Origin: Pseudomonas sp. MM213
GTDB lineage: Bacteria > Pseudomonadota > Gammaproteobacteria > Pseudomonadales > Pseudomonadaceae
Reading direction: 5' to 3'
DNA length: 64,000 nucleotides
NCBI RefSeq assembly: GCF_020423045.1
Contig: NZ_CP081943.1
Coordinates: 2,914,001 to 2,978,000, forward strand
Of this stretch, positions 1 through 64,000 are shown in pieces. The translations under genes and the position numbers were made by a program. Under the pieces are notes generated by a model. That model had not been told where the DNA came from. It saw only the letters and a list, made by a program, of their open reading frames with translations, and searched no databases. Position 1 is the stretch's first letter, and every line of letters starts with the position of its first letter.

Positions 1-6
1 CGTCAT
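1..6 (-). CDS. rluC: possible first two codons of rluC (extends off window)
   Basis: The reverse strand reads ATG ACG at the very edge of the window. In Pseudomonas the 23S rRNA pseudouridine synthase gene rluC lies divergent from rne and its product begins Met-Thr, so these bases could be its start. No clear Shine-Dalgarno sequence precedes it. This is an inference from remembered gene order; two codons prove nothing. Confidence 0.25.
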
Positions 7-35
7 GGCGCGGATGATATCAATTTTTTATGGAA

Positions 36-64
36 TTGAAGCACTTAATCATTACTGCTATAGT
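36..64 (+). promoter_or_regulatory. sigma70 promoter for rne
   Basis: TTGAAG at 36-41 and TATAGT at 59-64 are separated by exactly 17 bases, a close match to the sigma70 consensus. Transcription would start near 71, giving rne a leader of about 637 nt. In Enterobacteria the rne mRNA has a long structured 5' leader through which RNase E autoregulates its own message. A similar arrangement is inferred here; leader hairpins were not modelled. Confidence 0.7.
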
Positions 65-70
65 CGCGAA

Positions 71-707
71 CGCCGCCAAAAGCGGCCTGGACAGCGGACA
101 AACGGTCAAAAACCGGCCCTGACCAATGCAATTCACCAGGACGCGAGGCCGTCCTACGGCGCTTTCGCTACGTAACGGTGGAGTTTGCAGGTGTAACGAG
201 CGCAGGTGACATGAGGCCTGAATCACGCCGCAAAGCAGAGTTCTCACTCGCTACGCGAGCCCATATTCACGGCCAGTTCACAAAGTGCAGTCAGCTGCGA
301 ATGACCCCGAGCGAATGCTTCGGAAACAACGCCTAAATTAGCCATGATGCGTGACCTCCCCTTTCGGAGCTCACGGTAAATGCCAACCCGCTGCGGATTC
401 TGCGCGCGGCAGCACCCGAATTATCAGGGATACGTGTAGGGTGGAGATGCACAACCGCTGGACTGTGTAGCAATAGGCTTTATCAAGACGCTTCATCTCG
501 TCCACAGCCGCCGGTTGATTCCTCCTCCTGACTGAGTGCTTAAGTAGCCACAGCAAGCAGGACGCGTACGTCGCGACGAAGGCCCACATTGGCCGGACTT
601 CGCTAGACACGGGAATGGCCAACCACTCCCGACGCACCTGACACCGACCATGAGAAGTCGTGTGTGCCGAACGCCGTTTCCGGCAGCCCGGAAACCGACG
701 GTACTAC
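71..707 (+). promoter_or_regulatory. long untranslated leader of rne
   Basis: About 640 bases lie between the predicted promoter and the rne start codon, with no convincing coding sequence on either strand. The ORFs seen here are short, lack ribosome-binding sites and have no recognisable product. A structured leader involved in feedback control of RNase E is the most likely content, by analogy with the 361-nt E. coli rne leader; this is inference. Confidence 0.5.
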
Positions 708-3700
708 ATGAAAAGAATGCTGATTAACGCAACTCAACCCGAAGAGTTGCGTGTTGCACTGGTAGATGGCCAACGCCTCTACGACCTGGACATCGAATCC
801 GGTGCACGCGAGCAGAAGAAGGCCAACATCTATAAAGGCCGGATTACTCGCATCGAACCAAGCCTTGAGGCTGCCTTTGTCGATTTCGGCTCCGAGCGCC
901 ACGGCTTCCTGCCCCTCAAAGAAATCTCCCGCGAATACTTCAAGAAAGCCCCTGAAGGCCGCGTCAACATCAAAGACGTCCTGAGCGAAGGCCAGGAAGT
1001 CATCGTTCAGGTCGAAAAAGAAGAACGTGGCAACAAGGGCGCAGCCCTGACCACCTTCATCAGCCTGGCCGGTCGTTACCTGGTTCTGATGCCGAACAAC
1101 CCGCGTGCCGGCGGTATCTCCCGTCGCATCGAAGGTGAAGAGCGCAACGAACTGCGTGAAGCCCTGAACGGTCTGGTTGCACCGGCCGACATGGGTCTGA
1201 TCGTGCGCACTGCCGGCCTGGGCCGCAGCAGCGAAGAAATGCAGTGGGACCTCGATTACCTGCTGCAACTCTGGACCGCCATCAAAGAAGCCTCGCTGGA
1301 TCGCTCCGCGCCGTTCCTGATCTACCAGGAAAGCAACGTGATCATCCGCGCCATCCGCGATTACCTGCGCCAGGACATCGGCGAAGTGCTGATCGACAGC
1401 GTTGAAGCCCAGGACGAAGCCCTGACCTTCATCCGCCAGGTGATGCCGCAGTACGCCAGCAAGATCAAGCTGTACGAAGACAGCGTTCCGCTGTTCAACC
1501 GTTTCCAGATCGAAAGCCAGATCGAGACCGCTTTCCAGCGCGTCGTCGAGCTGCCTTCCGGTGGTTCCATCGTTATCGATCCGACCGAAGCCCTGGTGTC
1601 CATCGACATCAACTCGGCGCGCGCCACCAAAGGCAGCGACATCGAAGAAACCGCCCTGCAGACCAACCTTGAAGCCGCCGAAGAAATCGCCCGTCAGTTG
1701 CGCCTGCGCGACATCGGCGGCCTGATCGTCATCGACTTCATCGACATGACCCCTGCCAAGAACCAGCGCGCCGTGGAAGAGAAAGTCCGCGAATGCCTGG
1801 AAGCCGACCGCGCTCGCGTGCAAGTTGGCCGCATCTCGCGCTTCGGCCTGCTGGAAATGTCCCGTCAGCGCCTGCGTCCATCGCTCGGCGAAAGCAGTGG
1901 CATCGTTTGCCCGCGTTGCAACGGCACCGGCATCATCCGTGATGTTGAATCGCTGTCGCTGGCGATCCTGCGCCTGATCGAAGAAGAAGCCCTGAAAGAC
2001 CGCACCGCCGAAGTTCGCGCACAAGTGCCAATTCCGGTCGCAGCCTTCCTGCTTAACGAAAAACGCAACTCGATCACCAAGATCGAACTGCGCACCCGTG
2101 CCCGCATCGTCATTCTGCCGAACGATCACCTCGAAACGCCGCACTTCGAAGTTCAGCGCCTGCGTGATGACAGCCCGGAAGCCAGCATCAACCAGTCCAG
2201 CTACGAAATCGCTGCTGCCGCTGCCGAAGTCGAAGAAGTCCAGCCAGCCGCTGCGACCCGCACCCTGGTTCGCCAGGAAGCCGCGGTCAAGACTGCGCCG
2301 GCCCGCGCCAACGCTCCGGTTCCGACCGAAGTCGTCGCCGCACCGGTTGCTGCACCGGCCGCCGCGCCAGAGCCAAGCCTGTTCAAAGGCCTGGTGAAGT
2401 CGCTGGTCAGCCTGTTCGCTACCAAGGAAGAGCCTGCTGCTCCGGTTGTGGTTGAAAAACCAGCAACCACCGAGCGCCCGGCCCGTAACGAAGAGCGTCG
2501 CAACGGCCGTCAGCAGAGCCGCAACCGTAACGGTCGCCGCGATGAAGAACGCAAGCCTCGCGAGGAACGTGCACCGCGTGAAGAACGCGCACCACGTGAG
2601 CCACGCGAAGCCCGTGAAGAAACCCCGGCAGTCGCTCGCGAAGAACGCGCTCCACGTGAAGAGCGTGCACCACGCGCCCCTCGCGAAGAACGTGCACCAC
2701 GCGCACCTCGTGAAGATCGCAAGCCACGTGGCGAGCGTGAAGAACGTGTTCGTGAACTGCGTGAACCGCTGGACGCCGCCGCTCCGGCTGCTGCTGCCGC
2801 TACCGCTACCGCTGCTGCTGAAGAGCGTCCAGCTCGTCAGCCACGCGAAGAGCGTGCGCCACGTCCTCCGCGTGAGGAGCGTCAACCACGCGCCGAGCAA
2901 GCCGCTGCCGCCGTTGCTGAAGAAGAGCTGACTGGCAACGAAGAGCAACTGCAGGAAGACGGTCAGGAAGGCGCCGAAGGCGATCGTCCACGCCGCCGCT
3001 CCCGTGGCCAGCGTCGTCGCAGCAACCGTCGCGAGCGTCAACGCGATGCCAACGGCAACGTGATCGAAGGTTCGGAAGAATCCGAGTCCGCCGAAGGTAA
3101 CGAAGGCGCCGAAGCACCAAGCGCTGCCGATCTGGCCGCTGGCCTGGCTGTTACCGCAGCCGTTGCCAGCACCGTGATCAGCGCTCCGGCCGAAGCACAG
3201 GCCAACGAGCAAGCCGAACGCGCCACTGCCGCCACACTGGAAACTGCTCCAGTCGAAGCGCCAGTCGTTGAAGCGACCACGCCTGTAGAAGTAACTGCCG
3301 CTCCGGAAGTCGAAGTGGCACCGGTTTGTGAAGCACAGCCTGAAGTCGAAGCTGCCGCTGAGCCTGCCGTTGTTGCTGAAACGCCTGCCGTGGTTGCAGA
3401 GCCGGTTGTTGAAACCGTCGCTGAAACCGTGACCGAAACCGTTCGTGAAGTTCGCGAAGAGCAAACCGCTTTCAACTGGGTTGCCGAGCCGGTAGCGGTC
3501 GAAACGCCAGCGCCAGTCGCTGAAGTTGCGGTTGTCGAGCCTGTTGTTGTGGCTGCCGAACCAGAGCCTGCTCCGGTCGTTGAAGCCCCTGTTGTCGCCG
3601 AAGTGGCTGCACCAGTGGTTGAAGCTGCCCCGGCCAGTGCCCTGACACCAAGTGGCCGCGCACCTAACGACCCGCGTGAAGTGCGTCGTCGCAAGCGTGA

Positions 3701-3932
3701 AGAAGAGCGCCTGCAGAAGGAAGCCGAACTGGCTGCCGCTGCTGCTCCGGTCGCTGTCGAAGTGGCACCGGTTGTTGCTGAAGTCGTCGAGGCTGCTCCT
3801 GCCCCGGCTGCTGAAGTGGCTGCCGAACCAGCTGACTCCGTGATCGACGAAGCTCCACGCTCCGTTCAGGAAGCGGTAGAGCAACACGAGCAAGCCCAGG
3901 AAAAAGAGCACGAGCCTAAACCTCTCGTCTGA
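708..3932 (+). CDS. rne: ribonuclease E
   Basis: Endoribonuclease of the RNA degradosome that starts mRNA decay and processes rRNA and tRNA precursors at the inner membrane. The product is 1074 aa. The start [10 protein letters not shown] is the family's conserved N-terminus; an upstream in-frame ATG at 660 gives an unrelated extension and was rejected. The S1 domain is in the first ~125 residues, followed by the RNase E/G catalytic core with the zinc-link CPRCNGTG near residue 405. After about residue 510 comes a low-complexity scaffold: an Arg-rich segment of repeated REERAPR-type units (about 600-760), then an Ala/Pro/Val/Glu-rich tail. Such tails bind RNA and degradosome partners and vary greatly between species. 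The gene is monocistronic, with a promoter at 36-64 and a terminator just downstream. Confidence 0.97.
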
Positions 3933-3948
3933 TTCCATCGGCTACTAA

Positions 3949-3985
3949 AAAGCCCCGCCTGGTAACCCAGGCGGGGCTTTTTTAT
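3949..3985 (+). terminator. rho-independent terminator of rne
   Basis: AGCCCCGCCTGG and CCAGGCGGGGCT pair around a short TAAC-like loop and are followed by a run of six or more T. It starts 17 bases after the rne stop codon. Confidence 0.92.
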
Positions 3986-4018
3986 GCCGGCGGTTCCACA
4001 GTTAGACCGCGTTATCGT

Positions 4019-4088
4019 TCTTCGCGGGCAAGCCTCGCTCCTACAGGTTTTCCGCCGATCACTGTAGGAGCGAGGCTTGCCCGCGAAG
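4019..4088. repeat. REP pair (GCGAGGCTTGCCCGCGAA class)
   Basis: Two inverted copies of the CTTCGCGGGCAAGCCTCGCT motif, each ending in CCTACAG, face each other across a spacer of about 15 bases. This is the typical extragenic palindrome pair of P. fluorescens-type genomes. It lies in the convergent gap between rne and the mobA-like gene. Confidence 0.85.
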
Positions 4089-4096
4089 GCGGTGTA

Positions 4097-4687
4097 TCAG
4101 GCGAAAACCAACGCCTCAGGCACATCCACATCCCACAACACCCCGGCATCCTCCACCGCCACCTCAACCACCCTTGCCGACGCAAACAACAGCTTGGCCC
4201 CACGATCACCCGATAACGCCATCAAACCCGGTCCAAACGTTCGCCCGAAACCAACCGGATGCCCGTATTCGCCATTGATCACCGGAACACTGATCCCATC
4301 ATCAGAAATCCCCGCCAACACCTGCTCAATCGTCGACGGCAGAATGAACGGCATATCCCCCAACACAATCAACCAGCCACCGAGCTGCGGGCACGCCGCC
4401 ACCCCAGCCGCAATGCTGTCGCCCATACCGGAGGATTCCACCAGCACAATCTCAAAACCATAAGCCTTGGCCATGCGAATCACTTGCGGGCGATCTGCAG
4501 TCGTCACCAAAACGCGCCTCTCAAGACTGGCCGGCAAACTCACCAACACCTGCTCGATCACCGAACGAACGCCGCCATCGCGCCCCGTACAGTCAGCCAA
4601 CAACTTGTCCCTGTCGGCACCCGCCACCTGTCGAAACCGAGTGCCCTGCCCCGCCGCCAACATGATGACGCCGTTTGGCCCGCTCAT
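4097..4687 (-). CDS. MobA/MocA-like molybdenum cofactor nucleotidyltransferase
   Basis: A 196-aa nucleotidyltransferase with the N-terminal signature MLAAGQGTRF..K of the MobA/MocA/GlmU superfamily and a metal-binding LGDMPF motif near residue 110. In molybdenum hydroxylase operons such proteins attach CMP (MocA) or GMP (MobA) to molybdopterin. Its start overlaps the xdhC-like stop by 4 nt (ATGA), so it is translationally coupled as the last gene of the molybdenum hydroxylase operon. This supports a role as a dedicated cofactor-maturation enzyme (MocA type, giving the cytosine dinucleotide form) rather than the housekeeping MobA. Nucleotide specificity cannot be read from the sequence. Confidence 0.85.
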   Translation of the reverse strand: MSGPNGVIMLAAGQGTRFRQVAGADRDKLLADCTGRDGGVRSVIEQVLVSLPASLERRVLVTTADRPQVIRMAKAYGFEIVLVESSGMGDSIAAGVAACPQLGGWLIVLGDMPFILPSTIEQVLAGISDDGISVPVINGEYGHPVGFGRTFGPGLMALSGDRGAKLLFASARVVEVAVEDAGVLWDVDVPEALVFA

Positions 4688-5667
4688 GCCTCCTCCTGCA
4701 ACGGCTTCTTCTGTTTCAGCTCGACGCCGTTCTTGATCGCGACAATTTCCGCCAGCAGCGACAAGGCGATTTCCGCCGGGGAATGGCTGCCGATGTGCAG
4801 ACCGATCGGGCCGTGCAAGCGCTCGATGGCCTCTTGGGACAAGCCTAGCTGAGCGAGGTTTTCCCGGCGCTTCAGGCTGTTGATCCGCGACCCCAGCGCA
4901 CCGACATAAAACGCCCTGGAATCGAGCGCCGTCAGCAACGCCATGTCATCCAGGCGCGGATCGTGAGTCAGCGCGACGATGGCCGTACGTTCGTCGGTCT
5001 GGATGTTCAGCACCGCTTCGTCCGGCATTCCGGATACGAAGCGCCCATGCTGTTCTTCCCAGCCGTAAGCGAACTCGGTGCGTGGATCGCAGATCAGCAC
5101 TTCGAAATCCAGCAGCCGCGCCATCTCGGCGACATAACGGGATAGTTGCCCTGCACCGATCAACAACAACCGCCAACGCGGACCGTAAATGGCGCGTAGC
5201 GTGGTGCCGTCAAAACTCAGCGCGTCGTTCTTGGTCGCCGGCTGCAACGTCACTTCACCGCTCGCGATATCCAGCGAGCGCGCCGTGATTTCATGGGCCT
5301 CGCAACTCGCCAGCAACCCGGCAACCCAAGCCGGGTCGCCGACTCGCTCCTCGGTCAGGCGCAACGTGCCGCCGCACGGCAAACCAAACCGTGCGGCCTC
5401 CTCACGAGTAACGCCATAAGTGATCAACTGCACCGGCGGCCCGTCAGCCGGAATCCGGCCATCGTGCAACCGGGCGATCAAGTCATCCTCGACACAACCA
5501 CCAGACACCGAACCAATCACCACCCCGTCTTCGCGCAAGGCCAACATTGCGCCCGGCGCCCGGGGCGCGGTGCCCCAGGTCTGGACCACGCTGTACAACA
5601 CCACTCGCTGACCGGCGCGGCGCCATTCCAGCACGCTGCGCAGGACATTCAGATCGACGCTGTCCAT
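4684..5667 (-). CDS. XdhC/CoxI family molybdenum cofactor insertion protein
   Basis: A 327-aa protein with an N-terminal XdhC_CoxI domain (motif GTAPRAPGAML near residue 30) and a C-terminal Rossmann domain containing LLLIGAGQLSRYV near residue 170. XdhC proteins bind sulfurated molybdenum cofactor and insert it into xanthine dehydrogenase-family enzymes. The start MDSVDLN was chosen because its ATG overlaps the upstream oxidoreductase stop as TGATG; a longer frame gives an unrelated extension. It is placed between the catalytic subunits and the nucleotidyltransferase, so it is very probably the chaperone of this enzyme. Confidence 0.88.
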   Translation of the reverse strand: MDSVDLNVLRSVLEWRRAGQRVVLYSVVQTWGTAPRAPGAMLALREDGVVIGSVSGGCVEDDLIARLHDGRIPADGPPVQLITYGVTREEAARFGLPCGGTLRLTEERVGDPAWVAGLLASCEAHEITARSLDIASGEVTLQPATKNDALSFDGTTLRAIYGPRWRLLLIGAGQLSRYVAEMARLLDFEVLICDPRTEFAYGWEEQHGRFVSGMPDEAVLNIQTDERTAIVALTHDPRLDDMALLTALDSRAFYVGALGSRINSLKRRENLAQLGLSQEAIERLHGPIGLHIGSHSPAEIALSLLAEIVAIKNGVELKQKKPLQEEA

Positions 5668-7988
5668 CAAGCCTCGGCCTTCTGCCAACCTTGCAATTGA
5701 TAACGAACCGGCAAGTTGCGGATGCGTTTGCCGGTGGCGGCGAAAATCGCATTGCACAGCGCCGGCGCAATCGGCGGCACGCCAGGTTCACCGACACCAC
5801 CCAACGGCACCACGCCCGGCGGCGTGACCAGATGCACGGCGACTTCCTTCGGCGCCAGGGACATGCGCGCCACTTCGTACATATGGAAGTTGTCTTGCTG
5901 GACCTTGCCGTCCTTGAAACTGATCTCGCCCAGCACCGCGTTGCCCAGCCCCATCACACAAGCACCTTCGAACTGCGAGCGAATCCGCTCCGGGTTGATC
6001 TGCGGGCCGCAATCCACCGCTATATCGGCCTTGTGCACGATCAACGTGCCGTCATCTTTGACTTCGACCTCGATCACCGCCGCCACGTAAGTGACGAAGC
6101 TGTAATGCACTGCCAGTCCCAGGCCTCTGCCCTTCGGCAACTCTCGCCCCCAACCCGCGGCTTTCGCGGCGGTTTCAAGGACGGTGCGCATGCGCCCGGT
6201 GTCGATCGGATAGCGTTCGGGCGACTCGCCGTAGTTCCACTCTTCACTCAACGTACGCGGATCGATCTGACGGTCCGGACCGAGCAATTTGATCTGGTAC
6301 TTGAGCGGATCCTGTTTGGCCTTGTGTGCCAACTCATCGACAAAGCACTGGATCGCGAAGCCGTGAGGAATGTTCGACACCGAGCGATACCAGCCGACCC
6401 GCGTATGAATCGCCGCTTCCGGGTTCTCCAGGCGCACGTTGGGGATCGCGTAAGCCATGTTGGTGAAGCCCATGCCCAGCTCGAAAGCGGCCTCATGGTT
6501 CATGCCCGGCGCGAACAGCGCGGTGATACTCGGCGCTACCGTGCGGTGCAACCAACCCGACGGCAGGCCGTCCTTGTTCAGGCTGGCCTTCAAGTATTCA
6601 GCCGAGACGGTGTGGAAATACGAACAGTGGATGTCGTCTTCACGAGTCCATTGCACCCGCACCGCCTTACCGGGGAATTCCTTGGCGAGGATCGCCGCTT
6701 CGATGATGAAGTCCGGCTTGGACTTGCGGCCGAAACCGCCGCCGAGCAGGGTGACGTGGAAGGTGACGTTATCGAACGGAATGCCCAGGCGTTCGCCGAT
6801 TCGTTCACGGGTGACCTGCGGCGCCTGGCTTGGCGCCCAGGCTTCGCACACGCCATCCTTGAAACGGGCGATGGCGACCATCGGCTCCATCGGCGCTTGC
6901 GTCAGGTGCGGCAGATAGTAAGAGGCTTCGAGGGTGCTGTCGGCGCCGCTCATGGCCTGGTCGATGTTGCCGGTATTGCGCACCACTTTGCCGGGCTTGA
7001 GCGACGCCGCTTCAATTTCCTTGCGGTAGGCGATCGAGTCGTAACTGGCGTTGGGGCCGTCGTCCCATTCGATTTTCAGTGCATCGCGGCCCTTGATCGC
7101 CGCCCACGTATTGCTGGCCACCACCGCCACGCCGCCCAACGGCTGAAATTCCGAGGGCAGCGGACGGCCTTCGATCTGGATGACTTTGACCACCCCGGGG
7201 ACTTTCAGCGCCGCGCTGTCATCCACGGATTTGACCTTGCCGCCGTACACCGCCGGACGTGCAATTGCGGCGTACAGCATGCCGTCGATATGCACGTCGG
7301 CACCGTAGATCGCGCGGCCGTTGACGATGTCAGCACCGTCGATGGCCTTGGTGCCTTCCTTGCCGATGTAGCGGAATTCTGACGGTTCCTTGAGCCGCAG
7401 GCTGTCACGTGCCGGTACCGCCAGCGCACCGGCAGCGACGGCGAGCGCACCGTAACCCAGTTCACGACCGCTCGGTTTATGGATGACTTTGTGCAATTGC
7501 GCGTGGCACTCGCCGACCGGGACTTTCCACTGTTCGGCGGCCGCCTGTTCGAGCATGGTCCGCGCGGCTGCACCGCAGCGGCGCATCGGCTCGTACCAGT
7601 GGCGCATGCTGCGCGAACCGTCGGTGTCCTGGTTGCCGAAGCGCACTTCATCGCCCGGCGCCTGCTGCACTTTCACCTGCGCCCAGTCGGCTTCAAGTTC
7701 ATCGGCCACGACCATGGTCAGGCTGGTGCGTACGCCTTGGCCCATTTCCGAACGGTTGCAAACCACGGTCACCGTGCCATCCGCAGCGATGCTGACGTAC
7801 ACCTTCGGATCATCGATCCAGCCGTTGGGCATGCCGTCGGCGCCGAATTTCTTTTCCTTCTCGGCTGCGAACGCGTCCTGCCAGCCCCAACTCGCGGCGA
7901 CCACCAGCGCACTGGTGGCACCGACGCCTTTGAGGAAGCCGCGACGGCTGAGGTTACTCAGGGCGAAATCATTCGGGAACTGGCTCAT
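5667..7988 (-). CDS. molybdopterin-binding large subunit, isoquinoline 1-oxidoreductase beta-like
   Basis: A 773-aa molybdenum hydroxylase subunit of the xanthine dehydrogenase superfamily, closest in layout to IorB (isoquinoline or aldehyde oxidation). A twin-arginine signal is visible at the N-terminus (SRRGFLKG near residues 14-21, then an Ala-rich stretch ending AFAAEK), so it is probably exported folded to the periplasm. Two aldehyde-oxidase/xanthine-dehydrogenase molybdopterin-binding domains follow. The C-terminal GVGEPGVPP carries the active-site glutamate. The start MSQFPNDF overlaps the upstream 2Fe-2S gene by 4 nt (ATGA). The longer upstream frame is an out-of-frame reading of that gene. 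The substrate is unknown; aldehydes or N-heterocycles are usual for the family. Confidence 0.9.
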
Positions 7989-8455
7989 GCCTTGGCTTCC
8001 TTCAGGTGAGTGGATGCCTGGCGGATGGCGGTCTTGATGCGGTTGTAGGTGCCGCAACGGCAAATATTGCCGACCATCGCCTCTTCGATCTGTTCGTCGC
8101 TCGGGTTCGGGTTGGTCTTGAGCAGTGCGGTGGCGGACATGATCTGCCCGCCCTGGCAGTAACCGCACTGGGCGACGGCGGTGTCGAGCCAGGCTTGCTG
8201 CACGATTTGCCCGACCGGGTCGGCGTGCAGGTTGTCGATGGTGCTGACGTTCTGACCGACTACCGAGCCGATCGGCGTGATGCAACTGCGCGCCGGAGCG
8301 CCTTCGATGTGAATGGTGCAGGCGCCGCACAGGCCCATGCCGCAGCCGAACTTAGTGCCGTTGTAACCGGCCACGTCGCGGATGGCCCAGAGCAGCGGCA
8401 TGTCCTCGGTGACATCGAGTTGATGGTCTTGACCATTGAGTTTCAGGGTAATCAT
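7985..8455 (-). CDS. (2Fe-2S)-binding small subunit, isoquinoline 1-oxidoreductase alpha-like
   Basis: A 156-aa iron-sulfur subunit with two [2Fe-2S] motifs: the plant-ferredoxin set CGMGLCGAC plus a following Cys, and the C-terminal CGYCQGG ... CRCGTY set typical of IorA/XdhA-type proteins. It passes electrons from the molybdenum centre to an acceptor, often a c-type cytochrome encoded elsewhere. It has no signal peptide and so would be exported with the Tat-bearing large subunit. It is the first gene of the operon. The start ATG at 8455 is preferred; a GTG two codons earlier (8461) is possible and neither has a strong ribosome-binding site. Confidence 0.9.
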   Translation of the reverse strand: MITLKLNGQDHQLDVTEDMPLLWAIRDVAGYNGTKFGCGMGLCGACTIHIEGAPARSCITPIGSVVGQNVSTIDNLHADPVGQIVQQAWLDTAVAQCGYCQGGQIMSATALLKTNPNPSDEQIEEAMVGNICRCGTYNRIKTAIRQASTHLKEAKA

Positions 8456-8644
8456 GGGCACGCCCGCATAGTGGTATGGGTTATGGGGTCGAGCAATCTG
8501 CCGCTGGGGGATTAGCGGTTGGCATCACGCAGATCGACTCAGGCTAATGAGGCTCTCTTATGCGGACGGAGATGTCTGCATCGGGCCCTTGATGGAGCAA
8601 ATGCTTGCATCGTTAGGGGGCTAAGTTAACCCAGCATTAACAAA

Positions 8645-8681
8645 AAAAGCCCTGCACAATCGAAGATGTGCAGGGCTTTGA
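8645..8681 (-). terminator. terminator of the murB operon
   Basis: On the minus strand AAAGCCCTGCACA and TGTGCAGGGCTTT pair around a short loop and are followed by seven T. It lies just beyond the murB stop codon. The rest of the gap up to 8455 would hold the promoter of the molybdenum hydroxylase operon, but I see no clear consensus there. Confidence 0.9.
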
Positions 8682-8703
8682 GATCAGCCTTGAAAGCGTA
8701 GCC

Positions 8704-9723
8704 TCAATACTGATTGGGCTCCATTTCCAGATCGACATGGAAGCGTTCTGAAATGTCTTTTTGGATGCGCTGTGCCAGGTTCAGCAACTGCAGGCCAGTC
8801 GCGGCCCCGTAGTTGACCAGCACCAGCGCCTGCAACTTATGCACGCCAGCGTCGGCCTCGCGAAAACCTTTCCACCCTGCCCGCTCGATCAACCAGCCCG
8901 CAGCCAGCTTCATCTGCCCGTCGGGTTGCGCGTAAGCCACCAGGTCCGGGTATTCGCCTTTGAGCCGAGCGACCAGTGCCGCCGGCACCAAGGGATTTTT
9001 GAAGAAGCTGCCGGCGTTACCGAGCACTGCCGGGTCCGGAAGTTTTTCGTTGCGGATGCTGCAAATCGCCTGGCTGACGTCAGTGGCGGTCGGGTGATCG
9101 ATGCCTTGCTCGGTCAGACGCTGACGCACCGGGCCGTACTCCAGATGCAAGTGCTCGGCACGGTCCAGGGCGAAACGAACCCGCAGGATCAACCAACGCC
9201 CCGGTTCCTGTTTGAACAGGCTGTCGCGGTAAGCGAAGTTGCATTCGGCCAGCGTGAAGTCACGTAGCTCGCCAGTCTGGCGATCCAGCGCGGTCAGGCC
9301 GGCAAACACGTCCTTGATCTCCACGCCATAGGCGCCAATGTTCTGCATCGGTGCCGCGCCGACGGTGCCGGGGATCAGGCTGAGGTTTTCCAGACCCGAC
9401 AACCCCTGCGCCAGGGTGTGTTGCACAAACGGATGCCAAGGCTCGCCGGCCTCGGCTTCGATCACGACCTTGCTGCCGTCGTCGCTCAGGATACGAATCC
9501 CACGTGTCGCCATGCGTAGCACCAGCGACTGGATGTCGGCGGTCAGCAGCAGGTTGCTGCCACCACCGATCACCAGCAGCGGCACGTCATGCTCCACCGC
9601 ATAGGCCAGCGCCTCGCGCACGTCGGCATCGCTGTGAGCCTCGGCAAACAAGCGGGCCTGAACGTCCACGCCAAAGCTGTTGTAAGGCTTGAGCGAAACC
9701 TGTGGCTGAACCTGCAAACTCAT
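8704..9723 (-). CDS. murB: UDP-N-acetylenolpyruvoylglucosamine reductase
   Basis: Cytoplasmic FAD enzyme that reduces UDP-GlcNAc-enolpyruvate to UDP-MurNAc with NADPH, the second committed step of peptidoglycan synthesis. The 339-aa length matches type I MurB (E. coli class). Visible landmarks are the FAD-binding GGGSNLLLT near residue 53, PGTVGAAPMQNIGAYG near 120, and the NAGSFFKNP segment that carries the catalytic serine near 230. Its ATG overlaps the preceding phosphatase stop by 4 nt. It is the last gene of the kdsB-ptp-murB run and is followed by a terminator. Confidence 0.96.
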   Translation of the reverse strand: MSLQVQPQVSLKPYNSFGVDVQARLFAEAHSDADVREALAYAVEHDVPLLVIGGGSNLLLTADIQSLVLRMATRGIRILSDDGSKVVIEAEAGEPWHPFVQHTLAQGLSGLENLSLIPGTVGAAPMQNIGAYGVEIKDVFAGLTALDRQTGELRDFTLAECNFAYRDSLFKQEPGRWLILRVRFALDRAEHLHLEYGPVRQRLTEQGIDHPTATDVSQAICSIRNEKLPDPAVLGNAGSFFKNPLVPAALVARLKGEYPDLVAYAQPDGQMKLAAGWLIERAGWKGFREADAGVHKLQALVLVNYGAATGLQLLNLAQRIQKDISERFHVDLEMEPNQY

Positions 9724-10190
9724 AACCGGCCCTTCAATTCGATCACCAGTCGATCACAAGCGCTTTCGATCAAGTCGAGCACCTGCTCAAAGCCCTGGTT
9801 GCCATCGTAGTAAGGGTCCGGCACTTCATCGACTTGCGACTGGTAGCGGCGCAGAAACAGGTCCAGTTCGGCCTTGGACTTGCCCTTGGCAGGTTGCAGC
9901 GCCATGAGGTCGCTCAGGTTGCTGTTGTCCATCGCCAGGATCAGGTCGTACGTGGAAAAATCGGCGCGGCTCACTTGCTGGGCGCGTTGGCTGGACAGGT
10001 CGTAACCGCGCAGCTTGGCCGCGGCCTGGCTGCGTTTGTCCGGAGCCCTGCCGACGTGCCAGTCACCGGTGCCGGCGGAGGCAACTTCGACTTGATCGGC
10101 CAGCCCCGCTTCGCGCAATTTGTGCCGCAGCACACCTTCGGCCGTGGGTGAACGGCAGATGTTGCCCAGGCAAACGAACAAAACCCGCAT
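9720..10190 (-). CDS. low-molecular-weight protein tyrosine phosphatase
   Basis: A 156-aa LMW-PTP. The P-loop CLGNICRS begins at Cys7 (CX5R with Arg13) directly after the first beta strand, and the general-acid motif EVPDPYYDG is present near residue 126. Enzymes of this class dephosphorylate tyrosine, often on polysaccharide-export kinases, but no kinase or capsule gene is nearby. Start and stop overlap its neighbours (TGATG with kdsB, ATGA with murB), so it belongs to this envelope operon. Its placement between kdsB and murB is a conserved Pseudomonas arrangement. Confidence 0.93.
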   Translation of the reverse strand: MRVLFVCLGNICRSPTAEGVLRHKLREAGLADQVEVASAGTGDWHVGRAPDKRSQAAAKLRGYDLSSQRAQQVSRADFSTYDLILAMDNSNLSDLMALQPAKGKSKAELDLFLRRYQSQVDEVPDPYYDGNQGFEQVLDLIESACDRLVIELKGRL

Positions 10191-10954
10191 CAGGCCTCCA
10201 GCAGGCGACGAACGCGCTCGAGGTCTTCAACCGTATCGACGCCGGTAGGCGGTGCGATCAGCGCGTCGGCGACGTGAATCCGCACGCCGTGCCACAGCGC
10301 ACGCAGCTGTTCCAGGGATTCGGTGTTTTCCAGCCAGCACGGGCCCCAGCTGACGAAGTCATGCAGGAAACCGGCGCGGTAGGCGTAGATGCCAATGTGG
10401 CGGCGATACGGCACGCCTTCCGGCAACACGTCTCGACTTTTCGCGAACGCGTCCCGAGCCCATGGCAACGTCGCACGACTGAACGTCAGTGCCAGGCCAT
10501 TGAGGTCGCTGACCACCTTGACCACGTTGGGGTTGAACAGGGTTTCGACATCTTCGATCGGCTCGGCCAGCGTGGCCATGCGCGCTTCGGTGTGGGCTGC
10601 GAGGTTGGCCGCGACCTGATCGATCACGCTTGGCGGGATCAGCGGTTCGTCACCCTGCACGTTGACCACGATCGCGTCGGACGCCAGACCGAGTTTTGCA
10701 GCGACTTCAGCCAAACGGTCCGTGCCGGAATTGTGGTCTTCGCGGGTCAGCACCACGTCGGCACCAAACGCGATGCACGCCTCGACAATGCGCGCATCGT
10801 CAGTGGCAACCACCACACGCTCGGCGCTGCTTTTGCACGCTTGTTCCCAGACGTGCTGGATCATCGGCTTGCCGGCGATCAGCAGCAGCGGTTTGCCCGG
10901 CAGGCGGGTCGAGGCGTAACGCGATGGAATGACAACGGTAAAGGCGGTGGTCAT
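10190..10954 (-). CDS. kdsB: 3-deoxy-manno-octulosonate cytidylyltransferase
   Basis: Activates Kdo with CTP to CMP-Kdo for the inner core of lipopolysaccharide, in the cytoplasm. The 254-aa product opens with [17 protein letters not shown], the nucleotide-binding signature of CMP-Kdo synthetases, and contains NVQGDEPLI near residue 97, which binds the metal and CTP. Length matches E. coli KdsB (248 aa). The ATG lies within the stop of the upstream Trm112-like gene (4-nt overlap). The neighbour lpxK also works on lipid A-Kdo assembly, so the operon is functionally coherent. Confidence 0.96.
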
Positions 10955-11136
10955 TTATCCAGACGCTCGTCGGTGGTCAGCGTGCGAGCTTCGGTTTCGA
11001 GCATCACCGGGATGCCGTCGCGAATCGGGTACGCCAGGCCGGCGCCCTTGCTGATCAGCTCGGTTTTGTCGGCGCTGAGCTTGAGCGGGCCTTTGCAGAC
11101 CGGGCAAGCGAGGATGTCGAGCAATTTGGTGTCCAT
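10951..11136 (-). CDS. Trm112/YcaR-like small zinc-ribbon protein (UPF0434)
   Basis: A 61-aa protein starting [18 protein letters not shown]. The CPVC knuckle and the IRDGIPVML segment are hallmarks of the YcaR/Trm112 family. Family members in other domains are small activating partners of methyltransferases; the bacterial role is not settled, although the gene is routinely found between lpxK and kdsB. The ATG at 11136 was preferred over one two codons upstream because AGGGA then sits at a proper 6-base distance. It overlaps kdsB by 4 nt. Confidence 0.9.
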
Positions 11137-11160
11137 GAGCATTCCCTGGATATAAACGGT

Positions 11161-12171
11161 TTAAGGCAAAAGTCGAGCCGGCAACAGGCGCATCAACTGC
11201 GTATCGAACCAGGCCACGAAGGCCGGCGATGGCGCAGCATCGACCGCCAGGTACCACCAATCGGCGGCGGCGAAGGCACGGCACTTCACCGCGTCCTTTT
11301 CGGTCATCACCAACGGCAATGACGGTGTGAAATTCAAGGCCTGCACGCTGTACTCGGCGTGGTCGGCAAATGCATGCGGGACTGGCTGCCAGTGTAGCGT
11401 TTCGAGGGTCGTGAAGAAACGCTGCGGATTGCCGATCCCGGCCACGGCGTGCAGTGCCTGGCCTGCTGGGAAGTGGTCGAGGGGACGGCGTTCGCCGCTG
11501 TGCAGGTTGACCAGTTCCGTGGGTTGCAGCTGGAAGGCAAAACCGTTGTCGCGATCATCGGTGGCGCCGTTGTACAGCACCGCGTCAACGCTTTGCAGGC
11601 GTTCGACCGGTTCGCGCAACGGTCCCGCAGGCAGGCAGCGCTGGTTGCCCAGGCCTCGGGCGGCGTCTATCAGCACCAGCTCAAGGTCGCGGGCCAAACG
11701 GTAATGTTGCATGCCGTCGTCGGAGAGAATCAGGTCCAGAGGTTCGCTCGCCAGCAGCGCTTTGACCGCACTGCTGCGGTCCGGGTCGATCATCAACGGA
11801 ACGCCGGTACGCTGGACGATCAGCAACGGTTCATCGCCAGCGATGTCGGCGCTTTGATCGGCCTCGACGCGCCATGGCAGTTGCGGCGGTTTGGCGCCAT
11901 AACCACGGCTGACCACGCCGACCCGCAAGCCGCTGCGCTGACAATGCTGGATCATCCACAGAATCAGCGGCGTCTTGCCGGTGCCGCCCACCGTGATGTT
12001 GCCCACGACGATCAGCGGCACCGGTGGCTGATAAATCTCGCCCTCACCCGCCAGAAAGCGTTTGCGCTTGTTCATGACCAGGCGCCGGTACAGCCACTCC
12101 AGCGGCTGCAACAGTTTCAGGGCCGGATGCCCTTGGTACCACGCGGCGAGCAAGCGATCGGACATGGCCAT
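11161..12171 (-). CDS. lpxK: tetraacyldisaccharide 4'-kinase
   Basis: Phosphorylates the 4' position of the lipid A disaccharide precursor at the cytoplasmic face of the inner membrane. The 336-aa length fits the family. A Walker A motif [12 protein letters not shown] lies near residues 57-68, followed by the VVSRGYG segment, and an N-terminal hydrophobic/basic region ([16 protein letters not shown]) probably docks to the membrane. The ATG at 12171 overlaps the exbD-like stop by one base (TGATG); a second ATG two codons later is an alternative. Essential for lipid A synthesis in most Gram-negatives. Confidence 0.95.
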
Positions 12172-12602
12172 CAGGGCGCGGGCTGCGCCGCCTCGACAGT
12201 GGTCATGCGCAGGTGACTGAAGCCGAGTTTGCCGGCGGCGTCCATGGCGGTGATGACCGATTGATGCTGGGTCTTGCCATCCGCACTGATCGACAGCGGC
12301 AGGTTGGTGTCACCGTTGGATTCTTTTTGCAACGCGTCCATGAGCGCGGTCAGATCGTTCTTCTGCAAGACCTGATTGTTCACCGAGAACACGCCTTCGG
12401 CGCTGATGGCCACGTCCAGGTGTTTAACCTGCTGGTCTTCGGCAGGCGAACCGCTGACCGCTTCGGGCAGATCGACGCGCAACTGGGTTTCACGGGTGAA
12501 GGTAGTGGTCACGACGAAAAACAGCAGCAGGATAAACACCACGTCGATCAGCGACGCGAGGTTGATGTCGACCGTTTCCCGCGGTTTGCGGCGGAATTTC
12601 AC
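12171..12602 (-). CDS. ExbD/TolR family biopolymer transport protein
   Basis: A 143-aa protein with one N-terminal transmembrane helix (about residues 15-37) carrying the functionally essential Asp in [12 protein letters not shown]. The periplasmic remainder has the usual ExbD/TolR fold. With the ExbB/TolQ-like gene immediately upstream (4-nt overlap) it would form a proton-motive stator that energises a TonB- or TolA-type partner, none of which is encoded here. The linkage to comEC and lpxK is typical for Pseudomonas. Confidence 0.92.
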
Positions 12603-13237
12603 GCTTTTTTGCCCTCGGTCAGGTCCACGTCACGATCACCCTGCACCACCTCGACCAGCTTGATCGCTTCCTGCTCCATGCCCACCACCAGCTCATCGAT
12701 GCGGCGTTGCAGGAAACGGTGGAAAAATACCGCAGGGATACCGACCATCAGACCAGCAGCCGTGGTGATCAAGGCCTTCGAAATACCACCGGCCAGCACG
12801 GCGGCATTGGTGCCCATGCCCGTCCCCATGAACGCGCTGAAAATATCGATCATGCCCAGCACGGTGCCGAGCAAACCCAGCAACGGCGCCATGGCAGCGA
12901 TGGTGCCCAGCGCATTGATGTAGCGCTCGAGCTCATGAATCACCCGCGCGGCGGCTTCTTCGATGCACTCTTTCATGATCTCGCGACCATGTCTGGAGTT
13001 GGCCAAGCCTGCCGCCAGAATCTCGCCCAATGGCGAATTGGCGCGCAATTCCTTGAGTTTTTCTTTATTGAGTTGCTTGTCCTTGATCCACACCCAGACC
13101 TGCCCGAGCAAGTGCTCCGGGGTCACACGACTGGCGCGAAGGGTCCAGAGACGCTCGGCGACGATCGCCATGGCCGCGATGGAACTCAGAATGATCGGCA
13201 GCATCATCCAGCCGCCGGATTTGACCAATTCCCACAC
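12599..13237 (-). CDS. ExbB/TolQ/MotA family proton channel protein
   Basis: A 212-aa membrane protein with three predicted helices: one at the N-terminus (WMMLPIILSSIAAMAIV) and two in the C-terminal half around the conserved glycine-rich APLLGLLGTVLGMI segment. The start was set at GTG 13237 (VWELVKSGGW), because GAGGGG lies 9 bases upstream and this gives the family length; the longer ATG frame from 13381 adds an unrelated tail. It partners with the ExbD-like protein next to it. The gap of 98 bases to comEC probably holds its promoter. Confidence 0.9.
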   Translation of the reverse strand: MWELVKSGGWMMLPIILSSIAAMAIVAERLWTLRASRVTPEHLLGQVWVWIKDKQLNKEKLKELRANSPLGEILAAGLANSRHGREIMKECIEEAAARVIHELERYINALGTIAAMAPLLGLLGTVLGMIDIFSAFMGTGMGTNAAVLAGGISKALITTAAGLMVGIPAVFFHRFLQRRIDELVVGMEQEAIKLVEVVQGDRDVDLTEGKKA

Positions 13238-13335
13238 AGTGACAGTCCCCTCGAAAAAGTGCGCCACTCTAACATAGGGGGTCGATGCACCGAAGACCGT
13301 GATGTCGCATCTGGTCGGGCTTTCATAACTCGCGG

Positions 13336-15558
13336 TTATTGCGTGGAACGCCAGAAACGCCGTTCTTGACGCATCGTCCACGGGGGATCGAAGCGTCCGA
13401 GGTGCAGACGGATGGCGCCCTGCTCGGCGCTGTCATGGATTTCCATACCGCGTTTTTTATAACGGGCCATGACCGTGGGGTGCGGGTGACCGAACGAATT
13501 GCCGTTGCCGCGAGAGATCAGCACGGCTTTGGGTTGCAACGCAGTGAGCAACGCCATCGACGACGAGCTGCGGCTACCGTGGTGCGGCGCCTGCAACCAA
13601 TCGGTGGGCACTGCGAGCGGGCTGTCGAGCAGGGCGCGCTCGGCGGCGCTGTCGATGTCTCCGGTCAGCAATAATCGCTCGCCTTTGGCTTCGATTTGCA
13701 GCACGCAGGACTTTTGATTGCGGTCCGTGGCCGAAGGCCATTGCCAGAGCTGAAACCTCACGCCGTCCCAGGTCCATTGCTGGCCACTCTCGCAGGCATC
13801 GGCGTGCAATTCGGCGGGCAGCGCCAAGGGATCACCGCTGAGCACCAGCTTTATCGGCAAACCATTGGCAACCGCTCGCGCACCACCAGCGTGATCGGCG
13901 TCGGCGTGGCTGATCAACATCAGGTCGAGTTCGTTCACGCCGAGTTTGCGCATCGCTGGCAGGACCACTCGCTCGCCTAGATCGAAGTCGCCGAAGCGTG
14001 GTCCGGTGTCATACAACAGCGTGTGATGGCGAGTTCGCACCAGAATCGCCAACCCCTGGCCGACATCCAGCTGCCAGACTTCAGCGATGCCCTCCGGCAA
14101 AAGTGGCCGTGGTGGAAAAACCAGCAACAGCAACAACGGCCAACCCAGCGGGCGCAGCGGTACACCGCGAGGCATTAACAGCAGAAACGCGCCGAGCATG
14201 CCCAGTGCCCATATCCACAATGGAATCGCCGTGGGCACCCACGCTGGCAATTGACCGGCCATCAACCCAAGGCCCTTGAACAGCCAGTCGATCAGCCCAC
14301 CTGCCAGCCACAACAAGCCCTCGCCCACATACGGCAGCGGCAACAACAGGGTTCCCAGCAAGGCCGGTGGCAATACCAGCAAACTGATCCAGGGCACCGC
14401 CAGCAGATTGGCGACCGGCCCGCTGAGACTGATCGGCAATCCCAACACCAAGAGCAACGGGCCCAGTCCGATCGCGATCAGCCATTGAGCACGGGTCCAG
14501 GTTTGCCACCATCGCCACGGCCCCAAGCGACCGCCGAAGGTGAAGATCAACACCGCCACTGCGGCGAAGGACAACCAGAAACCTGGTTGCAGGCTCGCCA
14601 GCGGATCCAGCAACAAAACAGCGTTGAGCGCCAGCAACAGCGGCCACCAGGCGCCGAGGTGACGAAATCGCAGGCGCCACAACAGCACCAGGCCGATCAT
14701 CACGCAAGCCCGCCGCACCGGTACTTCGAACCCCGCCAGCAGTCCGTAACCAAGGGCGGCGGCGAATGCCAGTGCGCAGGCCCATGGCAGCCACGGCAAA
14801 CGGCTCGGCCACACCCCATAACGAGCGAGTCCGGCAATCAGCAGGTAAACCACCCCCGCCAGCAAACCGATGTGCTGTCCGGAAATCACCAGCAAATGCA
14901 CAGTGCCGGTGTCTTGCAACACCTGCCAATCCTCACGACTCAGCCCGGCGCCATCCCCCAGCACCAGCGCAATCAACGCCCCGGTTCGCCCCTGGGCATC
15001 CACGGTTTGCAAACGCTGGCGGATGCTGTCGCGCCAGGCCCATCGGGCTTCCCTGAGCCGCTCACCGTCCTTGATCGTTCCGGTAGCGCCGATGCGTTGT
15101 GCCAACAGCCAGGCGTCGTAATCGAAGGCATGAGGATTGAGCAGCCCGGCAGGACGTTTCAGCTTCACCGCGAGCCGCCAGCGTTCACCACTGTTGACCG
15201 GCGGTCCGTCATACCAGGCCAGGCGCATCCGTTGCGGCACCTCGGCCTGTCGCGACCGGACGTCTGTCAGTTCGAAGCGCACAACCCCGTCATTGTTCTG
15301 CGGCAAACCGGTAACCCGCCCTTCGACCCAACGGGTTTCGCCATCGAGATGCGCTGGCAAACGATCATCCAGCGCCCACTGCGCATTTGCGCCGGCCCAA
15401 CTGATGCCGAACAGAAAAAAAGCCAATGGGTACGTGCGAAACGGCAGCGCCATCAAACCCGTTACGGGCAACACCAGCCATAACCAGACCGGCGGTAATA
15501 CCGGCAAAAAACGCAGGGCCAGCAGACCCAACGCCAGCGCCATCATCCCTGTGCGCAT
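13336..15558 (-). CDS. comEC: DNA internalization-related competence protein ComEC/Rec2
   Basis: A 740-aa polytopic inner-membrane channel proposed to carry single-stranded DNA into the cytoplasm during transformation. The N-terminal part has several hydrophobic helices and an OB-like periplasmic domain. The central competence domain contains the VISGQHIGL motif near residue 224. The C-terminal third is a metallo-beta-lactamase fold (SHADADHAGG near residue 552, and APHHGSRSS near 655), likely the nuclease that degrades the complementary strand. Length and order are typical of full-length ComEC/Rec2, so it looks intact. Many Pseudomonas keep the gene without known natural competence. Confidence 0.94.
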   Translation of the reverse strand: MRTGMMALALGLLALRFLPVLPPVWLWLVLPVTGLMALPFRTYPLAFFLFGISWAGANAQWALDDRLPAHLDGETRWVEGRVTGLPQNNDGVVRFELTDVRSRQAEVPQRMRLAWYDGPPVNSGERWRLAVKLKRPAGLLNPHAFDYDAWLLAQRIGATGTIKDGERLREARWAWRDSIRQRLQTVDAQGRTGALIALVLGDGAGLSREDWQVLQDTGTVHLLVISGQHIGLLAGVVYLLIAGLARYGVWPSRLPWLPWACALAFAAALGYGLLAGFEVPVRRACVMIGLVLLWRLRFRHLGAWWPLLLALNAVLLLDPLASLQPGFWLSFAAVAVLIFTFGGRLGPWRWWQTWTRAQWLIAIGLGPLLLVLGLPISLSGPVANLLAVPWISLLVLPPALLGTLLLPLPYVGEGLLWLAGGLIDWLFKGLGLMAGQLPAWVPTAIPLWIWALGMLGAFLLLMPRGVPLRPLGWPLLLLLVFPPRPLLPEGIAEVWQLDVGQGLAILVRTRHHTLLYDTGPRFGDFDLGERVVLPAMRKLGVNELDLMLISHADADHAGGARAVANGLPIKLVLSGDPLALPAELHADACESGQQWTWDGVRFQLWQWPSATDRNQKSCVLQIEAKGERLLLTGDIDSAAERALLDSPLAVPTDWLQAPHHGSRSSSSMALLTALQPKAVLISRGNGNSFGHPHPTVMARYKKRGMEIHDSAEQGAIRLHLGRFDPPWTMRQERRFWRSTQ

Positions 15559-15693
15559 ACGCCCGTCCTTGAGAGTCCCCTCCTAGGCATAGCCGGCTCA
15601 CAGCACGTGCATCGTTATTAATTGTCACAAAGTCTGAATGGGCGGCTCATAGAATCCAGACATACTTGCCGCCTTAACCGACCGAGAAGCCCT

Positions 15694-16212
15694 ATGCCCC
15701 GGCGCTTATTCAAACGTTACATGCCAGACCCGATCAGCATCAGGGAACACAAATCCTTACGCTTTCTCGGCACGCTGTTGCATGACCCGAACCTCTGGCA
15801 TCTCAACCGTCACTCGGTCGCACGGGCGATGGCGGTGGGTTTGTTTGCGGCGTTCCTGCCGATTCCGCTGCAGATGCTGGTGGCGGCGGTTCTGGCCATT
15901 GTCGTACGCGGCAATATGCCGATTGCGGTCAGTCTGGTCTGGCTGACTAATCCGATCACCATGCCTGCGGTGTTTTTTTGTACGTACCAGACTGGGGCGT
16001 GGTTGATGGATGTCCCGGCTCGTCATCTGCCGGATGAGTTGACCTGGGAGTGGATCAGCGGGGAGCTGTCTACGCTGTGGCAGCCGTTTTTGCTGGGGTC
16101 GGTTGTGGTGGGGCTGGTGTTGGGGGCGCTCGCTTATTGCCTGGTGATGATGTATTGGCGGTGGTGGGTGAGTCGGCAGTGGGCTCGGCGCAAGAAGAAG
16201 CGGATGTTGTGA
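15694..16212 (+). CDS. DUF2062 membrane protein
   Basis: A 172-aa protein of the DUF2062 family: basic N-terminus (MPRRLFKRYM), the conserved HSVARAMAVGLF segment, then two or three hydrophobic segments including VVVGLVLGALAYCLVMMYW near the C-terminus, ending in a basic tail. The function of the family is unknown; members are integral membrane proteins. The start is the ATG at 15694; the ORF extends upstream, but that part has no family similarity. It lies divergent from comEC, its usual Pseudomonas neighbour. Confidence 0.85.
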   Translation: MPRRLFKRYMPDPISIREHKSLRFLGTLLHDPNLWHLNRHSVARAMAVGLFAAFLPIPLQMLVAAVLAIVVRGNMPIAVSLVWLTNPITMPAVFFCTYQTGAWLMDVPARHLPDELTWEWISGELSTLWQPFLLGSVVVGLVLGALAYCLVMMYWRWWVSRQWARRKKKRML

Positions 16213-16240
16213 ATGCGGTAGCTGGGCGGGATTGGGTCGG

Positions 16241-16454
16241 GGGTACATATCCATTACTGCGGTAACGGCGGCTATTGGTTTCGCCCTTACGGCGAGTAAC
16301 TTGGAAGAGCCCCAAGTAACCAAGGGCTCTTGCCCCTTTCGTTCGGTGGCTCGCTAAGGCTCGCCATGCCCTCGAGGGGGCGCTCAGATCAAAAGCGGAA
16401 GGCGAGCTAACGCTCGGCCTGATGAGTGGTGAAAATCAAAAGCGCACGCGATTC
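16241..16454 (-). repeat. long intergenic repeat, copy A (short form)
   Basis: Reading the minus strand, this stretch matches copies B (16786-16977 plus 18237-18311) and C (30075-30400). It has the same start (GCTTTTGATTTTCACCACTC), the same hairpin region before ACTCGCCGTAAGGGCGAAACC, and the same end at GGATATGTACC. It lacks the central ~130-bp GC-rich segment present in B and C. No gene is supported in it. It is a dispersed repeat of unknown origin, oriented inversely to copy B. Confidence 0.75.
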
Positions 16455-16548
16455 CCTGTAGGAGCCGGCTTGCCGGCGATGGCGGTGGGTCAGTTGACGC
16501 ATTTGTCGCCTGAAAGGACGCCATCGCCAGCAAGCTGGCTCCTACAAG
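16455..16548. repeat. REP pair (GCCGGCTTGCTGGCGAT class)
   Basis: CCTGTAGGAGCCGGCTTGCC is followed about 50 bases later by its near-complement GCCAGCAAGCTGGCTCCTAC. The two arms can fold into one long imperfect hairpin. This is the second REP class of the window. Confidence 0.85.
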
Positions 16549-16550
16549 GG

Positions 16551-16572
16551 AAATGCATATGCATATGCATTT
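16551..16572. repeat. 22-bp perfect palindrome between two REP pairs
   Basis: The half-site AAATGCATATG is followed by its exact complement, giving a 22-bp uninterrupted palindrome of alternating ATGCAT/CATATG hexamers. It sits midway between the REP pairs 16455-16548 and 16589-16680 and is AT-rich in a GC-rich context. Function unknown; it could be a protein-binding site or a remnant of recombination. Confidence 0.8.
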
Positions 16573-16588
16573 GGATAAATACGATCAA

Positions 16589-16680
16589 CTGTAGGAGCCG
16601 GCTTGCTGGCGATAGCGGTGGGTCTGTCGACGCATTTATTGACTGAACGGACGCTATCGCCAGCAAGCCGGCTCCTACAG
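16589..16680. repeat. REP pair (GCCGGCTTGCTGGCGAT class)
   Basis: CTGTAGGAGCCGGCTTGCTG and its inverted copy CCAGCAAGCCGGCTCCTACA are separated by about 50 bases. The arms are nearly identical in sequence to those of the neighbouring pair, so the two pairs probably arose by duplication. Confidence 0.85.
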
Positions 16681-16785
16681 GGGTTTGTGTACATGTCGGG
16701 AATGAGTGAACGCAGCAGAGAAGGACAACGCGTACCCCAAAGAGCCAGGTCGGCTTTCAGGCCGCCTCGGCGGTTGTGGCGGTGG

Positions 16786-16977
16786 TCGCCCCCTCGAGAG
16801 GCCGAGCGCAGGTTCTGCGCAGTGGGCAACCCGGCATGGATGCCGGGTTAGCCGCGCACGGCCAAGGATGGCCGATCGCGGCGGGCCCACGGAGCAGGAC
16901 CGGAGCGAGGGCATGCCGAGCCTAGGCGAGGCACCGAACGAAAGGGGCAAGAGCCCTTTGGTTACTTTGGGGCTTTT
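16786..16977 (+). repeat. long intergenic repeat, copy B, left part (split by the IS)
   Basis: Matches copy C at 30140-30330 over TTCTGCGCAGTGGG, the short inverted repeat ACCCGGCATGGATGCCGGGT, and CGGGCCCACGGAGCAGGACC. It ends in the hairpin arm GGTTACTTTGGGG. The IS481-type element interrupts it after GGCTTTT. Its right part continues at 18237-18311. Short ORFs within it recur in other copies and are not supported as genes. Confidence 0.75.
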
Positions 16978-18236
16978 TGTACGGACCGGACACATGGTTG
17001 ACGGGTGTGCGGGGACATGGTGGACACTTTTCGGCGAGCCAACTTCGCCGGGAATCCATCATGCCCTGGGACACGAGAGATACCATGAGCCTGAAAGAAG
17101 AGTTTGTTGCCTTAGCACGGCAACCCGGCAGCAATAAACGAGAACTGTGTCGACGGTTCGGCATCAGTCCGCAAACGGCCTACAAGTGGCTCAACCGCTA
17201 CGAGACACACGGTCAGTCGGGACTGCAAGAGAAGTCCCGCAGACCTGCAACCAGCCCCAAGCTGACCCCTGCTGCTTTGGAGGCCGAAGTCTTAGCCCTC
17301 AGGCAAGAACATCCCGCATGGGGCGGACGCACAATCAGCATCATCTTGAAAAAGCAGATCGCTCCCAGCACCGTCACCAATGTCCTGCGCAGGCACGGGC
17401 TGATTCAGCCTGCTCAGAATGAGCAAGAGGCCAAGCTGAGATTTGAACACGATGCGCCTAACGATCTGTGGCAGATGGATTTCAAGGGGCACTTCTCAAC
17501 GCAAGAAGGCCGATGCCACCCCCTGACTTTGTTGGACGACCACTCACGATTCAATTTGGCTATTCAGGCCTGCGATAACGAGCGCGGAGCCACGGTGAAG
17601 GAAAAGATGATTGAGGTATTCCAGCGCTTCGGATTACCAGCACGCATCAATGTTGATAACGGCCCGCCATGGGGCTCACCGCGCAACCCAGGTGAAATCA
17701 CAGAGCTGAGTATCTGGCTGATTCGTTTAGGAATCCGGATCAGCTTCAGCCGCCCTTACCATCCCCAAACCAATGGGAAGATCGAGCGCTTCCACCGTTC
17801 ACTCAAAGCCGAAGTGCTTGAGGGGCGTCAATTTTCCACGGTCAAGGAGGCTCAATCCGCGTTTGATCGATGGCGGGAGGTTTATAACCTGCAACGGCCT
17901 CATCAAGCGTTGAACTATCAAGTGCCGATGGACCGGTATCGCTCTAGCCCCTGGGCTTATCCGCAGCAACTATCGGAGTTTGAATACGGGCCGGACGATG
18001 TGTTGGCCAAGGTTTATCACAGCCGATTTCGCTTTCAGAAACGCTATTTCAGCATCGCCAAGGGCTTGGTTGGGCAGCACATCGCAATACGGCCCAACCC
18101 TGAAAGAAATGGACTCTTTGACGTCTACTTCTGCCATCACTTCCTAAGAACGTTCGACGTGAGCAAACCTGACTATGGGTCATAATGTGTCAACCATGTC
18201 CCCGCACATGTGTCCACCATGTGTCCGGTCCGTACA
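16978..18236 (+). mobile_element. IS481-family insertion sequence, complete, 1259 bp
   Basis: Terminal inverted repeats of about 50 bp with five mismatches begin TGTACGGACCGGACACATGG at both ends. Each end contains two related GGACATGGTKGAC blocks that probably bind transposase. The element is bounded by a direct repeat GGCTTTT (16971-16977 and 18237-18243), the likely 7-bp target-site duplication. It contains a single transposase gene. Removing the element and one copy of the duplication restores a hairpin sequence found in the uninterrupted copies of the same repeat. Intact ends, an open transposase frame and a perfect duplication suggest a fairly recent insertion. Confidence 0.92.
17061..18185 (+). 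CDS. IS481-family transposase
   Basis: A 374-aa DDE transposase. The N-terminal helix-turn-helix region (KRELCRRFGISPQTAYKWL) recognises the ends, and the rve-type catalytic core shows the three acidic residues in LWQMDFKG, INVDNGPPW and GKIERFHRS. The start MPWDTRD has GGGA 7 bases upstream; MSLKEE eight codons later also has a plausible site. The length is typical of the longer IS481 transposases. It is complete with no frameshift, and the gene fills the element between its inverted repeats. Confidence 0.93.
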   Translation: MPWDTRDTMSLKEEFVALARQPGSNKRELCRRFGISPQTAYKWLNRYETHGQSGLQEKSRRPATSPKLTPAALEAEVLALRQEHPAWGGRTISIILKKQIAPSTVTNVLRRHGLIQPAQNEQEAKLRFEHDAPNDLWQMDFKGHFSTQEGRCHPLTLLDDHSRFNLAIQACDNERGATVKEKMIEVFQRFGLPARINVDNGPPWGSPRNPGEITELSIWLIRLGIRISFSRPYHPQTNGKIERFHRSLKAEVLEGRQFSTVKEAQSAFDRWREVYNLQRPHQALNYQVPMDRYRSSPWAYPQQLSEFEYGPDDVLAKVYHSRFRFQKRYFSIAKGLVGQHIAIRPNPERNGLFDVYFCHHFLRTFDVSKPDYGS

Positions 18237-18311
18237 GGCTTTTCCAAAGTGACTCGCCGTAAGGGCGAAACCAATATCAGCCACTACCGAAGCAACGGAT
18301 ATGTACCCTTA
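18237..18311 (+). repeat. long intergenic repeat, copy B, right part
   Basis: Continuation of the interrupted copy: CCAAAGTGACTCGCCGTAAG, then GGGCGAAACC and the shared end GGATATGTACCC. In copies A and C the same segment directly follows the hairpin arm. The ABC permease gene ends immediately beside it. Confidence 0.75.
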
Positions 18312-19088
18312 AGTCCGCATCCCGCGACCACTAACCAACAACCGCGCACACCCGATATACAACACCACCGTCGCCACCAGCATGAACGTAATCGCCACAC
18401 TGATCCTGATGTCCGAAACACCCAAAATCCCGTACCGAAACGCATTGACCATATGCAAAACAGGGTTCGCCAACGACACCGTCTGCCAAAACGGCGGCAA
18501 CAACGAGATCGAGTAAAACACCCCGCCCAAATAGGTCAGCGGCGTCAGCACAAACGTTGGAATGATCGAAATATCATCAAAGTTGCGCGCAAACACCGCG
18601 TTGATGAAACCCAGCAACGAGAAGATCGTCGCCGTCAGCACCACCACCAGAATGGTCACGCCCAGGTGATGCACCTGCAACTTGGTAAAGAACAGCGACA
18701 GCAACGTCACAATGAGCCCGACCATCAACCCGCGCAGCACACCGCCCAGGGTGTAGCCGATCAGAATCGTGTGCGGCGACACCGGCGACACCATCAGTTC
18801 CTCGATGGAACGCTGGAACTTGCTGCCGAAGAAACTCGACACCACGTTGCCGTAGGAGTTGGTGATCACCGACATCATGATCAGCCCCGGCACGATGTAT
18901 TCCATATAGGTGAAACCACCCATGTCACCGATCTGCCGGCCGATCAGATTGCCGAAGATCACGAAGTACAAAACCATGGTGATCGCCGGCGGCAGCAGCG
19001 TCTGCGGCCAGATCCGGGTGAAGCGTTTGACCTCGCGATAAACGATGGTATTGAGCGCGACGAGATTGGGCTGCAGCTCGGAACTCAT
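18309..19088 (-). CDS. ABC-2 type transporter permease (YadH-like)
   Basis: A 259-aa permease with six predicted transmembrane segments and the ABC-2 signature around NPVLHMVNAFRYGILG near residue 216. It pairs with the ATPase encoded immediately upstream (4-nt overlap, ATGA) to form an exporter of the DrrA/DrrB-YadG/YadH type. The substrate is unknown. The end of the gene abuts a repeat copy interrupted by the insertion sequence; the coding frame itself appears complete. Confidence 0.9.
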   Translation of the reverse strand: MSSELQPNLVALNTIVYREVKRFTRIWPQTLLPPAITMVLYFVIFGNLIGRQIGDMGGFTYMEYIVPGLIMMSVITNSYGNVVSSFFGSKFQRSIEELMVSPVSPHTILIGYTLGGVLRGLMVGLIVTLLSLFFTKLQVHHLGVTILVVVLTATIFSLLGFINAVFARNFDDISIIPTFVLTPLTYLGGVFYSISLLPPFWQTVSLANPVLHMVNAFRYGILGVSDIRISVAITFMLVATVVLYIGCARLLVSGRGMRT

Positions 19089-20017
19089 ACCGCCACCTTC
19101 GACAGATTTTTCTCCACCAGGGACACGAACAACTCCTCGAGGCGATTGGTTTTGTTACGCAGGCTCAGCACTTCGATGTTCTGCTGCGCCAGTTGAGTGA
19201 ACAGCGCGGTGATGCCCATGGACTTGTCGACCTGGACTTCAAGGGTATGGCCGTCGAGCAAACGGGTCGGGTAACCCAGCAACTGCGGCGCAACGCTCAG
19301 CATGTTTTTCGTGTCGAGCAGGAAGGTTTCCACATGCAGCTGGCCAAGCAGCTGTTTCATGCTGGTGTTCTCGACGATCGTGCCGTGGTCGATGATGCCG
19401 ATGTTGCGGCACAACTGCTCAGCCTCCTCCAGATAGTGCGTGGTGAGGATGATGGTGATGCCTTTCTGGTTCAGCTCGGTGAGGAACGTCCACATCGAAC
19501 GACGCAGCTCGATATCGACCCCCGCCGTCGGTTCGTCGAGGATCAGCAGACGCGGTTCGTGAACCAGCGCGCGAGCGATCATCAAGCGACGCTTCATGCC
19601 GCCGGACAACGAGCGCGACGGTACATCGCGTTTGTCCCACAAGCCGAGTTGGGTCAGGTATTGCTCGGCGCGCTCCTTGGCGATTTTCGGCGGGATGCCG
19701 TAATAACCGGCCTGGGTCACGACGATGTCGAAGGTTTTTTCGAACTGGTTGAAGTTGAATTCCTGGGGCACCACGCCGATGGAGCGCTTGAGCTGCGCAG
19801 GATTCTTGTCCAGGTCGTTGCCGAAGATATTCACTGTGCCGCTGGTTTTGTTCACCAGGGTCGAGAGAATGCCGATGGTCGTGGATTTGCCGGCGCCGTT
19901 GGGGCCGAGCAAGGCGAAAAAGTCACCTTCGGCGACGTCCAGATCGATACCACTCAGGGCCTGGAAACCGTTGCCGTAGGTTTTGGTTAGCTGCCGGATG
20001 GACAGAGCGGAACTCAT
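19085..20017 (-). CDS. ABC transporter ATP-binding protein (YadG-like)
   Basis: A 310-aa ATPase with Walker A GPNGAGKST, signature SLSGGMKRRL, Walker B LLILDEPTAG and a switch histidine in TTHYLEEAE. The C-terminal ~90 residues form the regulatory extension typical of DrrA/YadG-type subunits. The start MSSALSIRQL was chosen over an upstream ATG because homologues begin just before the first beta strand. It is the first gene of a two-gene export operon whose substrate cannot be told from the sequence. Confidence 0.92.
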   Translation of the reverse strand: MSSALSIRQLTKTYGNGFQALSGIDLDVAEGDFFALLGPNGAGKSTTIGILSTLVNKTSGTVNIFGNDLDKNPAQLKRSIGVVPQEFNFNQFEKTFDIVVTQAGYYGIPPKIAKERAEQYLTQLGLWDKRDVPSRSLSGGMKRRLMIARALVHEPRLLILDEPTAGVDIELRRSMWTFLTELNQKGITIILTTHYLEEAEQLCRNIGIIDHGTIVENTSMKQLLGQLHVETFLLDTKNMLSVAPQLLGYPTRLLDGHTLEVQVDKSMGITALFTQLAQQNIEVLSLRNKTNRLEELFVSLVEKNLSKVAV

Positions 20018-20150
20018 ATCGGATTTACGCACCAAGAAGGGAAGAAAGGGATCAATAAGGGCGGGCGGCGAGCATTGCAACCGCGGCGCATGAGCGCAAT
20101 GGTGCTTGTCGCCGCCACACAAGTACAGTCAAGTGTGTCGATAGTGAGTA

Positions 20151-20774
20151 TTAAGTCAACGCGGTCATAACGGCTTTCTTGTACGCCGCACGCTGCTTCA
20201 GCCGTGCATACCAGGCCTCCAGATGTGGCTGCGGGGCACGCTCGATCGGCATCTCGAACCAGGCATAAATGAAGCTGCCGAGGGGAATGTCGCCCATGCC
20301 GATTTCATCGCCGGACAAGTACGGTTTGGCCGCCAGTGCCTGATCGGCCATTGCCAGCAAGCCATTGCACTCTTTGATTGCGGCGTTGATGGCGGGCCAG
20401 TCCTGCTGGTCTGCCGGTGTGCGCAAGACACCCCAGAACACGGTGCGGAACGGCCCGGCAAAACTTGAAGTGGCCCAGTCCATCCATTTGTCGGCAGTGG
20501 CGCGGGCTTTCAGGTCCGAGGGATACCAGGCGGTGTCGTTGGCGTGGCGAGCCATCAGGTAACGCACGATGGAGTTGGATTCCCACAGCACGAAGCCGTC
20601 GTCTTCAATCACAGGAACGCGACCGTTGGGATTCATCGCACGATACTCGGGCGTATCGACCACACCAAAGGCGCCGCCCGCATCGATGGCTTCATAGGCC
20701 AGGCCCAGTTCTTCGGCGGCCCACAAAGGTTTTCTGACATTCGACGAATTTTTCCGACCCCAGATCTTCAGCAT
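20151..20774 (-). CDS. glutathione S-transferase family protein
   Basis: A 207-aa protein with the thioredoxin-like N-terminal domain (MLKIWGRKNSSNVRKPLWA), where the Ser-Ser-Asn segment occupies the glutathione-activating position. The NPNGRVPVIEDDG and WESNSIVRYL motifs bind glutathione. An all-helical C-terminal domain follows. The physiological substrate is unknown. It lies as a single minus-strand gene between the ABC exporter and the transglutaminase-like gene, a linkage also remembered from other Pseudomonas. Confidence 0.9.
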   Translation of the reverse strand: MLKIWGRKNSSNVRKPLWAAEELGLAYEAIDAGGAFGVVDTPEYRAMNPNGRVPVIEDDGFVLWESNSIVRYLMARHANDTAWYPSDLKARATADKWMDWATSSFAGPFRTVFWGVLRTPADQQDWPAINAAIKECNGLLAMADQALAAKPYLSGDEIGMGDIPLGSFIYAWFEMPIERAPQPHLEAWYARLKQRAAYKKAVMTALT

Positions 20775-20817
20775 GACCGCCTCTTGATTGATGAATGCGC
20801 AGGCAGCATACGCCGGA

Positions 20818-21477
20818 TCAGCCGCGACTCAAATCGCTCTGCATGTCCCCCAACAGTGGCGGCAACTGTTCGCTGAACAAGTGCGGATAGCACTTTTCCA
20901 GGTGTTCGAAAAAGAACGCCTCCGGCACATCGGTGAACTGACCGTGATCGATCAAGTACTCCATCAGTTGCTCGCCGTCACGATTGAACGGGTGGAAAAC
21001 GCTGTCGTTGATCCCGTCGAATTCCAGCGGCGCAACGTTGAACATTTCGCAGAGTTTCTGGTTGAACGCCGGCGTGGCTTTGACCCAGCGATCGTTCAGG
21101 TACAGCTCTGTATAACCATGCATGGCGAACACGTCACTCTTGAGCAATTCCAGCAAACGCGGGGTCGACAAGTGATTGCGCACATCCGCCAGACCGATCC
21201 GCGCGGGAATCCCGCAATGCCGCGCCGCACCGGCGAGCAGCGTGGCCTTGGGCACGCAATAACTCTCACCGGTCGCCAGCGCATAACTGCCGCGCAAGGT
21301 CTCTGGATCGCGGCTGAACGTGTAAGGGTTGTAACGCACGGCCTCGCGCACCGCGTAATAGAGATTGATCGCCTGCTCGAGCGAGTCGCGGTTACTGCCG
21401 CGATGTTTTTCGGCGAACTCCACCACCGACGGGTGGTCACTATCGATGAAGCGGCCGGGACGCAGATACTCGTGCAT
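20818..21477 (-). CDS. transglutaminase-like cysteine peptidase family protein
   Basis: A 219-aa protein with a transglutaminase-like core: the Cys in GESYCVPKATLLAGAAR and the His in MHGYTELYLNDRW. The third catalytic position, usually Asp in a DPT context, reads Thr in KATPAFN, so the triad may be altered or alignment-shifted. There is no signal peptide, so it is probably cytoplasmic. The start MHEYLRPGRF was chosen because CAGGAG lies upstream; the longer frame adds 55 unrelated residues. The function is unknown; related proteins are annotated as putative cysteine proteases. Confidence 0.82.
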   Translation of the reverse strand: MHEYLRPGRFIDSDHPSVVEFAEKHRGSNRDSLEQAINLYYAVREAVRYNPYTFSRDPETLRGSYALATGESYCVPKATLLAGAARHCGIPARIGLADVRNHLSTPRLLELLKSDVFAMHGYTELYLNDRWVKATPAFNQKLCEMFNVAPLEFDGINDSVFHPFNRDGEQLMEYLIDHGQFTDVPEAFFFEHLEKCYPHLFSEQLPPLLGDMQSDLSRG

Positions 21478-21726
21478 GAGGACAATCTCCTGGGGAAGCC
21501 ACGAGTCTAGCGACAGGTTCAGCACAGAGATAACGACGTTTCGGCCAAACATGGACGCTTTGCCGCCCGCCCGGCGAACGATTTGCCCGGCCCGATGCCA
21601 ACCGGTCCTACAAAACTCATCGAAGGTTTCCCACGATTTCAATCACCTCGCTCTGACCACCCTGTTTTGCGGATGCCGTCTAAGCTCTGAAGGTTGGTTT
21701 TGCTCTGGTTTCACGGAGGATTAAAT

Positions 21727-24174
21727 ATGCTGCTGTTGTGGATACTGGTTCTGGTTGTCGGGATTGCGTATTTAGCCCACCGCCGTATCGCCCCCCTACC
21801 CGCCCTGTGCATCGTTGCCGTTTATGTGGTGGCGATGGGGGCCTTCAGTCGTGCGCCTGGCTGGCTGCTGCTGGTGCTGTGGGTGTTGATCGCAGCGGTG
21901 GCGGCCCCCTTGTTGCTACCCGACCTGCGCCGCAAATACTTCAGCGCGCCGCTGTTCAACTGGTTCCAGAAAACCCTGCCGCCGATGTCGGAAACCGAGC
22001 GCGATGCCATCGACGCCGGCACGGTGTGGTGGGACGGCGAACTGTTCAGCGGCCGCCCGGACTGGGACAAACTGCTGTCCTATCCCAAAGCTCAACTGAC
22101 CGAAGAGGAACAAGCCTTCATCGACGGCCCGACCGATGAGCTGTGCGCGATGGTCACGGACTGGCAGATCGGCCAGGACATGGACCTGCCGGCCGCAGCC
22201 TGGACCCACATTAAGGAAAACGGTTTCTTCGCGCTGATCATTCCCAAGGAATACGGCGGCAAGGGTTTTTCTGCCTACGCCCACTCCCAGGTCGCGATGA
22301 AACTGGCGACCCGCAGCGGCGACCTCGCGTCTACTGTGATGGTCCCCAACTCCCTCGGCCCGGCTGAATTGTTGCTGCATTACGGCACCGACGAACAACG
22401 CAACCATTACCTGCCACGACTGGCGCGTGGCGATGACATCCCGTGCTTCGCCTTGACCGGACCATTGGCCGGCTCCGATGCCGGCTCGATGCCCGACACC
22501 GGGGTCATCTGCAAAGGTGAATGGGAAGGCAAGGAAACCCTCGGCCTGCGCCTGAACTGGGAAAAGCGCTACATCACCCTCGGCCCGGTCGCCACCCTCC
22601 TCGGCCTGGCCTTCAAGGCGTATGACCCGGATCACTTGCTGGGCGATGAAGTGGATCTGGGCATCAGCCTCGCGCTGGTCCCGACCGACACCGCCGGTGT
22701 CGAGATCGGCCGTCGTCACTTGCCATTGGGTGCCGCCTTCATGAACGGCCCGAACTCCGGCAAGGACGTGTTCATTCCGCTGGACTTCCTCATCGGAGGC
22801 CAGGACATGCTGGGCAAAGGCTGGATGATGCTGATGAACTGCCTGTCGGTCGGGCGCTCGATTTCGTTGCCTGCGGTCGGCACCGGCGCGGCGAAGTTCA
22901 CCAGCCTGGTGACCGGTCAATACGCGCAGATTCGTGAACAGTTCAACGTACCGTTGTCGGCGTTTGAAGGTATTCAGGAAGCCATGGCGCGCATCGGCGG
23001 CAACGCCTGGATGATGGATGCGGCGCGGATGCTCACCGCCAACGCGGTGGACCTCGGCGAGAAACCGTCGGTGCTGTCGGCGATTCTCAAGTACCACCTT
23101 ACCGAACGTGGTCGCGAGTGCATCAGCCACGCCATGGATGTGCATGGCGGCAAGGCGATCATCATGGGGCCGAACAATTACCTCGGGCGCAACTGGAATG
23201 GCGCGCCGATCTTCATCACCGTCGAGGGCGCGAACATTCTCTCGCGCAACTTGATGATCTTCGGCCAGGGGGCGATTCGCTGCCATCCATTCGTCCTGAA
23301 AGAAATGGCTCTCGCCGGGCGTGAAGACAAGGATCAGGCCCTCACCGAATTCGATGGCCTGCTGCTCAAGCACATCGGTTTCGCCGTGAGCAACGCTGCC
23401 AGCACACTGGTGCTGAACCTTGGTTTTGGTCAATTCGAACATGCACCGGGAGACAAGCTCAGCCAGGGGTACTTCCGTGCGCTCAACCGTCAGGCGGCTG
23501 CGTTCGCCCTGCTCGCGGACTTGAGCATGATGTTGCTGGGCGGTGAACTGAAACGGCGCGAACGTCTATCGGCACGCCTGGGGGATGTGCTCAGCAACCT
23601 GTACCTGGCCTCCGCCGCGCTCAAGCGTTACCACGATCTCGACTCACCGGAACACATGGCGCCGCTGTTTACCTGGGCCATGGAAGAAAGCCTTGGTCAG
23701 TCGGAACGCGCGCTGGATGAATTGCTGACCAACTTCCCGAACAAGGTTTTGGGCTGCCTGTTGCGGGTGATTGTGTTCCCGCTCGGTCGCCGTCACAAAG
23801 GTCCGTCGGACAAACTCGGTGCAGAAGTGGCCGCGGTGATTGGCCGGGCCAAGGGCGATCCAACCCTGGAAGAGCTGCTCGGCGGATGCTTCCGTCCGCA
23901 GTCGGCCGATGACGCCGTTGGCGCCCTGCAACACGCGTGTGACCTGTTGAACGCGGTGCAGCCGGTGCAGAAAAAACTCCACATGGCGCTCAAAAGCGGT
24001 CAGGTCAAACCGGTCGCCGGGGAAAACGTTATCGAAGCCGCGCTGGAGGCTGGTGTGTTGCAGCCGGTGGAAGCGCACAACCTGCGCAATGCCGAAGTGG
24101 CGCGGCGCAAGGTGATCGATGTCGATGATTTCGACAAAGAAGAGCTGAAGCTGGCCGAAGGAAAGGTCCGCTGA
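21727..24174 (+). CDS. fadE: acyl-CoA dehydrogenase FadE
   Basis: Large (815-aa) FadE-type acyl-CoA dehydrogenase catalysing the first oxidation of fatty-acid beta-oxidation. Unlike short acyl-CoA dehydrogenases it has an N-terminal hydrophobic segment pair (LLLWILVLVVGIAYLAH, then VAMGAFSRAPGWLLLVLWVLI), which probably anchors it to the inner membrane. The flavin-binding region (CFALTGPLAGSDAGSM) and the C-terminal DUF1974 domain follow. The start ATG at 21727 has a perfect GGAGG seven bases upstream. It is followed by a stem-loop and then the PA2817-type gene. Confidence 0.94.
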   Translation: MLLLWILVLVVGIAYLAHRRIAPLPALCIVAVYVVAMGAFSRAPGWLLLVLWVLIAAVAAPLLLPDLRRKYFSAPLFNWFQKTLPPMSETERDAIDAGTVWWDGELFSGRPDWDKLLSYPKAQLTEEEQAFIDGPTDELCAMVTDWQIGQDMDLPAAAWTHIKENGFFALIIPKEYGGKGFSAYAHSQVAMKLATRSGDLASTVMVPNSLGPAELLLHYGTDEQRNHYLPRLARGDDIPCFALTGPLAGSDAGSMPDTGVICKGEWEGKETLGLRLNWEKRYITLGPVATLLGLAFKAYDPDHLLGDEVDLGISLALVPTDTAGVEIGRRHLPLGAAFMNGPNSGKDVFIPLDFLIGGQDMLGKGWMMLMNCLSVGRSISLPAVGTGAAKFTSLVTGQYAQIREQFNVPLSAFEGIQEAMARIGGNAWMMDAARMLTANAVDLGEKPSVLSAILKYHLTERGRECISHAMDVHGGKAIIMGPNNYLGRNWNGAPIFITVEGANILSRNLMIFGQGAIRCHPFVLKEMALAGREDKDQALTEFDGLLLKHIGFAVSNAASTLVLNLGFGQFEHAPGDKLSQGYFRALNRQAAAFALLADLSMMLLGGELKRRERLSARLGDVLSNLYLASAALKRYHDLDSPEHMAPLFTWAMEESLGQSERALDELLTNFPNKVLGCLLRVIVFPLGRRHKGPSDKLGAEVAAVIGRAKGDPTLEELLGGCFRPQSADDAVGALQHACDLLNAVQPVQKKLHMALKSGQVKPVAGENVIEAALEAGVLQPVEAHNLRNAEVARRKVIDVDDFDKEELKLAEGKVR

Positions 24175-24193
24175 TCCTGCTTGCGATGTAAAA

Positions 24194-24228
24194 AAGGGCG
24201 CAGGAGCTTTATACTCCCGCGCCCGTTT
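24194..24228 (+). terminator. probable fadE terminator
   Basis: GGGCGCAGGAG and CTCCCGCGCCC pair with one bulged base around a TTTATA loop and are followed by GTTTTGCTCTT. It lies between fadE and the next gene and ends about 20 bases before that gene's start, so it could also work as an attenuator. Confidence 0.55.
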
Positions 24229-24248
24229 TGCTCTTGAGGACTTATCTC

Positions 24249-24656
24249 GTGTCCAACATCGTTGCCGATCATCTCGTTTTGCTCGACCACCTGCGCAGTA
24301 TCCTGGTCGCCGTGGGTGAGGCCGATCAGGTTCCCGAAGAAAGCCATGCCTTGTTCCTGGAGCGCTTCGACGAACTGCGTGCGTTGCTGCCGGTCGACCC
24401 GATCGAAAGCCAATACCTGGGCCAGGACATCCTGTGCCAGGTGATCACCCGTTACCCGCAAATCGCTCACCTGGTCCCGCGTGACCTGTTGTGGTATTTC
24501 GCCGGTGACTGCCTGCACTACATGCCCGATGATGAAATCGACTTGTATCAGGCGCTGGAAGAACGTCGCTTCGAAGCTGAACAGAACGACGAACCGTTCG
24601 ACTGGAATCAGGAAAAGCAGTTGCTGGCGATGTCGAACGACGACAGCAAGCACTGA
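24249..24656 (+). CDS. PA2817 family protein, function unknown
   Basis: A 135-aa acidic, soluble protein with no signal peptide or membrane segment, rich in Leu, Asp and Glu. It begins with GTG (MSNIVADHLVLLDHLRS), preceded by GAGGA at 8 bases; an upstream in-frame start lies inside the terminator and was rejected. I recognise it as the conserved Pseudomonas family that follows the fadE-type gene (PA2815 to PA2817 in PAO1, from memory). No catalytic motif is visible, and linkage to fadE is the only functional hint. Confidence 0.75.
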   Translation: MSNIVADHLVLLDHLRSILVAVGEADQVPEESHALFLERFDELRALLPVDPIESQYLGQDILCQVITRYPQIAHLVPRDLLWYFAGDCLHYMPDDEIDLYQALEERRFEAEQNDEPFDWNQEKQLLAMSNDDSKH

Positions 24657-24673
24657 TCCCCGGTCAGAAATGC

Positions 24674-24711
24674 AAAAGGCCCGCATGGTTAGTCATGCGG
24701 GCCTTTTTTGT
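24674..24711 (+). terminator. rho-independent terminator
   Basis: AAAGGCCCGCATG and CATGCGGGCCTTT pair around GTTAGT and are followed by a run of T. It sits 18 bases after the stop of the PA2817-type gene. Confidence 0.93.
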
Positions 24712-24746
24712 GGCATTGCGCAGTGATGTGGTGTCTGGGCGGACGC

Positions 24747-24814
24747 CTTCGCGGGCAAGCCTCGCTCCTACAGGTCCTGCACAAAAACCGTAGGAGCGAG
24801 GCTTGCCCGCGAAG
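24747..24814. repeat. REP pair (GCGAGGCTTGCCCGCGAA class)
   Basis: CTTCGCGGGCAAGCCTCGCT and its exact inverted copy lie on either side of a 20-base spacer, in the gap between a plus-strand terminator and the convergent LysR gene end. Confidence 0.87.
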
Positions 24815-24821
24815 AGGCCCG

Positions 24822-25820
24822 TCAGAGCAACCCATCACTTTCGGGCAATTCGTACTCCGCCGCGACCTTTCCCAACACACCGGGTTTACCCGGCTTGCTC
24901 AACGTCGGCTCCTTCCCAAGACATTCCACCAGATAGTCGATCAACACCCGCAGCTTGGGCGGCATATAACGGGTCGGCGAATGCAGCAACCACGCCCCGC
25001 CGTGGTACGACGCCAGAAACGTCCAGTCCGGCAACACCTGCACAATCAAGCCCTGCTCCAGCGCATAACGCGCGGTGAAGTACGGCAGGCTGCCAATCCC
25101 GATGTGTTGCAACACTGCGCCCAGTCGCACACCGGTGTGATTGGCGGCATAACGCCCACGCACACCGACGGTGACGGCCTTGGTGCCTTTCTTGAATTTC
25201 CAGCGCGCATCACTCGGGGTCTCGCCCAGGTAGATGCAACTGTGGTTGAGCAAGTCATGGGGATGGGTCGGCGTACCGTGCTCGGCCAGGTACTGCGGGG
25301 TGGCGCAGAGCAAATGGTCGATGGTCAGCAACTGCCGCCCGACCAGCCCGGCAGGCGGCCGATCAGTGATACGAATCGCCAGATCGACGTTGTCGTCGAT
25401 CAAATCCACCTGACGGTCTTCGAGTAACAGTTCCACATCCACTTTGGGGTAACGCCGCAGAAATTCCGGCATATGCGGGTGAATCACGAATCGTCCTACG
25501 GCTTTGGGCACGCTGACTCGCACCAGCCCTTCCGCTTCATGGGTGAACTGACCGCTGATTTCCATCACCGACTTGGCTGCGCTGACCATCTCCTGGCAAC
25601 GCTTGAATACTTCCTCGCCTCCGTCGCTCAGCCGCAGTTTGCGCGTGGTGCGTTGCAACAGGCGCGTGGCGAGTGCCTTCTCCAGACGCGAGATGCTGCG
25701 ACTGACCGCCGACGGTGAAGAGCCCAGCTGACGCGCCGCTTCGGAGAAACTGCCGGTCTCGACAACCTTGACGAATATCGCCATTTCACCGAGCAACGGC
25801 AGAGGAAGATTTATGCTCAC
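24822..25820 (-). CDS. LysR family transcriptional regulator
   Basis: A 332-aa LysR regulator: N-terminal winged helix (FVKVVETGSFSEAARQLGSSPSAVSRSISRLE) and a periplasmic-binding-protein-like effector domain of the CrgA/DmlR type. It starts with GTG at 25820, preceded by AGGAC. It diverges from the alaX-like / oxygenase / lysE-like operon across a 91-bp gap, the usual position of a LysR controlling its neighbour, so it is the best candidate regulator of that operon. The effector is unknown; if the operon works on an amino acid, that amino acid is the obvious guess. Confidence 0.92.
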   Translation of the reverse strand: MSINLPLPLLGEMAIFVKVVETGSFSEAARQLGSSPSAVSRSISRLEKALATRLLQRTTRKLRLSDGGEEVFKRCQEMVSAAKSVMEISGQFTHEAEGLVRVSVPKAVGRFVIHPHMPEFLRRYPKVDVELLLEDRQVDLIDDNVDLAIRITDRPPAGLVGRQLLTIDHLLCATPQYLAEHGTPTHPHDLLNHSCIYLGETPSDARWKFKKGTKAVTVGVRGRYAANHTGVRLGAVLQHIGIGSLPYFTARYALEQGLIVQVLPDWTFLASYHGGAWLLHSPTRYMPPKLRVLIDYLVECLGKEPTLSKPGKPGVLGKVAAEYELPESDGLL

Positions 25821-25850
25821 AGCGCAACAGTCCTTTGATGTTTGAACGGA

Positions 25851-25890
25851 TTATCACGCAATTCCACGCTTCATATAATAAAAAACAAAA
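25851..25890 (+). promoter_or_regulatory. promoter and possible Hfq/Crc site of the alaX-oxygenase-lysE operon
   Basis: TTATCA at 25851-25856 and a perfect TATAAT at 25874-25879 are spaced 17 bases apart. Right after the -10 element the sequence AAAAACAAAA (25881-25890) resembles the AAnAAnAA motif through which Hfq/Crc represses catabolic mRNAs in Pseudomonas; it would lie at the start of the leader. The -35 lies within the LysR-divergent gap, where an activator could bind. The motif could also be chance AT-richness. Confidence 0.6.
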
Positions 25891-25911
25891 TTTTTAATGA
25901 GGACATGGAAT

Positions 25912-26538
25912 ATGACGCTTCGCCTCTTTTTCCATAGTGATGACCTCAAGGCTAACGTGGAAGTCCTCGATTGCACGCCGCACGAGAACGAATTCGCTGT
26001 GGTGCTACGCGCCACACTCTTCCACCCTCAGGGCGGTGGACAACCCTTTGACACCGGCTGGATCGGCGAAAGCCAGGTACTGCGCGTGGTCCAGGACCCA
26101 GACCGGATCATCCATTTCGTCGACCGCCCCGTCCCTCTCGGCATGACCCAGATTCGCATCGATGAGCAACGTCGCCAGTTCAACGCACGAATGCATTCCG
26201 CCGGCCATTTGATCGGCCATATCGTCCAGGCCATGGGCTGGATGCCGATCAAGGCGCATCACTGGCCGGGCGAGGGACGCGTGCAGTTCAAACCGGTGGA
26301 TTGCGCGCAGGAGGTTGACGCCCGGACCATCGAGTCCGGCATAGAACAATGGATCGCCCACGACCTGCCGCGCCTGACATCGTTGCGCGAAGGCGCCCGG
26401 GAAATCGGTTTCGGTGAACTGCCCGCCTATGGCTGCGGCGGCACCCATGTACGTAGCCTGAAGGAATTGGGCACGGTCACGATCGCTTCCGTTTCGCAGA
26501 AGAAAGGAACGCTGTCAGTCCACTACAGCGTGGACTGA
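25912..26538 (+). CDS. AlaX-type alanyl-tRNA editing protein
   Basis: A 208-aa free-standing homologue of the alanyl-tRNA synthetase editing domain, which hydrolyses wrongly charged aminoacyl-tRNA in trans. All four zinc ligands are present: His95 and His99 in HSAGH, and Cys175 and His179 in CGGTH. The family's glycine motif HPQGGGQPFDTG lies near residues 38-49. The start MTLRLFF has GAGG upstream; an earlier ATG at 25897 is less favoured. It is the first gene of an operon with a 2OG-Fe(II) oxygenase and a LysE exporter. This suggests it deacylates tRNA mischarged with a non-standard amino acid handled by those genes (inference). Confidence 0.9.
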   Translation: MTLRLFFHSDDLKANVEVLDCTPHENEFAVVLRATLFHPQGGGQPFDTGWIGESQVLRVVQDPDRIIHFVDRPVPLGMTQIRIDEQRRQFNARMHSAGHLIGHIVQAMGWMPIKAHHWPGEGRVQFKPVDCAQEVDARTIESGIEQWIAHDLPRLTSLREGAREIGFGELPAYGCGGTHVRSLKELGTVTIASVSQKKGTLSVHYSVD

Positions 26539-26629
26539 GCATTTGGACGATGCCGATTCCGGCATCGCCTGGCGCCGGGGGGCCTGCATTCGCGGGCTCC
26601 GTTGACTATCCGATAGATGGACCTGAACC

Positions 26630-27400
26630 ATGATGCTTGACGTCGAGCGTCTCGATGAGACGTGCATAAAAAAACTGGCCAACGAAGAAGTCCTCGCCAT
26701 CCGGGTCAAAAGTTTCCTGGCCCCACCGCTGGCGATTCAGATCGGCGACAAGATTCTCGAGCCCGGTTTCGAAGGCTATATCAACGCACCGAGCATCGGT
26801 CGTATCGGCATGGCGTTTTATGAGGCTGAAAACCAGCCGCTGCTGATCGAAGACTATTTCGAACGCGCCACGCGCAACATCGCGGAACTGCGCAACCGTT
26901 GCGCGCCCTACTCGTCCCCGGTCGACACCCTACGCTGCATGCTCGATGAGTCCTGGCCGGCAGGTGCGCATCTGGAAAACCTCTACGGCCGCAAGATGTA
27001 TGTCGGCTTGTCCCGAGTGGTGAAACCCGGCGTGTGTTTTCTGGCCCACCACGACATCTTCGCCAAGGACGCTCCCGACAGTTACCAGGCCAGAAGCCTC
27101 GATGCGCAATTCGCCTGCAATGTTTACCTGAACATGCCCACCGAAGGCGGCGCGCTGCAGATGTGGGACCACGACATTTCTCCCGACCAGTTCGACGAAA
27201 TGCGTGGCGACAGTTACGGCATCGATCCGGCGTTGCTCGGCGCTCCAATCCTGGAGGTCCTTCCGCAACCTGGTGATTTCATCATGTTCAATTCGCGCTG
27301 CATGCACTCGGTGACACCGGGCGTGGCCGATCCGCGCCTGAGCCTTTCTTTCTTTGTCGGCTATCGCGGCAATGCTTCCCCCCTTACTTTCTGGAGTTGA
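26630..27400 (+). CDS. 2-oxoglutarate/Fe(II)-dependent oxygenase superfamily protein
   Basis: A 256-aa protein with the facial triad of 2OG-Fe(II) dioxygenases: His140 and Asp142 in AHHDIF, distal His226 in CMHSVTPG, and Arg236 in RLSLSFF to bind 2-oxoglutarate. There is no signal peptide, so it is cytoplasmic. The substrate is not recognisable. Its gene follows the AlaX-type editing gene by 91 bases and is followed after one base by a LysE-type exporter, so an amino acid hydroxylase or a similar modifying enzyme is the likeliest role (inference). The start ATG at 26630 is followed by a second Met. No identity to a characterised hydroxylase is claimed. Confidence 0.82.
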   Translation: MMLDVERLDETCIKKLANEEVLAIRVKSFLAPPLAIQIGDKILEPGFEGYINAPSIGRIGMAFYEAENQPLLIEDYFERATRNIAELRNRCAPYSSPVDTLRCMLDESWPAGAHLENLYGRKMYVGLSRVVKPGVCFLAHHDIFAKDAPDSYQARSLDAQFACNVYLNMPTEGGALQMWDHDISPDQFDEMRGDSYGIDPALLGAPILEVLPQPGDFIMFNSRCMHSVTPGVADPRLSLSFFVGYRGNASPLTFWS

Positions 27401-27401
27401 G

Positions 27402-28043
27402 ATGCAGTTTTCGAATTACCTGGGCGAGTTCCTGGCGCTGGCGACAATTCACTTTCTGGCCGTGGTCGCCCCCGGACCGGATTTTGCGGTCACCATCCGC
27501 CAGAGCGTGCGTTTCGGTCGGTGGGTAGGTATCTGTACGGCGCTGGGCATTGGCGCGGGCATTTCCGTGCACGTGCTTTACACCCTTCTTGGCGTCGGCG
27601 CGCTGATGCACACCACGCCCTGGCTGCTGACTGTGGCCAAGGTCATCGGCGGTGCCTACATTTTGTACCTGGGTGTGAGCCTGTTGCGCAGCAAGCCCAA
27701 ATCCGCGCTGGAAGGTGATAAAGAAGCCGACGAGCCGGTCGTCGAACAAACGCTGCTGAAGGCGTTCACCACCGGGTTTCTGACCAACGCGACCAATCCC
27801 AAGGCCACGCTGTTTTTCCTGGCGATCTTCACCACCCTCATCAGCGCCACGACCCCGCTGAACATTCAGGCGCTTTACGGCCTCTGGATGTGTTTCGTGA
27901 ACGCACTGTGGTTTGTCATCGTTGCCCTGTTCTTCTCCAGCAGCCGGGTGCGCGTGCTATTCATGCGCATGGGGCATTGGTTCGAACGCACCATGGGGGT
28001 AATTCTGATCCTGTTCGCCGGGCGCCTGATTCTGTCGATGTAA
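27402..28043 (+). CDS. LysE/RhtB family amino acid exporter
   Basis: A 213-aa inner-membrane protein with about six hydrophobic segments and the family's N-terminal signature (VAPGPDFAVTIRQSVRFGRWVG). Family members export amino acids such as lysine, arginine, threonine, homoserine or non-standard analogues. The ATG lies one base after the oxygenase stop, so the two are co-translated. It probably exports the oxygenase product or substrate. It ends in a terminator. Confidence 0.9.
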   Translation: MQFSNYLGEFLALATIHFLAVVAPGPDFAVTIRQSVRFGRWVGICTALGIGAGISVHVLYTLLGVGALMHTTPWLLTVAKVIGGAYILYLGVSLLRSKPKSALEGDKEADEPVVEQTLLKAFTTGFLTNATNPKATLFFLAIFTTLISATTPLNIQALYGLWMCFVNALWFVIVALFFSSSRVRVLFMRMGHWFERTMGVILILFAGRLILSM

Positions 28044-28057
28044 AAACCCGCCCACGC

Positions 28058-28095
28058 AAAAGGCCCGCTCAGTCTGACTGGCGGGCCTTTTTTTT
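28058..28095 (+). terminator. terminator of the alaX-oxygenase-lysE operon
   Basis: AAAGGCCCGC and GCGGGCCTTT pair around a loop containing TCAGTCTGACTG and are followed by eight T, 15 bases after the LysE stop codon. Confidence 0.92.
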
Positions 28096-28121
28096 GGCTT
28101 GGATATAAATTTTGCACAAAC

Positions 28122-28150
28122 AAAAACGCCGCTCAATGAGCGGCGTTTTT
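28122..28150 (-). terminator. terminator of the tRNA operon
   Basis: AAAAACGCCGCTC and GAGCGGCGTTTTT pair around a very short AAT loop, with T-runs on both strands. It ends 8 bases beyond the 3' end of the last tRNA on the minus strand, so it is assigned to the tRNA transcript, although it could work both ways. Confidence 0.88.
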
Positions 28151-28157
28151 GTGAATT

Positions 28158-28233
<76 letters not shown>

Positions 28234-28236
28234 AAA

Positions 28237-28312
28237 TGGCGTCCCCTAGGGGACTCGAACCCCTGTTACCGCCGTGAAAGGGCGGTGTCCTAGGCCACTA
28301 GACGAAGGGGAC
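28237..28312 (-). tRNA. tRNA-Glu (TTC)
   Basis: A 76-nt gene: acceptor GTCCCCT/AGGGGAC, anticodon loop CTTTCAC with anticodon TTC, T-loop TTCGAGT, and discriminator G followed by encoded CCA. It lies 3 bases upstream of tRNA-Gly and is identical to the copy at 28497-28572. Confidence 0.97.
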
Positions 28313-28416
28313 ACGCTGCCCGGAACACATGGTGTGTGTTTCGGTGCCCAGACCCGCATCCGAAGACTTGGTTCTGGTTTCACTCAGCCCTGCCCGAAAG
28401 CAACGCTGTTTAAAAT

Positions 28417-28492
<76 letters not shown>

Positions 28493-28496
28493 ATAT

Positions 28497-28572
28497 TGGC
28501 GTCCCCTAGGGGACTCGAACCCCTGTTACCGCCGTGAAAGGGCGGTGTCCTAGGCCACTAGACGAAGGGGAC
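28497..28572 (-). tRNA. tRNA-Glu (TTC), second copy
   Basis: Same 76-nt sequence as 28237-28312. It is the first gene of the transcript, about 55 bases downstream of the predicted start point of the operon promoter. Confidence 0.97.
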
Positions 28573-28627
28573 ACACGTACAACATTCACTCCCTACCGCG
28601 TTTCGCTGTGTGCTTTACGCTGTAAGT

Positions 28628-28663
28628 GGCGCGCATTCTATGGATGGATTGAGGGGTCGTCAA
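28628..28663 (-). promoter_or_regulatory. stringent-type sigma70 promoter of the tRNA operon
   Basis: On the minus strand, TTGACG (28663-28658) and TAGAAT (28640-28635) are spaced 17 bases. They are followed by a GC-rich discriminator GCGCGCC, the mark of stable-RNA promoters repressed by ppGpp and DksA. An AT-rich stretch (AAATAAATTTATAT) directly upstream could be an UP element. The remaining ~280 bases up to the next plus-strand gene at 28954 hold no ORF I can support. Confidence 0.8.
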
Positions 28664-28953
28664 CCCCCAGATATAAATTTATTTAAATCAATGACTTCGC
28701 CCTGCTTTAAGCAGCGAATACGGCTTTTTGCTCGCCCTGTGTTTGACGCCTATATTCTGACACCCGCCAAGACGTTATAGTCCACCCACGCAACAGATGA
28801 TGGCAATGTGCACCAAGCACACTATTACTTATATAAGCAGGTTTGCGGTCGATACAGGCATAAGTCTGTTCGTTTCAACCCGTCGAGCGGCCCTATGCGC
28901 TCCCCTGCCAAGCCACTACACTCGCACGCGAATCCCATAAAGAGGTCTTACCG

Positions 28954-29724
28954 GTGACACCACTCATGATCACCCTGCTAGTCGTAGCCGGGATCGCACT
29001 ATTGATCGCCATTGGGTACATGAACCATGTGGTGGAAAACAACAAACTGGAAAAGGCCCGCACCAAGGTTGAGCTCAACGACCGCCTGCGTCGCTGTGGC
29101 GAAATTACCGAAACGTTCCCTGGCCAGCTGATGACTCCGGCTCTCAAGCTGTTGTTGACTCGCCTGGAACTGAACGTCTGCCAGCGCCTGTTGAATCTGG
29201 AAAAATCCAGCGCCAACCTCAAGGTGCGGATCAGCGAACTGAACACCCTGGTCGCGCAGGGCGAATCGATCCCGGTCAACAACCCGCCGGCACCGATCCA
29301 GACCGAAGCCAAGGCCAAGGATGTACGCTTCCTGCTCGAGGCCCTGCACGGTCAGATCACCCGCGCGGCACAGGACGGTTTCCTGCCAACCAACGAAGCC
29401 AAACGCTGGATCCGCGAAGTTCGCCACATCCTGGTTCTGTTGCACATCGAATTCTTCAACAACCTCGGCCAGCACGCCCTGCAACAAAACCAGCCTGGCC
29501 AGGCTCGCCTGGCGTTCGAACGTGGTGTGCAATACCTGCGCAAACAACAGGAACCACAGGTCTACGCCGAACAACTCGAATACCTGGAAAAGCTCCTGGC
29601 CCGTGCGAATGCACAAGTCATGGACAAAACTGCGCCGGCTGAAGGCGAAGTGAACCAATTGACCGAAGGCCTCAAAGACGTCGAGGCGGATGCGGACTGG
29701 AAGAAGAGAGTGATTTACGACTGA
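28954..29724 (+). CDS. membrane-anchored hypothetical protein with coiled-coil character
   Basis: Not recognised to a named family. The 256-aa product starts with GTG (MTPLMITLLVV), with GAGGT about 8 bases upstream. A single N-terminal hydrophobic helix (about residues 4-24) would anchor it in the inner membrane, with the rest in the cytoplasm. The remainder is highly charged and helical, with Leu-rich heptad-like stretches (residues 28-90 and 130-225) and a segment LGQHALQQNQPGQARLAFERG that resembles a tetratricopeptide repeat. It is a single gene with its own terminator, downstream of the divergent tRNA operon. A scaffold or envelope role is possible but unproven. Confidence 0.75.
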   Translation: MTPLMITLLVVAGIALLIAIGYMNHVVENNKLEKARTKVELNDRLRRCGEITETFPGQLMTPALKLLLTRLELNVCQRLLNLEKSSANLKVRISELNTLVAQGESIPVNNPPAPIQTEAKAKDVRFLLEALHGQITRAAQDGFLPTNEAKRWIREVRHILVLLHIEFFNNLGQHALQQNQPGQARLAFERGVQYLRKQQEPQVYAEQLEYLEKLLARANAQVMDKTAPAEGEVNQLTEGLKDVEADADWKKRVIYD

Positions 29725-29738
29725 TCACGCAAAGATGA

Positions 29739-29767
29739 AGAGCCACCGACAAGGTGGCTTTTTTTTG
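29739..29767 (+). terminator. rho-independent terminator
   Basis: AGCCACC and GGTGGCT pair around GACAA and are followed by eight T, 15 bases after the preceding stop codon. Confidence 0.88.
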
Positions 29768-29790
29768 CGTTGGGTTTTAGCGGCGGGTAC

Positions 29791-30072
29791 ATCCGGGGAA
29801 GATTGGGCGGCTGTCAGGCCGTCATCGCTGGCAAGCCAGCTCCTACAAAGGGCGTGGCACATCCGCGAGAATCAGGTCGGTAGTCAGGCCGCCATCGCCA
29901 GCAAGCCGGCTCCTACAAAGGGCGTGGTACATCCGCGAGAATCAGGTCGGTAGTCAGGCCGCCATCGTCGGAACGCCGCCCGCAGCAAGCCGGCTCCTAC
30001 AGAGGGCATGGTACATCCGTGAGAATCAGGTCGGTTGTCAGGCCGCCATCGCCAGCAAGCCGGCTCCTACAG
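29791..30072 (+). repeat. tandem array of 70-bp units each carrying a single REP arm
   Basis: Units starting ATCCGYGAGAATCAGGTCGG begin at 29791, 29861, 29931 and 30014, giving periods of 70, 70 and 83 bp. Each ends with the REP arm GCAAGCCGGCTCCTAC plus AAAGGGCGTGG. The arms all point the same way, unlike the inverted pairs elsewhere. The third unit is longer because it contains the extra TCGGAACGCCGCCCGC segment. The fourth is cut off where repeat copy C starts, and a fifth, separate unit occurs at 30412-30480. Confidence 0.88.
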
Positions 30073-30074
30073 GG

Positions 30075-30400
30075 GATCGCGTTTGCTTTTGATTTTCACC
30101 ACTCATCAGGCCGAGCGTTAGCTCGCCTTCCGCTTTTGATCTGAGCGCCCCTTCGGGAGGCTGAGTGGAGGTTCTGCGCAGTGGGTAACCCGGCATGGAT
30201 GCCGGGTTAGCCGCGCACGGCCAGGGATGGCCGATCGCGGCGGGCCCACGGAGCAGGACCGGAGCGAGGGAACGCCGAGCCTTAGCGAGGGGCCGGACGC
30301 CGGGGCGAGACCTTTTGGTTCCTTTTGGGGCGTTTGCCAAAAGGGACTCGCCGTAAGGGCGAAACCGTGAGCGGCCGTTACACCAAGAATGGATATGTAC
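30075..30400 (+). repeat. long intergenic repeat, copy C (full length)
   Basis: Uninterrupted copy of the element also seen at 16241-16454 (copy A) and around the insertion sequence (copy B). It runs from GCTTTTGATTTTCACCACTC through the inverted repeat ACCCGGCATGGATGCCGGGT to GGATATGTAC. The hairpin near its right end is more diverged here (CCTTTTGGGGCGTTTGCCAAAAGG). ORFs in it read the same odd Arg/Ser-rich peptide as in copy B; I regard them as translated repeat, not genes. Confidence 0.78.
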
Positions 30401-30411
30401 ACCAACAAGAG

Positions 30412-30480
30412 ATAGGTCGGCTGTCAGGCCGCCATCGCCGGAACGCCGCCCGCAGCAAGCCGGCTCCTACAAGGGCCAGA
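30412..30480 (+). repeat. isolated REP-arm unit with 14-15 bp insertion
   Basis: A unit like those of 29791-30072 (AGGTCGGCTGTCAGGCCGCC, then GCAAGCCGGCTCCTAC). It contains the extra CGGAACGCCGCCCGC segment between the GCCATCG and AGCAAGCC halves. It ends just before the stop codon of the chemoreceptor gene. Confidence 0.8.
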
Positions 30481-30484
30481 CCTG

Positions 30485-32449
30485 TCAGAGCCGGAAATGC
30501 CCGACCATCCCCTTCAACTCAACCCCCAACTGCGCCAACTCGATACTCGACGCCGCATTCCCCTGCATCGCCAACGAAGACTGATCCGCACTCGCACGAA
30601 TACTGGTCACACTGCGATTGATCTCCTCAGCCACAGAACTCTGCTCCTCGGCAGCCGCTGCAATCTGCTGGTTCATCTGCTGAATCAACGACACCGCCGC
30701 AGCAATACTGCCCAAGGCACTTTCGGTCTGAAGCGCATCACTGACCGCCAGTTTCACCAACTCGCCACTGCTCTGAATCTGATGCACCGACGACTGCGCC
30801 GCCGAACGCAAGGCACTGACCAGACGTTCAATCTCCTCGGTCGATTGCTGAGTCCGCTTCGCCAAGGCCCGCACTTCATCGGCAACCACCGCAAACCCCC
30901 TGCCCTGCTCGCCGGCCCGTGCCGCCTCGATGGCCGCGTTCAGCGCCAACAGGTTCGTCTGCTCGGCCACACTCTTGATCACGCTGAGCACCGTGCCAAT
31001 ATTCTGAATCTCCGCACTCAGGCTCTCGATGCTGGAACTGGCCGAGGACGCCGAGTCGGCCAGCTGCTCGATCCGCGCCATGCTCTGGCGCACGACCACC
31101 TGGCCACTTTCGACCTTGTCGTCCGCCGTCTGCGCAGCCTGGGCAGCTTCTTCCGCGTTACGTGCAACATCGTGCACGGTGGCGGTCATCTGGTTCATTG
31201 CAGTTGCGACCTGCTCGGTTTCTTCTTTCTGACTGCTGACTTCAAGATTGGTCTGTTCGGTCACCGCCGACAGCGATTGCGCGGAACTGGCCAATTGCTC
31301 AATGCCCGCCTGCAAACCGCTGACAATGCTGCTGAGCCCCGCGCCCATTTGCTGCATGGCCTGCATCAGCTGGCCTATCTCGTCCCGGCGGGTCACTTCA
31401 ACCGTCGCACTCAAATCGCCCGCGGCAATCTGCTGAGCCACACGGATCACACTGCGCAACGGCCCCACGATCAATCGGGTAATCACCCACGCCGCGATCA
31501 GCCCGACCAGCAAGGCCAGGGCCGATGAACCGATAATCAGCAGCGAATTCTTTTTCAGCTCGGCCTGCATCGACTGGTCTTCGGCAACATAGGCCTGATC
31601 CACCCGCTCCACCACCTGCGCGGCGCGCTGATGCAGCTGTTCATAGACGGTTTTTTCCTGGGCCAGCAGGCCGGTGTACTCGGCAAGTTTTTCGCTGAAA
31701 CCGCCAATGTGCCCGACCACCTCATTGAGGACCGTCTGATAGCCCTCGTCCTTGACCGTGGTTTTCAACTGCTCGGCCTGAGCCAGCGCCTGGTCGGCCT
31801 GCTCGATCTTGCCCTGGCTGGCACTGTCATCGCCCTTGCGGCTCTGGTCCAGACGCACGCGCGCCTCGTTCATGGCTTGCAACATCAGCCGCGATACCTG
31901 GCTGACCTGATTGGCCTGTTCGATGAACTGGCTACCGTCCTTGCCCTCGGAGTCCTTCAAGGTATAAGCGCCATCGTCGGCGAGACCGGCCTGCAACACA
32001 TCAAGGTTGTTGGCCACGCTGGACACCGACCAACTGGCCATTTCCAGCGCCAGGTCCTTGGCCTGACTCAGCGAGACAAATTCGTCAAACGCCTTGCGAT
32101 AAGCTCCCAGCGATTGCTCGACGTCGTTCATCACCGGAACGTTGGCCGGTGATTGCGCCTTGAGCTGATTCGCCAGGACGACCAGGCCTTCAACGCCCTC
32201 GTGCAACGCAGTGACGATTTTCGGGTTGCCGTGCAAGGCGTATTCCTGCTCAAGCAACCGCACCTTGAGCAGGCCACTGTTGAGCGACGACATCTGTTTG
32301 AGCCCGTCGAAGCGCTGGCTGATGGTTTGCAGGGACCATACGCCGATGGCCGCCACCAGGGCTGTCAACAGCAGCACCAGCAGAAACCCGACACCCAGTT
32401 TTTTTGCCATACCGAGGTTGGCAAAACGTCCTTGCACGGCCGAAATCAT
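30485..32449 (-). CDS. methyl-accepting chemotaxis protein with HBM-like sensor domain
   Basis: A 654-aa chemoreceptor. Transmembrane helix 1 is at about residues 14-36 and helix 2 at about 295-315. Between them lies an all-helical periplasmic domain of roughly 260 residues, the size and character of the HBM (helical bimodular) domains that bind organic acids in Pseudomonas. A HAMP domain follows, then the signalling domain with the CheA/CheW-contact hairpin ([19 protein letters not shown]). No C-terminal CheR-docking pentapeptide is seen. The start MISAVQGRF at 32449 has GGGGA upstream; the ORF extends further without support. The ligand is unknown. Confidence 0.9.
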
Positions 32450-32557
32450 TGCACTTAGTCCCCTGACATAGTCTGTTAACGCAGATTCGCAACGGGCCTG
32501 TGTCAACACAAGTCTCTGGCGTCGGAATAATGGCAAAAAGCTACGCCAACGTCGTTT

Positions 32558-33940
32558 TCAGAACGCTTGAGGTCGATTCAAAGCGGTGGCCTGAAAAAAC
32601 GCCCGGGCTCGCGGATCACAGGCATAGGCCACATTGATACGCTGCCAGTCACCGGCCTCGCCGGCAGGACTGAAGGCTGTCGCGCAAGACAGCAGGACAC
32701 CGTGGCGTCGAGCCTGAATCCGCAGGTGAGCGTAGTCGGACTTGCGCGATCGCGCCCAGATGAACAGGCCCCCGGCGGGTTTGCCGAAGACCTCCCACTC
32801 GGCGTCTTCCAGCATCTGCAATGCGGCCTCTCGGTCACCGCTCAGACGCTGCCGCAGGCGCAGCACCAACTTGCGATAGGCACCGCTCGCCAACAGGCAG
32901 GCCAGCACCGACTCGCAAAACCCGGAAGTACCCAGGCTGCTGATCCTCTTGACCTCGGCCAGTCTCGATATGACTTCCGCGCCAGCCACTACAAAGCCGA
33001 CCCGCAACGAACTGCTGAGAATCTTGGAATAGCTGCCGAGGTAAATCACGTTGTCATCGGTCTCCAGGGCAGCGAGCCGCACGCCCGGGCCACTGTGCAA
33101 ATCCGCGTAGACATCGTCTTCGATCACCAGCGCGCCATGGGTTTTCGCCAGTTGCAGGACCCGCTCCGCCACCGCCGGCGCCAGGCTGCTGCCCGTCGGG
33201 TTGTGATAGAAGCTGTTGATGAACAATGCCCGGGGCTTGTTCTCCCGCAGCAGTACCGTGAGCGCTTCGATGTCCGGCCCGCGCGGCGTGCGCGGTACCT
33301 CAAGCATGTTGACACCCCGCAGCCTGAGCAACTCGAACAGCAAGGAGTAACCGGGGCTTTCTACCACCACGCAATCACCTGGCTTGAGCAAGGTGCGCAC
33401 GATCAGGTCAAGCCCCTGACTGGCGCCCGCCGTTGTCATGATTCGACTTTCTTCTGCGGCGATATCCAGCAGCCTCAGGCGCTTGAGGATTTGCTGACGC
33501 AACGCCCGCAAACCCAACGGCGTGCCGTAGTTGAACAGCGCAGCCATGTCCGTGCGACTGACCTCACGGATCGCGTAGCTCAGGTCGTCGGTTTCACGCC
33601 AGCTTTCGGGGAGCCCGCCACTCCCCAGCGGCAGCTCACTCTCCCTGCTGCGTGAATTGACCTCTGTACCTTCTGACCACGGCGAGTCCGCAGCGACCAA
33701 CGCCGGGGTTGCGACGACGAACCCCGCGCCATGACGTGGCGCCAGCATGCCTTGAGCCACCAGCCGCTCACAGGCCTCAACGACGCTGGTCTGACTGAGC
33801 AAGTTGACCCGTGCGATTTGCCGCGCAGAAGGCAGACGCGTCCCAGCCTCTATTTCGCTCTGACGCAGCCAGCAAGCCAGTGCGTCGACGATTTGCTGTA
33901 CGACCGGCACCATTGCCTGTCGATCGATTCTCAATTCCAT
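32558..33940 (-). CDS. MocR/PdxR-type GntR regulator with aminotransferase domain
   Basis: A 460-aa fusion of a GntR winged helix (residues 1-75, LPSARQIARVNLLSQTSVVEACERL) to a type I aminotransferase-like domain. The PLP-binding lysine is in YLGSYSKILS, and NSFYHNPTG and EDDVYADL match the cofactor site. Such regulators sense PLP-bound amino acids or amines and usually control a nearby gene, often divergent. Here the neighbours on both sides are transcribed in the same direction, so the target is not obvious. Start: ATG at 33940, or TTG two codons earlier, which has the better spacing to AGGAG. Confidence 0.9.
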   Translation of the reverse strand: MELRIDRQAMVPVVQQIVDALACWLRQSEIEAGTRLPSARQIARVNLLSQTSVVEACERLVAQGMLAPRHGAGFVVATPALVAADSPWSEGTEVNSRSRESELPLGSGGLPESWRETDDLSYAIREVSRTDMAALFNYGTPLGLRALRQQILKRLRLLDIAAEESRIMTTAGASQGLDLIVRTLLKPGDCVVVESPGYSLLFELLRLRGVNMLEVPRTPRGPDIEALTVLLRENKPRALFINSFYHNPTGSSLAPAVAERVLQLAKTHGALVIEDDVYADLHSGPGVRLAALETDDNVIYLGSYSKILSSSLRVGFVVAGAEVISRLAEVKRISSLGTSGFCESVLACLLASGAYRKLVLRLRQRLSGDREAALQMLEDAEWEVFGKPAGGLFIWARSRKSDYAHLRIQARRHGVLLSCATAFSPAGEAGDWQRINVAYACDPRARAFFQATALNRPQAF

Positions 33941-34071
33941 GAGCAAGCAAACTCCTGTTTGTTTCGCGGAAAACAGTTAATCACAGCAACGCGGGATGGG
34001 CTGTGCGACAACGCCGCCAAAACTCACGGATCTAACCATTTGAAACACATTGCCCGAGCCATTCCCCAGGC

Positions 34072-34103
34072 AAAAAAAACCCGCACACGTGGCGGGTTTT
34101 CTT
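34072..34103 (-). terminator. terminator of the short-chain dehydrogenase gene
   Basis: On the minus strand AAACCCGCCACGTG is followed by TGCGGGTTT with a short loop and eight T. It lies 20 bases beyond the stop codon of the gene. Confidence 0.88.
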
Positions 34104-34121
34104 GCGGTGCATGGCCAGGCT

Positions 34122-34883
34122 TCAGAACGCCGTGACGCCACCGTCCACCGCCAGCGAATGACCGGTGGTGAACGCGGCACCGTCGCTGCACAGGTACAGC
34201 ACGGCACTGGCGATTTCTTCGACCTTGCCGATGCGACCCACCGGGTGCATGGCGCTGGCGAACTCGCCCTTCTTCGGATCCGCTTCATAGGCGCGGCGGA
34301 ACATGTCGGTGTCGATCACCGCCGGGCACACCGCGTTCACGCGAATCTTTTTCTTGGCGTATTCGATTGCCGCCGATTTGGTCAGGCCGATCACCGCGTG
34401 CTTCGACGCCGCATAGATGCTCATCTTCGGCGCGGCACCGAGGCCAGCCACCGACGCCGTGTTGACGATCGCGCCACCGCCCTGAGCCAGCAACAACGGC
34501 AACTGATACTTCATGCACAGCCAGACGCCTTTGACGTTGACGCCCATGATCGCGTCGAATTCGTCGACCGTGCCTTCGGCCAGTTTGCCTTTCTCGATTT
34601 CAATGCCCGCGTTATTGAAGGCGTAGTCGAGACGGCCGTAAGTATTCACCACTTCGTCCATCAGATTTTTTACATCGCTTTCCAGGGTGACGTTGCAACG
34701 CACGAAGGTCGCTTCGCCGCCCGCCGTACGAATCAGCGCCACGGTGCCTTCACCGCCTGCGGTGTCCATGTCGGCCACCACCACTTTCAACCCTTCGGCG
34801 GCGAACGCTTGGGCGGTCGCGCGGCCGATACCATTGGCGGCGCCCGTGACTACAGCGACCTGGCCGGAAAACGTCATGCTCAT
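34122..34883 (-). CDS. short-chain dehydrogenase/reductase (SDR) family protein
   Basis: A 253-aa classical SDR: cofactor motif TGAANGIGRA near residue 14, NNAG near 90, and the catalytic Ser-Tyr-Lys with YAASKHA (Tyr near residue 156). Asp at the end of strand two (VVADMD) favours NAD(H) over NADP(H). The start MSMTFSGQ has GAGGG 7 bases upstream; the longer frame from 34961 is unsupported. The substrate is unknown. It is a single gene with its own terminator. Confidence 0.93.
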   Translation of the reverse strand: MSMTFSGQVAVVTGAANGIGRATAQAFAAEGLKVVVADMDTAGGEGTVALIRTAGGEATFVRCNVTLESDVKNLMDEVVNTYGRLDYAFNNAGIEIEKGKLAEGTVDEFDAIMGVNVKGVWLCMKYQLPLLLAQGGGAIVNTASVAGLGAAPKMSIYAASKHAVIGLTKSAAIEYAKKKIRVNAVCPAVIDTDMFRRAYEADPKKGEFASAMHPVGRIGKVEEIASAVLYLCSDGAAFTTGHSLAVDGGVTAF

Positions 34884-35119
34884 TGTGATGCCCTCGAAGT
34901 GAAGAATGTGCAAGTTAGCGTGCGACCAGTCTAGCCACAGGCACGACCCGCGCGGCAGCACTATCAGAAGCCCGGTTAAGCGACCATGAGTTGCAGTGAT
35001 AAAACCACCGGACCGACTATCACTGCACTGGATCGATGTGCATTCGCCGCATCAGCCAAACTTGCGGGGTCGTCCATGAAGGTCTATCAACAAGGCTTCA
35101 TTCATCTTGAGTGCCTGTC

Positions 35120-36124
35120 ATGACTACCCAGACCAATCGCCAGTTCCTGCTCGCCAAACGTCCGGTGGGCGCGGCGACCCGCGAGACATTTACCTATCAG
35201 CAAGTCCCGGTCGGCGAACCGGCCACGGGTCAGATCCTGGTCAAAAACGAATACCTGTCCCTGGACCCGGCCATGCGTGGCTGGATGAACGAGGGCAAGT
35301 CCTACATCCCGCCAGTCGGTATCGGCGAAGTCATGCGCGCACTGGGCGTAGGCAAAGTCGTGGCGTCCAGCCATCCGGGGTTTGCGGTCGGGGACTACGT
35401 CAACGGCGCCCTGGGTGTGCAGGATTACTTCCTCGGCGAGCCGCGCGGCTTCTATAAAGTCGATCCGAAACTGGCACCGCTGCCACGTTACTTGTCCGCG
35501 CTGGGCATGACCGGGATGACGGCCTACTTCGCCCTGCTCGATGTCGGCGCACCAAAGGAAGGTGACACCGTGGTGCTTTCCGGCGCGGCCGGTGCGGTAG
35601 GCAGCATCGCCGGGCAGATCGCCAAGATCAAAGGCTGCCGCGTGATCGGCATCGCGGGCGGCGCGGACAAGTGCAAGTTCCTGATCGACGAACTGGGTTT
35701 TGACGGTGCCATCGATTACAAGAGCGAAGACGTCGTCGCCGGCCTCAAGCGCGAATGCCCGAAAGGTGTGGACGTGTATTTCGATAACGTCGGCGGCGAT
35801 ATTCTCGACGCCGTGCTGAGCCGTCTCAACCTGAAGGCACGGGTGGTGATCTGCGGCGCCATCAGCCAGTACAACAACAAGGAAGCGGTCAAAGGGCCGG
35901 CCAACTATTTGTCGCTGCTGGTTAACCGCGCACGCATGGAAGGCTTTGTGGTGATGGACTACGCCGCGCAGTTCGCAGCGGCCGGGCAGGAAATGGCCGG
36001 GTGGATGGCCAAGGGGCAGCTCAAGAGCAAGGAAGACATTGTCGAAGGGCTGGAGACGTTCCCGGAGACGCTGATGAAGTTATTCAGCGGCGAGAATTTC
36101 GGCAAGTTGGTGTTGAAGGTTTAA
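35120..36124 (+). CDS. NADP-dependent oxidoreductase, medium-chain (leukotriene B4 dehydrogenase-like)
   Basis: A 334-aa zinc-free medium-chain dehydrogenase/reductase of the prostaglandin reductase / CurA-like group. Visible motifs are YLSLDPAMRGWM near the N-terminus, LSGAAGAVGSIAGQIAK for the cofactor, and DVYFDNVGGDILD. Such enzymes reduce alpha,beta-unsaturated carbonyls with NADPH. Start at ATG 35120 with GAG upstream; a GTG three codons earlier is possible. It diverges from the SDR gene across 236 bases in which I see no clear promoter consensus. Confidence 0.92.
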   Translation: MTTQTNRQFLLAKRPVGAATRETFTYQQVPVGEPATGQILVKNEYLSLDPAMRGWMNEGKSYIPPVGIGEVMRALGVGKVVASSHPGFAVGDYVNGALGVQDYFLGEPRGFYKVDPKLAPLPRYLSALGMTGMTAYFALLDVGAPKEGDTVVLSGAAGAVGSIAGQIAKIKGCRVIGIAGGADKCKFLIDELGFDGAIDYKSEDVVAGLKRECPKGVDVYFDNVGGDILDAVLSRLNLKARVVICGAISQYNNKEAVKGPANYLSLLVNRARMEGFVVMDYAAQFAAAGQEMAGWMAKGQLKSKEDIVEGLETFPETLMKLFSGENFGKLVLKV

Positions 36125-36130
36125 CACCAA

Positions 36131-36236
36131 CCTGTAGGAGCCGGCTTGCTGGCGATAGCATCACTGTGGTTTGTCTGAAACACCGCGGTGATGCGATCGT
36201 CGGAACGCCGCCCGCAGCAAGCCGGCTCCTACAAAG
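36131..36236. repeat. REP pair, one arm with 14-bp insertion
   Basis: CCTGTAGGAGCCGGCTTGCT pairs with AGCAAGCCGGCTCCTACA. The right arm carries TCGGAACGCCGCCCGC between GCGATCG and AGCAAGCC. The spacer also holds a small inverted repeat (GCATCACTGTGG / CCGCGGTGATGC). It lies between two convergent genes. Confidence 0.85.
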
Positions 36237-36240
36237 GTGA

Positions 36241-36939
36241 TTACGCGATTTCGGCTACGACGTCAGCCAATGCCTTGGCCGGATCCGCCGCCTGGCTGAT
36301 CGGACGGCCGATCACCAGGTAATCGGAACCGGCATCCAGTGCCTGACGCGGCGTCAGAATGCGGCGCTGATCGTCCTGGGCGCTGCCCGCCGGACGAATC
36401 CCCGGGGTCACCAGTTGCAACGACGGGTGAGCCGATTTCAAGGCCTGGGCTTCCAGCGCCGAGCACACCAGACCGTCCATCCCGGCTTTTTCCGCCAGCG
36501 CAGCCAGGCGCAACACTTGCTCCTGCGGTTCGATGTCCAGACCGATGCCGGCCAGATCTTCACGCTCCATGCTGGTCAGCACGGTCACGCCAATCAGCAG
36601 CGGTTTCGGGCCGGTACGCTGATCGAGCACTTCACGGCAAGCAGCCATCATGCGCAGACCACCGGAGCAGTGCACGTTGACCATCCACACGCCCATTTCC
36701 GCCGCGGCTTTTACCGCCATGGCGGTGGTGTTCGGGATGTCGTGGAACTTGAGGTCCAGGAACACTTCGAAACCCTTGTCGCGCAAGGTGCCGACGATTT
36801 CCGACGCGCAGCTGGTGAACAGTTCCTTGCCGACTTTGACCCGGCACAGCTTCGGGTCCAACTGGTCGGCCAGCTTCAGTGCGGCGTCACGGGTGGGGAA
36901 ATCCAGGGCGACGATGATAGGAGTCTGGCAGACGGACAT
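36241..36939 (-). CDS. pyrF: orotidine 5'-phosphate decarboxylase
   Basis: Last step of UMP synthesis: decarboxylation of orotidine monophosphate in the cytoplasm. The 232-aa product shows the catalytic [12 protein letters not shown] signature near residue 60 and the phosphate-binding TPGIRP near 182, and has the normal family length. The start [14 protein letters not shown] was preferred over an ATG 12 codons upstream on homology of the N-terminus. The gene is single and convergent with the oxidoreductase gene. Confidence 0.96.
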
Positions 36940-37220
36940 GTGCGGGCTCTCAGGCAGGACGAAATCGGCGCGCATTGTAGCGGAACCAGCGCGGCTGCGG
37001 GACCCGATGATCGGTAAATCGTCGTCGGCGCTCAGCCAAGCCTAGCCCTTTCGCCGATTGTGTCGAGACCGATACACTCACGACACGCCCACAACACCCT
37101 TCCCCGCTACCCTTGGCAGCCGCAACACGTCCTTACAGCACTTCCCGCCTCCGGGCCGGACGCCTATGCTGAAGCCACAACCTCGCAGCCCATCTTTGTG
37201 GTTGGCAGCCTACCTGGCAG

Positions 37221-37991
37221 ATGAACGCACGCATGCACAACACCCACGCACCTGTGAACGACGATCAAAAAGCGCCCGGCGATGACAAACGCTGGAGCAT
37301 TCGCGCCCTGATCGTCGACGATGACGTCCCGATCCGCGAACTGATGATCGACTACCTGGCCCGCTTCAACATCCACGCCAGCGGCGTCACCGATGGCGCG
37401 GCCATGCGCCTGGCGCTGCAAGCGGAGCATTTCGACGTGGTGGTGCTCGACCTGATGCTGCCCGGCGAAGACGGTCTGTCGCTGTGCCGCTGGTTGCGCG
37501 CCGAATCGGACATTCCGATCCTGATGCTCACCGCGCGTTGCGAACCCACCGACCGGATCATCGGCCTGGAACTGGGCGCCGACGATTACATGGCCAAACC
37601 GTTCGAACCACGGGAGCTGGTCGCACGGATTCAGACCATTCTGCGTCGGGTGCGCGACGATCGCACCGAACAGCGTGCGAATATTCGCTTCGACAACTGG
37701 CGCCTGAACAGCGTGCTGCGCCAGTTGATCGCGGCGGATGGCCTGGTGGTGCCGCTGTCCAACGCCGAGTTCCGCTTGCTCTGGGTGTTCATCGAACGTC
37801 CGCGCCGGGTGCTCAGCCGTGAACAACTGCTGGATGCGGCGCGCGGTCGTTCGATAGAAGCCTTTGATCGCAGCATCGACCTGCTGGTTTCGCGTCTGCG
37901 CCAGAAACTCGGGGACGACCCGAAAGCCCCACAGTTGATCAAAACCGTTCGCGGCGAGGGTTACTTGTTCGATGCACGAGACATCGGCTGA
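37221..37991 (+). CDS. OmpR-family two-component response regulator
   Basis: A 256-aa response regulator. The receiver domain has the acidic pocket at VDDD (33-35) and phosphoacceptor Asp77 in VVLDLMLPG. The C-terminal winged helix of the OmpR type ends with KTVRGEGYLFD. An unusual 25-residue N-terminal extension rich in Asn, Asp and Lys precedes the receiver; ATG at 37233 would shorten it by four residues. Its stop overlaps the sensor kinase start by one base (TGATG), so the pair is co-translated. Signal and targets are unknown. Confidence 0.93.
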   Translation: MNARMHNTHAPVNDDQKAPGDDKRWSIRALIVDDDVPIRELMIDYLARFNIHASGVTDGAAMRLALQAEHFDVVVLDLMLPGEDGLSLCRWLRAESDIPILMLTARCEPTDRIIGLELGADDYMAKPFEPRELVARIQTILRRVRDDRTEQRANIRFDNWRLNSVLRQLIAADGLVVPLSNAEFRLLWVFIERPRRVLSREQLLDAARGRSIEAFDRSIDLLVSRLRQKLGDDPKAPQLIKTVRGEGYLFDARDIG

Positions 37992-39037
37992 TGCGTGCGC
38001 GCTTCGATACGCTGTTCGGTCGCCTGTTTGGCGTGCTGCTGGTGGCGATCATCCTGGCGCATCTGCTGGCGTTTGCCTGGTTTCATCATTACGGCCCACC
38101 TCCGCCGCCCCCGCCCGAGTTCGCCCAAGGCTTCGACGGACCGCGCCCGCCGCCGGACCCGCGTTTCGAAAACCGGCCACCACGGCCATGGTTCGGCGGG
38201 CCGCTGGTGCCACTTACCTTCCAGCTGATTTCGCTGATCATCGCCGCCTGGTACGGCGCCAAACTGTTGAGTCGGCCGATCCAGCGCCTGAGCGACGCCG
38301 CCGAGCGCCTGAGCGAGAACCTCGACAGCCCGCCGCTGGATGAGTCCGGCCCACGGGAGGCCCGGCAAGCGGCCTACACCTTCAACCTGATGCAAAAACG
38401 CATCATCGAACAGATGCAGCAGCGTTCGCGGATGCTCGGCGCGGTGTCCCACGACCTGCGCACGCCGCTGTCACGCCTCAAGCTGCGGCTGGAACAGATC
38501 GACGACGACAAACTGCAAGGCCAGATGCGCCAGGATCTGGACGACATGATCAGCATGCTCGACGCCACCCTCACCTACCTGCACGAGCAGCGTACCAGTG
38601 AGGCACCACAGTGGATGGACGTGCAGGCGCTGGTCGAATCCTTGAGTGAAAACGCCCAGGACCAGGGCTCCGATGTCCAGGCCAGCGGCCATTGCGCACC
38701 GTTGCAAGTGCAGCCGATGGCGTTGCGCTCGTGCATCAACAATCTGCTGGATAACGCACTGCGTTATGCCGGGCAAGCGCAGATCGTGCTTGAGGATAAT
38801 CGCGAACACCTGGTGATCCGGGTCATCGACCATGGGCCGGGGATTGCGGCAGATAAACGTGAAGCCGTGTTTGAACCGTTCTTCCGCCTGGAAGGTTCGC
38901 GCAACCGCAACTCCGGCGGTGTCGGTCTGGGCATGACCATTGCCCGTGAGGCAGCTGAACGATTGGGTGGTCAATTGAATCTGGAAGAAACGCCTGGTGG
39001 CGGTTTGACCGCCGTTATCTGGTTGCCCCGCACCTGA
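37991..39037 (+). CDS. EnvZ-like sensor histidine kinase with proline-rich periplasmic loop
   Basis: A 348-aa membrane kinase. Transmembrane helices are at about 9-31 and 72-93; between them is only a ~40-residue periplasmic loop that starts HHYGPPPPPPP and contains another Pro-rich PRPPPDPRF stretch. HAMP follows, then HisKA with phospho-acceptor His154 in GAVSHDLRTPL, and HATPase with NLLDNALRYAG and GGVGLGMTIA. The loop is too short for a classical sensor fold, so sensing may involve the membrane or a partner. It is the cognate kinase of the regulator encoded just upstream. Confidence 0.93.
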   Translation: MRARFDTLFGRLFGVLLVAIILAHLLAFAWFHHYGPPPPPPPEFAQGFDGPRPPPDPRFENRPPRPWFGGPLVPLTFQLISLIIAAWYGAKLLSRPIQRLSDAAERLSENLDSPPLDESGPREARQAAYTFNLMQKRIIEQMQQRSRMLGAVSHDLRTPLSRLKLRLEQIDDDKLQGQMRQDLDDMISMLDATLTYLHEQRTSEAPQWMDVQALVESLSENAQDQGSDVQASGHCAPLQVQPMALRSCINNLLDNALRYAGQAQIVLEDNREHLVIRVIDHGPGIAADKREAVFEPFFRLEGSRNRNSGGVGLGMTIAREAAERLGGQLNLEETPGGGLTAVIWLPRT

Positions 39038-39173
39038 GCCCCACAGGTTCTGAGCCTGACCCGAGACCTGTGTGTACCAATCGGTACAAACCCCACATAC
39101 CCACGACAACTTGCTCCTTGAGGCTGCATAAGCCGGTGCACCCACCGGTTTTCCATTCCAGGGAGTGAGCCCA

Positions 39174-40058
39174 ATGATCGGTAGCGTCAGCAACTACACG
39201 AGCTATACCAGCACCAGCAGCACCACAACCAGCAATGCTCGCAGCCAGCAATTCCAGAAAGAACTGCTCGCCAGGCTCGACACCAACAGCGACGGTTCGG
39301 TGGATCAGGACGAGCTCACCAGCGCTCTGTCACAGAAAACCGAGGACGGTTTGCTGGTCAGCCTGAGCAAGAACTTCGCCGATCTGGACAGTGACGACAG
39401 TGGCAGCCTGAGCAGCGAAGAAATGGCTGCGATGGCACCACCGCCACCACCACCACCACCACCACCACCACCACCACCACCACCACCACCGCGTGATCAG
39501 GCACCCAACAGCGAACTGGCCGACGCGCTGATCAGCGCACTGGACACCGACAGTGACGGCGCCATCAGCAGCGATGAGCTGAGCAGCGGCCTGACCAACG
39601 CCGGCAGCAGTGCCGACAGCACAGAGATTTTTTCGGCGCTGGATAAAAACGAAGACGGCGTCGTCAGCAAGGACGAACTCGCCGCCAGCCTCGCCCCGCC
39701 GCCGCCACCTCCGCAACAGGTGTCCAGTGACGAATTGTTCAGCCAACTCGACGCGGACAGCGACGGCAGTGTCAGCGCCGGCGAATTGAGCAGTGCGTTG
39801 CAGGCCAGCAGCACGTCAACCACCAGCAGCGACACCAGCGCCGCGTTGCTCAAGGTGCTGGACAGCGACAGCAGTGGCGGCGTCAGCAGCGACGAATTGG
39901 AAGCCGCGTTGCAGGCCGGTCGCGAGAAAAACAGCAACAGCGCAACCGATCAGGCGAACGTGACTGAAGCGCTGAACAAAATGATCGCTAACCTGAGCAA
40001 GCAGTACTCGCTCGACAAGGTGGCGACGGTAGGCAAGTACCTGAACGTTACAAGCTAA
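39174..40058 (+). CDS. EF-hand calcium-binding protein with polyproline tract
   Basis: A 294-aa, very acidic Ser/Asp-rich protein with six EF-hand-like loops (for example DTNSDGSVDQDE, DTDSDGAISSDE, DKNEDGVVSKDE). Between the first and second pairs runs an uninterrupted stretch of 18 prolines encoded mainly by CCA repeats (39438-39491). There is no signal peptide and no membrane helix. Similar Pseudomonas proteins are often annotated as XopAW-type calcium-binding proteins, but no type III secretion gene is near. The start MIGSVSNY has GGGAG 8 bases upstream. It lies 136 bases after the two-component pair in the same direction, which suggests but does not prove co-regulation. Confidence 0.85.
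   Translation: MIGSVSNYTSYTSTSSTTTSNARSQQFQKELLARLDTNSDGSVDQDELTSALSQKTEDGLLVSLSKNFADLDSDDSGSLSSEEMAAMAPPPPPPPPPPPPPPPPPPRDQAPNSELADALISALDTDSDGAISSDELSSGLTNAGSSADSTEIFSALDKNEDGVVSKDELAASLAPPPPPPQQVSSDELFSQLDADSDGSVSAGELSSALQASSTSTTSSDTSAALLKVLDSDSSGGVSSDELEAALQAGREKNSNSATDQANVTEALNKMIANLSKQYSLDKVATVGKYLNVTS
39438..39491 (+). repeat. CCA trinucleotide tract coding for 18 prolines
   Basis: Eighteen consecutive proline codons, all CCA except the second and last (CCG). Slippage in such a tract changes the protein length in frame, so it is expected to vary between strains. Translation through it should need elongation factor P. Confidence 0.93.
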
Positions 40059-40066
40059 GGCAAAGG

Positions 40067-40159
40067 CTTCGCGGGCAAGCCTCGCTCCTACAGGTATTGT
40101 GTCGTTCGAGGCATTTGTGAGCGACACAATACCTGTAGGAGCGAGGCTTGCCCGCGAAG
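40067..40159. repeat. REP pair forming a 38-bp perfect inverted repeat
   Basis: The arms 40067-40104 and 40122-40159 are exactly complementary over 38 bases, with a 17-base loop. Each arm holds the CTTCGCGGGCAAGCCTCGCT motif plus a further CCTACAGGTATTGTGTCG, so pairing extends well beyond the usual REP core. It lies between convergent genes and may end transcription of both. Confidence 0.9.
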
Positions 40160-40184
40160 GGGTCATTCGCCTCAACACAAAAAC

Positions 40185-41240
40185 TCACGGTCGGCGATCT
40201 TCCACCCGCGCCTGACTCTTGCTCCAGTCGGTCAACAGGCTGTATGCCACGGCCAGCAACGTCGGTCCGATAAACAGACCGATGAACCCGAACGCAATCA
40301 ACCCGCCAAACACGCCCAACAGCACGATCACCAACGGCAAATTGCCGCCACGACTGATCAGGTAAGGCTTGAGCACGTTGTCGACCCCACTGATGATGAA
40401 CGTCCCCCACATTCCAAGGAACACCGCCATCCCGTATTCGCCCTTCCAGGCGAGCCACGCCGTGGCCGGAATCCACACCAGCGGTGGCCCCATGGGAATC
40501 AGGCTCAGCAAGAAGGTGACGATGCCCAGCACCAGCGCCCCCGGCACCCCGGCAATCAGGAAGCCGATCAGCGCCAGCACCGCTTGCGCCGCCGCAGTCC
40601 CGATCACGCCGTTCACCACCCGTTGCACCGTACCCGCCACCAGTTCGATGTAATAACCGGCGCGGTCACCGATCAACCGTTGCAGCAGCCCATGGACAAA
40701 CGCCGCCAAACGCGGCCCGTCCCGGTAGAAAAAGAACACGAACACAATGCTGAGTGTCAGCTCGAGAATGCCGCCGCCAATCTGTGCACTGCGCGCCAGC
40801 AACCAGTTGCCGACCTGCCCCAGATAAGGTTTGAGCGACACCATCATCGCCGCGCCCTGCTGATCGATGCTGTTCCAGATCACCACCAGACGCGCGCCCA
40901 CCAAAGGAATACTGCCCAGCCATGCCGGCGCCTCGGGCAGGCCATCCATCTGCACGTCCTTGATAAACGCCGTGGCATCACGCACATGGTCCGCGAGGTT
41001 GAAACCCAGCCACACCAGCGGCACCGCCACCAGCAACATCCAGCCGAGGGTCAGCAATGCCGCCGCCAGGGATTCTCGCCCATTGAGCCAACGGGTCAGC
41101 AAGCGCATCAGCGGCCAACTGGCGAACGCAAGCACCGCGCCCCAGAACATGGCCGACCAGAACGGCGCCATCACCCAGAAGCTCGCGCCAAACAGCACCA
41201 GCAGCAGGATCTGCACCAACAGTCGATCGTTATTGATCAT
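40185..41240 (-). CDS. AI-2E family transporter (YdiK-like permease)
   Basis: A 351-aa inner-membrane protein with about seven to eight hydrophobic segments and the family motifs around FFYRDGPRLAAF and IPMGPPLVWIP. The family was named after TqsA, proposed to export autoinducer-2, but most members have other or unknown substrates, including sodium/proton antiport. No luxS is nearby. It is a single gene, convergent with the EF-hand gene across a REP pair. Confidence 0.9.
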   Translation of the reverse strand: MINNDRLLVQILLLVLFGASFWVMAPFWSAMFWGAVLAFASWPLMRLLTRWLNGRESLAAALLTLGWMLLVAVPLVWLGFNLADHVRDATAFIKDVQMDGLPEAPAWLGSIPLVGARLVVIWNSIDQQGAAMMVSLKPYLGQVGNWLLARSAQIGGGILELTLSIVFVFFFYRDGPRLAAFVHGLLQRLIGDRAGYYIELVAGTVQRVVNGVIGTAAAQAVLALIGFLIAGVPGALVLGIVTFLLSLIPMGPPLVWIPATAWLAWKGEYGMAVFLGMWGTFIISGVDNVLKPYLISRGGNLPLVIVLLGVFGGLIAFGFIGLFIGPTLLAVAYSLLTDWSKSQARVEDRRP

Positions 41241-41312
41241 CCACGTCTCGAAAAAATGTCAGTCAGCCAATAAGAGTAGGCGAACGCGGCAAGCACGTCC
41301 GCCTGCCACAGC

Positions 41313-42131
41313 TTATCGCAACAGTTCGATGTGCAGGCCAGAGCCTTCGACGCTGCCGGTTTCCATCCTGGCCGTACGCACACCCTGGCCGATCAGGGCC
41401 TGGCGCCAGGCTTCGGCCTTCGGCCCGGACACACTGACCCGCAACGTGGTGTCCAGGTTCAGTCCACGGGAGATCAGGCGCAGCCAGGTATCGTCAGGGT
41501 CGCCGGTCAGCTTGGGGAAATCGAGCTCGCCGGTGCTCTTGAGTTCTCGAAGCAAGGTGGCGGAAGTCGGCAGCAAATCACCCAGCGGCGCTGCGGCGTC
41601 GAACTGCTCGACGTGCAAATAGGCTTTGCGATTGCCGCGAGTGATGCTGTAAAGCGCCACCAGGGTGTTGTCCCGCGGCGCCGCCAGACGCAACAACAGG
41701 TAGGCCTGCTGATCGTCGGCCCCATAGAGTTTGGCATTGCCGAAGACCTCATTGGCCCACAGGCTGCTCTCGCCGCAATCGCGGGCCTGGCACCAGAACA
41801 GCAACTGGGCGTCCTGCCTCTGCAAGGCTTCGCGAGCGGCAGTGAAGGCTTCGGTGGAGGAATGCTCCGCAGGCAGCTCGTAGGTCACCGAGGTGGTTTG
41901 GCCGCGGGCGCTGACCTGACCGTCGAAGCGCAACTGCCCGCTGATCTTGCGGATCGAACCCAGCGGGTAGATCCGTTCGAGTTCAGCGGTCGGGCGAAAG
42001 TCGACGATCTGCGAGTCGGCCAGGCGCGGCACGATCGGCAGGTCCTGACTGCCCGGCACATCGGCGGCAAACAGAGAAGGACTGAAACAACACAGCATTA
42101 GCAGACTGAGTGATCGCATGGACAGGCTCAT
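41313..42131 (-). CDS. DUF4892 domain-containing exported protein
   Basis: A 272-aa protein with a clear signal peptide ([19 protein letters not shown], cleavage before ADVPG). The mature part belongs to the DUF4892 family: [16 protein letters not shown] near the N-terminus and a Cys-containing [17 protein letters not shown] segment in the middle. The function is unknown; the protein is probably periplasmic. The start at 42131 overlaps the glutathione transferase stop (ATGA); MRSLS four codons later is an alternative. It is the last gene of the hydrolase/GST operon. Confidence 0.85.
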
Positions 42132-42787
42132 CGGATCAGCATGGCCTGGGCACCCTTGACGACACTGGCGTCGTCGATGCGCTCGGGCACCAGCAAACCG
42201 CGCTGCACCGCCGGACGCGCCGCCATCGTCGCCATCCAGCGTTGCAATGCAGACAAGCCGTCCACTGCCACACCGGACCACTCGTGACCACGGACCCACG
42301 GATAGGTCGCGATGTCGGCAATGCTGTATTCGTCCGCCAGAAACTCTACGTCTTGCAGGCGCGTGTCGAGCACTTCATACAGGCGTCGGGTTTCATGCTG
42401 ATAACGGTCGATGGCGCCCTGGAGCTTTTCCGGAAAGTAACGGAAAAACACGTTGGCCTGGCCCTGCATCGGACCGATTCCACCCATCTGGAACATCAGC
42501 CACTGCAGCACCACCGAGCGCCCCTTCGGGTCCTTGGGCAACAGCTTGCCGCTCAGTTCTGCCAGATAAATCAGGATGGCGCCGGATTCGAACACGGCAA
42601 AATCGCCGTTGGCGCGGTCGACAATCGCCGGGATCCGGCCATTGGGGTTGATCTTGAGGAAGTCCGCGGACTTCTGTTCCTTTTTGTCGAAACTCAACGC
42701 ATGCACCGTGTAGGGCAGGCCGAGTTCCTCGAGCACGATAGAGACCTTGTGGCCATTCGGGGTCGCAGCGGTGTAGAGATCTATCAT
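42128..42787 (-). CDS. glutathione S-transferase family protein (YfcG/YghU-like)
   Basis: A 219-aa GST. The N-terminal thioredoxin fold starts [21 protein letters not shown], the layout of Nu-class enzymes (YfcG), where Thr and Asn near residues 9-11 stabilise glutathione. [11 protein letters not shown] and [11 protein letters not shown] complete the site. The helical C-terminal domain is normal. Nu-class enzymes often show disulfide reductase activity. It lies 50 bases after the hydrolase gene in the same operon. Confidence 0.9.
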
Positions 42788-42837
42788 GGTTGTCTCCCAT
42801 TTCAACCCGCCCAGCCTCGACAGTTGCCCGGCGCAAG

Positions 42838-43692
42838 TCAAGGAACGGCGAAGAACCGATTGAAACAGTCTGCGACAAGGTCGGCACCGGATTCGTCATT
42901 CAGGTGCAAATGATGACCGCCAGGCAGCTGTTCACGGCTAAAGGGTAGACGCTCCAGCAACTCGGGATGTTTGGCGAGCATCCCGTCGGCCGCGACGACC
43001 AGCAGCGCAGGACAACTGACGCGCTGGACGAAGGCCATGGCTTGTTCGGTGGTCAGACGCAGCGGCGATGGCAGCGTCAGACGGCTATCGGTGCGCCAGG
43101 TGTAACCGCCCGGCACTGGCATCAAGCCGCGTTGCGCCAGCAGTTCGGCGGCCTCGCGACTGACCGCCACCAGGCCTTTCATACGCGCTTCGATGGCGCG
43201 ATCAAGGGTGTTGTAGACCGGTTTGCTTTTCTCTCGCAGGTCCAGTTGCGCTTGCAGGGCCATGCCCATGCGCTCGGCAGCATTTTCGCCTTTGTCTGTA
43301 GGAGGAATGATGCCGTCGATCAACGCCAGATGCGTAACCCGCTCCGGCAGCGACCCGGCGATGATCAACGAAGCGATCGCCCCCATGGAGTGCCCCATCA
43401 GCGCAAAACGCTTCAAGCCCAGCTGTTCGGCGACTTGCAGCACGTCATGGGCGTAATCCCACATCGCGTAGCCGGCACCCGTCGGGCGATGCCCGGAATG
43501 ACCGTGACCGGCCATGTCCAGCGCGATGATGCGCAGCCCTTTGAGCTTCGGCGCCAACCGGGCAAAGCTGTTGGCGTTGTCCAGCCAGCCGTGCAAGGCA
43601 ATCACCGGCAAGCCGTCTTCGGGGCCGAACAGGTGCGCTGCCAGCTCAATGTGCGGCAGGCTCAGGCGAACTTCCTCGACGGCATGGTTCAT
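42838..43692 (-). CDS. alpha/beta hydrolase
   Basis: A 284-aa alpha/beta hydrolase with oxyanion region [10 protein letters not shown] near residue 34, nucleophile elbow [10 protein letters not shown] (Ser near 102) and a C-terminal histidine in GGHHLH. There is no signal peptide. The N-terminus was placed at MNHAVEEV, whose ATG overlaps the preceding hydrolase stop by 4 nt. The substrate is unknown. It is the second of two adjacent hydrolase genes from different subfamilies. Confidence 0.91.
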
Positions 43693-44495
43693 GCGCAATC
43701 CTGCTGATGACGAGCGTCCCAGCGGCTGAACAGGTTTTTCAGCAGCGTGGCGGTGTCCTGGGGACGTTCGAGGGGAAACATGTGGCCGCCGGGCATGGTC
43801 AGGGATTCGCCCAACGGCATGCGCCCGACAGAATTGGCGTGATGGCGCATCACCACTCGGCTTTTGTGCCCACGCACCACCGCCAGCGGCACTTTCAGTT
43901 GCCGTGCGCGACCGGGACTGGTGTGGGGAACGCCCCGGTAGATGCTGATTTCCGTGGCGGGATCGAAACGCAGACGCAGTTTGTCGCCGACCTGATGCAG
44001 GCCGTGTTGCAGGTAAGCGTCGAAACATTCAGGGTCGAAACCGCGAAACAGCGTTTTACCGGCGAAATAACGGCGGGCACTCTCGATATCGGCGAACTCT
44101 TCGCGCCGTCCCAATGTGCGGCCGGCCGGGGTCAGGCGGTCGATAAAACCGAAACGCTTGGCCGCGAGGATCACCCATTGATCGGCGCGGGTCAGCACCG
44201 GTGAATCGAGCATCACCACGCCGCGATACAGCTCGGGACAACGCAATGCCGCATGCAGGTGCAGCACGCCGCCGAAGGAATGGCCGACGCCCCACACCGG
44301 TTCCGCCTGTTGCTTGAGGTGATGAATCAGCTCGTCCACCAGGTTGTGCCAGTTGTCATCCGCCGGGAAACGCGGGTCATGGGCATGCTGCTCCAGATGC
44401 GTCACCTGATACTCGGGCGCCAGCGCCGCGAACAACTTGCCGTAGGTCCCGGAAGGGAACCCATTGGCGTGGGCGAAAAATATCTGCTGCGACAT
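43689..44495 (-). CDS. alpha/beta hydrolase
   Basis: A 268-aa hydrolase: HANGFPSGTYGKLF near the N-terminus, nucleophile GVGHSFGGVLH (Ser near residue 74) and C-terminal GGHMFPLE with the catalytic histidine. It starts at MSQQIFFAHANG; the longer frame adds 21 unsupported residues. It is the first gene of an apparent four-gene operon with another hydrolase, a GST and a DUF4892 protein, all linked by 4-nt overlaps or short gaps. The role of the set is unknown. Confidence 0.91.
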   Translation of the reverse strand: MSQQIFFAHANGFPSGTYGKLFAALAPEYQVTHLEQHAHDPRFPADDNWHNLVDELIHHLKQQAEPVWGVGHSFGGVLHLHAALRCPELYRGVVMLDSPVLTRADQWVILAAKRFGFIDRLTPAGRTLGRREEFADIESARRYFAGKTLFRGFDPECFDAYLQHGLHQVGDKLRLRFDPATEISIYRGVPHTSPGRARQLKVPLAVVRGHKSRVVMRHHANSVGRMPLGESLTMPGGHMFPLERPQDTATLLKNLFSRWDARHQQDCA

Positions 44496-44692
44496 ACCGG
44501 TCGTTCCATCAAACGAAAAACAGAACCTGATTGTCCGCAAGCCCACCGGGAACCGCAATGACCGTAACTGCCAGGAATGATGACAGTCGTGCCGTGGCTA
44601 TGAGCGGCACGTTGGGTCGGACCTGTTATTTATGACAGTTGACAGTCAATCCTCATGACGTGGATAAGAGCACTGTCGCCAAGCCTCAGGCA

Positions 44693-47668
44693 ATGCCTGT
44701 CATGACCCACGCCAACACGCCCACTATTGCAGTGATCGACTCCCGCGGTCTGGGTGTGCGTGCCGTGGCGTATCACCGCCGCGACAATTCTGCAGTCGAA
44801 AGCTGTATTACCCAGCAGGTCCACGATGTTGCCGGACGTGCCGTGCTGAGCCGCGATCCACGGTTGTTTCGTTTACATCAGACAGGCCAGAGCGCCGCCA
44901 ATCAAATCAGCGTGTTCAGCCTGTCGGGGGCCCTGTTGTTGTCCGAAAACAGTGATGCCGGCTGGCGCCTGGGCTTGCTCGGCGAGGACGGACAAGGCGT
45001 CGAAGGATGGGATCAGAAACTCACCCATAGCCGCCGGCACTACGACGGGCAGCGCCGGCCGATCGCTTCATTCGAGAACGCCCACGGTGAAGCGCAACGC
45101 TGCATCGCAAGGTCTGCCTACGCGACTACCAGCGCCGATGAAAGCCTTAACCTGTGCGGCCAACTGATTCGCCAGGACGACACCGCAGGCACTTTGCGCT
45201 ACCTCTCGTTCGGCATTGGCGGCACACCGCTGCAACACAGCCGTACTTTTGTAGAAGATCCGCATTGGTCCGTGGATTGGCCCGCGACGGAAAGCGAACG
45301 CGATGGTTTTCTGGAGGATGATCCAGCGATCACTAGCCTTTACTGCAACGCCGTGGGCGACCCCATCAGGCAGACCGACGCAAAAGGTAATGCTCAAGCG
45401 TTCATTCAGACCCGTGCAGCCGAGCTGAAAGAAGTTCGCCTGACACTGGCCGGGCAGACCGAGGAAAAAACCCTGGTCAGTGACATCCAGTACAACGCTT
45501 TCGGTCAGGTCGAGCGGCAACGCGCAGGGAATGGCGTTGTTTCGTGTGCGACTTTTCGCCCTGAAGACGGGCGACTGGAACATCTGAAGGCTTACGTGCC
45601 AGATCAACCTGCGATCCAGGACCTGACTTACGAGTACGACGCCACAGGCAATATCACTGGCCTGACCGACACTGCCGACCCGACTCGCTATCACCGCAAC
45701 CAGCGGATCGAACACACCCATCGCTACCGTTATGACAGCCTTTACCGACTGATAGCCGCCACCGGCCGACAGCTTCGCAATGCCGGCGGCGGGCCGCAGT
45801 TACCGGCGTTCCAATCTGCGCCCGACCCCGGGCAACTGGAAAATTACTCGCGCATTTACACCTACGATGCCGCCGGCAACCTGGAGGTCATGCAGCACCA
45901 GGCCGACAGTGCCAGCCGCACCGAACGTACAGCCATCGCCGCTTCCAGCAATCGCAGCCTGCCTCAAAAGACCAATGGCGAGTTACCCGACGACAACGAC
46001 ATTGCCGCCGGTTACGACCTGAACGGCAACCGCATGACCCTGCAACCGGGACAAGACTTGCTGTGGAATCTGCGCAATCAATTGCGCCAGGTCGATCGAG
46101 TGGTTCGCGAGGACAAGCCTCACGACGCCGAGATTTACCTCTACGACGGCAACGGCCAACGCCTGCGAAAGATCCGTCAGGCCTACACCGGCACGTTGAC
46201 CCGCACCCACGAAACCCGCTACCTGCCGGGTGTGGAAATTCGCTCGTGCGCTGACGAAACCCTTCATGTCATCACGGTGGAGGCCGGGCGCGGCAAGGTG
46301 CAGATACTTCATTGGGAGAAAAAACCTGCGTCAGGCATTCCCCAGGACCAGCATCGCTACAGTTTCACCGATCATCTGAAGTCCAGCACCGTCGAGCTGG
46401 ATGAAGCTGCGCGATTGATCACGTGGGAAAGCTACTACCCGTACGGTGGAACCTGCTGGTGGGCGGGGCGCAGCAAGCTGGAAGCCAGTTACAAAACCAT
46501 TCGTTATTCGGGCCAGGAACGGGATGCCACGGGTTTGTATTACTACGGGTTTCGCTACTACATGCCTTGGTGTCAGCGGTGGTTGTGTGCGGATCCAGCG
46601 GGGACTGCGGACGGGTTGAATCTGTATGCGATGGTTCACGCAAATCCGGTGGGGCATGTAGATATCGCCGGACTGATAGATGACCACACGGTACAAACCA
46701 GAAACCTGCGCGATGCGTCTTCATCTGCCTTTGTGCGTGATTTCGTTTCCAGGGGTATGTCCGGCGTGGTGCAAATGTCGACCATTGCGGCGTTGAACAC
46801 CTTGCCAGCCAGCCGTGCTACTAACGCGGCACTGGAGGTAACCGCCGGCCTGCTTGATGGGATTGCCGTCGGGATTGTCGGTGGTGGTTTGGCTGCACGG
46901 TTTCATCGTAACGCAATGGTATTCGGTGCCATCGGCGGCGCTTTGATAGGCGCTTTACCGGCGGCATTGAGTCATGACAGTGATTCAACGGACGAATCAG
47001 AGGTGGAGCTGAACCAGACAGCCATCAACCGAATAGGCGCAGATGCAGGCGCTATCACTCGAGAACTCTTTCAACAGGTATTCAGGGGGCATGGAACAAA
47101 CTTTTCCTGGGGCGACGTCAGCCTGGGAGATCGGGTTCCGGCCTTTAATCGAACAGCTTCGGCCTATGCGGTAACTAACGCACTCAATGGCGCGTTCGGT
47201 CGATTTGTCCCAGAGTCCATTCGCAGTTGGCTAGGTCCTTTGATTGAAGGGGCGGACGGGTTTGTCGGCACGTGGCTGCGGGGAAATCATCCAGAAACAA
47301 ACTATACAGCCGGTACTTCGCCGATTCAGAGTCCACCGCTCCTCGATACAGCCTTAGGGGCGACCGGCAGGATTGCCTCCAGCCTGTTCATTTACGGCGT
47401 AAATACCGCGGTTGAAGCTGCGACGGCCAGCATCACCGGCCTGAGTGCCTCCGAACGCGGGGATTCGGTGAACATGCTAAGTGGAGCCATCACCGGCGCC
47501 TTTATCGGGCTCGCTGACTATCGAGCTGTGATCATGCCAGCCGCTCTGGACGGATACAGTGTATTTAATCCGCAGGCCGCAGCTCGTATTAGTCCAGACG
47601 TCCAGTCAACGGCGCCTAGATTCAGCAGCCGATCTGTCGTCCGGCGCCATAGCGTTCATGACATCTGA
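44693..47668 (+). CDS. RHS-repeat toxin, TccC-like, orphan
   Basis: A 991-aa RHS/YD-repeat protein like the TccC component of insecticidal Tc complexes. It opens with HANTPTIAVIDSRG, typical of that class; YD repeats (YDATGNITGLTD, YDAAGNLEVMQ, YDLNGNRMTLQ) build the cocoon. The core ends with RYSGQERDATGLYYYG, RYY and DPAGTADGLNLYAMV near residue 640. The last ~330 residues are the variable toxin part; I do not recognise it. That part is hydrophobic and Gly/Ala-rich (GIAVGIVGGGL, FGAIGGALIGALPAAL) and looks more AT-rich by eye. No TcA or TcB gene and no candidate immunity gene adjoins it. Start uncertain: ATG at 44693 or 44702. Confidence 0.88.
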   Translation: MPVMTHANTPTIAVIDSRGLGVRAVAYHRRDNSAVESCITQQVHDVAGRAVLSRDPRLFRLHQTGQSAANQISVFSLSGALLLSENSDAGWRLGLLGEDGQGVEGWDQKLTHSRRHYDGQRRPIASFENAHGEAQRCIARSAYATTSADESLNLCGQLIRQDDTAGTLRYLSFGIGGTPLQHSRTFVEDPHWSVDWPATESERDGFLEDDPAITSLYCNAVGDPIRQTDAKGNAQAFIQTRAAELKEVRLTLAGQTEEKTLVSDIQYNAFGQVERQRAGNGVVSCATFRPEDGRLEHLKAYVPDQPAIQDLTYEYDATGNITGLTDTADPTRYHRNQRIEHTHRYRYDSLYRLIAATGRQLRNAGGGPQLPAFQSAPDPGQLENYSRIYTYDAAGNLEVMQHQADSASRTERTAIAASSNRSLPQKTNGELPDDNDIAAGYDLNGNRMTLQPGQDLLWNLRNQLRQVDRVVREDKPHDAEIYLYDGNGQRLRKIRQAYTGTLTRTHETRYLPGVEIRSCADETLHVITVEAGRGKVQILHWEKKPASGIPQDQHRYSFTDHLKSSTVELDEAARLITWESYYPYGGTCWWAGRSKLEASYKTIRYSGQERDATGLYYYGFRYYMPWCQRWLCADPAGTADGLNLYAMVHANPVGHVDIAGLIDDHTVQTRNLRDASSSAFVRDFVSRGMSGVVQMSTIAALNTLPASRATNAALEVTAGLLDGIAVGIVGGGLAARFHRNAMVFGAIGGALIGALPAALSHDSDSTDESEVELNQTAINRIGADAGAITRELFQQVFRGHGTNFSWGDVSLGDRVPAFNRTASAYAVTNALNGAFGRFVPESIRSWLGPLIEGADGFVGTWLRGNHPETNYTAGTSPIQSPPLLDTALGATGRIASSLFIYGVNTAVEAATASITGLSASERGDSVNMLSGAITGAFIGLADYRAVIMPAALDGYSVFNPQAAARISPDVQSTAPRFSSRSVVRRHSVHDI

Positions 47669-47698
47669 AACCGTCAGTCGAGACCCGGCTCGAAAGGA

Positions 47699-48142
47699 TT
47701 ATCGGGCCGGCGGGCTCTCCCCCAACGGCACCACCGCCATGGTCAACCGCGACACACAACTGGCCTTGCCCTCATCGCTGGTCAACCGAATGTCCCAGAC
47801 ATGGGTCGTGCGCCCGATGTGAATCGGCTTGGCCACCGCCGTCACCCGTCCGCTGCGCAGCCCCCGCAAATGGTTGGCGTTGATCTCAAGGCCTACGCAG
47901 TAAAACCTGCTGGCATCGATGCACAGATAACTGGCCATGGAGCCGACTGTTTCAGCCAACACCACCGAGGCACCACCGTGCAGCAAACCATAAGGCTGGT
48001 GAGTGCGGTGATCGATGACCATGCTCGCCGTCAGCGACTCTTCGTCGAAGGCTTCGAAGCGGATATCCAGCACTTCGCCGATGGTGTTTTTCTGAATCGC
48101 GTTCAACTGCTCGATGTTGGGAGTGGTACGCCACAAACTCAT
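47699..48142 (-). CDS. hotdog-fold thioesterase (PaaI/YdiI-like)
   Basis: A 147-aa hotdog thioesterase with the signature HRTHQPYGLLHGGASVVLAETVGS: HGG binds the thioester and Glu in AETVGS is the catalytic base. Such enzymes hydrolyse aryl- or acyl-CoA, for example 1,4-dihydroxy-2-naphthoyl-CoA in E. coli. The start MSLWRTTPN was chosen on family alignment. It follows the acyl-CoA ligase gene by 32 bases, so the pair may make and release acyl-CoA in the same pathway. Confidence 0.91.
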   Translation of the reverse strand: MSLWRTTPNIEQLNAIQKNTIGEVLDIRFEAFDEESLTASMVIDHRTHQPYGLLHGGASVVLAETVGSMASYLCIDASRFYCVGLEINANHLRGLRSGRVTAVAKPIHIGRTTHVWDIRLTSDEGKASCVSRLTMAVVPLGESPPAR

Positions 48143-48174
48143 TGCACACATCCTTTGTTGGTTTTGTTCGTGGC

Positions 48175-49842
48175 TCAATCCTGCCACAGCACCGCTTCGC
48201 TATGCTCGCTCCATTCTTCGAACCGGGGGCCGTAAGCCGCTTCGATCACGTTGCGCTTGATCTTCAGGGTTGGCGTCAGGAAGCCGTTTTCCACGGCCCA
48301 GCTGTCTTTGACGACAACGAGCCGGCGCAGGCGCTCATGTTTGTCGAGGGCGCCGTTGACCTCTTCGAGAAGTTTTTCCAGGCTGGAATGCAGGCCGGCA
48401 CGCGCGGTTCCGCCGGCGTCCTGCTGCCCGACTGCCGAGAGCACGCACAACCCCAGCGGCGCGCTCAACCCATCGCCGACCACGCACACTTGCTCGATGC
48501 GTGAATGCACCGCCAAACGATTTTCGATCGGCGCCGGTGCCACGTATTTGCCTTTGCTGGTCTTGAAGATTTCCTTCAGGCGACCGGTCAGGCGCAGGTT
48601 GCCTTCGGCGTCCTGTTCGCCCTTGTCACCGGTGCGCAGGAAGCCGTCCTCGGTGATGGTGTCGGCGGTTTTTTCCGATTCCTTGAAATACCCGAGCATG
48701 GTTGCGCCACTGCGCACCAAGACCTCGCCCGATTCGGCGATCCGCACTTCAACGTCGGGGCAAGGCTTGCCGATCCAGCCCGGTTTGTTGTCGCCGGGCC
48801 GGCCGATGTGGGAATACCCGCAGCTTTCGGTCATGCCGTAGACCTCCAGCACGTCCAGCCCGAGTTTGCGGTACCACAGCAACAACGTCTGCGGCACCGG
48901 CGCGGCGCCGGACAACGCGACGCGCAAGGCGTCCAGCCCCAGCCCGGCGAGCACTTTGTGCCCTACCCGTTTGCCGATGAAGGGCAGCCCGAGCAGGAAG
49001 TCGAGGCGTTTTGCCGGGATCTTGCCGTACACGCCCATCTGGAATTTGGTCCAGATGCGTGGCACGCCGAACAGCGCAGTCGGCCGCGCCCGCTGCAAAT
49101 CAGTCAGGAAGGTGTCGAGGCTCTCGGCAAAGAACACGGTTTGCCCGGTGTAGATAGACGCCAGTTCGACGAACATGCGTTCGGCGACGTGGCACAGCGG
49201 CAGGTAAGACAGCAATCGATCCGACTCATTGAGGCCGAACAACTGCGTGCCACGGGTGGTGGCGAACCCCAGATTACCGAAGCTGTGCATGACGCCTTTG
49301 GGCATGCCGGTGGTGCCGGAGGTGTAAATGATGGTCGCCAGTTGGTCAGCGGCAGGCTTGGGGTCGTCCTGGATCGGTGAGCAGGCTTGCAGGTCGGCCC
49401 AACTGAAATCGAAGGTGCCCGGCGGGTGCAACGGCAGGCTGATGGTCGGCAAGTCGGGATTGACCCCGCGGGACATGCCGGGCCAGTCGTCGAGTTTGCC
49501 GATGAACACCAGCGCCGCTTCGGAGTGTTCGAGTACTTGTGCGACGGATTCGGCAGTGAGGTTCGGGTACAACGGCACCGACACATGCCCGGCCATCCAG
49601 ATCGCCAGGTCGGCGATGATCCAGTGGGCGCAGTTTTTCGAGATCAGGGCGATGTGGCTGCCTTGCGGAAGTTCACGGGCGCGCAGCCAGTGTGCAGCGC
49701 AGCGGGCCTGATGGCCGACGTCTTCCCAGGTCAGGGTCTCGACCTGGCCACCACCCGTGGGCTGGACCAGAAAGCGCTGGCGGGGATGACGGGCTTCGCG
49801 CTCGTAGAAGACGTCCAGCGGCAAACGAAAAGCAGCAGACAT
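48175..49842 (-). CDS. AMP-dependent acyl-CoA synthetase (long-chain fatty acid ligase-like)
   Basis: A 555-aa adenylate-forming ligase. The AMP-binding P-loop IIYTSGTTGMPKGVMHS is near residue 175, the YGMTESCGYSH motif near 330 and the GRLKEIFKTSKGKYVAPAPIE hinge near 430; these resemble the long-chain fatty acyl-CoA synthetase group. There is no transmembrane segment. The start MSAAFRLPL has AGGAG eight bases upstream. It forms a two-gene operon with the hotdog thioesterase. The chain-length preference cannot be read from sequence. Confidence 0.92.
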   Translation of the reverse strand: MSAAFRLPLDVFYEREARHPRQRFLVQPTGGGQVETLTWEDVGHQARCAAHWLRARELPQGSHIALISKNCAHWIIADLAIWMAGHVSVPLYPNLTAESVAQVLEHSEAALVFIGKLDDWPGMSRGVNPDLPTISLPLHPPGTFDFSWADLQACSPIQDDPKPAADQLATIIYTSGTTGMPKGVMHSFGNLGFATTRGTQLFGLNESDRLLSYLPLCHVAERMFVELASIYTGQTVFFAESLDTFLTDLQRARPTALFGVPRIWTKFQMGVYGKIPAKRLDFLLGLPFIGKRVGHKVLAGLGLDALRVALSGAAPVPQTLLLWYRKLGLDVLEVYGMTESCGYSHIGRPGDNKPGWIGKPCPDVEVRIAESGEVLVRSGATMLGYFKESEKTADTITEDGFLRTGDKGEQDAEGNLRLTGRLKEIFKTSKGKYVAPAPIENRLAVHSRIEQVCVVGDGLSAPLGLCVLSAVGQQDAGGTARAGLHSSLEKLLEEVNGALDKHERLRRLVVVKDSWAVENGFLTPTLKIKRNVIEAAYGPRFEEWSEHSEAVLWQD

Positions 49843-49942
49843 GCGACTCGCTCCTTTATTTTTGGTCTGGAGCAAGCGTAGTCAACCAAGCGGTTGCTTG
49901 GTTGACTATTTCATTACAAAAAATCAGTAACGCAGCCGAACA

Positions 49943-50033
49943 CTGTAGGAGCGAGGCTTGCCCGCGAAGGGGCCCTTGAAGGAGTTAAAAGCTTCGCGGG
50001 CAAGTCGGACCGCCGCACCGCTCGCTCCTACAA
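49943..50033. repeat. REP pair, one arm with 16-bp insertion
   Basis: CTGTAGGAGCGAGGCTTGCC pairs with an arm in which TCGGACCGCCGCACCG is inserted between GCTTCGCGGGCAAG and the CTCGCTCCTAC half. The inserted block resembles the one found in arms of the other REP class (TCGGAACGCCGCCCGC). It lies between the ligase gene start and the sixA gene end. Confidence 0.85.
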
Positions 50034-50047
50034 AAGCAAAACAATCG

Positions 50048-50500
50048 TTACGGGTGCTTGAGGCTGTTGAGCTTCATCGATCCGATCAACAACTCATTGT
50101 GCTCAAGTTCGGCCAGGCCGGCGGTGCTGACTTTTTCCGGTGGATAGCCGGCGCCATGTTGCAGGTAGCTCAACAAGTTACCCACCAGCGGGTTGTGACT
50201 GACCAAAAGGACGTCACTCACCGACACCAACTGCTCGGCCACTTTATCCGGGTCGGTTTCCGGGGTCAGCCAGTCGACTGTACGAATCTCCGGTTCGAAG
50301 CCCAGAGCCTCACGGACCAGTTGCGCAGTTTCCTGCGCTCGCAGGTAAGGGCTGGCATAGATCGCGGTGACGGGCTGCCCCATCAACCGCGCAGCGCTGC
50401 GCAGCACTTCTTCACGACCGTGGGTAGTCAATGTCCGTTCGGAGTCCGGACGCGAGCCGTAAGGCTCGGCTTCCCCATGACGCAATACCCAGAGTTTCAT
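50048..50500 (-). CDS. sixA: phosphohistidine phosphatase SixA
   Basis: A 150-aa histidine-phosphatase-superfamily protein with the catalytic LRHGEAEPYG at residues 6-15 and the second histidine in SHNPLVGNLL. SixA removes phosphate from histidine of phosphotransferase proteins such as NPr or ArcB domains. Length and the motif Asp-Ser-Glu-Arg-Thr-Leu match the short SixA type. Its ATG overlaps the DUF4389 stop by 4 nt, so the two are co-translated. Confidence 0.93.
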   Translation of the reverse strand: MKLWVLRHGEAEPYGSRPDSERTLTTHGREEVLRSAARLMGQPVTAIYASPYLRAQETAQLVREALGFEPEIRTVDWLTPETDPDKVAEQLVSVSDVLLVSHNPLVGNLLSYLQHGAGYPPEKVSTAGLAELEHNELLIGSMKLNSLKHP

Positions 50501-50844
50501 AGCTTGGGTTCCTCATCTCGGGCCGGATGCGGCGCAGGCGCCACGACGTGTGGCGCTTCACCTTCCGGTGTACGCGGCGTCGGCCAGTCGGCGAACGGCC
50601 AGGGTTTCTGGTCGCTGTGAAACGTGCCGAAACGACCGATCTGCGCCAGGAACTGGCTCAGGCTGTCGCCGAAATTCATCAGGCTGGCGCTCGGGGCGCC
50701 ATAGATCAAACGATAGACCAGTTGCACCAGCACCACGGCGCCGAGGATGAACTGCGCCACCTGCCAGACCAGCAGGAAGACGATCATCCACAACACCCGC
50801 AGCAGGATGGATTCGTATTGGGCTTCTGTTTTCGGATCGTTCAT
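50497..50844 (-). CDS. DUF4389 membrane protein
   Basis: A 115-aa protein with one or two hydrophobic stretches (VLWMIVFLLVWQVAQFILGAVVLVQLVYRLIYG, residues 17-48), followed by a soluble Pro-rich tail. It matches the DUF4389 family, small membrane proteins without known function. The C-terminus (PHVVAPAPHPARDEEP) is disordered in character. It lies between gpsA and sixA on the minus strand with short spacing, so the three may form one operon. Confidence 0.85.
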   Translation of the reverse strand: MNDPKTEAQYESILLRVLWMIVFLLVWQVAQFILGAVVLVQLVYRLIYGAPSASLMNFGDSLSQFLAQIGRFGTFHSDQKPWPFADWPTPRTPEGEAPHVVAPAPHPARDEEPKL

Positions 50845-50877
50845 GTCTCGCTCTCCTGCTCCTTATGAGGAGCGTGA

Positions 50878-51902
50878 TCAGTTAAAACCACTGGTGGAAA
50901 TAAAGTCGACGTCGGTTTTCGGTTCGCCACGCATCAGCAGTTCAATGACCTGATTCAGCGTGCGCCCTTCGAACAGGATCGCGTGCAGCCCGGCGACCAG
51001 CGGCATGTAGACGCCTACTTCCTGGGCCTTGGCCTTGAGCACTTTCAGGGTGTTCACACCTTCGGCGACTTCGCCCAGGCGTGTCACCGCGTCTTCCAGG
51101 CTCAAGCCCTGACCGAGGGCGAAGCCAACCTGGTAGTTACGGCTTTTGGCGACGAACAGGTGACGATCAAGTCCCCCACCCCGGCCAGTCCCAGAAAGGT
51201 CATGGGGTTGGCGCCCTGATTCACCGCGAAGCGGGTCATTTCCGCCAGCGCCCGGGTGATCAGCATGCTCTTGGTGTTTTCGCCCATGCCCAGCGCCACC
51301 GCCATGCCGGCGATGATCGCGTAGACGTTTTTCAGCGCCCCGCCCAACTCCACGCCGAAACGGTCGGCGCTGGCGTACACGCGAAAGGTGCGCCCGTGCA
51401 GCGCTTCCTGAACCCGTTGGCAGAGTTCTTCGTCTTCGCTGGCGACTACCGTGGCGGTCAGCGCGTGCTCGGCGATTTCACGGGCCAGGTTCGGGCCGGA
51501 CAGCACGCCGATGCGCGCTTGCGGGGCGATTTCTTCGAGGATCTCGCTCATCAGTTTAAAGGTGTGGGCTTCGATGCCTTTGGTCAGGCTCACCAGCAAC
51601 TTGCCGCTCAAGCGATCGGCGTGCGGAACCAGCACCGCACGCAGCGCGCTGGAAGGCAGCGCGACAAAACACAGATCGCAGGCGTCCAGCGTGGCTTGCA
51701 GGTCGGTGACCGCTTCCACTCCCGGCAGAATCTTGATGCCCTTGAGGTAACGCGGATTCTCGCGATTGACCCGAATGGCCTCGGCCTGCTCGGGGTCACG
51801 CATCCACTGCCGGACCTGATGCCCGTTCTCGGCCAGCAGATTAGCCACGGCGGTACCAAAACTTCCGCCTCCCAGGACCGCAATTGGGCGCTGTTCAGTC
51901 AT
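50878..51902 (-). pseudogene. gpsA: gpsA with a one-base deletion (glycerol-3-phosphate dehydrogenase, NAD(P)+)
   Basis: Glycerol-3-phosphate dehydrogenase makes sn-glycerol-3-phosphate for phospholipid synthesis. The first frame (start [16 protein letters not shown] at 51902) runs through [24 protein letters not shown] and [12 protein letters not shown]. It then derails into AVTTRLASP instead of the expected continuation, ending at 51102. The remaining family sequence resumes one frame over as [18 protein letters not shown] and runs to the stop at 50878. The span is 1025 nt; adding one base gives exactly 341 codons, the normal Pseudomonas length. The lost base falls at or next to the A tract opposite 51144-51147. 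GpsA is normally needed for growth, so a sequencing error in a homopolymer is as likely as a true mutation. Confidence 0.88.
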
Positions 51903-52098
51903 ATGCAATCCGTTAATCCATACCAATGGCGATGTCGGCATTATACGGAGCGGCCCAGTGGCGGCCAGCCCCCGCGTCAATTACCGGCACTTGTAGAAAG
52001 AAGACGGATAAATCCGAGGAAAATGCCGGCATCGTGACTGAAAAAGTCGACCCGCTCGGTTAACATGCGCGCCCATTAATCGCTATCAAGGATGTGTT

Positions 52099-54222
52099 GT
52101 GTCGTTTGGCCCCGCTGCACCTCGCTCTCCGCTGGTCCTGGCGCTGATATTCAGCCCGCCATTGCTGGCCGACGACCTGTTTCTCGACAACGAGCCAGTG
52201 CCGCAAGTGCTGACGGCTACGCGTCTTAAACAGTCGCCGGCGGCGGTTCCGGGAAGCATGACGGTGATCGACAGCGAACTGATCAACGCCAGTGGCGCCC
52301 GTGACATCAGTGAATTGCTGCGACTGGTGCCGGGGATGATGGTCGGCAACATCAGCGGCAATCAGGCGGCGGTGAACTATCACGGCACCAACGCCAGCGA
52401 AGCGCGGCGCATGCAGGTGCTGATCGACGGGCGCTCGGTGTACCGCGCCGGCCTGGCCACGGTCGACTGGAGCGACATTCCGGTGGCCATGGAAGACATC
52501 GAGCGCATCGAGGTTTTCCGCGGCCCGAACACGGTCAGCTATGGCGCCAATGCGTTGATGGCGGTGGTCAACATCATCACCCGCAACCCGGCCGACAGCC
52601 ATGGTACGCGGGTCAAAGTCACCCGTGGCCAGCGCGGCATCGATGACTTTTACGCCAGTCAGGGCGTGGGTTGGGACGGTGGCGACATGCGCCTGTCGCT
52701 GTCCGGCCAGCAGGACGACGGCTTTGACTCGGACCGCCGCGGCGCCGATTACCGCGACAGCCGCCGCTTGAACCGTTTCAACCTCGCCGTCAGCCAGGCG
52801 CTCAACGAACAGCAAAGTCTCGATTGGCAATTGAATGCCAAGGATGGGAGCAACCAGCGACCTTATACCTACCGCCCGGTGTTTTCGGGGATTACCGCCG
52901 CCGGGAACAATTCCGACGTTGTGGCCAAGGACTATGCCGGTTCCCTGCGCTGGAACCTCGATGTAAATCCTGATCACAGCCTTTATATCCAGGGCTCGGC
53001 CCAGCACTGGGATCGTCAGCAGACCTGGCGCGCCTGCGACGCCGAGGTTTCGTTCAGCCCTGAACTGACCGAACTCTGGCAGCTCAATCCGAATTACACC
53101 GAGCGCCTGGCGCGCAATATCGAGCGTTACGTCGGCCCCGGCGCACCGTCCGGCACGCCGGCAGAACAAGCCTTGGCGAATAAAGTGCTCGACCAGTGGC
53201 GCAACGGCGCCCGCCAAACCTTGTGCGGCGACATCGACCAGAGCACCCGCGAGACGCGCTACGACCTCGAACTGCAAGACACCCTCAGCCTGTCCGACAG
53301 TCTGCGACTGGTCAGCGGCCTGAACTATCGTTACGACCGGGCAGATTCCGAGACCTACTTCAATGGCACGCTCGACGACACGACATGGCGCGCGTTCGGC
53401 CAGCTTGAGTGGCGCGCAAGCGAACACTGGCTGTTACAGGGCGGTGCAATGTTCGAAGACACGCAATTGATCGGCAGCTCGCTGACGCCGCGCGTGGCGG
53501 TCAACTATCTGATCAATCCGCGCCACGGCTTGCGTGCGGTGTATTCGGAAGCCATCCGCTCGCCGGACATGTTCGAGAACAACGTCAACTGGAGTTACCG
53601 GGTGACCAACCTGCAACCCGCTGCCTACGGCCAGAACAGCGCCCGCTATTTCGTCAAGACCCGCGGTCCCGGCAATCTCGACCAGGAACACATGCGCTCG
53701 CGGGAACTGGGCTACAACGGCTACTTCGCCGAGTGGAGGCTGGCGGCGGACGTGAAGGTGTTTCACGACGAAATCACCGGCATGATCAGCGAGCCGCTAC
53801 GCAACAATCAGTACATCGCCAGCAACGCCAACAGCTCGCGCTTCACTGGTACGGAAACCCAGCTCGACTGGCGGCTGAGCAGTGCCGATCGCTTGCGCCT
53901 GACCTACGCCTATGTCGATGCCGAGGCGAGCAACCCGCTGGATGCGCAACAGACCGCGCGCAACAGCGGCTCCGCCGGTTGGCTGCGCGATTGGGGCCAC
54001 GGCTGGAACAGTGCGCTCTTCTACTATGGTGACGACGCGCTCAACGGCTATCGCTTTGAACGGGTCGACACGCGCATCGCCAAGCGCGTTGGCCTGGGCA
54101 AGGCCAGCCTGGAACTGGCCGGCGTCCTCCAACAGCGCCTCGACAACCAACCCACGACGTTCATCGACAACCGCTACGACGAGCGGCGAGTGCTCTACTT
54201 CAGCGCGGAGCTGGCGTTCTAA
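52099..54222 (+). CDS. TonB-dependent receptor
   Basis: A 707-aa outer-membrane receptor: signal peptide (about 1-24, ending LLADD), plug domain (ISELLRLVPGM, VLIDGRSVYRAG, IERIEVFRGPNTVSYG, ALMAVVNIITR), then a 22-strand-type beta barrel ending in the outer-membrane signature Phe (SAELAF). It starts with GTG at 52099, preceded by AAGGA. The ligand is unknown; the barrel shows no obvious siderophore-specific feature. The gene is followed directly (zero gap) by a periplasmic binding protein and a hybrid kinase, which suggests a sensing role in addition to or instead of uptake. Confidence 0.92.
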   Translation: MSFGPAAPRSPLVLALIFSPPLLADDLFLDNEPVPQVLTATRLKQSPAAVPGSMTVIDSELINASGARDISELLRLVPGMMVGNISGNQAAVNYHGTNASEARRMQVLIDGRSVYRAGLATVDWSDIPVAMEDIERIEVFRGPNTVSYGANALMAVVNIITRNPADSHGTRVKVTRGQRGIDDFYASQGVGWDGGDMRLSLSGQQDDGFDSDRRGADYRDSRRLNRFNLAVSQALNEQQSLDWQLNAKDGSNQRPYTYRPVFSGITAAGNNSDVVAKDYAGSLRWNLDVNPDHSLYIQGSAQHWDRQQTWRACDAEVSFSPELTELWQLNPNYTERLARNIERYVGPGAPSGTPAEQALANKVLDQWRNGARQTLCGDIDQSTRETRYDLELQDTLSLSDSLRLVSGLNYRYDRADSETYFNGTLDDTTWRAFGQLEWRASEHWLLQGGAMFEDTQLIGSSLTPRVAVNYLINPRHGLRAVYSEAIRSPDMFENNVNWSYRVTNLQPAAYGQNSARYFVKTRGPGNLDQEHMRSRELGYNGYFAEWRLAADVKVFHDEITGMISEPLRNNQYIASNANSSRFTGTETQLDWRLSSADRLRLTYAYVDAEASNPLDAQQTARNSGSAGWLRDWGHGWNSALFYYGDDALNGYRFERVDTRIAKRVGLGKASLELAGVLQQRLDNQPTTFIDNRYDERRVLYFSAELAF

Positions 54223-55155
54223 ATGTTGCGCTCTCTATCACGGATGATGCCAAACCCTGGCCGCCTGCTGGCCGGGTTGTGCCTGGTGTTTGCCGGGTGG
54301 CTGGGTAGCCTTTCGGTCAACGCTGCCGAGATTCTGCTGACCGGCGCCGACGACAGCGCGGGCATGCAGTCTTTCGCCAAGGCCCTGAGCGACCTGCGCC
54401 CGGCTGACAACGTTCGTTTTCAGCCACTGGCCAATCTGCCGACACCGGACAAGTTGCCCGCCGGCACCCGGTTGATCCTGCTGGATCTGCCGAGCCTCGA
54501 CTGGCGCCTGCAAGACGCCCGAGGCCCGGCGACGCTGGTGCTGCGCATCAGCCGCCTACAAGCCCGTCAACGCCTGGGGGCAACTGTGCCGGCGCATTTG
54601 AGCCTGTTGTGGAGCGACCCGCCGCTGGATCGGCAATTACGCCTGACCCGAATCCTGTTGCCTCAGGTCAAACGGGTCGGGGTGCTTTACGACAGCCACA
54701 GCGAATTTCTCCTGGGCGAACTGCGCGAGATCGCCAAGCCCCTGGGTTTCGAAATCGTCACCGAGCGCTGGGACAATACCCATGACAGCCGACCGTTGCA
54801 GACGCTGCTGAAAAACAGCGACGTGCTGCTGGGGCTCGACGATCCCGACCTGTACAACCCCAAAACCGCGAAAAACCTGCTGCTCAGCAGCTACACACGG
54901 CAAACCGCACTGATCGGCCCCAACGCCGGGTTCGTCAAGGCCGGAAGCCTGACCAGTACCTATAGCGACCAGAGCGACTGGCTGGCGATTCTCGACGACC
55001 TGCTCGACCGGCCACCGGCCACGTGGCCGCGCACGCACTACGCCAATCGCTTCAAAGTGTTGAGTAACCCACAAGTGGCTCGTTCGTTAGGCATTGAACA
55101 GATTAATGAAGCGTTGGTCGCAACACAGCTGGCCGAAGGAGAACGCCGCCCATGA
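54223..55155 (+). CDS. ABC transporter substrate-binding-like periplasmic protein
   Basis: A 310-aa protein with a signal sequence (RLLAGLCLVFAGWLGSLSVNA, cleavage before AEILL) and a type I periplasmic-binding fold of the ABC_sub_bind/TrpX-like family: VKRVGVLYDSHSEFLLGEL and LLGLDDPDLYNPKTAKNLLLSSY. Its ATG directly follows the receptor stop codon and its end overlaps the kinase start by 4 nt. No ABC permease or ATPase is present, so it most likely delivers a ligand to the periplasmic domain of the kinase rather than feeding a transporter (inference). Confidence 0.85.
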   Translation: MLRSLSRMMPNPGRLLAGLCLVFAGWLGSLSVNAAEILLTGADDSAGMQSFAKALSDLRPADNVRFQPLANLPTPDKLPAGTRLILLDLPSLDWRLQDARGPATLVLRISRLQARQRLGATVPAHLSLLWSDPPLDRQLRLTRILLPQVKRVGVLYDSHSEFLLGELREIAKPLGFEIVTERWDNTHDSRPLQTLLKNSDVLLGLDDPDLYNPKTAKNLLLSSYTRQTALIGPNAGFVKAGSLTSTYSDQSDWLAILDDLLDRPPATWPRTHYANRFKVLSNPQVARSLGIEQINEALVATQLAEGERRP

Positions 55156-57053
55156 CTTTCCGTCGTCGTTGGGACATCAACACGCGAACCCAGATCATCA
55201 GCCTCGGCCCTGCCCTGCTGCTGACCTTGCTGCTGATCAGTTTCTTCACCTTCGTGCGGATCCAGGACCTGCGTCAGGAGCTCAATCACACCGGCCAACT
55301 GATCGCCAACCAACTGGCGCCGGCCGCCGAGTACGGGGTGATTTCCGGCAACAACGAGGTGCTTGAAAGTTTGCTCAAGGCCACCCTGGCCACGCCCAAT
55401 GTGCGCTTTCTGGAAGTCCAGGACAGCGCCAACCGGATTCTGGTGTACGTCGAGCACCCCTCGGAAACCTACACCCGCTCGCAACAGGTCGAAGTGTTCC
55501 AGGCGCCGGTGCGCTTGCAACGCATCGCACTGCACAATGATTTCTTCCAGGGTGGCAAAGTCACTGGCGCCGCCCCCGCCGAAGATTATCTGGGGCGGGT
55601 GATCGTCGGCCTGTCGAACGACGCCTTCAGCAAGCGCCAACAGGAAATCCTGTTCAAGGCCGGTGTCCTCGCGCTGTTCGCCTTGCTGTTCACCTTCCTG
55701 ATTGCCCGGCGCCTGGCCGGCAGCCTGTCGCAGCCGATCCGCGACATCGGCAACGCGGTCAAGGCGATCCAGAGCGGCGACTACAAAACGCCATTGCCGA
55801 TTGTCGACGACACCGAACTCGGCGCGCTGTCGCAGCACATCAACAACCTCGCCAGCGGTCTGGAACAGGCCAGCCGCGAACAGCATCAGGCCATGGCGCA
55901 GTTGATCCAGACGCGCGAAGAGGCGGAAAAAGCCAACAACGCCAAATCGGACTTCCTGGCGATGATGAGCCATGAATTGCGCACACCGATGAATGGCGTG
56001 CTCGGCATGCTGCAACTGCTGGAAACCACCGATATGACCGCGGAGCAGGTCGAGTACGCGGCGCTGGCCTCGGAGTCCACCGAACACTTGCTCAAAGTCA
56101 TCAACGACATTCTCGACTTCTCGCGCATTGAACGTTCAGAGCTGGAACTGGAGCACATCCCGTTCAACCTCGCGGACCTGATCGGCAGTTGCGCCCAGTC
56201 GTTCTCGCACAGCGCGATACAACGCGGGCTCGACCTGGCGTTGCTGATTCCCGAGGACATGCGTGACTTGCAGGTGCAGGGCGACCCGACGCGGATCCGG
56301 CAAATCCTGGTGAACCTGGTGGGCAATGCGCTGAAGTTCACCGAAAAGGGACGCGTCAGCATCGAGCCGCAGTGGCAGTCGCTGGATCACGAACTGTTGT
56401 GGTTCACCTGCACCGTGCGCGACAGCGGGATTGGTATCTCGGCCGAAAGCCTGGAATTGATGTTCAACGCGTTCCAGCAGGCCGACAGTTCTATTTCAAG
56501 GCGTTACGGCGGCACCGGGCTGGGACTGCCGATTGCCCGCACCCTGGCAGAACGCATGGGCGGAACCTTGCGCGCCCAGAGCGAGGAAGGTCGCGGCTCG
56601 GTGTTCACCCTGGAAATCCCGCTGGCGCTGTATAAACAGAAGCTGCCGGTACTGACACCGCGCACACCGACCGGCAGCGGTGACGGTGAAGGACGCAATG
56701 TGCTGTTGGTCGAGGACAACCCGGTCAACCAGACCGTTATCGAAGCAATGTTGCGCAGTCTGGGCTTTACTGTCAGCGTCGCCACCGATGGCGCTCAAGC
56801 GGTGCGAAGTGCCGAAAGTCTGATTTTCGAAGCGATTCTGATGGACTGCCGACTGCCGATCATTGACGGCTACGAGGCCACCCGCCAGATCCGCCAATTG
56901 CCCGGCTGCACTGACCTGCCGATCATCGCGCTGACCGCCAACGCCTTGCAGGGCGACCGCGAAGCCTGTTTATCGGCGGGAATGAACGATTACCTGGCCA
57001 AGCCCTTCAAACGCACTGATCTGCAGCAGATTCTGCAGCGATGGGTGCAGTAG
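55152..57053 (+). CDS. hybrid sensor histidine kinase/response regulator, PA1611-like
   Basis: A 633-aa inner-membrane hybrid kinase. Helices at about 15-36 and 177-197 flank a periplasmic domain of ~140 residues; HAMP, HisKA with His274 in MMSHELRTPMNG, and HATPase with NLVGNALKFTEKG and GGTGLGLPIA follow. A C-terminal receiver has phosphoacceptor Asp565 in ILMDCRLP. There is no Hpt domain, so phosphate must pass to a separate protein. Its place directly before fabA matches PA1611 of P. aeruginosa, which binds RetS and modulates the Gac/Rsm switch; orthology is inferred from remembered gene order and domains. Confidence 0.9.
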   Translation: MTFRRRWDINTRTQIISLGPALLLTLLLISFFTFVRIQDLRQELNHTGQLIANQLAPAAEYGVISGNNEVLESLLKATLATPNVRFLEVQDSANRILVYVEHPSETYTRSQQVEVFQAPVRLQRIALHNDFFQGGKVTGAAPAEDYLGRVIVGLSNDAFSKRQQEILFKAGVLALFALLFTFLIARRLAGSLSQPIRDIGNAVKAIQSGDYKTPLPIVDDTELGALSQHINNLASGLEQASREQHQAMAQLIQTREEAEKANNAKSDFLAMMSHELRTPMNGVLGMLQLLETTDMTAEQVEYAALASESTEHLLKVINDILDFSRIERSELELEHIPFNLADLIGSCAQSFSHSAIQRGLDLALLIPEDMRDLQVQGDPTRIRQILVNLVGNALKFTEKGRVSIEPQWQSLDHELLWFTCTVRDSGIGISAESLELMFNAFQQADSSISRRYGGTGLGLPIARTLAERMGGTLRAQSEEGRGSVFTLEIPLALYKQKLPVLTPRTPTGSGDGEGRNVLLVEDNPVNQTVIEAMLRSLGFTVSVATDGAQAVRSAESLIFEAILMDCRLPIIDGYEATRQIRQLPGCTDLPIIALTANALQGDREACLSAGMNDYLAKPFKRTDLQQILQRWVQ

Positions 57054-57151
57054 TGCAGGCCTTTCGACCATCTGCGACTGGCGTGAAAGGCGAAAGTGCG
57101 GCAGTCTTAGGCACCCGAACAGGCCCGAAAAGGGGCTTGAATAATAATTTC

Positions 57152-57169
57152 AGTGCACAAGTGTACATT
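57152..57169. promoter_or_regulatory. possible DesT/FabR-type operator upstream of fabA
   Basis: AGTGCACAAGTGTACATT is an imperfect 18-bp palindrome (12 of 18 positions symmetric) about 130 bases before fabA. It resembles the AGTGAAC...GTT-type sites through which DesT represses fabAB in P. aeruginosa in response to the saturated/unsaturated acyl-CoA balance. It sits in the AT-rich probable promoter area (TTGAAT at 57137). Confidence 0.45.
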
Positions 57170-57300
57170 CATGTCCTTGGTGCTGTGACTTTCACCACAA
57201 CGCAATAGTCTATGAGTAGGCTGCCGATTCGAGGCATGAACGCTTCGATCGGTCGGGAAGATTTGCCCCACCTGCCGCATGGGACTATTGAGGAGCTCGC

Positions 57301-57816
57301 ATGACCAAACAAAACGCCTTTACTCGGGAAGACCTGCTGCGCTGCAGTCGCGGTGAGCTGTTCGGCCCAGGTAACGCGCAACTGCCCGCCCCGAACATGC
57401 TGATGGTGGATCGCATCACCCTGATCAGCGAAGAAGGCGGCAAGTACGGCAAAGGTGAATTGGTCGCCGAGCTGGATATCACTCCGGATCTGTGGTTTTT
57501 CGCCTGTCACTTCGAAGGTGACCCGGTGATGCCAGGCTGCCTGGGCCTCGACGCCATGTGGCAACTGGTCGGTTTCTTCCTCGGCTGGCAAGGCCTGCCG
57601 GGCCGTGGCCGCGCCCTGGGTTCGGGCGAAGTGAAGTTCTTTGGTCAGGTTCTGCCGACCGCGAAGAAAGTGACCTATAACATTCATATCAAGCGCGTCC
57701 TCAAAGGCAAGCTGAACCTGGCCATCGCCGATGGTTCGGTGACTGTCGACGGTCGCGAGATCTACACCGCCGAAGGCCTCCGGGTCGGCGTTTTCACCTC
57801 CACTGACAACTTCTAA
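57301..57816 (+). CDS. fabA: 3-hydroxydecanoyl-ACP dehydratase/isomerase
   Basis: Dehydrates 3-hydroxydecanoyl-ACP and isomerises the product to cis-3-decenoyl-ACP, the branch point to unsaturated fatty acids in anaerobic-type synthesis. The 171-aa product matches FabA exactly in length. Catalytic His70 ([13 protein letters not shown]) and Asp84 (LGLDAMWQ) are both in place. GAGGAG lies seven bases before the ATG. It is 11 bases upstream of fabB, so the two form the classical fabAB operon. Confidence 0.97.
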
Positions 57817-57827
57817 GGGTTATCCGC

Positions 57828-59048
57828 ATGCGCCGCGTCGTTATCACTGGTCTGGGCATCGTTTCGTGCCTGGGCAATGACAAAGAGACCGTCTCCGCTA
57901 ACCTGCGTGCAAGCCGCCCTGGCATCCGGTTCAACCCGGAATATGCCGAAATGGGTCTGCGTAGCCAGGTTTCCGGCTCCATCGACCTTCCCCTCGAAGA
58001 ACTGATCGATCGCAAGATCTATCGCTTCGTCGGCCACGCGGCGGCTTACGCCTATCTGGCCATGAAAGACGCCATCGCCGACTCCGGTCTGACCGATGAG
58101 CAAGTCTCCAACCCGCGTACCGGCCTGATCGCCGGTTCCGGTGGCGCCTCCACGCTGAACCAGATGGAAGCGCTGGACATCCTGCGCGAGAAAGGCGTGA
58201 AGCGCGTTGGTCCATACCGCGTGACGCGGACCATGGGCAGCACCGTTTCCGCCTGCCTGGCCACGCCGTTCCAGATCAAGGGCGTGAACTACTCGATCTC
58301 CTCCGCCTGCGCCACCAGTGCTCACTGCATTGGTACTGCGGTCGAGCAGATCCAGTTGGGCAAGCAGGACATCGTATTTGCCGGCGGCGGTGAAGAAGAA
58401 CATTGGAGCCAGTCGTTCCTGTTCGACGCCATGGGCGCCCTGTCCACCCAGTACAACGAAACCCCGGAGAAGGCCTCCCGCGCCTACGACGCCAAGCGTG
58501 ACGGTTTCGTCATCGCCGGCGGTGGCGGCATGGTGGTGGTCGAGGAGCTGGAACACGCTCTGGCTCGCGGCGCGAAAATCTACGCGGAAATCGTTGGCTA
58601 CGGCGCGACCTCCGACGGCTACGACATGGTTGCCCCAAGCGGTGAAGGCGCCATCCGTTGCATGCAGATGGCCATGTCCACCGTTGACGCACCTATCGAC
58701 TACCTCAACACCCACGGGACCTCGACTCCGGTCGGCGACACCAAGGAAATGGAAGGCGTGCGTGCGGTATTCGGCGACAAGGCTCCGGCCATCAGCTCTA
58801 CCAAGAGCCTGTCCGGTCACTCCCTGGGCGCCGCTGGCGTTCACGAAGCGATCTACTGCCTGCTGATGATGGAAGGCAACTTCATGGCGGGTTCCGCCAA
58901 CATCGACGAGCTGGACCCAGCAGTGGCAGACATGCCGATCCTGACCAAGACTCGCGAAGACGTCGCCTTCAACACCGTGATGAGCAACAGCTTCGGCTTC
59001 GGTGGTACCAACGCTACTTTGGTACTGAAGCGCTGGCAGGGTAAGTAA
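57828..59048 (+). CDS. fabB: beta-ketoacyl-ACP synthase I
   Basis: Condensing enzyme that elongates the cis-3-decenoyl-ACP made by FabA and thereby commits carbon to unsaturated fatty acids. The 406-aa product shows the nucleophile Cys161 in [10 protein letters not shown] and the two catalytic histidines in [11 protein letters not shown] and [11 protein letters not shown]. It is co-transcribed with fabA and followed by a strong terminator. Confidence 0.97.
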
Positions 59049-59071
59049 TACCCCGCCGCTACGCTGCACAC

Positions 59072-59105
59072 AAAAACGCCCCGACTGGTTCGGGGCGTTT
59101 TTTTG
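59072..59105 (+). terminator. terminator of the fabAB operon
   Basis: AAAAACGCCCCGA and TCGGGGCGTTTTT pair around CTGGT, followed by a run of seven T, 24 bases after the fabB stop codon. Confidence 0.93.
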
Positions 59106-59136
59106 TCTGAAGAAAATAAATTCACCGCGATTTCTT

Positions 59137-59226
59137 CTGTAGGAGCCGGCTTGCTGGCGATCCAGTCGACGCGGTTGTTCAGACGCATTGCGTTATCGTT
59201 CATCGCCAGCAAGCCGGCTCCTACAG
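59137..59226. repeat. REP pair (GCCGGCTTGCTGGCGAT class)
   Basis: CTGTAGGAGCCGGCTTGCTG and its inverted copy are separated by about 45 bases. It fills most of the gap between the fabB terminator and the small gene at 59433. The remaining ~125 bases before the promoter at 59352 show nothing I can name. Confidence 0.85.
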
Positions 59227-59351
59227 GCTTTGTTTGCTGGAAACATGAAGCTTTTGTCATGAAACTCAAAGCCCTGCGACCGAATGTCGCGTATTACGCG
59301 GGCTGCAGCACTTTTACAGAATTGGCAAGAGTGCGTTACCAAACGCAGTCG

Positions 59352-59381
59352 TTTACTTAGCAAGCTAACCAAATATATAAC
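59352..59381 (+). promoter_or_regulatory. possible promoter of the small protein gene
   Basis: TTTACT (59352-59357) and TATAAC (59376-59381), or TATATA two bases earlier, at 16-18 base spacing, lie in an AT-rich pocket about 50 bases upstream of the 62-aa gene. Weak match; could also be read by a stress sigma factor. Confidence 0.4.
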
Positions 59382-59432
59382 TGAGTCCTGCACACGCCTT
59401 GCTGCAGATATCACAGAGATTGGAGCTAGCAG

Positions 59433-59621
59433 ATGACTGTAAAAGTAACTGAACGCGACGATTCACATAAATCCCACGAAGGCGTAGCCGCCGGCATCCG
59501 GATCTGGGACGTGCACCAACAAGGCATGTTGGTTGGGATGTTCCACTCCGAAACCGACGCCCACAGCTACAAGGCCGAACTGGAAACACTGGAGCAACAA
59601 CGAGAGCTCCGATCCGCATAA
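59433..59621 (+). CDS. small conserved-type hypothetical protein (62 aa)
   Basis: A short acidic soluble protein (MTVKVTERDDSHKSHEGVAA) with a hydrophobic centre (GIRIWDVHQQGMLVGMF) and a charged helical C-terminus (AELETLEQQRELRSA). GGAG lies seven bases before the ATG, and a terminator hairpin follows, so it looks like a real, independently expressed gene. I do not recognise its family. The IRIWDVHQQGMLVGMFHSE segment may form a small beta-hairpin core. Confidence 0.7.
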   Translation: MTVKVTERDDSHKSHEGVAAGIRIWDVHQQGMLVGMFHSETDAHSYKAELETLEQQRELRSA

Positions 59622-59638
59622 GCAACGACAGCATTGAA

Positions 59639-59673
59639 AACGACAAACCCCGCCATGAGCGGGGTTTGTCGTT
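59639..59673. terminator. bidirectional terminator hairpin
   Basis: AACGACAAACCCCGC and GCGGGGTTTGTCGTT pair perfectly around CATGA between two convergent genes. The T-run is short on the plus strand, so efficiency is uncertain. Confidence 0.75.
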
Positions 59674-59691
59674 GTAGCAGTCGTTAACCGC

Positions 59692-60234
59692 TTACCACAT
59701 CAGATCATCAGGAATCTGATAGGCCGCGTACGGATCGTCTTCAGCCGCCGCTTCTTCGGTCTGCACATTCAGCTGCACGATGCGCTGCGGATCGCGTTCC
59801 TGGATCTTCAGGGCCGCCTCACGCGGGATCACTTCGTAGCCGCCGGCATGGTGCACGATCGCCAGCGAGCCGTTGCTGAGCTTGTTGCGCATCAGCGCGT
59901 TGACCGACAGGCGCTTGACCTTCTTGTCGTCAACGAAGTTGTAGTAGTCCTCGGTGGTCAGCTTCGGCAGGCGCGAGACTTCGATCAATTGCTTGACCTG
60001 CGCGGCACGGGCCTTGGCCTCGGCTTTCTCCTGCTGCTGACGGTTCAGCTCCTGGTCACGCTTGACCTTCTCGGCCAGTGCTTCCTGCGCCAGACGCTGC
60101 TGGGTGTCGTCCTGTTCAATCTGACCTTTATGGACCAGACGCTGCTGCTTCTGCTTCTCTTTGCCGACCTGTTTGGCCTGCTTTTGGTTGACCAGCCCTG
60201 CCTTTAGCAACTGGTCGCGAAGGGAAATGCTCAT
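59692..60234 (-). CDS. DUF2058 family protein (YaiL-like)
   Basis: A 180-aa basic protein of the DUF2058/YaiL family: N-terminal SLRDQLLKAGLVNQKQAKQ, a long charged coiled-coil rich in Lys, Gln and Glu (about 20-85), and the conserved LPKLTTEDYYNFVDDKKVKRL core. E. coli YaiL is a nucleoprotein/polysaccharide-associated protein of unclear function. The gene ends 5' of a convergent terminator and lies 28 bases downstream of mazG, with which it may be co-transcribed. Confidence 0.87.
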   Translation of the reverse strand: MSISLRDQLLKAGLVNQKQAKQVGKEKQKQQRLVHKGQIEQDDTQQRLAQEALAEKVKRDQELNRQQQEKAEAKARAAQVKQLIEVSRLPKLTTEDYYNFVDDKKVKRLSVNALMRNKLSNGSLAIVHHAGGYEVIPREAALKIQERDPQRIVQLNVQTEEAAAEDDPYAAYQIPDDLMW

Positions 60235-60262
60235 GGTGCTTATTTCTCACTTAGGCCACTGC

Positions 60263-61096
60263 TCAACCGCAGCTGGGCAAATTCTTTTCCTGACGTTTGG
60301 CTTCGCCCCACAAGGCGTCCAACTCTTCGAGGGTGCAATCTTCTATGGGACGGTGGGTGTCGCGCAATGCCTGTTCGATAAAACGGAAGCGTCTTTCGAA
60401 TTTGCTGTTGGCACCGCGCAAGGCGGTTTCCGGATCGACCTTTAAATGACGCGCCAGATTGACCACGGAAAACAGCAGGTCACCGACTTCATCGGCAATC
60501 GCTGCCGAGTCGTTGTCGGCCATGGCTTCGAGCACTTCATCGAGCTCTTCGCGGACCTTGTCCAGCACCGGCAACGCATCCGGCCAGTCGAAACCGACCT
60601 GCCCTGCGCGCTTTTGCAACTTGGCCGAACGGGATAACGCCGGCAACGTGGCGGGCACGTCGTCGAGCAAGGACAGTTGTTGCGGCGTCGCAGATTTCTC
60701 GGCGCGCTCTTCAGCCTTGATTTCTTCCCAGCGCTGCTTGACCTGCTCTTCACTCAGACGCGGAACATCCAGCGGCGCGTACAGATCGCCGGTGGGGAAC
60801 ACGTGGGGATGACGACGGATCAACTTGCGGGTGATGCTGTCGATGACGCCGGCAAATTCGAAGCGCCCTTCTTCCCGGGCCAGTTGGCTGTAATAAACCA
60901 CCTGGAACAGCAAATCGCCCAGCTCGCCTTGCAAGTGATCGAAGTCACCGCGCTCGATGGCATCGGCGACTTCGTAGGCTTCCTCAAGGGTGTGCGGGAC
61001 AATGGTCGCGTAGGTTTGCTTGATGTCCCACGGGCAGCCGAACTGCGGATCGCGCAGACGGCTCATCAGGTGCAACAAATCTTCAAGTGAATACAT
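60263..61096 (-). CDS. mazG: nucleoside triphosphate pyrophosphohydrolase MazG
   Basis: Hydrolyses (d)NTPs to monophosphates and pyrophosphate; in E. coli it also lowers ppGpp through substrate control. The 277-aa product has two MazG domains: the first with CPWDIKQTY and LEEAYEVADAIE plus GELGDLLFQVVY (metal-binding Glu/Asp), and the second with ELDEVLEAM and EVGDLLFSVVNLAR. Its position downstream of relA, separated by a REP pair, agrees with a link to alarmone metabolism. Confidence 0.95.
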   Translation of the reverse strand: MYSLEDLLHLMSRLRDPQFGCPWDIKQTYATIVPHTLEEAYEVADAIERGDFDHLQGELGDLLFQVVYYSQLAREEGRFEFAGVIDSITRKLIRRHPHVFPTGDLYAPLDVPRLSEEQVKQRWEEIKAEERAEKSATPQQLSLLDDVPATLPALSRSAKLQKRAGQVGFDWPDALPVLDKVREELDEVLEAMADNDSAAIADEVGDLLFSVVNLARHLKVDPETALRGANSKFERRFRFIEQALRDTHRPIEDCTLEELDALWGEAKRQEKNLPSCG

Positions 61097-61116
61097 CTTT
61101 TATTAATCTCTACGCT

Positions 61117-61191
61117 CTGTAGGAGCGAGGCTTGCCCGCGAAAGCTGCATGTCTGACACACCGTTTTCGCGGGCAAGCCTCGCTCCTACAG
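61117..61191. repeat. REP pair (GCGAGGCTTGCCCGCGAA class)
   Basis: CTGTAGGAGCGAGGCTTGCC and its inverted copy around a 20-base spacer, between relA and mazG. As both genes run in the same direction, a transcript through them would carry the hairpin between the two coding regions and could be processed or stabilised there. Confidence 0.87.
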
Positions 61192-61220
61192 ATATCACCA
61201 TCAATTTCCGTGAAGGTTTC

Positions 61221-63464
61221 TCACGGCGTGCGGTTACGCCGGGTTTCGATGATGTTCGGCAACTGGGATATCCGCCCCAGCAACCGCCCAAGCGCATCCA
61301 GCCCCGGAATCTCGATGGTCAGGGACATCAACGCGGTGTTGTCCTCTTTGTTCGAGCGGGTGTTGACCGCCAGCACGTTGATCCGCTCGTTGAGCAACAC
61401 TTGCGAGACGTCACGCAGCAAACCGGAACGGTCGTAGGCACGGATGATGATGTCCACCGGATAGGTGAGCACCGGCACCGGGCCCCAGCTGACCTGGATG
61501 ATCCGCTCAGGCTCGCGCCCGGCCAGTTGCAGCACCGAGGCGCAGTCCTGACGGTGAATGCTCACGCCACGGCCCTGGGTGATGTAACCGACGATGGCAT
61601 CGCCCGGCAACGGCTGGCAGCAGCCCGCCATTTGCGTCATCAGGTTGCCGACGCCCTGGATCTGAATGTCGCCGCGCTTGCCCGGTTTGTAGCCGGTGGC
61701 CTTGCGCGGAATCAGTTCCAGCTGCTCGTTGCCGCGTTCCGGCTCGACCAGTTGCTGTGCCAGGTTCACCAGTTGCGCCAGGCGCAAATCGCCTGCGCCC
61801 AACGCGGCGAACATGTCCTCGGCAGTCTTCATGTTGGCCTTGTCGGCCAGCTTGTCGAAATCCACCGCTGGCAAGCCAAGGCGACTGAGTTCGCGTTCGA
61901 GCAGGGTTTTACCGGCCGCGACGTTCTGATCGCGCGCCTGCAATTTGAACCAGTGAACGATCTTCGCCCGCGCCCGCGAGGTGGTGATGTAACCCAGGTT
62001 CGGGTTCAGCCAGTCGCGGCTCGGGGTGCCGTGCTTGCTGGTGATGATCTCGACTTGCTCACCGGTTTGCAGGCTGTAGTTGAGCGGTACGATGCGCCCG
62101 TTGATCTTCGCGCCACGGCAGTTGTGACCGATCTCGGTGTGCACGCGGTAGGCGAAGTCCAGCGGCGTCGCGCCTTTCGGCAAGTCGATGGCGTGACCGT
62201 CGGGGGTGAAGATGTACACCCGATCCGGCTCGATATCGACCCGCAGCTGTTCCGCCAGGCCGCCGATGTCGCCCAACTCTTCGTGCCACTCGAGCACCTG
62301 ACGCAGCCAGGAGATTTTCTCTTCGTAGTGGTTGGAGCCGGACTTGACGTCGGTGCCCTTGTAGCGCCAGTGCGCGCAAACGCCCAACTCGGCCTCTTCG
62401 TGCATGGAATGGGTGCGGATCTGCACTTCCAGCACCTTGCCCTCAGGCCCGATCACCGCCGTGTGCAACGAGCGGTAGCCGTTCTCTTTCGGGTTGGCGA
62501 TGTAGTCGTCGAACTCTTTCGGGATGTGCCGCCACAAGGTGTGGACGATGCCGAGCGCGGTGTAGCAATCGCGCATTTCCGGCACCAGCACGCGAACGGC
62601 GCGAACGTCGTAGATCTGGCTGAACTCCAGACCCTTGCGTTGCATTTTGCGCCAGATCGAATAGATGTGTTTGGCCCGGCCGCTGATGTCGGCATCGACG
62701 CCGGTGGCCTGCAATTCGACTTTCAGCTGGTTCATCACATCGGCGATGAAACGCTCGCGATCCAGGCGCCGCTCGTGCAGCAACTTGGCGATCTGCTTGT
62801 ACTGATCGGGCTCGAGGTAGCGGAAGGACAAGTCCTCCAGTTCCCACTTGATGTGACCGATGCCGAGACGGTGGGCGAGCGGCGCGTAGATGTCGAAGAC
62901 TTCCCGGGCGACGCGGTTGCGCTTCTCGTCGTCGGCGGTTTTCACCGCACGGATCGCGCAGGTGCGTTCGGCCAGTTTGATCAGCGCGACACGCACGTCG
63001 TCGACCATGGCCACGAGCATCTTGCGCAGGTTTTCCACCTGGCCCTGAGTGCCCATCACCATGGATTTACGCGGGCTCAGGCTGTCGCTGATCGCCGCCA
63101 TGCGTTGCACGCCGTCGATGAGTTTGGCCACCACGGGACCAAAGCGCTGGCTGACCGCCGGCAACTGGATCTGACCTTCGCGCACGCCTCGGTACAGGAC
63201 CGCGGCGACCAGCGAATCCTGATCGAGCTTGAGGTCGGCGAGGATCTCGGCAATTTCAAGGCCGGTGCGGAAACTGGAGTTTCCCTCTGACCACAAATTC
63301 TTCGCCGCATTGGCTTGTTGTTCTGCCTCGCGAGCGTACTCGCAGGCTTCTTTCAAGGCTTCGCGATCCAGTGCCAGATCGACACTGACCGCATGATCGA
63401 GCCAAGCCTCGAGATTGATACTGCCGTCGGTGTTGATCGGCTGGTGTGCTCTCACCTGTACCAT
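61221..63464 (-). CDS. relA: GTP pyrophosphokinase RelA
   Basis: Ribosome-associated (p)ppGpp synthetase of the stringent response. The 747-aa product has an N-terminal pseudo-hydrolase domain in which the catalytic HD motif of SpoT is absent (AAVLYRGVREGQIQL). The synthetase domain follows (RAKHIYSIWRKMQRKG; YDVRAVRVLV; NGYRSLHTAVIGPEG), then TGS (VYIFTPDGHAIDLPKGATPLDFAYRVHTE), the zinc-finger/CC motif (MAGCCQPLPGDAIVGY) and a C-terminal ACT/RRM domain. It is synthesis-only by this reading. The start is MVQVRAHQPINTDGS. Confidence 0.97.
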   Translation of the reverse strand: MVQVRAHQPINTDGSINLEAWLDHAVSVDLALDREALKEACEYAREAEQQANAAKNLWSEGNSSFRTGLEIAEILADLKLDQDSLVAAVLYRGVREGQIQLPAVSQRFGPVVAKLIDGVQRMAAISDSLSPRKSMVMGTQGQVENLRKMLVAMVDDVRVALIKLAERTCAIRAVKTADDEKRNRVAREVFDIYAPLAHRLGIGHIKWELEDLSFRYLEPDQYKQIAKLLHERRLDRERFIADVMNQLKVELQATGVDADISGRAKHIYSIWRKMQRKGLEFSQIYDVRAVRVLVPEMRDCYTALGIVHTLWRHIPKEFDDYIANPKENGYRSLHTAVIGPEGKVLEVQIRTHSMHEEAELGVCAHWRYKGTDVKSGSNHYEEKISWLRQVLEWHEELGDIGGLAEQLRVDIEPDRVYIFTPDGHAIDLPKGATPLDFAYRVHTEIGHNCRGAKINGRIVPLNYSLQTGEQVEIITSKHGTPSRDWLNPNLGYITTSRARAKIVHWFKLQARDQNVAAGKTLLERELSRLGLPAVDFDKLADKANMKTAEDMFAALGAGDLRLAQLVNLAQQLVEPERGNEQLELIPRKATGYKPGKRGDIQIQGVGNLMTQMAGCCQPLPGDAIVGYITQGRGVSIHRQDCASVLQLAGREPERIIQVSWGPVPVLTYPVDIIIRAYDRSGLLRDVSQVLLNERINVLAVNTRSNKEDNTALMSLTIEIPGLDALGRLLGRISQLPNIIETRRNRTP

Positions 63465-63586
63465 CTTGCTTACCTTCCCTACGACGCAGATTCAATGCGT
63501 CAAATCGCTGACCTTCGCTGCCCATGAGCCCACGTCGGGCTGGTACGCGGCTGCACGGGCGGGCCAGTCGGACCAGACGAGCCTTC

Positions 63587-64000
63587 CTAACTCGCTTCAA
63601 ATAACGCCATGGCTTCGACATGCGCCGTCTGAGGAAACATATCGAGAATCCCGGCACGTTTTAACCGGTAGCCCTGCTTGATCAATTCCACTGTGTCGCG
63701 CGCCAGCGTTGCCGGATTGCATGACACATACACCAACCGCTCGGCACCCATCGACTTGAGCTTGCGCACCACCTCGAAAGCACCGTCACGGGGTGGGTCC
63801 AAGAGTACCGCACAAAAGCCTTCGCGCGCCCATTCGGCATCGGTCAAAGGCTGGGATAAATCGGCCTGAAAAAACTTCGCATTATGAAGATTGTTGCTAG
63901 CGGCGTTCGCGGCTGCGCGCTCAACCATCGCCTGCACACCTTCGACTGCCACCACTTCGCGAACCGCCTTGGCCAGCGGCAAGGCAAAGTTACCCAACCC
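63587..64000 (-). CDS. rlmD: 23S rRNA (uracil-1939-C5)-methyltransferase RlmD, C-terminal part
   Basis: Partial: the open frame runs off the right end of the window (about 137 residues visible). The sequence shows the SAM-binding [20 protein letters not shown], the substrate-binding [12 protein letters not shown] and the catalytic Cys loop [13 protein letters not shown], followed by the conserved end [16 protein letters not shown]. RlmD (RumA) methylates U1939 of 23S rRNA and normally has an N-terminal TRAM domain and iron-sulfur cluster, not in view. It lies just upstream of relA, its usual Pseudomonas neighbour; the 122-base gap holds no gene. Confidence 0.95.

Follow-up and report, generated by a model that had tools for sequence, protein, structure and literature searches.

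AlaX, a 2OG-Fe(II) oxygenase and a LysE exporter in Pseudomonas: a candidate minimal production-and-immunity cassette for a non-standard amino acid

Fluorothreonine biosynthesis in Streptomyces cattleya is fluorinase-based, and the organism encodes the fluorothreonyl-tRNA deacylase FthB with the exporter FthC alongside. In that system a stand-alone aminoacyl-tRNA hydrolase shields the maker of a toxic threonine analogue, an arrangement that the Pseudomonas gene trio described here resembles, although the trio relies on a single oxygenase rather than on a fluorinase-based pathway. The editors also differ: that of the trio is an AlaX, whereas FthB is described as ProXp-ST1-related in the accessible text of PMC11295145, which rules it out as an AlaX homologue. 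CtdA, a canavanyl-tRNA(Arg) deacylase found in Pseudomonas and Rhizobium, likewise works as a stand-alone editor and is dedicated to one non-standard amino acid (PMC10018355, available passages). It belongs to the B3/4 domain family and is tied in those passages to plant-compound degradation, whereas the AlaX of the trio is linked to proposed production and export. Protection by a stand-alone editor is a principle with precedents in FthB and CtdA.

For the oxygenase (hereafter OXY), comparison can be made with SyrB2/CytC3 clusters, which share 2OG-Fe(II) amino acid modification and which, in Pseudomonas G031 and in Salmonella, occur with AlaX and an exporter. The SyrB2/CytC3 enzymes differ in using a carrier-bound substrate, in their HxA motif and in belonging to the PhyH family, whereas OXY has HxD, lacks a carrier and matches PF13640. 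BesE acts on an amino acid derivative, a dipeptide of propargylglycine that it hydroxylates to the ethynylserine counterpart, and in WelO5-type halogenases Gly or Ala replaces the Asp ligand. Both BesE and WelO5 are stand-alone enzymes with distant homology to OXY. Among the matches listed from the open-licence literature, we found neither a description of the AlaX-OXY-LysE trio, of which the initial annotation also knew none, nor a paper on AlaX with a halogenase.

The trio lies in a window of 64 kb, the whole stretch of DNA that was analysed. The ORF list gives the order divergent LysR, AlaX, OXY and LysE, with these features:

24822..25820, minus strand: LysR-type regulator, divergent from the AlaX-OXY-LysE operon, above cut-off for PF00126 and PF03466
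25830..25857, no strand assigned: conserved intergenic element GTCCTTTGATGTTTGAACGGATTATCAC, overlapping the -35 box, probable LysR operator
25851..25879, plus strand: predicted sigma-70 promoter of the trio, TTATCA-17-TATAAT
25912..26538 (annotated start 25897), plus strand: AlaX-type trans-editing protein (NCBIfam, phmmer, zinc ligands)
26630..27400, plus strand: OXY, 2OG-Fe(II) oxygenase with His140-Asp142-His226 (PF13640)
27402..28043, plus strand: LysE/RhtB-type amino acid exporter (PF01810)
28072..28086, plus strand: terminator-like hairpin with a T run (hairpin scan)

The ORF coordinates bear out the initial annotation, which had placed three consecutive genes 91 and 1 bases apart with a LysR gene diverging from them (24822-25820, minus strand). 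It had also proposed a shared promoter and a terminator, and both were recovered. A single sigma-70-like site was found against 0.9 expected by chance, but the case for it is stronger than this count implies because, across 85 aligned Pseudomonas loci, the -35 hexamer is conserved and the -10 hexamer nearly so (mostly TATAAT or TATACT). The hairpin at 28072-28086 is one of five such sites in the region, where 2.8 are expected. The 28-base element GTCCTTTGATGTTTGAACGGATTATCAC, aligned in the same 85 loci, is largely retained even where AlaX is the sole gene of the trio, and of the 89 Pseudomonas loci examined, 85 have LysR next to AlaX. The element is probably a LysR operator overlapping the -35 box; the LysR protein would probably sense the compound and control AlaX through this element.

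We favour, with moderate confidence, the reading that the trio both makes a non-standard amino acid and protects against it, as a minimal production-and-immunity cassette. OXY would most likely hydroxylate a free amino acid to a beta-hydroxy or other Ser/Thr-like analogue, the LysE/RhtB-type pump would export this product, and AlaX would hydrolyse tRNA mischarged with it inside the producer. Relatives that retain AlaX, with or without LysE, would possess immunity only.

OXY scores 38.1 bits against PF13640 (cut-off 27) and carries the HxD...H...R pattern of the 2OG-Fe(II) superfamily. Its triad, reported earlier as intact, is so: H140-x-D142 and H226 are invariant in 23 aligned homologues, and the metal ligands are kept in 27/27 members of the family, the most distant of them at about 25% identity. 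With D142 present the site is of hydroxylase type, without the Gly/Ala replacement of WelO5-type enzymes, and the WelO5-type profile PF22814 gives OXY 17.6 bits, under its cut-off of 27, while the homologue P0029 reaches 40.7. The trio includes no peptide-making or carrier-protein gene. Because the Asp of HxD is present and no carrier protein is encoded, OXY is best read as a stand-alone hydroxylase. It is 28% identical, over 79% of the query, to an oxygenase in an S. cattleya cluster that we take to be bes; this relative is an HxD enzyme (L148, 8632-9600) with an HWG enzyme as neighbour. This distant homology speaks for the cassette reading, but the similarity to BesE is too remote for function transfer, which counts against it. 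By eye, the genes listed around the trio are unlike the rest of the bes cluster. A BesD-type lysine halogenase was also considered and is ruled out by Asp142, the S. cattleya relative being the HxD and not the HWG enzyme.

Several OXY relatives sit in biosynthetic settings (CDPS-like genes, PKS, the bes-like cluster), and those at about 33% identity have an MFS pump and a CDPS-like gene as neighbours in 8 of the 10 Pseudomonas loci fetched. This association, together with the distant relationship to WelO5, could suggest that OXY acts on a peptide, a cyclodipeptide or another small molecule that is not an amino acid, with LysE exporting the product. We regard this as very improbable, since the trio lacks a peptide-making gene, its exporter is of the amino acid type and such a product would hardly call for an aminoacyl-tRNA hydrolase. 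The CDPS family uses aminoacyl-tRNA, and SyrB2 acts on a carrier-protein-bound substrate, a parallel to tRNA as carrier. As AlaX and the CDPS-like partners (8/10 relative loci) belong to aminoacyl-tRNA-using families, OXY might conceivably modify an amino acid esterified to tRNA, with AlaX as the releasing hydrolase and more than a safeguard, and LysE exporting the free product, a scheme to which we give still less credence.

The initial annotation had called AlaX zinc-complete, and its HxxxH and CxxxH ligands are indeed present and retained in 91/91 relatives, a count that excludes four short or broken copies. Its start is likely the ATG at 25912 (MTLRLFF...), preceded by AGGA, rather than the annotated 25897, and relatives open at the equivalent position. 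Among the 89 Pseudomonas loci, 20 carry a stop codon at residue 4 of the frame beginning at 25897, ahead of 25912; in 19 it is the sole stop in AlaX, and because it lies upstream of the likely start these copies are not broken. Internal stops were found only in G030 and G106, and AlaX is in two pieces in G051 and G034. Against PF07973 the protein scores 24.8 bits in the genome search and 22.4 in hmmscan (cut-off 24). Since it reaches 71.5 bits against the NCBIfam AlaXM equivalog, far under the cut-off of 300, it is filed as AlaX-like and not as an AlaXM equivalog, a shortfall that counts against the cassette reading. In phmmer it matches the AlaX-M structure 2e1b and also 9iuw (E about 1e-12) and the AlaRS chains 2zze and 2ztg, which indicates homology to the AlaRS editing domain. 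No INS/YbaK domain of the FthB type (INS superfamily) was matched in Pfam or NCBIfam.

The homologous domain, zinc ligands and length are thus similar to those of AlaXp (AlaX-M). An ordinary Ser/Gly-tRNA(Ala) editor, with OXY and LysE as accessory neighbours doing an unrelated job, would agree with the activity of the reviewed AlaXp enzymes (PMC11295145, accessible portion) and with the 35 genomes in which AlaX is alone with LysR. This explanation appears rather improbable. Unlike AlaXp, most cassette AlaX proteins form their own clade, apart from generic AlaX (support 100/99), and frequently have an amino acid modifying enzyme or an exporter as neighbour; moreover, a profile search showed that the host genome already has another, longer tRNA_SAD protein, the size of an AlaRS. 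The trio is also conserved across different surroundings, including a plasmid, and distant lineages pair AlaX with OXY in reversed order. The tree has exceptions that count against the cassette reading, namely the LysE-linked L230 and L248 on the generic side and L212, without a relevant neighbour, on the cassette side. In a class-wide AlaX genome search, many of the matches listed have AlaRS-size frames. Among the 27 loci fetched from it (L212-L238), L213 has a SyrB2 relative next to AlaX, while L230 and, according to Pfam, L214 have a LysE gene there; as the LysE profile missed L214, further LysE neighbours may have been missed in this set.

The exporter scores 125.7 bits against PF01810 (cut-off 25.6), which places it in the LysE family. 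Its top-scoring NCBIfam models are homoserine/threonine exporters, which speaks for the cassette reading, the best being TIGR00949 homoserine/threonine efflux (151.5, under its cut-off of 183.95); with 99.5 against 288 for RhtC, it falls outside the RhtB/RhtC equivalog and subfamily assignments.

The initial annotation had proposed searching genomes for conserved adjacency of the three families and had named restriction to the strain's close kin as a refutation; its proposal passes this check, since the adjacency recurs beyond them. All 43 OXY orthologues in 199 Pseudomonas genomes adjoin AlaX and LysE, as do all 80 named Pseudomonas loci kept; the scan of named genomes returned Pseudomonas only. 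Outside the genus, the trio was found in G461, G837, G896 and Photobacterium sp. GJ3 (with a broken OXY frame), as well as on a plasmid of Acinetobacter johnsonii, NZ_CP068209 (6,362 bases). Four genes flanking the trio in the window were absent from four of these five sites, G896 having one distant match (36%). A reversed OXY-AlaX pair occurs in Caballeronia, Undibacterium, G494 and Embleya, where an MFS exporter follows it, so that the pairing extends to an actinomycete. The trio is a real unit present in different genomic surroundings and appears to be a compact, travelling gene set. No AlaX was found beside any of the 10 distant Pseudomonas OXY relatives examined, or beside three OXY-relative copies carried by two members of the G837 family. 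Of 15 plasmid records with distant OXY relatives, 12 were looked at; AlaX adjoins in six of these and was not found in the other six. That many distant OXY relatives are without AlaX counts against the cassette reading.

None of the 43 OXY orthologues is without AlaX, which in G034 is divided between two frames. By contrast, 42 of the sampled Pseudomonas genomes have AlaX but no OXY; the AlaX frame is full-length in 41 of them and shortened in the other. In the AlaX tree, OXY presence over all rows, non-Pseudomonas trios included, requires at least eight changes, or six without five outlying rows. Where OXY is missing, the dN/dS of AlaX stays low (0.13 and 0.18; in trios, 0.10), which speaks for the cassette reading; it is higher in AlaX+LysE loci (0.30, 7 pairs), which counts against it. 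The frequent retention of AlaX alone was unforeseen in the earlier interpretation.

This asymmetry would fit a signature of producers and immune non-producers, OXY having presumably been lost rather than gained in the AlaX-only lineages. AlaX kept alone points to immunity against an exogenous compound or to a role unrelated to OXY, and insofar as the 35 AlaX-alone genomes could mean the latter, they count against the cassette reading. The frequency of the AlaX-only and AlaX+LysE states, the LysR-AlaX-LysE set on an Acinetobacter plasmid, the LysR-AlaX pairs in Klebsiella and Chimaeribacter records and the proximity of the stand-alone editor CtdA to a canavanine degradation operon (PMC10018355, available passages) would also agree with detoxification, in which OXY oxidises a foreign amino acid analogue, LysE expels it and AlaX clears mischarged tRNA, with no production. 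We consider this unlikely. An OXY of that kind should be useful without AlaX, yet AlaX accompanies 43/43 orthologues; several OXY relatives have the biosynthetic neighbours mentioned above, and a parallel cassette of SyrB2 type looks plainly biosynthetic.

That cassette, carried by Pseudomonas G031 and by the Salmonella plasmid pSA20021456.1, consists of an A domain, a SyrB2-like halogenase with HxA kept, AlaX, a DMT/EamA exporter and a thioesterase; G477 has a shorter stretch, PCP-SyrB2-AlaX-TE. The A-domain residues of G031, read by eye as DFWNIGMVHK, match the threonine code, and the AlaX-bearing cassette is predicted to represent a free chlorothreonine pathway. It is non-homologous to the trio but follows the same logic, and lends independent support to a joint function. 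The initial proposal that the three genes cooperate, with AlaX and LysE protective, is thus strengthened in part, by this cassette and by adjacency beyond close relatives.

Little is known of non-standard amino acids as chemical weapons that act by deceiving aminoacyl-tRNA synthetases. If the production-and-immunity reading is true, the trio would be a very small complete system with a single enzyme, pump and editor; roughly one in five of the sampled Pseudomonas genomes (43/199) carries it, and it also occurs on plasmids. AlaX proteins would gain an ecological role as immunity genes, which would explain their persistence where AlaRS already edits, and an AlaX gene adjoining an exporter gene and one for either an oxygenase or a halogenase would offer a genomic handle for new amino acid antimetabolites.

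The initial annotation placed the operon correctly: a check of open reading frames recovered its coordinates, the order AlaX, oxygenase (OXY), LysE on the + strand, separated by 91 bases and 1 base, and the divergent LysR gene.

24822-25820, - strand: LysR regulator gene
25897-26538, + strand: AlaX gene
26630-27400, + strand: OXY, 2OG-Fe(II) oxygenase gene
27402-28043, + strand: LysE exporter gene

The true AlaX start is probably 25912, since relatives open there, an AGGA motif lies upstream and in 20 of 89 loci the longer frame is interrupted by a stop codon at its residue 4. The host Pseudomonas genome (6,746,355 bases) contains three tRNA_SAD matches, namely this AlaX (24.8 bits in the genome search and 22.4 by hmmscan; cut-off 24) and two longer frames whose lengths suggest AlaS (897 aa) and ThrRS (652 aa). 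AlaX matched the AlaX-M structure 2e1b (E about 1e-12) and scored far below the AlaXM equivalog cut-off; its zinc ligands, described as complete, were intact in 91/91 relatives. OXY scored above the PF13640 cut-off, and the proposed triad of H140, D142 and H226 was conserved among homologues, as was a downstream Arg. LysE scored above its Pfam cut-off, and its top NCBIfam models are homoserine/threonine exporters, with scores below their cut-offs. Two tandem tRNA-Gly(GCC)/tRNA-Glu(TTC) pairs (28158-28572) lie immediately 3' of the operon.

The three genes form a unit. Orthologues of OXY (88% or more) were detected in 43 of the 199 sampled Pseudomonas genomes, and AlaX and LysE adjoined them in the same order in all 43, with AlaX split over two frames in G034. 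A scan of named genomes retrieved LysR, AlaX, OXY and LysE in 80/80 loci (the best 80 of 146 relatives). The adjacency that the initial annotation had proposed to look for also extends beyond the genus, to genomes G461, G837 and G896, Photobacterium sp. GJ3 (where OXY is broken in two and a further, fragmentary copy lies on a different plasmid) and a mobilizable Acinetobacter johnsonii plasmid of 6,362 bases. When the four genes flanking the window trio were sought at these five sites, none matched in G461, G837, Photobacterium or the A. johnsonii plasmid stretch; one match in G896 (36%, to the gene at 30485-32536) adjoins its LysE. The divergent LysR accompanies the trio in G461 and G896 and is absent at the G837 locus. 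OXY is rare, being found in 4/369 class-level genomes (E <= 1e-30), 4/398 phylum-level genomes (E <= 1e-20) and 3/198 genomes of the G837 family, counts in which the window's genome or G837 is itself included. The two other genomes of that family encode distant OXY copies beside which AlaX was not found; in one of them, G1066, such a copy lies directly before a LysE-family gene (L251, 858-2388).

AlaX matches were retrieved in 95 of the 199 Pseudomonas genomes. Leaving out six with only weak matches, the remaining 89 comprised 43 with the trio, seven with AlaX and LysE (five at the LysR locus, two beside an AraC gene) and 39 with neither OXY nor LysE, among which G031 carries a halogenase cluster and G030, G106 and G051 a broken AlaX. 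An apparently working AlaX without an OXY orthologue thus occurs in 42 genomes (7 + 35, counting G176, whose AlaX is shortened to 188 residues and retains its ligands), and no genome among the 199 has the orthologue without AlaX (Fisher test p = 4e-20, shared ancestry ignored). This asymmetry counts against the strongest rival explanation, that the trio serves pure detoxification. On an AlaX tree of 91 rows, four short ones omitted, OXY presence requires at least eight changes, or six without five outlying rows; we infer losses, because trios occur outside Pseudomonas. Median AlaX dN/dS was 0.10 in trios and 0.13 in an AlaX-only clade of 27; it reached 0.18 for five AlaX-only loci nested among the trios and 0.30 for five loci with AlaX and LysE (the latter from 7 pairs). 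LysR was lower than AlaX in every set. The intergenic element between LysR and AlaX (25830-25857), a putative LysR operator, is largely retained in all three states (43, 37 and 5 loci).

Further afield, another Acinetobacter plasmid carries LysR-AlaX-LysE, Klebsiella and Chimaeribacter records LysR-AlaX, and Priestia LysE-AlaX; Pantoea soli and A. venetianus encode AlaX without LysR, LysE or AraC-RidA type neighbours. On a Cupriavidus oxalaticus plasmid (L244, 5001-6168), AlaX stands between an AraC regulator gene and a RidA-family gene, which suggests another amino acid stress module.

Judged by sequence, AlaX proteins of such gene sets form one clade, with exceptions. Of 51 rows in a midpoint-rooted tree, many of them gathered by similarity to the window or G031 AlaX, 32 (trio, AlaX+LysE, AlaX alone, OXY-AlaX, SyrB2-AlaX and S. 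cattleya) separated from 19 mostly generic ones at 100/99. The exceptions are L230 and L248, which adjoin LysE on the generic side, and L212, which lacks OXY, LysE or halogenase-type neighbours on the other. The S. cattleya pSCAT member (L240, 1205897-1206559; 52% to Embleya AlaX) is preceded, at about 1.6 kb, by a LysE gene and lies some 74 kb from a distant OXY homologue in a cluster read as bes.

In Caballeronia sp. NK8, G494, Undibacterium sp. YM2 and Embleya sp. NBC_00896 the order is reversed, with a distant OXY relative immediately 5' of AlaX; in the last an MFS exporter follows. Because the trio enzymes form one clade of the OXY tree (99/99) and the four reversed-pair enzymes are scattered, the pairing would be either old and often lost or of more than one origin. 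Among 15 plasmid records with OXY relatives, AlaX adjoins in six (H1-H5, H9; H4 judged from coordinates) and was not found in six (H6-H8, H11-H13), 12 of the 15 having been inspected. Pseudomonas genomes gave 14 distant matches to OXY, and ten of these loci were inspected: none had AlaX, and eight (L039, L040, L041, L042, L045, L046, L049 and L050) encoded an oxygenase about 33% identical to OXY with an MFS pump and a CDPS-like gene, the Pfam CDPS match being made on one of them. A hydroxylated cyclodipeptide pathway is probable there. That several OXY relatives stand in biosynthetic settings also makes detoxification less probable.

An independent second cassette joins AlaX to a halogenase. 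G031, whose AlaX is 34% identical to the window's, encodes an A domain, a SyrB2-like halogenase (WHQA motif; E 2e-132 to 2fct by phmmer), AlaX, an EamA exporter and a thioesterase. The same order recurs on a Salmonella enterica conjugative plasmid, with a gene for a carrier protein added; the annotations there read adenylation protein, phosphopantetheine-binding protein, chlorinating enzyme, hypothetical (AlaX), DMT transporter and alpha/beta hydrolase. G477 shows, in this order, PCP (recognized by eye), halogenase, AlaX and thioesterase, and its locus is not long enough to reveal further parts. Identity among the three halogenases is 64-74%.

Halogenase cassettes, each with AlaX and a thioesterase; predicted product, a free chlorinated amino acid resembling threonine
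L239, 4212-9291 (Salmonella enterica plasmid pSA20021456.1): in addition A domain and DMT/EamA exporter
L170, 3048-8155: in addition A domain and DMT/EamA exporter
L213, 753-3405: halogenase, AlaX and thioesterase

The G031 A-domain residues, read by eye, are DFWNIGMVHK, which we take to be a threonine code, and the predicted product is therefore free 4-chlorothreonine. Since modification of the amino acid is evident here and a thioesterase is at hand for release, AlaX in this cassette is best read as protection, which supports a protective role in the trio as well.

In the likely scheme for the trio, OXY would convert a free amino acid into a Ser/Thr-like one, LysE would export this analogue and AlaX would deacylate tRNA loaded with it, the operon probably being switched on by the LysR sensor. 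AlaX relatives are described as stripping Ser and Gly from tRNA(Ala) (PMC11295145). Protection against a toxic amino acid by a stand-alone editor is an established principle, exemplified by FthB, against fluorothreonine (PMC11295145), and CtdA, against canavanine (PMC10018355). The trio had been put forward as having no known description, and among the papers listed from an open-licence library, which most subscription papers fall outside, none described AlaX together with an exporter and either an oxygenase or a halogenase. Relatives that carry AlaX without OXY would be immune bystanders.
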